Source of the DNA: Synechococcaceae bacterium WB9_2_112
GTDB taxonomy: Bacteria; Cyanobacteriota; Cyanobacteriia; PCC-6307; Cyanobiaceae
Reading direction: 5' to 3'
Length of the DNA: 34,740 bases
Assembly (NCBI GenBank): GCA_010027605.1
Contig: RGUW01000004.1
Span: 1 to 34,740, forward strand
In this document: positions 1 to 34,740 of the stretch, in pieces
How positions within the stretch are numbered: the stretch's first letter is position 1
Layout: every line of letters begins with the position of its first letter
The notes under the pieces: model-generated
Seen by the model: the letters and a program-made list of their open reading frames with translations, nothing else
Databases searched by the model: none
What the model was told of the DNA's origin: nothing
Position numbers and translations under genes: made by a program

Positions 1-1185
1 GCGGTGCGGGTGGCCCGCGCCCATGCCGCCCTGAGCGGCCGCGACACGGTCGAGCCCGAAGACCTGCAGGTCGCCGTGCGCCTGGTGATCGCGCCGCGGG
101 CCCTGCAGCTGCCGCCGCCGGATCCCGAGCAGCCCCTGGAACCGCCGCCGCCACCGCCGCCCCAGGGAGAGCAGCCCCCTGAGGAGCCTGAGCCACCCCA
201 AAACGAGAACGAACCCGACGAGCCCGAAGACGACGAACCGGAAGACGACCGGGACGAACCCGAGACACCCGACGACCAGGCCCCGCCCCAGGTGCCCGAG
301 GAGTTCATGCTCGACCCCGAAGCGGTGGCGATCGACCCCGACCTGCTGCTGTTCGGTGCCGCCAAGGCCCGCAGTGGCGGCAGCGGCAGCCGGGCGGTGG
401 TCTTCAGCGATTCGCGCGGCCGCTACGTGAAACCGATGCTGCCCCGCGGCCCGGTCAAGCGCATCGCCGTTGACGCCACCCTGCGGGCGGCGGCGCCGTA
501 TCAAAAGAGCCGTCGCGAACGCCAACCGCACCGCACGGTGATCGTCGAAGACGGCGACCTGCGGGCCAAGCAGCTGCAACGCAAGGCCGGCGCGCTGGTG
601 ATCTTTTTGGTCGATGCCAGCGGCTCGATGGCGCTCAACCGCATGCAGAGCGCCAAAGGCGCCGTGATTCGCCTGCTGACCGAGGCCTACGAAAACCGCG
701 ACGAGGTGGCCCTGATTCCGTTCAGGGGCGAACAGGCCGAGGTGCTGCTGCCGCCGACCCGCTCGATCACCGCCGCGCGCCGGCGGCTCGAATCGATGCC
801 CTGCGGCGGCGGCTCGCCCCTGGCCCACGGCCTCTCGCAGGCCGCCCGGGTGGGGGCCAATGCGCTGGCCACCGGCGATCTGGGCCAGGTGGTGGTGGTG
901 GCGATCACCGACGGCCGCGGCAACGTGCCGCTGTCGCGCTCGCTGGGTCAGCCGGTGCTCGAGGGCGAGGAGACCCCCGACCTCAAGGAGGAGGTCAAGC
1001 AGGTGGCCGGCAAATACCGGGCCCTGGGCATCAAGCTGCTGGTGATCGACACCGAGCGCAAGTTCATCGGCAGCGGCATGGGCAAGGACCTGGCCGAAGC
1101 CGCCGGCGGCAAGTATGTGCAGCTGCCCAAGGCCAGCGATCAGGCCATTGCCGCCATCGCCATGGAGGCGATCAGCGGGGTTTGA
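1..1185 (+). CDS. chlD: Magnesium chelatase subunit D, C-terminal part (5' truncated by window edge)
   Basis: Frame open from base 1. Pro-rich/acidic linker (PPPPPPP...EDDEPEDD) followed by a VWA/integrin-I domain with a MIDAS-like DASGSM motif and [14 protein letters not shown], as in ChlD/BchD. Confidence 0.93.
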
Positions 1186-1200
1186 TCGAACCCTGCGGCG

Positions 1201-1926
1201 TCAGGGCTTCCGGGCTGCGGCCCGACCCGGATACAGCTCATCGAAGAACTTGCCCAGGCCGACGGCGACGCTTTTGACGCCGTTCATGAACTGTTCGTCG
1301 CTGGTCAGCTTCTTGACGTCGCCGCCGACAGCATCCCAGCGGGCGGTCAGCTTTTCGGCATTGGCGACGGTGCTCTGCAACTCCGAGAGGGTCTTGGGGT
1401 TGTCGAGAGCGGCGGTCAGATTGCGGATGTGAAGGCTGGTGGCATCAAGGTTGGCAATGATCGGGTTGACCCTGCGCACCGACCCGTCGATGTTGCGCAC
1501 CAGCAGCTGGCCGTCCTTGAGGAACACCGAGGCCTCCTTGGCGGCCCGGTCAAACGTGCGCACGGTGGTGGCGATGTCGGCGACGAGCTTCTGGCGCTCG
1601 GCATCATCGAGCAGGCGCTGCATGCTGCCCAACACACTCTCGAGGCTGGGCGTGGCCTGACCGAGGATCTGGGATCTGGGACAGACCACCAGAGCGTTGT
1701 TGCAACGGGGGTCGCGGGGACCGGCGGTACCAGGGGGCACGGGCTTGCCCAGACTCACCAGGGCGACCTGGGCCGTGCCCCCCAGCAGCGACGCCTGCCC
1801 CACCTTGGCGTAGGTGGGCCTGGCCAGGATCAGGGTGGGATCGGTGATCTCCAGTTCGGCCAGAACCGCCTGCGGTGTGACGCGGATGCTCTGGACGCTG
1901 CCGACCATGACCCCGCGAAAGACCAC
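1201..1926 (-). pseudogene. MlaD/Mce-family lipid-transport substrate-binding subunit, N-terminus missing
   Basis: Translation RGVMVGSVQSIRVTPQAVLAELEITDP...ASLLGGTAQVALVSLGKP is Mce/MlaD-like. The frame can be read back to ARFENAGGLAERSPVVFRG, then hits an in-frame TAG with no start codon and no N-terminal TM segment. The only start is an internal GTG at 1926. Confidence 0.7.
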
Positions 1927-2732
1927 CGGCGATCGCTCGGCCAGCCCGCCGGCATTTTCAAAACGGGCAGACTACCTGTTCTGAACTGCACGACATAGGG
2001 GTTGTCGCAGCTGTGGAACTCGTCGACCGTGCCGCCCCAGCGAAACTTCCCCTCATAGAGCAAGAGCAGTCGCTCCCCAGAGCGCTCGATCGTGCTCATC
2101 ACATGGCTGACGACGACCGAGCTGCCCTGGGCCATTTCGGTGGTGCGCACGATCAGATCCTCGATGCGGGTGCAGGCCACGGGATCCAGGCCTGCGGTGG
2201 GCTCGTCAAACAGCAGCAGGGGCACCTCGTGGTCCTGCTTGGCGGGATCGTCGATCAGCGCCCGGGCGAAGCTGACCCGTTTCTGCATGCCACCGCTGAG
2301 CTGACCGGGATACAGCTCATCGGTGCCGGCCAGGCCCACGGCCTCGAGGGCCTGGGACACCCGCTGGCGGATCTCGGCCTCAGGCAGGCGGCTGTGGCGG
2401 TACAAGAGGAAGCCGACGTTTTCGCGCACCGTCAGCGAACCCAGCAGCGCCGGGTTCTGAAACACCAGGCGCACGTCAGGGGGATGCCGCTGGTCGAGCC
2501 GCAGGTAGGTCTGGGGCACGCCATGGATCCTGAGGTTGCCGCCGGTGGGCAGCTGCAGCCCCGCCAACACCCGCAGAATCGTTGACTTGCCGGCACCCGA
2601 CGGGCCGACCACGACGATCCGCTCACCCGGCTGGATGGTGAGGTTGACCTGATCGAGCACGGGCCTGGATCCCCAGCGCATGGTCAGGTCGACCATTTCG
2701 GCGACGGGCGGCAGGTCGGCCTGGCGAATCAT
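1830..2732 (-). CDS. ABC transporter ATP-binding protein (MlaF-like)
   Basis: Walker A GPSGAGKST, signature LSGGMQKR, Walker B LLLFDEPTAGLD. Likely start ATG at 2732 (MIRQADLPPVAEMVDL). The homologous part ends near QFRTGSL (about 1970); codons beyond that read out of frame through mlaD. Confidence 0.85.
   Translation of the reverse strand: MIRQADLPPVAEMVDLTMRWGSRPVLDQVNLTIQPGERIVVVGPSGAGKSTILRVLAGLQLPTGGNLRIHGVPQTYLRLDQRHPPDVRLVFQNPALLGSLTVRENVGFLLYRHSRLPEAEIRQRVSQALEAVGLAGTDELYPGQLSGGMQKRVSFARALIDDPAKQDHEVPLLLFDEPTAGLDPVACTRIEDLIVRTTEMAQGSSVVVSHVMSTIERSGERLLLLYEGKFRWGGTVDEFHSCDNPYVVQFRTGSLPVLKMPAGWPSDRRWSFAGSWSAASRASASHRRRFWPNWRSPIPP
1929..1936. repeat. HIP1 octamer GCGATCGC (also at 3718-3725, 6999-7006, 18373-18380)
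   Basis: Exact GCGATCGC matches found by eye; the list is not exhaustive. HIP1 is a known over-represented palindrome in many cyanobacteria. Confidence 0.85.
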
Positions 2733-2862
2733 CCGTACAGTTCTGCCGAGATCTGCAGCGTCCCACGCACGGCCCTTGAGCGGCAACGGTCCCAACCACT
2801 CTGCCCGCCGGCCGACGCTGCGTCGCCGGCTGCAGCGCAGCGCCGTTCGCCAACGGGACCTG

Positions 2863-4145
2863 GTGAGCCGTTCACGCCGGGCAGCCCGCTGGCTCAGGCC
2901 CGGCCTGGTGGTCAAGCGCTGGGTGCTCACCTCCGGGCTGGGGCTCGTCATGGCCCTGCTCGGAGCGGCGGTGTGGGCCGACCTCAAACCGATCTACTGG
3001 ATCCTCGAATCGATCAACTGGCTGCTTGCCCAGATCACCCAGGTGATGCCGCGGGGCATCACCGGTCCACTGGTGCTGGTGATCGGCGCCGGCCTGGTGC
3101 TGTGGGGTCAGAGCCGCAGCTTCAGCTCGATTCAGCAGGCCCTTGCCCCTGAGAAGGAGACGCTTCTGGTTGATGCCCTGTTGGCCCATGGACGCCTCAA
3201 CCGGGGGCCGAACATCGTGGCGATCGGCGGTGGCACCGGGCTCTCGACCCTGTTGAGCGGGCTCAAGCGCTACAGCTCCAATCTCACCGCCATCGTCACC
3301 GTGGCCGATGACGGCGGCAGCAGTGGTGTACTGCGCCGTGAGCTGGGCGTGCAGCCACCGGGTGACATCCGCAACTGCCTGGCGGCGCTGGCCAGCGAAG
3401 AGCCCCTGCTGACCCGCCTGTTTCAGTACCGCTTCAAAGCCGGCAGCGGACTCGAGGGACACAGTTTCGGCAACCTGTTTCTCTCGGCCCTGACCGCGAT
3501 CACCGGCAATCTTGAATCGGCGATCACCGCAAGCAGCCGGGTGCTTGCGGTCCAGGGCCAGGTGGTGCCGGCCACCACGGCCGATGTGCGCCTCTGGGCC
3601 GAGCTCGAGAACGGCTCCCGCATCGAGGGCGAGTCGGCCATCGGCAAGGCCACCAGCCCGATCGTGCGGCTGGGCTGCATCCCTGAACGCCCGCCGGCGC
3701 TGCCCCGGGCGATCGAAGCGATCGCCAACGCCGACCTGATCATTCTCGGCCCGGGCAGTCTCTACACCTCACTGCTGCCCAACCTGCTCGTGCCCGAGCT
3801 GGTCACGGCGATCAGCCGCAGCAAGGCGCCGCGGCTGTACATCTGCAACCTGATGACCCAACCCGGCGAGACCGACGGTCTCGATGTGAGCGGCCATCTG
3901 CGTGCGATCGAAGCCCAGCTGGCCACCCTGGGCGTGCAGCAGCGTCTGTTCACAGCGGTGCTCGCCCAGGAGCCCATGGGCCCCAGCGACACCCCCCTGC
4001 TGGAGCGCTACCGCCAGACCGGCGCCGAACCTGTCGACTGCGACGCCAAAGAGCTGGCCTGGCGGTGGCGGTGTTGCGCTTCTACCGACGCCAGCTGCGC
4101 GACCGCGGCGCACACGGGTCCAACCAAGGTTCAGGGAGCCGATGA
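2863..4145 (+). pseudogene. YvcK/CofD-like (gluconeogenesis factor) family protein with a C-terminal deletion and frameshift
   Basis: VAIGGGTGLSTLLSGLKRYSSNLTAIVTVADDGGSSG and GDIRNCLAAL motifs, with N-terminal TM helices. The frame breaks at about 4058; the remaining family C-terminus (LAVAVLRFYRRQLRDRG...) lies in another frame and ends at TGA 4143-4145. The ORF-track end at 4224 is a run-on. Start position uncertain (GTG 2863 is a guess). Confidence 0.75.
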
Positions 4146-4729
4146 ACAGCTCAGATCACCACCTGCCAGGGCGTCTGGCCAGGTTTGTGGCGAAGTTGAA
4201 CGCTCTGCTGGAGACAGAGCCTGACGAAAACACCCTGATCAGCCAAGGAACGGCTCTGTTGACTGAGTTGATCGCAACCGAAGATTGGCTGCCGCCGCAC
4301 TGCACCTGCGCCGGCCCTGATCGCGTCGTCCATCACCTGCTGTATCTCCATCCCGACGACCTCTACAGCGTCGTCAGTTGCGTTTGGGGCCCTGGCCAGA
4401 CAACGCCCATCCACGACCACACGGTCTGGGGATTGATCGGGATGGTGCGTGGAGTGGAGGTGACTCAGCGCCATGGCTTCGACGCGCAAGGTCTGCTCCA
4501 GCCCCTGGGAAGCCCCACCCACTTGCAGGAAGGAACTGTGGATGCGGTCTCGCCCCGGCTCGGAGACATCCACCAGGTGTGGAATGGCGTCGCTGATTCC
4601 AACTCGATCAGCATTCATGTCTATGGGGCCGACATCGGCAAGCGCAACCGGCACGCCTACCTGGAAGATGGGCGGGTGGAGCGGTTTGTCTCGGGCTACG
4701 TCAGTCTGCCGGAGGTCAACAATCAGTAA
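4142..4729 (+). CDS. Cysteine dioxygenase-like cupin protein
   Basis: 196 codons, [12 protein letters not shown]... with [18 protein letters not shown] and GDIHQVWN His motifs typical of CDO_I-type metal-binding cupins. ATGA overlap with the upstream yvcK stop. Confidence 0.85.
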
Positions 4730-5319
4730 GCGTCCTGCATCTCGTAGAAATCGGGCTGCACATAGTCTTTGCGCAGCGGATAACCCTTCCAGTCTTCGGG
4801 CATCAGCAGGCGCTTGGGATGGGGGTGCCCCTCGAACTGAATGCCGTACATGTCGAAGGTCTCACGCTCCTGCCAGTCGGCACCGCGAAACAGGCCATAG
4901 AGGCTGGGGATCGTCAGATCACCATCGCGAGGCAGGAAGACCTTGAGGCGCACCTCTTCGGGCTTCACATCAGCCGGCAGGTGCTGGGTGGCGCCGGCCC
5001 GATCGGCCAGGGCCGCCAGCTTCACCAGGTGATAGAAGCTCACCAGATTGCCCCCAGGCCCTTCGTCGTAGCCGCCCTGGCATTGCAGGTAATCAAAGCC
5101 CCAGGCCTTGAGGGCCGTGGCGATCACCGGCAGAAACACCGGCTCCACGCCGATCACCTCGACACCGAGGTGATCGGCAGGCAGCACCGCATGGCCAAAG
5201 CCCTGACTGGTGAGCCACTGACTCACGGGTCCGGGCTGGGGAGCCAATGGCTGGTCGGATTGCTGCGCAGAGTCTTTGGCTGCTGAATCTGGCGCGACGG
5301 AATCTTGAGCTTCTGGCAT
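4723..5319 (-). CDS. ndhJ: NAD(P)H-quinone oxidoreductase subunit J
   Basis: [51 protein letters not shown] is the NdhJ/30-kDa subunit signature. Confidence 0.96.
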
Positions 5320-5336
5320 GGCGATCGAAAGTGGCG

Positions 5337-6077
5337 TCAGGCTTGGGAGGCGTCGGCGGCGACCACAGCTGGCACGGAAGCAGCAGCGCCCAGGGGCAGT
5401 GAGGCAGCGGCGGCCAGGGCCTTGCGCTGGGTTTCAGCCTCGAGGTAGGCGCCGGTCACGATCGGCTCAACCGCCTTCATCTGGTGCGGCACCGTGCAGT
5501 AGCGGTGGGTGGGCTGCAGATTGCCACGCTCGGCCAGCGCCTCATTGCCCACCTTCTTGCGCAGCTTGATCACCGCATCAAAGATCGCCTCGGGTCTGGG
5601 CGGGCAGCCGGGCAGATAGAGATCAACCGGAATGAGTTTGTCGACACCACGAACGGCCGTGGTCGAGTCGGCGCTGAACATGCCACCGGTGATCGTGCAG
5701 GCGCCCATGGCGATCACGTACTTGGGCTCGGGCATCTGCTCATAGAGCCGCACCAGCGCGGGCGCCATCTTCATGGTGACCGTGCCGGCCACGATCAGCA
5801 GGTCGGCCTGACGAGGGCTGGAACGGGGCACCAGGCCAAAGCGGTCAAAGTCGAAACGCGAACCGATCAGAGCAGCAAACTCAATGAAGCAGCAGGCCGT
5901 GCCGTAGAGCAGGGGCCAGAGGCTGCTCAGCCGTGCCCAGTTGTGCAGGTCATCGAGGGTGGTGAGGATCACGTTCTCGGAGAGATCCGAGGTGACCTTG
6001 GGGGCACCCACGGGGCTGCAACTGGCTTCGCGCAGGTCGCGCAGGGCGTTGATGCTGGGAGAAGGGGTCTGGGTCAT
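5337..6077 (-). CDS. ndhK: NAD(P)H-quinone oxidoreductase subunit K
   Basis: [17 protein letters not shown]...[12 protein letters not shown]...[15 protein letters not shown], the Fe-S (N2) cluster motifs. ATG at 6077. Confidence 0.96.
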
Positions 6078-6090
6078 GGTCGACGTGGCG

Positions 6091-6453
6091 TCAGCTCCAC
6101 TCGAGGGCACCCTTGCGCCAGGCGTAGGCCAGGGCGACCACCAGGATGGCGATGAAGATCAGGGCCTCGATGAAGGCCAGCAGGCCCAGGCGATGGAAAG
6201 CAACCGCCCAGGGATAGAGAAAGACGGTCTCGACATCGAAGATGACGAAGACCAGCGCAAACATGTAGTAGCGGATGTTGAACTGAATCCAGGCGCCGCC
6301 GATCGGCTCCATCCCTGATTCATAGGTGAGCTCGCGCTCGCCCCCGCGGCTCCTGGGTGACAGCAGCTTGTTGGTCACCAGCGCCAGCACCGGCACGGCA
6401 GCCGAAATCAACAGGAAGCCCAGAAAGGCGTCGTAACCAGAAAGGGCAAACAT
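6091..6453 (-). CDS. ndhC: NAD(P)H-quinone oxidoreductase subunit 3
   Basis: 120 aa with [41 protein letters not shown], a canonical NdhC motif. Confidence 0.97.
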
Positions 6454-6489
6454 CCGGACGAAGCCCGCGTGGGGCGCAGTCTGGCACCC

Positions 6490-6532
6490 CTGACCCCGAA
6501 GTTGGGTGCGGGGTCAGCCACGGGGTCAGCCA
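6490..6532. repeat. Inverted repeat plus 12-bp tandem repeat between divergent ndhC and rubredoxin gene
   Basis: CTGACCCCG (6490-6498)/CGGGGTCAG (6509-6517) form a 9-bp stem with a 10-nt loop. CGGGGTCAGCCA is perfectly duplicated at 6509-6520 and 6521-6532. Confidence 0.85.
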
Positions 6533-6599
6533 CAGGGCTGCAACAGCTGGTTGTCTGCACCTGCTGGATAGAGTTCTGCCCACCGCAGGCCCGGCAGGG

Positions 6600-7037
6600 A
6601 TGAGCAGCGACACCCAGGCCGATCTCCCATCGGCCGATCTCCCGCCCGAGACTCCTGAGCAGGCGCCGCCTGACCCCGCAGTGGCCGGGGCAGAGGCTGT
6701 CAAGGCCGAAGAAGCTGACGATCTCGACAGCCATCGCTTCGAATGCCGCAGTTGCGGCTTCGTCTATGACCCGGGTGAAGGCGTCAGGAAGCTGGCCATC
6801 GAACCGGGGACGCCGTTTCTTGCACTGGATGCCGCCACATTCCGCTGCCCGGTCTGCCGCAGCAGGGTGGGTGCCTTCAAGGACATCGGCCCCCGCAACA
6901 AGCCCAGTGGCTTTGAGGAGAACCTCAACTATGGCCTCGGGGTCAACCGGCTCACACCCGGCCAGAAAAATGTGCTGATCTTCGGGGGCTTCGCCCTGGC
7001 GATCGCCTTCTTCCTTTCGCTGTATTCCCTGCGTTGA
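6600..7037 (+). CDS. rubA: Membrane-anchored rubredoxin (photosystem assembly)
   Basis: Rubredoxin CxxC pairs (CRSCGFVYDPGEG...FRCPVCRS) and a C-terminal TM helix (NVLIFGGFALAIAFFLSLYSLR), directly upstream of ycf48-psbEFLJ as is typical in cyanobacteria. Confidence 0.93.
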   Translation: MSSDTQADLPSADLPPETPEQAPPDPAVAGAEAVKAEEADDLDSHRFECRSCGFVYDPGEGVRKLAIEPGTPFLALDAATFRCPVCRSRVGAFKDIGPRNKPSGFEENLNYGLGVNRLTPGQKNVLIFGGFALAIAFFLSLYSLR

Positions 7038-8074
7038 GCATCACCGTGACCTCATCCGTTCTGAACCGCCTGCGTTCCCTGAGCAGCCTGCTGAGGCCTC
7101 TGCTGAGCCTCGCGGTCTGTGTGGTGCTGAGCTTCGGCCTCAGCGGCTGCGTCACCACCGGGCTGCCCGTGGCGGCCACCAGCCCCTGGCAACCGGTGCC
7201 CCTCGACACGAAGTCGAACCCGCTCGATGTGGCGTTCACCGACAGTCGCCACGGCTTTCTGGTGGGCAGCAACCGCCTGATCGAAGAGACCGACGACGGC
7301 GGTGCGAGCTGGGCCCCCCGGGCGCTCGACCTCCCGGATGAGGAGAACTTCCGCCTGATCAGCATCGACTTCAAGGGCAATGAGGGCTGGATCGCAGGTC
7401 AGCCTGGTCTGCTCCTGCACAGCACCGACGGCGGTCAGAACTGGAGCCGCCTGCTGCTCGACACCAAGCTCCCCGGCGAGCCCTACCTGATCACCGCCCT
7501 GGGCAGCGGGACGGCCGAACTGGCCACCAACGTCGGTGCGGTGTATCAGACCAACGACGGCGGCAGCAGCTGGCAGGCCAAGGTCACCGATGCCGCCGGC
7601 TCGGTGCGCGACCTGCGCCGTGATGAGGCCGGCCGTTATGTGAGCGTCAGCAGCCTCGGCAACTTCTTCGCCACCTGGGAGCCCGGCCAGGAGACCTGGC
7701 AGGTGCATCAGCGGGTGAGCAGCCAGCGTCTGCAGACGATCGGCTTCCAGCCCAATGGCCCGCTGTGGATGGTGGCCCGCGGGGCCCAGATCCGGTTCAA
7801 CAGCGATGCTGCCGATCCCGAGTCCTGGGGCAAGGCGATCATTCCGATCACCAATGGTTATGGCTACCTCGACATGGCCTGGGATCCTGCTGGCACCATC
7901 TGGGCCGGGGGTGGCAGCGGCACCCTGCTGAGCAGCGCCGACGGTGGCAAGACCTGGCAGAAGGACCCGGTCGGATCCCAGGAACCCTCGAACCTCACCC
8001 GCTTCGTCTTCACCGACGACGGCAAGGGCTTCGTCCTGGGCGAGCGGGGCTCCCTGTTGCGCTGGGTCGGCTGA
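7034..8074 (+). CDS. ycf48: Photosystem II assembly lipoprotein Ycf48/HCF136
   Basis: Lipobox-like LSGCV after signal helix, with repeated STDGGQNWSR/TNDGGSSWQA/SADGGKTWQK beta-propeller motifs. TTG start at 7034 overlaps the rubA stop; GTG at 7046 is an alternative. Confidence 0.93.
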   Translation: MSITVTSSVLNRLRSLSSLLRPLLSLAVCVVLSFGLSGCVTTGLPVAATSPWQPVPLDTKSNPLDVAFTDSRHGFLVGSNRLIEETDDGGASWAPRALDLPDEENFRLISIDFKGNEGWIAGQPGLLLHSTDGGQNWSRLLLDTKLPGEPYLITALGSGTAELATNVGAVYQTNDGGSSWQAKVTDAAGSVRDLRRDEAGRYVSVSSLGNFFATWEPGQETWQVHQRVSSQRLQTIGFQPNGPLWMVARGAQIRFNSDAADPESWGKAIIPITNGYGYLDMAWDPAGTIWAGGGSGTLLSSADGGKTWQKDPVGSQEPSNLTRFVFTDDGKGFVLGERGSLLRWVG

Positions 8075-8175
8075 GCCCACTGGGCAGCCCCACCAACTTC
8101 TGTTACCAAGGCCGCCTGTCGCTCCCGGCGCCCGGAGCCCGACCCCTAGGATCACCGAGCTGAACGCTTGGTGCC

Positions 8176-8424
8176 ATGGCTGCCGGCTCTACGGGTGAAC
8201 GTCCGTTCTTTGAAATCATCACCAGCATTCGCTACTGGGTGATCCACGCGGTGACCCTGCCTGCGATCTTCCTGGCTGGTTTTCTGTTTGTGTCCACTGG
8301 ACTGGCCTACGACGCTTTCGGCACGCCGCGGCCGGATGCCTATTTCCAGGCCAGCGAGAGCAAGGCACCTGTGGTGAGCCAGCGCTACGACGCCAAGTCG
8401 TCCCTTGATCTGCGCCTGCAATAA
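8176..8424 (+). CDS. psbE: Cytochrome b559 subunit alpha
   Basis: [53 protein letters not shown]. Confidence 0.98.
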
Positions 8425-8429
8425 ACGCC

Positions 8430-8567
8430 ATGACCCAGACTCCTGCCCCCACCACGCCGCGCAACTACCCGATCTTCACGGTGCGCTGGCTGTCGATTCA
8501 CGCCCTCGGCGTTCCCACGGTCTTCTTCCTGGGCGCCCTGGCCGCGATGCAGTTCATCCGTCGCTGA
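8430..8567 (+). CDS. psbF: Cytochrome b559 subunit beta
   Basis: Direct translation of ATG 8430: [45 protein letters not shown]. Not in the ORF track because it is short. Confidence 0.97.
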
Positions 8568-8584
8568 CTTCCTGATCGCCTGCC

Positions 8585-8704
8585 ATGCAACGCAATCCAA
8601 ACCCCAACAACCTGCCGGTTGAACTCAACCGCACCAGCCTGTACCTGGGTCTGCTGCTGGTGTTCGTGACCGGCGTGCTGTTCTCCAGTTACTTCTTCAA
8701 CTGA
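8585..8704 (+). CDS. psbL: Photosystem II protein L
   Basis: [39 protein letters not shown], near-invariant PsbL. Confidence 0.97.
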
Positions 8705-8720
8705 TCCGGAGGCATCCCGA

Positions 8721-8921
8721 ATGAGCGGCAAGAAATCCAACCTGCCTGACGGCCGGATCCCCGACCGCCTTCCCGACGGACGCCCGGCTGTTGCCTGGCG
8801 CTCCCGCTGGACCGAAGGCGTGCTTCCCCTGTGGCTGGTCGCCACTGCCGGTGGCATGGCCGTGATCTTTGTGGTCGGCCTGTTCTTCTACGGCTCCTAT
8901 GTGGGCGTCGGTTCGGCCTGA
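8721..8921 (+). CDS. psbJ: Photosystem II protein J
   Basis: Follows psbEFL. ...[56 protein letters not shown]. Confidence 0.95.
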
Positions 8922-8956
8922 TCGGTCAGCAACAAACGGGCCATGAGGCAATCTCA

Positions 8957-8982
8957 GCGGAGCCGCATGGCTCCGCTTTTTT
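8957..8982 (+). terminator. Rho-independent terminator after psbEFLJ
   Basis: GCGGAGCC-GCAT-GGCTCCGC perfect 8-bp GC-rich stem followed by TTTTTT. Confidence 0.85.
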
Positions 8983-9049
8983 GTTGGCCGGAAGTCCTTC
9001 GGCGCAGGGGCTCGACCCGGCTGGAGCAGGCGATCTCAGCCGCACAGAG

Positions 9050-10072
9050 CTAGACGGCGACCCAGCCCCTGTACCAGGCGGCGAAGCGGGCGACGCCGGT
9101 CTCGATCGGGGTGCTGAGGCGGTCGCCGATCCAGGCCTCGAGGCGCGTGATGTCAGCGGCGGTGTCCCGTACATCACCGCTCTGAAGGGGTTCAAAGTCT
9201 TTGATGGCGCGCACGCCCAGGGCGTCTTCGAGCAACGCAATGAAGTGCAGCAGCGGCACCGGCTGGGCGTTGCCGATGTTGAACAGCCGGTGGGGGGCCG
9301 CTGCGCAGGCCGGGCCAGGATCCAGCGGATCAAAGGCGGGATCAGCGGTGGCCGGCTTGGCGAGACAGCGGAGCACCCCATCGACGATGTCGTCGATGTA
9401 GGTGAAATCGCGCTGCATCTCCCCCTGGTTGAACACCCGGATGGGCTCGCCGGCGAGCATGGCGCGGGCAAACAGCATCGGGGCCATGTCGGGCCGGCCC
9501 CAGGGGCCGTACACGGTGAAGAAGCGCAGACCCGTCGCCGGCATCCCGTAGAGATGGCTGTAGGCGTGGGCCATCAGCTCATTGGCCTTCTTGGTGGCCG
9601 CATACAGGCTCACCGGGTGGTTGACCGGCTGGTCCTCGCTGAAGGGCAGGGTGCGGTTGCCGCCATACACCGAGCTGCTGGAGGCGTAAACGAGATGCTC
9701 GACCCTGTGATGGCGGCAGCCTTCCAGCACATGGCCAAAACCCACCAGATTGCTCTGGATGTAGGCGGCGGGGTTCTCAAGCGAATGACGCACCCCAGGC
9801 TGGGCAGCCAGATGCACCACGGCGCGGGGCCGCACGCGGTCAAACAGGGCCGCGAGGGCCTCAGCGTCGACCAGATCGAGCGCTTCAAAACCGAACCGTT
9901 CGCCCCCCGCCGCCGCCACCAGGGCCAGGCGGGCACGCTTGAGGGCAGGGTCGTAATAGGGGTTGAGATTGTCGAGCCCAAAGACCCGCTCGCCGCGGGC
10001 CAACAGCGCCTGGGCCACGGCCGCGCCGATGAAGCCGGCAACACCCGTGACCAGAATCGGTCTGGGCTCCAT
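9050..10072 (-). CDS. NAD-dependent epimerase, UDP-glucuronate 4-epimerase-like
   Basis: SDR fold MEPRPILVTGVAGFIGAAVAQ, YAATKKANELMAHAYSHLYGMPATGLRFFTVYGPWGRPDMA, QRDFTYIDDIVDG; typical of GAE/WbnF-like epimerases. Confidence 0.87.
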   Translation of the reverse strand: MEPRPILVTGVAGFIGAAVAQALLARGERVFGLDNLNPYYDPALKRARLALVAAAGGERFGFEALDLVDAEALAALFDRVRPRAVVHLAAQPGVRHSLENPAAYIQSNLVGFGHVLEGCRHHRVEHLVYASSSSVYGGNRTLPFSEDQPVNHPVSLYAATKKANELMAHAYSHLYGMPATGLRFFTVYGPWGRPDMAPMLFARAMLAGEPIRVFNQGEMQRDFTYIDDIVDGVLRCLAKPATADPAFDPLDPGPACAAAPHRLFNIGNAQPVPLLHFIALLEDALGVRAIKDFEPLQSGDVRDTAADITRLEAWIGDRLSTPIETGVARFAAWYRGWVAV

Positions 10073-10144
10073 GGGGTTTGTGCTGTTCGTCAGAGTGGAT
10101 GGCGCCCAGTGTGGAACGGCGCCGGTGAGACCTAGCGTCGCGCC

Positions 10145-11245
10145 ATGGCCAATCTGCTGATCACCGGAGGCGCCGGCTACATCGGCAGTCACACCTGCCT
10201 GGCATTGCTGCAGATGGGTCACAGCCTGGTGGTCATTGACGATTTCTCCAACGGCTCCGTCGATGCCATCCGCGCCGTCGCGCGCCTGGCGGGCCTGCAG
10301 CAGCGCAGCCGGAGCGCCAGCGGCCAGGCCCGCCACCACCAGTGGCACTGGCAGCAGGGCGGACAGCACCTCACCCTGCTCGAGGGAGACATCCGCCTGG
10401 CCGCAGACCTGCAGCTGGCCTTTGAGGATCAGGCCATCGATGCGGTGCTGCATTTTGCCGGGCTCAAGGCCGTGGCCGAATCGGTGGCCAAACCGCTCGA
10501 CTACTGGAACGTGAATGTGGCGGGCAGCCGGCAGGTGCTCGAGGTGATGGCCGACAACCATTGCCGCACCTTTGTGTTCAGCAGCAGCGCCACCGTCTAT
10601 GGCATGGCCGAACGGGTGCCGATCGCCGAGACCTCGCCGGTGCAGCCGATCAATCCCTACGGCCAGACCAAGGCGGCCGTCGAGCAGATGCTGCGGGACC
10701 TGGCGGCCAGCAGCGGCCCGGCCGAGCCAGGCTGGCGCATCGCCTGCCTGCGGTACTTCAACCCGGTTGGCGCCCACGAAAGCGGCGCCATCGGCGAAGA
10801 CCCCGACGGCGTGCCCAGCAACCTGCTGCCCCTGATCTGCCAGGTGGCCAGTGGCCAGCGCCCTGCCCTGCAGGTCTACGGGAGTGACTGGGCCACGCCC
10901 GACGGCACCGGCGTGCGCGACTACATCCACGTGATGGACCTGGCCGAAGGCCATGGCGCGGCCGTCGAGACCCTTCTGGCCGAACCCCCCCAGCTGCTCA
11001 CCCTCAACCTTGGCAGCGGCCGGGGCCACTCCGTGCTGCAGATGGTGCAGGCCTTTGAACACACCAACGGCACCAGCGTTCCCTACGAGCTCTGCAGCCG
11101 CCGTGCCGGCGACTCGGCCGTCTCGGTGGCCGATCCGAGTGTGGCCCGCAGCCGTCTGGGCTGGCAGACCAGCCGCGATCTCGCGACCATCTGCCGTGAT
11201 GCCTGGCGCTGGCATCAGCAGAACCCGAGCGGCTACGCCCAATAG
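10145..11245 (+). CDS. galE: UDP-glucose 4-epimerase (copy 1)
   Basis: MANLLITGGAGYIGSHTCLALLQMGHSLVVIDDFSNG, SSSATVYG, PYGQTKAAVEQML, RYFNPVGAHESGAIGEDP. Confidence 0.92.
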   Translation: MANLLITGGAGYIGSHTCLALLQMGHSLVVIDDFSNGSVDAIRAVARLAGLQQRSRSASGQARHHQWHWQQGGQHLTLLEGDIRLAADLQLAFEDQAIDAVLHFAGLKAVAESVAKPLDYWNVNVAGSRQVLEVMADNHCRTFVFSSSATVYGMAERVPIAETSPVQPINPYGQTKAAVEQMLRDLAASSGPAEPGWRIACLRYFNPVGAHESGAIGEDPDGVPSNLLPLICQVASGQRPALQVYGSDWATPDGTGVRDYIHVMDLAEGHGAAVETLLAEPPQLLTLNLGSGRGHSVLQMVQAFEHTNGTSVPYELCSRRAGDSAVSVADPSVARSRLGWQTSRDLATICRDAWRWHQQNPSGYAQ

Positions 11246-11247
11246 TC

Positions 11248-12615
11248 ATGGCGCTGCGCACCCCCTGGTTCCAGGAACGCTCCAAACTGTTTGCGCTCTC
11301 GGTGCTTGACGCCTTCTGGGTGGGGGGCTTCTACAATCTGATCACGGCCCTGCGCCTGGGCCATGGGCCAGGCCTCGACCCGATCGCCCTGCTGCTGATC
11401 TGCACCTGGACCGGTCTGTCGTATCTGGGAGGGCGCTACTCCAGCCGGGTGGGACGGCGCGAAAACACCGTCGACATCGTCGGCCGCACCCTGCTGGTGG
11501 TGCTGTTGATGCTGGGGCTGGGGGTGGTGGTGTTCAGCTGGGGGTTCAAGAGCAGCGATCCCCGCACGTTCCGTGGCTTTCTGATTCCCCTGCTCAGCTG
11601 CGTAGGCGTGGCCTCAGCCCTGTGCCAGCTGCTGGCCCGCCAGCTGATCCAACGACGCCGCGAACCCTGGATCCTGGTGAGCAGCGACAGCGACCTGGCG
11701 GTGATCGCCAGAGAGCAGCAGGGCAGCAGAAGCAATCGCGCGATCACCACGCGGCTGGTGCCGCTGCAGCAGGTCCATTCGCTCAGCGAGGAGCTTGAGA
11801 CCGGCAACGACCTGCCCTGGGCGGGCCTGGCGGTGGGCGAACTGCACGGCGTCAGCGACACCCTGCTGCAGGACCTGGCCAACAGCCGCGCCGCCGGCCT
11901 GCGGGTCAGCACCCTGATCAGCTGGTGCGAGACCTTCCTGCACCGGGTCCCACCCGAGCTGATCTCACCGGAATGGCGGCTGCGGGCCGAGGGCTTCGAG
12001 CTGATTCCCGGCAGCCTCAGCTGGCGGGTCAAGCGTCTCGGCGATCTTGGCCTGGCCGGCCTGCTGCTGCTGGTGCTGGCGCCGGTGATGCTCCTCTGTG
12101 CCGTGCTGATCTGGCTGGAAGACCGGGGCCCGGTCTTCTACACCCAGCAGCGCAGTGGCATCAACGACACCACGATCCGCATCCTCAAGCTGCGCACCAT
12201 GAGCGTTGACGCCGAAACCGATCAGGCCCGCTGGGCCCAGCGCAACGATCCAAGGGTCACCCGCACGGGCCAATGGCTGCGCCGGCTGCGCCTCGATGAG
12301 CTCCCCCAGCTGTGGAATGTGATCCGAGGCGACATGAGCCTGATCGGACCGCGGCCCGAGCGCCCCGAAATCGACAGCCAGCTGGAGCAACAGATTCCCA
12401 ATTACAGGCTGCGCTACCTGGCCAGACCTGGCCTCAGCGGCTGGGCCCAGGTCTGCTTTCCCTATGGAGCGAGCGTGGCCGACAGCCGCATGAAGCTCAG
12501 CTACGACATCTATTACATCCGCAACGCCAATCTGCTGCTCGACCTGTTCATCCTGATCAAGACGATTCGTCTGGTGCTCCGAGCAGCCGGATCCGAACCC
12601 CGGGGCCGTCCATGA
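11248..12615 (+). CDS. Exopolysaccharide polyprenyl-phosphate sugar phosphotransferase (WbaP/CpsE-type initiating transferase)
   Basis: C-terminal bacterial sugar transferase domain: KRLGDLGLAG...GPVFYTQQRSGIN...LRTM...RRLRLDELPQLWNVIRGDMSLIGPRPERPE...PGLSGWAQV. Confidence 0.9.
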   Translation: MALRTPWFQERSKLFALSVLDAFWVGGFYNLITALRLGHGPGLDPIALLLICTWTGLSYLGGRYSSRVGRRENTVDIVGRTLLVVLLMLGLGVVVFSWGFKSSDPRTFRGFLIPLLSCVGVASALCQLLARQLIQRRREPWILVSSDSDLAVIAREQQGSRSNRAITTRLVPLQQVHSLSEELETGNDLPWAGLAVGELHGVSDTLLQDLANSRAAGLRVSTLISWCETFLHRVPPELISPEWRLRAEGFELIPGSLSWRVKRLGDLGLAGLLLLVLAPVMLLCAVLIWLEDRGPVFYTQQRSGINDTTIRILKLRTMSVDAETDQARWAQRNDPRVTRTGQWLRRLRLDELPQLWNVIRGDMSLIGPRPERPEIDSQLEQQIPNYRLRYLARPGLSGWAQVCFPYGASVADSRMKLSYDIYYIRNANLLLDLFILIKTIRLVLRAAGSEPRGRP

Positions 12616-14006
12616 AGCGCTGGCTGCCGTGGCTTGATCAACAGCGCCCGCCAAGCTGCAGTGTGGGGGGCTGGCGCTCCTTTCAGCTGGGCTTGGTGTT
12701 TCTGCCGACCAGCGCCCTGATCGCTGGACTCGCTCTGCTGGCGTCCCTGACGCTGTGGCGGCCGGCCTCCCAACCGCGGCTCCTGAGCCGCCCCCTGGCC
12801 CGCTGGCTGCTGGCACTGGGATTGTGGATGCTGGTGACAACCCTGGCCAGCCCGGTGCCCCTGGAGATGCGGCTCCGTCTGTTCAACTGGCTGCCGTTTT
12901 TCTGGCTCCTGCTGGCCGCCCCGCCCTACCTGGCCACGCCGGCAGCCCGGGATCGGTTCAGCCTGGTGGTGCTGGTGGCCACCGTGCCGGCCCTGCTGGT
13001 GGGTCTGGCGCAGGCTGTGATCGGCTTCAGCGGTCCGTGGCAGGCGCTCGGCAGCCTGCTGATCTGGGATCTGCCAGCACGCTTTGCGGCCCAGGGGGCT
13101 GGGGTCTTCCCCAACCCCAACTTCACGGCGGCCTGGTACGCCATGGCCGCACCCCTGGCGGCCGCTCGGGTTCTGACCCTGCCATCCACGACCGGTGCAA
13201 CCCAGCGCCATGCCTCCTGGACGCTGTTGCTGCTGCTGGCGGTGGCGTTGGTGCTCAGCGGCAGCCGCACGGCGCTGTCGGGAACGCTGCTGGCCCTGTT
13301 GCTGCTGTCGTGGCGGCACTTCTGGAAACCCCTGCTGCTGGCCCTGGCGTCGCTGGTCTCCCTGGTGGTCGCGTCGCTGCTGCTGCCGGGCCAGAGTCCT
13401 GCAGGGTTGCTGGCCCAACGGCTCAGCGGAGGCCTGGCGGCCAAGTTCATGCCGATGGTTCAGGGGGCAGGCAGCACGGCCGCCGAAGCCATCGCCTCGG
13501 GCCGCGATCCGTACCGCAGCGAACTGTTTGCCCAGGCGCTCCAGTTTGTGCAGCAGCACCCATGGCTGGGACTGGCCGAATCGCTGCTGAGAGGCCAACC
13601 CGTGCATCAGCCCGCCCTGCTGACCCACACCCACAACGTGATGTTCCAACTGGCGATCCAGCACGGGATCGTGGCCTCGCTGGCACTGCTGGCCGCTGTG
13701 GCAGCCCTGGTGATCCGCCCCTGGTGGAACGTCAGTCACCTGGGGCTCAGGGACCGGGGCCTGCTGGCTGCTGCCCTTGGCGCCATCTGGCTGCACAGCT
13801 TTGACATTCCCAGTTTTGACAGCCGCAACAACGTGCTCGGCTGGTTGCTGCTGGCGTGCTGCTACTGCCTGGCGAGGCCTACACCGACAGGGTCAGGCCA
13901 TGTCGCCTCAGAGCAGTTTCCTCCAAAAGCAATCGCTTCAGGCGAGATCACTGCAGAGGAGATCGCTGCAGCGAAGATCGCTACAACAGAGATCACCGGA
14001 GATTGA
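12612..14006 (+). CDS. O-antigen ligase/polymerase-like membrane protein
   Basis: Multi-TM protein with GVFPNPNFTAAWYAMAAPLAAA, SGSRTALSG and THTHNVMFQLAIQHGIVA motifs (Wzy_C-type). ATGA overlap with the upstream sugar transferase. Confidence 0.82.
   Translation: MKRWLPWLDQQRPPSCSVGGWRSFQLGLVFLPTSALIAGLALLASLTLWRPASQPRLLSRPLARWLLALGLWMLVTTLASPVPLEMRLRLFNWLPFFWLLLAAPPYLATPAARDRFSLVVLVATVPALLVGLAQAVIGFSGPWQALGSLLIWDLPARFAAQGAGVFPNPNFTAAWYAMAAPLAAARVLTLPSTTGATQRHASWTLLLLLAVALVLSGSRTALSGTLLALLLLSWRHFWKPLLLALASLVSLVVASLLLPGQSPAGLLAQRLSGGLAAKFMPMVQGAGSTAAEAIASGRDPYRSELFAQALQFVQQHPWLGLAESLLRGQPVHQPALLTHTHNVMFQLAIQHGIVASLALLAAVAALVIRPWWNVSHLGLRDRGLLAAALGAIWLHSFDIPSFDSRNNVLGWLLLACCYCLARPTPTGSGHVASEQFPPKAIASGEITAEEIAAAKIATTEITGD
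13930..14004 (+). repeat. Imperfect 15-bp tandem repeat (5 units) at the 3' end of the ligase-like gene
   Basis: CAATCGCTTCAGGCG/AGATCACTGCAGAGG/AGATCGCTGCAGCGA/AGATCGCTACAACAG/AGATCACCGGAGATT, contiguous 15-nt units. Confidence 0.85.
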
Positions 14007-14022
14007 ATCTCATCAGATCGCT

Positions 14023-15462
14023 TCAGAATTGAGCAATGACCCGTTGCAGGGAGCGCATCATTTCCGCCTCGATAATTCCTGTCTTACGCCGATAGCGGCT
14101 CAGACGCTGCTGGACAATCAATTCAGCCATGTCGGGATCACACTCGCCCCGCAGCTTGACGGCCCCCAGCGATTGAACCCACTCAGCCGGACGATCGATG
14201 GAGATCAATGTCATGTAACGCGAGAAATCACGATAATCAAAAAGCTCCTGATAAGCCTCACAGGTGCTTGCCATCACTGGCAAACCCAGACAGGCCGCAT
14301 CAAGAACAGGAATTCCAAAGCCCTCTAAATGAGAAGGACTTGCCAGCATGCCAGCATAAAGAAACAAGGCCGCTTTCTTCACTTCGTCAACGTAGCCAAC
14401 AAGCCTGACACCAGCAGTCTGTCGGCTAAGCTCTTCAATGCTTTGAGAGTAGGCGAGCTGCTGCTTTTTGCCGACGATACAAAGCTGATAACCCTCAGAT
14501 GCCAGACCCGACTCACCAAATACCCGAATCAGGAATTCGACATTTTTTCGAGGCTCAATGAAAGAGTTGAACAGAATATACTTAAACGGCTTCAATCCCT
14601 CCTCTCCTACGCGCCCCAACAACTCAGTCCGCGAAACATCACCATCAAGCATGGCGAGCGAGGGCCTTTGAAAGAGCACACAGTCAGGCACTCTTTCCAA
14701 ACGACCATTAACCAGTCGCCTGGAGCCAAAATATTCATAAAACAACCGCGACGTCGCACATGAGACAAAGATTCTTTGCGCACTGGAGGACGCGAGGAGT
14801 GTTCGCAGAAATAGATATCGATTGCCGCTACCATAATATTGAAGAGGAATCAAATCATGCACAGTTTGAACAAGCTTGGTTCGCCCAGAGGCCGGCCTGA
14901 TAAACAGCGGGCAAGCCGTGACCAAGAAGTCAAAGCCTTCACAATCAACCCTGAAGGGCTTCGCAACTGGAACCAGGGCAGCAATCTGACTGGCGCGGTA
15001 AAGATTGGGAGCGCAGACAAAACCTGAAACCCGCCGTAGAAAAAACAGACGGTCACTATCCAACCGACCCGGATCACGCAAGTCCTTGAGCTTCAGATAG
15101 CGCATGTCAGCCCGCCTGTAAATGCGTGAGCCGACCAGGTAAGGCACGGAGATCAGAACGCGTTGCACAATCTCAAACAACTTCCTGGCCAGTCCCAACA
15201 GGGCCAGCCGCCCACCAAGCCGAGAAGAAGAAGAAGAAGAAGAAGAGGGATCAAAGAGATCCACCAATCTGTCGATCTCTGCAGATCGATGATCACCATC
15301 AAGATTGGACGGAACTCTGGGTTGCTTTGGCAACGCGAACTGCGTCAGAAGCCAGATCTCGGCCCCAGCCTCTGCAAGACAATGAATCAATCCTTTGGAG
15401 TAAACCGCGATCCCGCGGTGCTCCACCTGCTCTAGATCATACGCAGTGATCAGAATGCGCAT
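14023..15462 (-). CDS. Family 4-type glycosyltransferase
   Basis: QTVHDLIPLQYYG, FNSFIEPRKNVEFLIRVF, SPSHLEGFGIPVLDAACLGLPVMAS are GT4 motifs. Confidence 0.87.
   Translation of the reverse strand: MRILITAYDLEQVEHRGIAVYSKGLIHCLAEAGAEIWLLTQFALPKQPRVPSNLDGDHRSAEIDRLVDLFDPSSSSSSSSRLGGRLALLGLARKLFEIVQRVLISVPYLVGSRIYRRADMRYLKLKDLRDPGRLDSDRLFFLRRVSGFVCAPNLYRASQIAALVPVAKPFRVDCEGFDFLVTACPLFIRPASGRTKLVQTVHDLIPLQYYGSGNRYLFLRTLLASSSAQRIFVSCATSRLFYEYFGSRRLVNGRLERVPDCVLFQRPSLAMLDGDVSRTELLGRVGEEGLKPFKYILFNSFIEPRKNVEFLIRVFGESGLASEGYQLCIVGKKQQLAYSQSIEELSRQTAGVRLVGYVDEVKKAALFLYAGMLASPSHLEGFGIPVLDAACLGLPVMASTCEAYQELFDYRDFSRYMTLISIDRPAEWVQSLGAVKLRGECDPDMAELIVQQRLSRYRRKTGIIEAEMMRSLQRVIAQF
15222..15248. repeat. 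Trinucleotide microsatellite GAG(AAG)7AGG, encoding Ser8 on the minus strand
   Basis: Read directly: gagaagaagaagaagaagaagaagagg; the glycosyltransferase translation has DPSSSSSSSSRLGG. Confidence 0.92.
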
Positions 15463-15537
15463 CAGGCCCTATAACCTTCAACCAAGTCAAAAATCTCGCT
15501 CAGCGCTTGCATTCAAGCCGGACCTTTGATCGACGGA

Positions 15538-16785
15538 TCATTGAAGCATCCTGACCAGGTTGTCGAGAGCACCAAGGGGAAGGACTTGATCCTCGGCATG
15601 CGGGGTCAGCAGAGATCGCAAGCGCAGCTGAGCGCTGGCAACCTCGTCATCCCCGATCACCGCAACCCAGGGAGCGCCGCTGCGCTCTGCGCGCTTGAAC
15701 TGCTTGCCGAACGCACTGCCACTGGCGTCGCGCTCCACGGCCAGTCCCAGCCGCCGCAGGCCCACCGCCAGGGCCAGGGCGGCCCGCTCGGCCGCCTCAC
15801 CCCGGCTCACCACATAGAGATCGGGAACGGCCGCTGCCAGTGCGCGTGCACCGGATGCCAGACGCTGCTCCAACAGCAGCACCAACCGCTCCATGCCCAG
15901 GGCCCAACCGATCGCCGGCGTCGACGGCCCGCCCAGCTGCTCGACCAGGCCGTCATAACGACCGCCGCCACAGACCGTGGCCTGGGCCCCCAGCTGGCTG
16001 CTGGTGATCTCGAAGGCGGTGTGGCTGTAGTAGTCGAGGCCTCGTACCAATCTGGGGTTGAGCACAACGGGGATGTCGAGCGCGCTCAGCGCCTCCTGCA
16101 CCTGGTCAAAGCGGGCCCGGCTCCCGGGGCTCAGGGCATCGGCCAGAGTCGGGGCGCCGGCCAGCAGAGCCTGGGTGTCGGGGTGCTTCGAATCGAGCAC
16201 CCGCAACGGGTTGGTGTGGATGCGCGCCTGGGAGTCGGCATCCAGCTGGGCGCGATGGGCCTCGAGCCAGGTCACCAGCTGATCGCGGTAGCCGGCCCGG
16301 TCTGCGGGGCTGCCCAGGCTGTTGATCTCGAGGGCCAGAGCACCGACGCCAAGATCGGCCAGCAGATCCCAGGCCAGGGCAATCACTTCGGCATCGCTGG
16401 TCGCATCGGCCACCCCCAGCCACTCGACACCGATCTGATGGAACTGCCGCTGACGACCAGCCTGGGGACGCTCGTAACGAAACATCGGGCCGCCATACCA
16501 GAGGCGCTGGGCCCCCTGGCTCAACAGGCCGTGCTCGATCGCGGCGCGCACCACCGACGCCGTGCCCTCGGGGCGCAGGGTGCAGCTGCGCTTTTTTTTA
16601 TCTAATATCTCTTTCACAAGTTCCCTGGAGTCGATTTTTTCACTCACACGGCTGATTAACTCTTGCGACAAATTACCGAGAAACTCACGTCGAGTTTTAT
16701 TTGCGGATTCGAGAATGCCTCCCAGAAGCTCTTTCGGCAGCTTGAACTCGCTGACCATGCCTCGAAGGCTCTGAAGCTTGCTCAC
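15538..16785 (-). CDS. hisS: Histidyl-tRNA synthetase with the N-terminal catalytic segment replaced (possible pseudogene or chimera)
   Basis: Motif 2 ([19 protein letters not shown]), [28 protein letters not shown] and [14 protein letters not shown] are HisRS. After [10 protein letters not shown] the expected motif 1 region is absent and 54 foreign residues occupy its place. GTG start at 16785. Confidence 0.85.
16591..16752 (-). other. AT-rich, in-frame foreign segment inside hisS
   Basis: Encodes [54 protein letters not shown]. Hand count gives 68/160 G+C (about 42%) for 16591-16750, against visibly GC-rich flanks; poly-T(8) sits at one junction. Confidence 0.8.
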
Positions 16786-16789
16786 CTGC

Positions 16790-18205
16790 TCAGCCCTCGC
16801 CGACGCGCCACACCTTCAAGCCTGCAGCCCTCGCCCCGGCGGCATCGCAGATCGCCCGGGCATCAAACAACCAGGCCGGTTGACGCATCAGTGCAGCCAG
16901 AGCTGGCCAGTCGAGGGCGGCAAACTGCTGCCATTCGGTGAGCACCAGCACCGCATCGGCCCCGCGCACCGCTGCATCGGGCGATGGGGCCACCTGCCAC
17001 ACCCCCTCGCCGCTGAGCCCATGGCCGGACTGGGCCTCCTGGGGGTGCTGGCCCAGATCAAGCGCCATCTGTGCAGCGCTGACCTTGGGATCGAAAATGG
17101 CCAGTTGTGCCCCTTCCTCAAGCAGATCCGCGCAGATGCGGATCGCCGGAGTCTCGCGGGTGTCATTGGTATCGGCCTTGAAGGCAAACCCCAGCACGGC
17201 GATGCGCTTGCCTGTGACGGTGCCGAACAGGTTCTGCACCACCTTGGTGCTGATGCGGTGCTGCTGCCAGGAGTTGAGGCTGACCACCGACTCCCAGTAG
17301 CCCGCCACCTCATCAAGGCCGTAATGGCGACACAGATAGACCAGATTCAGGATGTCCTTCTGAAAGCAGCTGCCACCGAAACCAGGTCCGGCCTTGAGAA
17401 ACTTGGGGCCGATGCGGCTGTCGGCACCGATCGCCCGCGCCACCTCGCGCACGTCGGCACCGGTGGCTTCGCACAAGGCGGCAATGCTGTTGATCGAACT
17501 GATGCGCTGGGCCAGAAAGGAGTTGGCCGTGAGTTTGGAGAGCTCGCTGCTCCAGACGTTGGTGCGCAGGATCCGCTCGGCGGGCACCCACTGCTGATAG
17601 ATCGACGCCAGCGCTTCGATCGCGGCTGGGTCTTCACCCCCGATCAGCACCCGATCGGGGGCCTCGAGATCGCTGATCGCCGTGCCCTCGGCCAGAAACT
17701 CAGGGTTGGAGAGCACCTCAAAACTCTTGCGTCCGGTTGGGGTTTCCCCCTCAGCGGCGCCCAGGATCGTCTTGATCACCGCGGCGGTGCGCACCGGCAG
17801 GGTGCTCTTCTCGACCACGATCGTGTGGCCCTGGGCCGCTGCCGCCACCTGGCGCGCCGAGGCCTCGATCCAGCGCAGGTCGCTGGCCTGGCCGGCGCCG
17901 ATGCCCTTGGTCTTGGTGGGGGTATTGACCGACAGAAAGACCATGTCGGCCTGGGCGATGGCAGCGTCGACCTCGGTCGAGAAATGCAGGTTGCGCCCCC
18001 GGCAACGGCCCACCACCGCATCGAGGCCGGGTTCATACACCGGCAGCCGGCTCAGATCGGGATCGTTCCAGGCGGCGATGCGGGCCGCATTGAGGTCGAC
18101 GACGGTCACCTGAATGTGGGGGCAACGATCGGCGATGACCGCCATCGTCGGACCGCCCACGTACCCGGCGCCGATGCAGCAGATCGACTGAATCGCGTTG
18201 CTCAT
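16790..18205 (-). CDS. UDP-glucose 6-dehydrogenase (eukaryote-like UGDH type)
   Basis: [91 protein letters not shown]. Confidence 0.94.
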
Positions 18206-19140
18206 GCCTGCAGGACCTCACGGAAGTGGGCAATGGTGGGCTCCAGACCCTGCTCCAGAGGGACCGTGGGCTCCCACCCCAGCTCGCGCTGCGCCAGATC
18301 GATCACGGGCTGGCGCTGCATCGGATCGTCCTGGGGCAGCGGCTTCTCAATCAGGGCCAGGCCGGGATTGATGCGATCGCGCACCAGTTCGGCCAGCTGG
18401 CGGATCGTGAACTCGCCGGGATTGCCCAGGTTGATCGGACCCGTGTGACCGCCGTTCATCAGGCGGATCAACCCCTCCACCAGGTCATCCACGTAGCAGA
18501 AGCTGCGGGTCTGACGGCCATCGCCATAGAGGGTCAGGGACTCACCGCGCAGGGCCTGCACAATGAAGTTGCTGACCACGCGGCCATCGTTGGGCAGCAT
18601 GCGCGGGCCGTAGGTGTTGAAGATCCGCGCCACGCGGATCGCCACACCGTGCATGCGGTGGTAGTCGAAACACAGGGTCTCGGCGATGCGCTTCCCCTCG
18701 TCGTAGCAACTGCGGATGCCGGTGGTGTTGACGCAGCCCCGGTAGCTCTCGGGCTGGGGGTGCACCTCGGGATCGCCATACACCTCGCTGGTGCTGGCCA
18801 GCAGCAACCGCGCCCCCACCCGCTTGGCCAGGCCCAGCATGTTGGCCGTGCCAAGAAAGCTGGTCTTGGCGGTCTTGATCGGGTTGAACTGGTAGTGCAC
18901 CGGGGAGGCTGGGCAGGCAAGGTGCCAGATCCGATCCACCTCGAGGCGGATCGGTTCGGTCACGTCGTGCCGGATCAGCTCAAACCGCGGATGGCCGATC
19001 CAGCGAGCCACGTTGGCCTTGCGACCGGTGAAATAGTTGTCGAGGCAGATCACCTCGTCGCCGGCCTGCATCAGCCGATCGACCAGATGGGAGCCCACGA
19101 AACCGGCACCGCCGGTCACCAGATGGCGCAACAAGCTCAT
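18202..19140 (-). CDS. UDP-glucuronate decarboxylase (UDP-xylose synthase-like SDR)
   Basis: [70 protein letters not shown]. Confidence 0.92.
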
Positions 19141-20186
19141 AGACGCACAGCTTCGCGGTTGGCAGCCAGCCGGGCAGCGAAGTCGCCGTAGGTGCTGGCC
19201 AGCCCATCCTGCAGGGTGATGCGGGCACGCCAACCCAGAGCAGCCAGGCGGCTCACATCCAGCAACTTGCGTGGGGTGCCATCGGGCTTGCTGGCATCCC
19301 AGGAGATGGCGCCCTCAAAACCAACGACCGACGCCACGGTCTCGGCGGCCTCGCGGATGGTCACATCCACCCCGGTGCCCACATTGAGGTGGTTGAGAGG
19401 CCCCAGATCCTCGCCGGCCGGGCCCTGGCCGCGGGGTGCATCGGGAGCCGCAGGATCCCAGTGCTCGAGGGCAAACACCGCCGCCTCGCCGAGATCGTCG
19501 ACATGCAGAAACTCGCGCATCGGTGTGCCGGTGCCCCAGCACACCACACCGGAGGCGTTGGCTTCCCGGGCCTCGTGAAAGCGGCGAAGCAAGGCCGGCA
19601 GCACGTGGCTGCCGGTGGGGTGGTAATTGTCGCCCGGCCCATAGAGATTGGTGGGCATCAGGCTGATGGCGTCGAAGCCATGCTGCTGGCGCAGGGCCTC
19701 ACACAGCTTGAGCCCGGCGATCTTGGCCACTGCGTACCACTGATTGGTGGGCTCGAGCGCCCCGGTGAGCAACGCCTCTTCGACGATCGGTTGGGCGGCC
19801 AGCTTGGGGTAGATGCAGCTGCTGCCCAGAAACAGCAGCCGCCGCACACCACTGCGCCAGGCCGCTTCGATCACGTTGTTCTGGATCCTGAGGTTCTCCA
19901 GCAGAAAGTCGGCCGGGTAGGTGGCATTGGCGTGGATGCCGCCCACCTTCGCCGCCGCCAGCACCACCACCGTGGGCTGCTGCGCGGCAAACCAGCGTTC
20001 GACCGCCAGTGGATCCAGCAGGTCAAGCTGATCGCGACCGGCCGTCAGCAAGGCCCCACCGCGCTCAGGGTTGCCATAGCCAGCCTTGAGCAGAGCCCGG
20101 CAGATCGCACTGCCGGCCATGCCCCGATGCCCGGCCACGGCGATTCGGTCGGCTGGGCTGATCAAGGTCCCCATCACCGCACTCAT
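19137..20186 (-). CDS. GDP-L-fucose synthase
   Basis: [76 protein letters not shown]. Confidence 0.94.
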
Positions 20187-21388
20187 GGCTGCGTGGACGT
20201 GACCGCCAGCGGATTGGTGGGCGGATTCTCCATCGAACCAACCACGTTGAAGCCCTTGCGGCGCAGCAGGGCCTCTTTGGCGGCTTCTTCTTTGTCAGCA
20301 GCCACCATTTCGGCCACCAGCTCCTCGAGGGTGGTGGTCGGGGTCCAGCCCAGCTTCTCCCTGGCCCGGGTGGGGTCACCCAGCAGGGTCTCCACCTCGG
20401 CCGGGCGGAAGTAGCGCGGATCGATGCGCACCACCACCGCGCCGGTGTCGCTGCGACAGCCGGTCTCGGCGACCCCCTCGCCGCTCCAGACCATGGGGCC
20501 CCAGCCCAGCTCAGCAGCGGTCAGTTCAATGAAGCGGCGCACCGACTCCTGCCGGCCGGTGGCGATCACAAAGTCTTCGGGGATGCCCTGCTGCTGCAGC
20601 ATGCGCCACTGCATCTCGACATAGTCGCGGGCGTGGCCCCAGTCGCGCAGCGAATCAAGGTTGCCCATGAACAGGCACTGATCCAGACCGGCATCGATGC
20701 GCGCCAGGCCGCGGGTGATCTTGCGGGTCACGAATGTTTCACCCCGACGCGGTGATTCGTGGTTGAACAGGATGCCGTTGCAGGCATACATCCCGTAGCT
20801 CTCGCGGTAATTGACCGTGATCCAGTAGGCATAGAGCTTGGCCACCCCATAGGGGCTGCGCGGGTAGAACGGCGTCGTCTCCTTTTGCGGGATCTCCTGC
20901 ACCAGGCCATACAGCTCACTGGTGCTCGCCTGATAGATGCGGGTCTTGGCCGTCAGCCCCAGAATCCGTACGGCCTCGAGAATGCGCAGGGTTCCAAGAG
21001 CGTCGCTGTTGGCCGTGTATTCGGGCGACTCAAAGCTGACCTGCACGTGGCTCTGGGCGCCCAGGTTGTAGATCTCATCGGGCTGCACCTGTTGAATGAT
21101 GCGGATCAGGTTGGTGCTGTCGGTCAGGTCGCCGTAATGCAGCACCAGGCGCGGGGGCTGTCCGCTGGAACCAGTCTCGTGGGGGTCCTGGTAGAGGTGA
21201 TCAATGCGATCGGTGTTGAAGCTGCTGGCCCGCCGCTTGATGCCATGCACCACATAGCCCTTGCTGAGCAGAAGCTCGGCCAGGTAGCTGCCGTCCTGAC
21301 CGGTGATGCCGGTGATCAGTGCGATGCGCCCTGTGCAATCTGCAGCCAAGCTGTCAACGCGATCCACCACACCACCCCCCGGAGCCAT
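20183..21388 (-). CDS. gmd: GDP-mannose 4,6-dehydratase
   Basis: [81 protein letters not shown]. Exact start uncertain. Confidence 0.95.
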
Positions 21389-21444
21389 GGGGCGATTCTG
21401 CAGGACAGACGCCTGCCAGAGTCAGCTGTGGTAGCCGCACCCCC

Positions 21445-22494
21445 ATGGCCCATCTGCTGATCACCGGAGGGGCGGGCTTCATCGGCAGCCACACAGCCCT
21501 GGTGCTGCTGCAGGCCGGCCACAGCCTGGTGGTGCTCGACAACTTCACCAACAGCAGCCCGGAAGCACTGCGCAGGGTTGCCGAGCTGGCCGGTCTGGAC
21601 GCCGACAGCCCTCGCCTGCAGGTCATCGCGGGCGACATCCGCAGCTCGGGGGATCTGGACCGTGCCCTGGCCATGGCGGCCCCGGGTGGCGATCCCGTGG
21701 CAGGAGTGATCCATTTCGCCGGGCTCAAGGCCGTGGGCGAATCGGTGCAGCAACCGCTGCGCTACTGGGACGTGAACGTCAATGGCAGTCGCCAGCTGGT
21801 GGAGGCGATGCAACGCCATGGTTGCCGCACCCTGGTGTTCAGCAGCACCTCGACGGTCTACGGCGAACCTCAGCGGTTCCCGATCACCGAAACCTGTGCC
21901 ACCGATCCAAGGCACCCCTACGCCCAGACCAAGCTGGCGGTCGAGTGGATGCTGCAGGCACTCGAGACCAGCGAAGCGGGGTGGTGCATCGGCCGTCTGC
22001 GCTATTTCAACCCCGTGGGAGCCCATCCGAGCGGTCGCATCGGCGAAAACCCCCTGGGAATCCCCAACAACCTGTTCCCGTTCATCACCCAGGTGGCCAG
22101 TGGCCAGCGACCCCTGCTGCGGATCTTCGGTGACGACTGGCCCACACCTGATGGCACCGGCATCCGTGACTATCTGCATGTAATGGATCTGGCCGAGGCC
22201 CATGGCCTGGCTCTCGACTGGCTGCTGCAACACCGCCGCAGCCTGCCGGTGCTGAACCTGGGCACCGGCCGCGGTCTCAGCGTGCTCGAGGTGGTGCAGG
22301 CCTTCGAAACGGCGACGGGGCGCACCATTCCCAGGGAGCTGGTGGGACGCCGCGACGGCGATGTGGCCCGGCTCGAAGGCTGCCCCGAGTTGGCAGCCGC
22401 GACCCTGGGCTGGCGTGCCAGCCGCAGCCTGGAGCAGATGTGCCGTGATGGCTGGACCTGGCAGAACGCCAACCCGCGGGGTTATGGCGGCTGA
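21445..22494 (+). CDS. galE: UDP-glucose 4-epimerase (copy 2)
   Basis: MAHLLITGGAGFIGSHTALVLLQAGHSLVVLDNFTNSSPEAL, SSTSTVYG, RYFNPVGAHPSGRIGENP. Confidence 0.92.
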   Translation: MAHLLITGGAGFIGSHTALVLLQAGHSLVVLDNFTNSSPEALRRVAELAGLDADSPRLQVIAGDIRSSGDLDRALAMAAPGGDPVAGVIHFAGLKAVGESVQQPLRYWDVNVNGSRQLVEAMQRHGCRTLVFSSTSTVYGEPQRFPITETCATDPRHPYAQTKLAVEWMLQALETSEAGWCIGRLRYFNPVGAHPSGRIGENPLGIPNNLFPFITQVASGQRPLLRIFGDDWPTPDGTGIRDYLHVMDLAEAHGLALDWLLQHRRSLPVLNLGTGRGLSVLEVVQAFETATGRTIPRELVGRRDGDVARLEGCPELAAATLGWRASRSLEQMCRDGWTWQNANPRGYGG

Positions 22495-24649
22495 ACCCGA
22501 AGGTCGACATCTGATCCTGGCGGGGGGTGGCCACAGCCACGCTCTGGTGTTGCGCCGCTGGGCGATGCAACCGCGCCACAGGCCCAGAGGCTGGATCACC
22601 CTGGTGAGCCGCGGCTCCACGGCGCTCTATTCAGGCATGGTGCCCGGGCTGGTGGCGGGGCTCTACAGCCACCAGCAAGTCGCCATCGACCTCAGGCGCC
22701 TGGCCCTGCAGGCGGGCGTGAACCTGATCGTGGCCGAGATCAACGGCCTCGACCTCGACGGCCGACGGCTGCTGCTGCAGGGCCGGCCACCGCTGCGCTT
22801 CGACTGGCTCAGCCTCGATGTGGGTGCTGAGACCAACAGCGACGCGTCAACACCAGCGGGGCTGCCGGTCAAACCGCTGGAGCCGTTTCTGAGCTGGTGT
22901 GCGCAGCAGGGCGACGCGTGCGCCGTGCGGGTGGTGGGCAGCGGCGCCGCCGCCGTCGAGGTGGCCCTGGCGCTCAGGGCCCGGGGTCTGCAGCCATGGT
23001 TGCAGACGCGCGCCAGCGGCCTGGCTCTGGGTTCAGAGCGGGCCAACCGTCTGGTTGCAGCAGAGCTGCAGAAGGCGGGCATCGCTCCCCAGGGACCCAG
23101 CGGTGCGGCAGGCGTGCCCAACGATGCCCCCAGCATCGCCTGCACCGGCAGCCGGGCGCCGCTCTGGCTGACGGCCAGCGGTCTGCCGACAGGCCAGCGG
23201 GGGCGGGTGTGCACCACCGCAACCCTGCAGGTTGTGGGCCGGCCCGAGATCTTTGCCAGTGGTGACTGCGCTGTGATCGCCGCCAACCCGCGGCCGCCCG
23301 CGGGCGTGTGGGCGGTGCGGGCCGCACCGGTGCTGGCGATCAACCTGGAACGCGTGCTGACGGGTCGCCCCCTGCAGCGCTGGCGCCCGCAACGTCAGGC
23401 CCTGCAACTGCTGGGCGATGGCGGTGTGGGCGGTGTCCCCAGGGCCATCGCCCTCTGGGGGCCGCTGACCCTGGGGCCCAGCCGCTGGTTATGGCGCATC
23501 AAGGACCGGATCGACCGCCGCTTCATGGCGGCTTTTGACACCGTCACACCAGCCATGGGAAATGGCGACGCCAGCCGCATGGGCTGCCGCGGTTGCGCGG
23601 CCAAGGTCGCCGCTTCAGCGCTCGAGGCCGCCCTGCATGACCTTGAAGACCCGGGCAACAGCATCCAGGCGGCCGTGCAGCCCCTGATTCAGGACGATGC
23701 GGCCGTCACGGGCACGGATGGTCGTGGACAGTGGCTGCTGCAGAGCGTGGATGGTTTTCCGGCCCTGGTGAGCGACCCCTGGCTCAACGGTCGCCTCACA
23801 ACCCTGCACGCCTGCAGCGACCTGTGGGCCTGCGGGGCTCGGCTTGAAAGCGCTCAGGCCGTGGTGACCCTGCCGGTGCTGGGCCCGCGGCTGCAGAGCG
23901 ACCTGCTGCTCCAGACCCTGGCTGGGGTGCGTTCGGTGCTCGATCCACTGGAAGCCCGACTGATCGGCGGCCACACGCTCGAGGCGCGCGACGCCATGAC
24001 CGGCGCAGGGCTGAGCCTGATGCTCACGGTCAACGGCAGCGCCCCGGCCGGGCGCCTGTGGCGCAAAGGCCCGGTGCAGCCGGGCGATGCCCTGATCCTG
24101 ATGCGACCGATCGGCACCGGGGTGTTGTTTGCGGCGGCCATGGCCGGTGCGTCACAGCCCGATTGGATGGATCGGGCCCTGACCGTGATGCAGCAGAGCC
24201 AGGCGCCGCTGGTGGCACTGCTGGCCGCCCACGGCTGCCGCGCCTGCACCGACATCACCGGCTTCGGGCTGCTCGGTCACCTGGGCGAGATGCTCAACCC
24301 CAGGGGCGACAACACAAGCAGTCGCCGCCGAACGGCGACCCGGGTGCAGTTGAACACTGCCGCCCTGGCCAAGCTCGCCCTGCCCGGAGCCCTGGAGCTG
24401 TTGTCCGCAGGCCATGCCAGCACCCTGGCCCCGGCCAACGGGCGCGCCCTGGCCCTGCTCGAAGGGGCCGTCACCCTCACCGAAACGGCCAATGCAGCCC
24501 TGCTGCAGCTGCTGATCGATCCCCAGACCTGCGGCCCCCTGCTGGCCGCCCTGCCTGCCCAACGCGCCCCTGAGGCGTTGCTCGCCCTGCATCAGCAGGG
24601 GTTCGACCAGGCCGCGGTGATTGGTCGCGTTCTGCAGCCGTCCAGCTGA
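22484..24649 (+). CDS. selD: Fusion of FAD-dependent NADH dehydrogenase-like domain and selenide, water dikinase (SelD)
   Basis: N-terminal pyridine-nucleotide-disulfide oxidoreductase-like (HLILAGGGHSHALVLRRW; FASGDCAVI), C-terminal SelD (MGCRGCAAKV, LLQSVDGFPALVSDPW, GGHTLEARDAMTGAGLSL, ACTDITGFGLLGHLGEML). ATG 22484 overlaps the galE stop. Confidence 0.9.
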   Translation: MAAEPEGRHLILAGGGHSHALVLRRWAMQPRHRPRGWITLVSRGSTALYSGMVPGLVAGLYSHQQVAIDLRRLALQAGVNLIVAEINGLDLDGRRLLLQGRPPLRFDWLSLDVGAETNSDASTPAGLPVKPLEPFLSWCAQQGDACAVRVVGSGAAAVEVALALRARGLQPWLQTRASGLALGSERANRLVAAELQKAGIAPQGPSGAAGVPNDAPSIACTGSRAPLWLTASGLPTGQRGRVCTTATLQVVGRPEIFASGDCAVIAANPRPPAGVWAVRAAPVLAINLERVLTGRPLQRWRPQRQALQLLGDGGVGGVPRAIALWGPLTLGPSRWLWRIKDRIDRRFMAAFDTVTPAMGNGDASRMGCRGCAAKVAASALEAALHDLEDPGNSIQAAVQPLIQDDAAVTGTDGRGQWLLQSVDGFPALVSDPWLNGRLTTLHACSDLWACGARLESAQAVVTLPVLGPRLQSDLLLQTLAGVRSVLDPLEARLIGGHTLEARDAMTGAGLSLMLTVNGSAPAGRLWRKGPVQPGDALILMRPIGTGVLFAAAMAGASQPDWMDRALTVMQQSQAPLVALLAAHGCRACTDITGFGLLGHLGEMLNPRGDNTSSRRRTATRVQLNTAALAKLALPGALELLSAGHASTLAPANGRALALLEGAVTLTETANAALLQLLIDPQTCGPLLAALPAQRAPEALLALHQQGFDQAAVIGRVLQPSS

Positions 24650-24653
24650 ACCC

Positions 24654-24675
24654 GCAGCACTGAAGCCGGTGCTGC
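24654..24675 (+). other. Small hairpin just after selD
   Basis: GCAGCAC-tgaagccg-GTGCTGC, 7-bp perfect stem 5 nt after the stop. No U-run follows, so it is not called a terminator. Confidence 0.5.
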
Positions 24676-24838
24676 GTGCTATGGGCGGGTCGAACGCGCT
24701 GTGCGTCGAGCCGCTTCAGAAACCCGCCAGAGTTCCGGCGCCTTGTTGAAGGGATCCCCCAAAGCACCCCCCAGGCGCGACCAACACCAACGTCAACGCT
24801 GAATCGACGGATGCGGGTTTCCAGCGACAGCCAGCTGT

Positions 24839-26131
24839 TCAGCAGCGTTCGGCAGCCAGGCGGTCAGCACGAAGCTGGCGCAGGCGTTCCCCCAACGCAG
24901 GCCCTGGGGTCAGCCCCTCGGCGGCCATCAGCGCCGTGGCACTCCATGGAGCCTGAATGTGGCGCCAACGCGACCACCAGCGCAGCAACGGCCTGCGCGG
25001 CAAGCCCTCAAGGGCCGAAACGCAACCCCCGGCCGCCAACTCCAGGGCTACCGCGTCCGGGGAGCAGCCAGGAACCTCGAGCCAATCGCTCCAACGCTCA
25101 GCGCCCCAACCCGCGGGCGAGCGGGAACCGTTGTGCTGACCAACCTCGACGACACCGAGCCAACGGTGGCGCAAGGCAAGCCACTGAACCAGCAGCTTGT
25201 GATGACGATGGGGCAGTTGCAGGCGTTCGGCGAGGGCCAGGGGATCAGCCGCCCCCGCCACCAGAGCTGGCAGCCGAGGCAATCCCAGTCGCGCAGCCCG
25301 GCGCAGACGCCGCTGCAGAGCCTGCTCCGGCTGCTGTTGCAACGCTGCATCGAGCAGCTGCAGGGCTCCCCAGCGCCGCAAGGCAGCCACAGCCTCGGGC
25401 CACGGTTCACGTTCAAGCAGCAGCTCGAGCTCCATGCGCAGGCGTGTGCCCAGTGCCGACGGGGCCTGACCAGGCGGGTCCCCGGGCTGCCAGCTCCAGG
25501 GCCACGCGGCCAGGGTGTTGCGCACCTGCAACAGGACCTCGGGTGCAAGGTCAAACCCGAGCCGGGCGGCGTAGCGAGCGCCTCGCACCAAACGGGTCGG
25601 ATCGTCGGCAACGCTGCCGTCGTGCAACAGACGCAATTGCCGGCGTTCCAGATCCTGCTGACCGCCATGGGGATCCAGCAGCACAACTGGCCCGCTGCTG
25701 CCGGGATTGAGCAGCAGCGCCATCGCGTTGATGGTGAAATCCCGGCGTGCCAGGTCGTCTTCAAGGGCAGCGAAAACCACCACGGGGTTTTCGCCCAGCA
25801 CGGGGTAGTGCTCGCGACGGGCCGTCGCCACGTCAAGCAGCACGGTCTGGCCGCCATGCCGCAGCTCAAGTTCGACGGTGCCGTAGGCACTGTGCTCCTG
25901 GGATGCCACCACCCCGGGCAGGCGCTGCACCATCGCAGCAGCTGAACCCTCAAGAACAAGGTCGAGATCGGGAAGACCGCGCCAGGGGTCGTTGTGAACC
26001 CGGTGCAACAGCAGGTCGCGCACCGCTCCGCCCACAAGCGCCAGGCGCTGGGTTCCAGCAGCAGCCTGCAACAGGGCAGGCAACTCGGCTGGCACCCCTG
26101 GCAACAACGCCGGCAACAAGGGCAAGGCCAT
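24839..26131 (-). CDS. CCA tRNA nucleotidyltransferase / poly(A) polymerase family
   Basis: LALVGGAVRDLLLHR, GLPDLDLVLEGSA, DDLARRDFTINAMALLLN, RLVRGARYAARLGFDL. Confidence 0.9.
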   Translation of the reverse strand: MALPLLPALLPGVPAELPALLQAAAGTQRLALVGGAVRDLLLHRVHNDPWRGLPDLDLVLEGSAAAMVQRLPGVVASQEHSAYGTVELELRHGGQTVLLDVATARREHYPVLGENPVVVFAALEDDLARRDFTINAMALLLNPGSSGPVVLLDPHGGQQDLERRQLRLLHDGSVADDPTRLVRGARYAARLGFDLAPEVLLQVRNTLAAWPWSWQPGDPPGQAPSALGTRLRMELELLLEREPWPEAVAALRRWGALQLLDAALQQQPEQALQRRLRRAARLGLPRLPALVAGAADPLALAERLQLPHRHHKLLVQWLALRHRWLGVVEVGQHNGSRSPAGWGAERWSDWLEVPGCSPDAVALELAAGGCVSALEGLPRRPLLRWWSRWRHIQAPWSATALMAAEGLTPGPALGERLRQLRADRLAAERC

Positions 26132-26708
26132 CAGGGTCGAAGCCAGACTGGTGACTGAACCGGAGGGTCAGAACAGGACCATGACAACACAGGAAAGGCG
26201 GCCTTGAACGGAAGCCGCTGCAACCCGGAGTTCATCGCGCAGAGATGGGAACCGGGCAGCATGATGGAGAAACCGGTTGCCATCCAGGCGAACGGGTCAG
26301 GCCAGATGTTGTTGCTGAGCAAAGTGTGACACAAACACCGACCTACGAGCGCCTGCAGACATCTGAATCCCTGAAAGAGCCGTGCAGCCGGAACACAGGC
26401 CGAACAGGCGCGGCAAGCTCAGCGGCGGTCAATCTGACAATCCGCGGCGCGAATGGCATCCAATGTCATGCGCGCGCAAGCAGATCACGCAATCCTGATC
26501 AATACACTCCGTGGGAAGGCATTCTTGACGCAGTTTTAGAAGCGGATTTAGACTCAGTACTCAAGATCAGATCTCAAGATCCAGCCGGACCGCCAACCGC
26601 AATGGCAATTGCACGATCCATGGCAATGTCAATGGCCATAGCCGCACCCGGCAGAACGCCTCAAACCAAGATTTTAGTCGGCAAAAAATACCAAGCAGGG
26701 TGAAATTT

Positions 26709-27959
26709 ATGAGCAACAAAAATAGCCCTGTTCAAATTGCAAAAAGCATCAGGTCAGCCATCCTCAATGTACGTTACAAGATTGAATACCGTCTGTCTAC
26801 AAACTACGCGTATGCCTGGCACAGACTCAAGGGAGGCACCACACGTTCAAGGCTACTGAAGCATCAGGAATGCAACTGGCATACCAGCCAGCGGCCATCT
26901 CTCTCAAATCCCGATCGTCACGCCATCTTTGTTGCTTATCACCCTGGCAGAGAAGCGCCTCAAAGCAACATCAACTACTTGCAATCACTCGTCAACTGTG
27001 GTTTTCAGGTCACCTACATCCACAACGGGCCTATTGATGCCACGCAGCGAGCACCAGTGGAGAAATTCTGCACACAGGTGATTTGCAGAGAAAACATCGG
27101 CCAAGATTTTGGAGCCTGGAAGGATTGGCTACTGGATGGACTCCTACAGCATCGGCTTCAAGATATTGAATGGCTCTTGCTTTGCAATGACAGCAATTTT
27201 TTCCTGGCAACAAACGCGCAAGCCTTCGAAAAAGAGTTTTCGGCTGCGCTGTCAGACGACACGATTGACCTGATCGCCCTCAACAAAAACCTTGAGATTT
27301 CACCCCATTACCAATCCTATTTTATTTGCTACCATCGACGACTTTTCCTTCAAAAAGGCTTCACAAGGTTTTGGCGTCACTACAAACCAATTTCCAATCG
27401 CCATCACGCGATCATCAAAGGCGAAATTCAGCTGACAGCGCAAATCACGGGTTTTGCAAAAGCCAAAATCCTATACAACTGGCCAGATCTTTATATTCAA
27501 CTTTCGCACATCACACCCAAGAGATCTGAGTTTTATAGCCTTCTTCCCAAGGGCTGCATGTATCTTTCGCGACATTGTTCAGATCACAGCCTGGCAGATG
27601 AAGCAATCAACAAGATCGAGCTTCACAAGGCCTTCATGGTTCTTGAGCTTCACAATCCATCCCACGCTCTTGCTCTATTGTTTGCCAGATATTGCAGCTC
27701 TCCATTTCTCAAGAAGGACATCGTCAAACATGGCTGTTATTCGATAGCGCAGATCACTGAACTTCTCACGAGCATCAATATCGAAAGGAATTCAAAAGCT
27801 TGGCTGGAAATCATTGATCATTATATCCTTACTGGCAATAATGCGAGCTATATCAATCGTCCCAAAGAGGCTTACCAGCAAGGAGTCCCTGTTCGCGGCC
27901 AGCAATTCAGAGGACACGGAGAGCTGATGACCGATCTGGGGCTAACCCTCGATGCCTGA
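26709..27959 (+). CDS. Rhamnan synthesis protein F (RgpF)-like protein
   Basis: HAIFVAYHPG...INYLQSLVNCGFQVTYIHNG...CRENIGQDFGAWKDWLLDGL...LLLCNDSNF, RgpF-like motifs. The window ORF opens at 26700; ATG 26709 (MSNKNSPVQI) is likely. Confidence 0.72.
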   Translation: MSNKNSPVQIAKSIRSAILNVRYKIEYRLSTNYAYAWHRLKGGTTRSRLLKHQECNWHTSQRPSLSNPDRHAIFVAYHPGREAPQSNINYLQSLVNCGFQVTYIHNGPIDATQRAPVEKFCTQVICRENIGQDFGAWKDWLLDGLLQHRLQDIEWLLLCNDSNFFLATNAQAFEKEFSAALSDDTIDLIALNKNLEISPHYQSYFICYHRRLFLQKGFTRFWRHYKPISNRHHAIIKGEIQLTAQITGFAKAKILYNWPDLYIQLSHITPKRSEFYSLLPKGCMYLSRHCSDHSLADEAINKIELHKAFMVLELHNPSHALALLFARYCSSPFLKKDIVKHGCYSIAQITELLTSINIERNSKAWLEIIDHYILTGNNASYINRPKEAYQQGVPVRGQQFRGHGELMTDLGLTLDA

Positions 27960-28896
27960 AGCCAACCACATCATGAGAGGCAGTCGCACAATCCACCCAA
28001 GACCCGTGAAACAACGGCAAACAATTCATATTTTAACCGTCAATTACTTCAGCTCTCTTCTCGTTGCCGAGCTTCTTGAATCCATTCAGGAGCTGGGAGA
28101 CGAATCGATTGAAGTTGTGATTGTCGACAATTCACCGAATGATGAAGCGCTTGATGAATTGACCAATCAATTCAAAGCCACAATCCTGAGGCCAGCGAAG
28201 AACCTTGGCTTCGGCGAAGGATGCAATTTCGGCCTGCGCTATATCCACCATCAAGATCGATCTGCAGTTGTCTGGCTTCTGAATCCTGACACAAATCTGC
28301 TCCCCAATGCCACAACAATCATCCGCAATGCGCTCAAAAATCCCCCCTATCCGGCAATCCTAGGAACCTGCATCAATACTCAATACGGCAAATCATGGTT
28401 TCGCGGCGGATCCTTTAATTCCACGCTTGGTCTGATTCCAGATGGGAATCGACACAAACGCCAGAAGTGGATCTCCAATGCAAGCATTTGCGAGCCTTCT
28501 CAGTGGGTGAGCGGCTGCAGCATGATTCTTGATTTGAGCAAGTTCTCCGACGTCCCGTACTTCGACAAAAACATATTTCTTTATTACGAAGACGTTGATT
28601 TATGCCTCAGGCTCGCACAACAAGGACACGAAACCTACGTCACCAATGCGGTGCTGGTTGAGCATGCCGTCTCTGCAACCACCGCAAAAAATCCACAGTC
28701 GATGTTTCGCCATGCAACCTTCAGCAAGCTCTATATTTTAAGCAAGCACGCGTCGCGTGTCGCAGTCGCCATGAATATCATCTATTTCACGGTTCAACCA
28801 TTGCTTGTTCCTCGCGGACTGTCCCATCTCAAAGGCCGTTTGCAGGGAGTGATGGACTTTCTGAATCTCTGCTTCAACAGCGACAGGCAGCACTGA
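27952..28896 (+). CDS. Family 2-type glycosyltransferase
   Basis: HILTVNYFSSLLVAELLESI...VVIVDNSPNDE...NLGFGEGCNFGLRY...WLLNPDTNL...NIFLYYEDVDLCLRLAQQG; GT2 rhamnosyltransferase-like. Confidence 0.88.
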   Translation: MPEANHIMRGSRTIHPRPVKQRQTIHILTVNYFSSLLVAELLESIQELGDESIEVVIVDNSPNDEALDELTNQFKATILRPAKNLGFGEGCNFGLRYIHHQDRSAVVWLLNPDTNLLPNATTIIRNALKNPPYPAILGTCINTQYGKSWFRGGSFNSTLGLIPDGNRHKRQKWISNASICEPSQWVSGCSMILDLSKFSDVPYFDKNIFLYYEDVDLCLRLAQQGHETYVTNAVLVEHAVSATTAKNPQSMFRHATFSKLYILSKHASRVAVAMNIIYFTVQPLLVPRGLSHLKGRLQGVMDFLNLCFNSDRQH

Positions 28897-28902
28897 TTGA
28901 GG

Positions 28903-31329
28903 TCATAACGGCTCAATCGGTGCCAGCCGCGGATCAAGAATTTTGGGGCCCATGCCCTCGAACTTGACGGCGATCGACACCTTCTGACCACTGCCGAACA
29001 GATGGGTCACCAGACCTTCGCCAAAGGAGGCGTGGCGCAAGCGATCACCCACGGCCCACGCGCGGGCTGGTCCTGAGGCCGACGGGCGCCGCCGCACCGC
29101 GTTGGCGGGAGCCCCTGCTGCGCCACCGGCAGCCACCCGCTGGCTGTCATCACGGTCGACGCGGGTGAGGCGCTCGAGCCGCTGCTCACGCCGGATCGCT
29201 GCGCCGCCGCTGCGGGGCACATCGCCTGACAACAGCTCAGCCGGCAGCTCTGAGAGAAACACCGACGGCACAGCCGGCTCGCGCATGCCGCCCCAGAGAC
29301 GCCGCTCGCTGGCGTGCGACAGAAACAGGCGCTCCTTGGCCCGGGTGACACCCACGTAACAGAGACGCCGTTCCTCCTCAAGCGACGACGGGTCATCGAG
29401 GGAGCGGTAGCTGGGGAACAGGCCCTGCTCCAAACCAACCAGGAACACGACCGGAAACTCCAGGCCCTTGCTGGCGTGCAGGGTCATCAGCGTGACCCGA
29501 TCGGCAGCAGCATCCTTGTCGTCGGCATCGCTGGCCAGTGCGGCGCTGGCCAGGAAGCCCTCAAGGTCACCCTCGTCGTTTTCCTCCTGGTACTGCAGGG
29601 CGGCGTTGACCAGCTCCTGCAGGTTGCGGCGGCGCTCTTCGGCCTCGTCGGAACCATCGGCGATGAGTTCGGCCACGTAACCGCTCTGCTCCATGACCCG
29701 CTGCACCAGCTCTGAGGGCGCCGTGTCTGAAACGCGCTCCTGCAGATCATTGATCAATTCACAGAACTGCAGCAACCCCTTGGCCGAACGCCCCCCCAGG
29801 GAGCGCACCGCTTCGGGATCGCGCACCACCTCCCACAGGGGCACCCCCAGCTGGGACGCCGCATCGGTGAGCCGCTCGATCGTGGTCTTGCCGATGCCGC
29901 GGCGGGGCACGTTGAGCACCCGCAGCAGGCTCACGGTGTCGGCCGGGTTGACCAGCAACCGCAGGTAGGCGAGCACGTCCTTGATCTCGCGGCGGTCGTA
30001 AAAGCGCAGACCCCCCACCACCACGTAGGGGATGCCCCAGCGCACCAGGGCCTCCTCCAGGGCCCGCGACTGGGCATTGGTGCGATACAGCACCGCCATG
30101 TCGCCCCAACGCAGCTCGTCATGGGCAGCGTCGAGCATGCGCATGCGGTGCACCACCGCCTCGGCCTCGGCGATCTCGTCGTCGCAGCGGGTCAGGCTGA
30201 TGGGCTCGCCCTCGCCGCGGGTCGGCCGCAGCACCTTGTCGATGCGCTCGGTGTTGTGGGCGATCAGGGCGTTGGCCGCCTCCAGGATCGTGGCCGTGGA
30301 GCGATAGTTCTCTTCGAGCTTGACCATGGTCTGGCTGGCCTCTGTGGCGCCGCCCGGTCCCATACCGCCCCCGTCACCAAAGTCCTCCTGGAATCCCATC
30401 AGGATGCGGAAGTCGGCCGCCCGGAAGCTGTAGATGCTCTGGTCGGCATCACCGACCACAAACACCGAGCGGCCGCTCCAGTCGTCAAAGGCCTGGGGGT
30501 CGCGACCATCGGCCACCAGGAGCTTGATCAGCTCGTACTGGGTGCGGTTGGTGTCCTGATACTCGTCGACCAGCACATGGCGAAAGCGCCGGTGCCAGTA
30601 GCTGCGGATCTGCTCGTTCTGGCGCAGCAGCTGCACCGGCAGCAGCAGCAGGTCATCGAAGTCGAGGGCGTTGTTGGCCGCCAGGGCGCGGCGGTAGCGG
30701 CGATAGGTCTCGGCCATCAGCTTGCCCCGTTGGCCGCCCACGTCGGCCTCGAGCTGTTCGGGCAGCCACAGCTGGTTCTTGGCGTTGCTGATCGCCCAGC
30801 GCACCTTCTTGGGCTCGAAGCGCTTGGGGTCGAGCTGCAGCTCCTGAACAACGATCTCCTTGATCAGGCTCTGCACGTCGTTCTCGTCGTAGATCGAGAA
30901 CTGCCGCGTCCAGCTGAGGCCCTCAGGGTCGCGGTACTTGTCGATGTCAAAGCGCAGCAGCCGCGCAAACAGGGCGTGGAACGTGCCGATCCAGAGCTCC
31001 TTGATGACCTCGCGGTCGATGCGGATGCGCAGCTGGCGCTGTTCGGCGGCCGGCAGGGTGCTCCAGGGCTGGCCGAACTGGCTCTGGGCCAGCTTCTGGG
31101 CCAGCAGCAGCTCGAGCCGCTCCTTCATCTCGCGGGCGGCCTTGTTGGTGAAGGTGACCGCCAGCAGCTCGGCCGGATCGATGCCGTGGTGACCGATCAG
31201 GTGGGCGATGCGATGGGTCAGGGCGCGGGTCTTGCCGCTGCCGGCGCCGGCCACCACCAGCAGCGGACCGGTGTGGTGATCCACCGCCCGGCGCTGGGCT
31301 TCGTTCAACCCCGAGAGAAAGGCGCTCAT
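28903..31329 (-). CDS. UvrD/PcrA-type superfamily 1 DNA helicase
   Basis: LNEAQRRAV, VVAGAGSGKTRALTHRI, AVTFTNKAAREM, LVDEYQDTN, VGDADQSIYSFRAAD, TLMTLHASKGLEFPVVFLVGLEQGLFPS, RLCYVGVTRAKERL. Confidence 0.96.
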   Translation of the reverse strand: MSAFLSGLNEAQRRAVDHHTGPLLVVAGAGSGKTRALTHRIAHLIGHHGIDPAELLAVTFTNKAAREMKERLELLLAQKLAQSQFGQPWSTLPAAEQRQLRIRIDREVIKELWIGTFHALFARLLRFDIDKYRDPEGLSWTRQFSIYDENDVQSLIKEIVVQELQLDPKRFEPKKVRWAISNAKNQLWLPEQLEADVGGQRGKLMAETYRRYRRALAANNALDFDDLLLLPVQLLRQNEQIRSYWHRRFRHVLVDEYQDTNRTQYELIKLLVADGRDPQAFDDWSGRSVFVVGDADQSIYSFRAADFRILMGFQEDFGDGGGMGPGGATEASQTMVKLEENYRSTATILEAANALIAHNTERIDKVLRPTRGEGEPISLTRCDDEIAEAEAVVHRMRMLDAAHDELRWGDMAVLYRTNAQSRALEEALVRWGIPYVVVGGLRFYDRREIKDVLAYLRLLVNPADTVSLLRVLNVPRRGIGKTTIERLTDAASQLGVPLWEVVRDPEAVRSLGGRSAKGLLQFCELINDLQERVSDTAPSELVQRVMEQSGYVAELIADGSDEAEERRRNLQELVNAALQYQEENDEGDLEGFLASAALASDADDKDAAADRVTLMTLHASKGLEFPVVFLVGLEQGLFPSYRSLDDPSSLEEERRLCYVGVTRAKERLFLSHASERRLWGGMREPAVPSVFLSELPAELLSGDVPRSGGAAIRREQRLERLTRVDRDDSQRVAAGGAAGAPANAVRRRPSASGPARAWAVGDRLRHASFGEGLVTHLFGSGQKVSIAVKFEGMGPKILDPRLAPIEPL

Positions 31330-31346
31330 GCAGCCAGTGTCCCCCC

Positions 31347-32408
31347 TCAGCGCCGCCGGTGCAGCAGCTGAGCCAGCTTCTGCCGAGCCTGTGCCCAGCG
31401 CACCTGAACCGGACTGGGCGCACGCAACGGCAGCTGATCGGCCAGCAACAGCCGATCCCAGTGCTGGTTGAGGACCCCCAGGGCCCGTTGCCAGCGCTGC
31501 TGCAGGCTGGATTCAGCCAGGCCTTCGAGCAGGCGTTGCAGCGCTGCCGGATCGGCCTGCCACCCCTCAGGATCGGCCACCGCCGCCACGATGCGCTCCA
31601 CATCGGCGCTCAGGGTGCCCAGACCCAGTTGATGACCCAGCACCCCAGGATCGAGGCAGTCGGCCAGGGCATGGTTGAGACTGCTGAACACCACGCAACC
31701 GCAGGCCAGGGCCTCGATCGGGGGCAGGCCAAAACCCTCGCTGACTCCGCGGCCTCGCCAGTAATCGGCCGAGTCGTAGAGCACCACCGCCGCGCTGTTG
31801 AACAGCACCACCAGATCGTCGACCCAGCCGCTCTGCACCTCGACCCGCAGCCCCCGGGCCCGCAGGGCCGGCACCAGCCGCTGCAGCACATAGGCGCTGC
31901 ACTTGCGCTGCTGCACCAGCACATCGATCGGGCGAGGTGCAGCCGTGGTGCGAGCAGAACCGGGCGCAGGCCGCTGGCCCCGCATCAGCCACTGGGGCTC
32001 CAAAGCATTCGGCACCAGCAGGAGCGGGGCACGGGGAGACCGATCGCCCCAGTAGCCGAGGGTGTTGCGGCTCACGGCCAGCACAGGCACCCCTGGAGGC
32101 AGATCAAAGCCATAGCCGCTGCTGTGGGCGTGATAAGCCACGGCACGCCTGTGCAGCCGTCGCAACAGCCGGGGCACATCGAAGCCCCAGCTCACGATCC
32201 AGAGGGCCTTGTCGGCATCAGCGCCGCCCAGAGGCTCGGCGCTCAGCAGATCATCGAGAAAGGGGAGATCGCTCTGGCGCTCGCGATAGGTGACCACCTC
32301 GGTGGGCGCCAGGGCCGACACCAGACGCGCCGTCTGCAGCTCGACCGCAAGGCCACCGCAACGAAAGCGGCGACCGGTGCCAGGAACGAGGAAACGAAGG
32401 GTTCGCAA
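31347..32408 (-). CDS. Glycosyltransferase-like protein
   Basis: VPNALEPQWL, YWRGRGVSEGFGLPPIEALACGCVVFSS, a C-terminal GT-B type motif. Confidence 0.7.
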   Translation of the reverse strand: MRTLRFLVPGTGRRFRCGGLAVELQTARLVSALAPTEVVTYRERQSDLPFLDDLLSAEPLGGADADKALWIVSWGFDVPRLLRRLHRRAVAYHAHSSGYGFDLPPGVPVLAVSRNTLGYWGDRSPRAPLLLVPNALEPQWLMRGQRPAPGSARTTAAPRPIDVLVQQRKCSAYVLQRLVPALRARGLRVEVQSGWVDDLVVLFNSAAVVLYDSADYWRGRGVSEGFGLPPIEALACGCVVFSSLNHALADCLDPGVLGHQLGLGTLSADVERIVAAVADPEGWQADPAALQRLLEGLAESSLQQRWQRALGVLNQHWDRLLLADQLPLRAPSPVQVRWAQARQKLAQLLHRRR

Positions 32409-32410
32409 GC

Positions 32411-33130
32411 TCAGGCGGCAACAGCCTCGGTGCTGCCGGCACGCTGGCGGCGGGTCAGGAAACCGAACAGCACCTTGCCGATGGCGGCGATCAGGTTGCC
32501 CTCGAGCTCCTGGAACATCTTCATGTTCAGATGGAAGGCGTGGTTGGCCTCCTCGACGATGCGATCGGCCATGGCCTGATCGATCGGCAGATTGTCGAGG
32601 GTGGCGCGGTAGTTGGTCTTGAAGCCCTTCTCGTCGGGAATCGCGTCGAACTCGTAGAAGCGCAGACCGTCGTGCTCACCCAGGTTCATCGCCTTCTGGG
32701 CGATGTTCTTGAGGATCTGACCGCCGCTCAGATCACCGATGTAGCGGGTGTAGTGGTGACCCACCAGCAGCTCAGGGGCCTCAGCGGCGATCTGATGGAT
32801 GCGGGCGACATACTCCTGGGCCGCTGGTGTCGCCTTGACGCTGCTGCGCCAGGTGTCACCGAAGTAAAAAGCCAGGTCCTGCTCGAGGCTCTCGCGACGG
32901 TTGAGCTCAGGGAAGCCGACCGGTCCCACCACGGGATGGCCTGCCGCCCGGAGTCTGCCGATCTCCTCTTCCATGGCCGTGTAGACGAAGTAGAGATCCG
33001 CCACCAGGGTGCGGTAGCTGGCCTTGTCGACCACGCCTTTGAGAAAGCAGCTGACGAAGCCGGTGTTCTCGGCCATCGTGTGGGACTTCTTGGTTCCCTC
33101 GCGCAGCTGGGAGGCCAGAGCGACAGCCAT
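32411..33130 (-). CDS. ho1: Heme oxygenase
   Basis: LREGTKKSHTMAENTGFVSCFLKG, HHYTRYIGDLSGGQILKNIAQKAM, canonical HO motifs. Confidence 0.96.
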   Translation of the reverse strand: MAVALASQLREGTKKSHTMAENTGFVSCFLKGVVDKASYRTLVADLYFVYTAMEEEIGRLRAAGHPVVGPVGFPELNRRESLEQDLAFYFGDTWRSSVKATPAAQEYVARIHQIAAEAPELLVGHHYTRYIGDLSGGQILKNIAQKAMNLGEHDGLRFYEFDAIPDEKGFKTNYRATLDNLPIDQAMADRIVEEANHAFHLNMKMFQELEGNLIAAIGKVLFGFLTRRQRAGSTEAVAA

Positions 33131-33230
33131 GGTGAGGACGCTGATGCAGGCAGAACGGCCAAGTTAGGTGCCCCATCGGGCCCTCCGAGCGCCTTGGTTG
33201 CGAAGGGTAAAGCTCGCAACAGGCCCCGAC

Positions 33231-33728
33231 TCAGGCCGCCTGATCGTGAGCGTCACCGACCGAACCGGATTGATCGAGCCGTCCGTCGAACAGGGCGAAC
33301 AGCTCGCGACACACCTGTCGCAGGCGATCGACGACCACCGGCTCCGGCAGATGGGTTCCGCTGGGCTGCCAGTCGCCCACGGTGGCCAGGCGCCAGCGCT
33401 CTGACTCGTAGGTAAGACCACGGATCACCACGCCCAACAACCTGGGCCGCGAACGCGCGGGACCGGGCGCGGATCTGACGGCACTGACGGGTGGACGCTC
33501 CAGCCGCAACTGAATCAGCATCGAGCGGCACTGGTTGCGGGGATTCCAACCCGGAAAGTGAAACGAGAGGTCAACGCTCTCGGCCTCGGCCCAGGCACGG
33601 GTCAATGGGTCATCACGCCAGGGGGTCAGGTTGGCCCTGGCGGCGGGGAAGGCCTTGCGAACCAGAGCCGCTGCCGAGGCGATCACCTGGGCCAGATCGA
33701 GAGAGCGGGCCTGATCGGCAGCGTTCAT
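33231..33728 (-). CDS. Conserved hypothetical protein
   Basis: Open frame from ATG 33728 (MNAADQARSLDLAQVIASAAALVRK...); no family confidently recognised. Confidence 0.6.
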   Translation of the reverse strand: MNAADQARSLDLAQVIASAAALVRKAFPAARANLTPWRDDPLTRAWAEAESVDLSFHFPGWNPRNQCRSMLIQLRLERPPVSAVRSAPGPARSRPRLLGVVIRGLTYESERWRLATVGDWQPSGTHLPEPVVVDRLRQVCRELFALFDGRLDQSGSVGDAHDQAA

Positions 33729-33807
33729 GGCACCATCCTGAAGTCTGCCGCCGGAAAACGGCAGGGCAGATCGGCAGTTGCCGACATCGCTCCGGCAACA
33801 TTGCGGC

Positions 33808-34497
33808 ATGGCCTTGCCCCCCGCCGTCCGACGCGCCCGGTTCAAGGAACTGGCCGCCTTGGCAATCCTTTATCTGCTGCAGACGATCAACGCCGAAATG
33901 CTGCGGCGTGCAGCCGGGACCCTGGACCGACACCTGACGGGCACGGCCAGCGGGCGCATCGTCGCCGACTGGGCCCTGTTGCAGGCCGACCATGTGCACC
34001 CGCTGGCGATGCTGGTCTGTGGGGTCTGGCTGACGGGCCTGGTGCTGACCCTGTTGCGCGGGGTCTGCCCTCCACGCTGGAGTTTTGATGCACTCGGCGT
34101 CTGGTTTTCGCTGCGGCTGCTGGCCGAATACCTGACGATCAACGGGCTGATCTTTGAGGGGTCGAAGGTGGAGCCCGGGGTGCTGCTGGGCCAGATCGTG
34201 CTGTATCTCCCCTACTTCGTGGTCACCTGGGGCTGGATCTTCCATCGACTTGACCTGGTCAACCAGGAGCAACCGGGCCGGATCGTGGTGCTCAGCGATG
34301 CCGATCCGACACGGGGAATCTCGTCGTTTGATTACTACCACGCCTCGATCAGCACCCTGCTGAACAAGGGCAAGCCGACGATCGTGGGGGTGAGCCGCAC
34401 CGGTCGGCTGCTGGTGCTGCTGTACCTGGGGATGGTCCTGGGGCTCTACGCCCTGACCTTCGCACGAATCCTGCAACTGACCCGCGCCCTGATCTGA
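33808..34497 (+). CDS. Conserved membrane protein, possibly channel-like
   Basis: MALPPAVRRARFKELAALAILYLLQTINAEMLRR... with several TM segments. Family not confidently assigned. Confidence 0.6.
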   Translation: MALPPAVRRARFKELAALAILYLLQTINAEMLRRAAGTLDRHLTGTASGRIVADWALLQADHVHPLAMLVCGVWLTGLVLTLLRGVCPPRWSFDALGVWFSLRLLAEYLTINGLIFEGSKVEPGVLLGQIVLYLPYFVVTWGWIFHRLDLVNQEQPGRIVVLSDADPTRGISSFDYYHASISTLLNKGKPTIVGVSRTGRLLVLLYLGMVLGLYALTFARILQLTRALI

Positions 34498-34598
34498 AGC
34501 CTCAGCACAGCGACCCGCCCCCGCGCCGATCACCACCAACCTTTCGCGCCCTCCCGCAGGCATAGGCTCGCCCCAACACCGATTGCGCAGGGCCCTTC

Positions 34599-34740
34599 AT
34601 GGCCAGCTACGAGAAGCTCACCGCCCCCACCTCGGGCACGGCCATTCGCTTTGAGAACGGCCAACCGATCGTGCCCAACGATCCGATCATTCCGTTCATC
34701 CGGGGCGATGGCACCGGGGTCGACATCTGGCCGGCCACCC
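34599..34740 (+). CDS. icd: NADP-dependent isocitrate dehydrogenase, N-terminus (truncated by window edge)
   Basis: [47 protein letters not shown]... Confidence 0.92.

Follow-up and report, generated by a model that had tools for sequence, protein, structure and literature searches.

Histidyl-tRNA synthetase (HisRS), the product of hisS, is an essential and normally single-copy enzyme, and in class II synthetases motif 1 forms the dimer interface. A metagenome contig, for its part, is expected to represent the commonest genotype. Chimeric contigs of short-read metagenomes bring two unrelated parents together in fragmented, multi-strain bins, at a point of local similarity and more usually through one join. 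In the natural transformation of Acinetobacter baylyi, short segments are replaced by double illegitimate recombination (Hulter and Wackernagel 2008, cited in PMC7371106). Here, we describe a hisS gene that resembles both of these systems. It lies on a complete 34740-base contig (C224; hereafter the window) of a picocyanobacterial genome bin (G000; 2.35 Mb in 460 contigs, completeness 73.4%, contamination 2.3%). The locus shares with chimeric contigs its two unrelated parents, its fragmented multi-strain bin and a join at local similarity, but differs in that it has a pair of in-frame joins with 160 bp between them. With the process as outlined in PMC7371106 it shares a short foreign segment in place of a native one and microhomology at a join, whereas the case in the window is known from assembled sequence only and destroys an essential gene.

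The hisS open reading frame as assembled (15538-16785, reverse strand; 415 codons) encodes a normal N-terminus, then 54 residues that are not HisRS, then normal HisRS, with the frame intact at both joins. The native 5' end (16753-16785, reverse strand) is the same as that of a congener, G005, at 32 of 33 nucleotides. It is followed by a foreign block of 160 bp (16593-16752, reverse strand), which stands where 187 native bp, with class II motif 1 among them, would be expected, and then by the native remainder of the gene (15538-16592, reverse strand). The initial annotation had described an AT-rich foreign module standing in frame where motif 1 should be, and this description holds: 63 native codons are lost and 54 foreign codons, at 42.6% G+C against 64.8% for the window, have taken their place. 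Its coordinates for the replacement (16588-16785) do contain the block, but they also take in the normal 5' end of hisS.

Outside the block, everything that characterizes HisRS is kept. The protein scores 384.8 bits against TIGR00442 over residues 49-395 (cut-off 286.75), although the match begins only at profile position 53. Motif 2, the histidine-binding motifs RGLDYY and GGRYDGL, and motif 3 (GWALGMERL) can all be read in the translation and were aligned to solved HisRS chains, and the C-terminal anticodon-binding domain is likewise present (PF03129, 42 bits against a gathering score of 21). In an alignment to solved structures, the 63 residues that the protein lacks fall at about positions 12-74 of the E. 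coli enzyme (1htt); they hold motif 1 and the GEVTDVVEKEMYTF stretch. The motif 1 sequence EIRTPLLE is absent from the hisS of the window, and it or a close variant occurs in the hisS of relatives that have the N-terminus on the contig. Judged from these losses, a cell with the chimeric hisS as its sole copy should not be viable.

The nearest hisS among congeners, that of G005, is intact (86% protein identity) and carries, opposite the 54 foreign codons of the window, a stretch of 63 codons that reads DLLPQQ at its start. The window is collinear with a single contig of this congener to either side of the block, at 91-92% identity over the few hundred bases beside the borders, and in the DNA comparison only 16593-16752 is left unmatched near hisS (160 bp against 187 bp in G005). 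Most of the remaining 34.7 kb is also collinear, at 80-93% identity in collinear stretches, and the block is the sole one of its kind that this comparison found inside a conserved gene on the contig. We therefore reject the idea that the contig was joined from two unrelated contigs. A UDP-glucose dehydrogenase-like gene (16790-18205, reverse strand) lies directly upstream of hisS, with a matching upstream end in congeners, where such a gene also ends just ahead of hisS; because of this conserved position, the hisS of the window is an orthologue and not a paralogue. The block thus replaces a short stretch of the orthologous gene; it marks neither a second, paralogous copy of hisS nor the seam of a contig made of two halves. 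Had the module belonged to a wider HisRS variant, relatives should share it, but in a search of 59 same-genus, same-family and same-class genomes the module was absent, and the motif 1 region normal, in all 28 hisS N-termini that could be read, which upholds the reading of the block as a replacement. A divergent native N-terminus was likewise rejected, given the normal congeners and the block's 90.7% identity to Bdellovibrionales DNA.

Other parts of the contig also depart from its base composition. Next to hisS, a glycosyltransferase-like gene (14023-15462) has low G+C (about 50%) and encodes a run of eight serines (SSSSSSSS). Two AT-rich glycosyltransferase-like genes at 26700-28896 include 160-bp stretches down to 39-46% G+C on a contig of 65% G+C; because they are conserved with the congener, the pair is probably an older surface-polysaccharide acquisition.

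The foreign block can be traced to a specific parent. When genome_contigs, which may omit records close to the genome of the window, was searched with the module, five genes were recovered, all of them in Bdellovibrionales-type metagenome-assembled genomes (MAGs). In the best match (JAGWZD010000213.1, from MAG REEB505), all 54 residues are identical. At the nucleotide level, identity is 90.7%, with 15 base differences, 13 of them at third positions; 14 of the 54 codons differ, and every one of these differences is synonymous (14 synonymous, 0 nonsynonymous). The homology to the source spans 176 bp and ends at both joins. Of 55 genomes from the order to which the source belongs, none offered a closer match than REEB505. 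The initial annotation had tentatively proposed a likeness to the start of small proteins from deltaproteobacteria-like genomes, which came close as to the organism; the module, however, is the interior (about residues 36-89) of an uncharacterised Bdellovibrionales protein of ~104 residues. Because divergence from the parent gene is synonymous only, the block was under selection as a native Bdellovibrionales protein until very recently, with no sign of adaptation to hisS; such a pattern would not be expected of a domain that had been at work in a new protein for some time.

This small protein (~104-108 amino acids) is conserved in Bdellovibrionales/Bacteriovoracaceae, where it has no significant Pfam match. 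The 54 interior residues are 100% identical to the version in L038 (4048-4315 region) and 81% identical to that in L039 (4854-5222), whereas the window lacks the protein's first ~35 and last ~15 residues. In both of these genomes its gene lies just downstream of what reads in translation as an SRPBCC/polyketide-cyclase type gene. An origin in a mobile element or phage was considered and rejected, as we found no phage or plasmid match to the module and no significant Pfam, NCBIfam or PHROG family.

The two joins differ in character. At the 5' join (16753-16770, reverse strand), hisS reads AGCCTTCGAGGCATGGTC and the Bdellovibrionales gene AGCCTGAAAGGAATGGTC; 14 of the 18 bases are identical in this chance resemblance, ATGGTC exactly so. 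The frame is kept here because the resembling stretches encode SLRGMV and SLKGMV. At the 3' join (16586-16597, reverse strand; AAAAAAAAGCGC), the window reads GATAAAAAAAAGCGCAGC and the parents GATAAAAATGAGATCG and GGTGAGCGCAGC. Microhomology is clear at the left join and weak at the right. Two bases at the 3' join, AA rather than TG, are found in neither parent, hisS or Bdellovibrionales; a sequence error would explain them, as would a source strain that has not been sampled.

Two more partial hisS genes are present in the bin, on contigs C19 (L065:4394-5098) and C383 (L003:611-1024). Both are cut by contig ends, and they show 67% and 64% protein identity, respectively, to the gene in the window. 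These pieces suggest that the bin combines several strains or species, and by sequence comparison the hisS genes in it seem to come from three or more picocyanobacterial lineages. Two other candidates for a second hisS were set aside, one (on C280) because we read it as the HisRS paralogue HisZ and the other (on C425) because it looks like a distant class II synthetase. An intact hisS was not found in the bin, which is 73.4% complete, so the earlier suggestion of real recombination alongside a second intact copy is left unsupported there. When the neighbouring genes of the source were compared with the bin, no other Bdellovibrionales sequence was detected except a weak 67% match on C1.

Both parents, the borders of the block and the collinear flanks are established, and two parents of different phyla meet at abrupt borders. 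We consider it very probable that the 160-bp block is a chimera of library preparation or metagenome assembly and not a new protein, as the initial annotation had already ranked first. In vitro or in silico, part of the Bdellovibrionales gene, whose source was probably a co-occurring organism in the sample, would have been linked into the hisS path of the picocyanobacterium at a 5' point where the two genes chance to share sequence (AGCCTnnnAGGnATGGTC), with a return to hisS at CGCAGC; the living cell would carry a normal hisS. An artefact is the most likely origin because hisS is essential, the contig should reflect the commonest genotype, the bin is mixed and fragmented, and the left join falls at a chance similarity. 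It is implausible for the prevailing genotype to be one in which an essential enzyme is destroyed. Counting against a chimera, one foreign molecule is needed at both ends within one gene, the bin yielded no further Bdellovibrionales sequence beyond the weak match on C1, and two in-frame joins would arise by chance in about 1 in 9 cases; this chance lowers our confidence only modestly.

Double illegitimate recombination in a living cell would yield an identical anatomy: a cyanobacterial cell would have taken up Bdellovibrionales DNA, and 160 bp of it would have replaced 187 bp of hisS through end microhomology. The microhomology at the left join and the clean, in-frame borders fit such an event, and the process itself is reported from natural transformation of Acinetobacter baylyi (PMC7371106). 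It is nevertheless an unlikely, minor explanation here, because an essential enzyme would be lost and there is no second occurrence: the assembled genotype should be the commonest, yet motif 1 of a normally single-copy enzyme is gone; the module was absent from the 28 hisS N-termini read in relatives, and in genome_contigs it turned up in Bdellovibrionales-type genes only. Such a lineage would have to survive on an intact hisS that escaped assembly, a copy not found in the bin, or else the sequence would be a dead-end variant. Somewhat less likely again is a real and very recent inter-phylum replacement in which DNA of predator Bdellovibrionales entered a picocyanobacterial hisS and the chimeric HisRS is expressed in a living population. 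We regard as highly improbable the proposal of a functional, repurposed HisRS-like protein that has gained a new interaction domain in the helical module. Its reading frame is open, and motif 2, motif 3 and the anticodon domain are all retained, but the synonymous-only divergence, which shows no evolution of the module in a new context, contradicts it, as do the orthologous position behind the UDP-glucose dehydrogenase gene and the lack of the module in any relative read.

A real event would give direct evidence that DNA from a predator had entered an essential gene in a different phylum by recombination. As a probable chimera, the locus offers a clean case of a metagenome bin presenting an open, in-frame and seemingly new architecture that is patched from two organisms. 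A check for divergence that is exclusively synonymous between patch and parent gene, as seen here, can be used to screen further cases of seeming domain exchange in bins of this kind.
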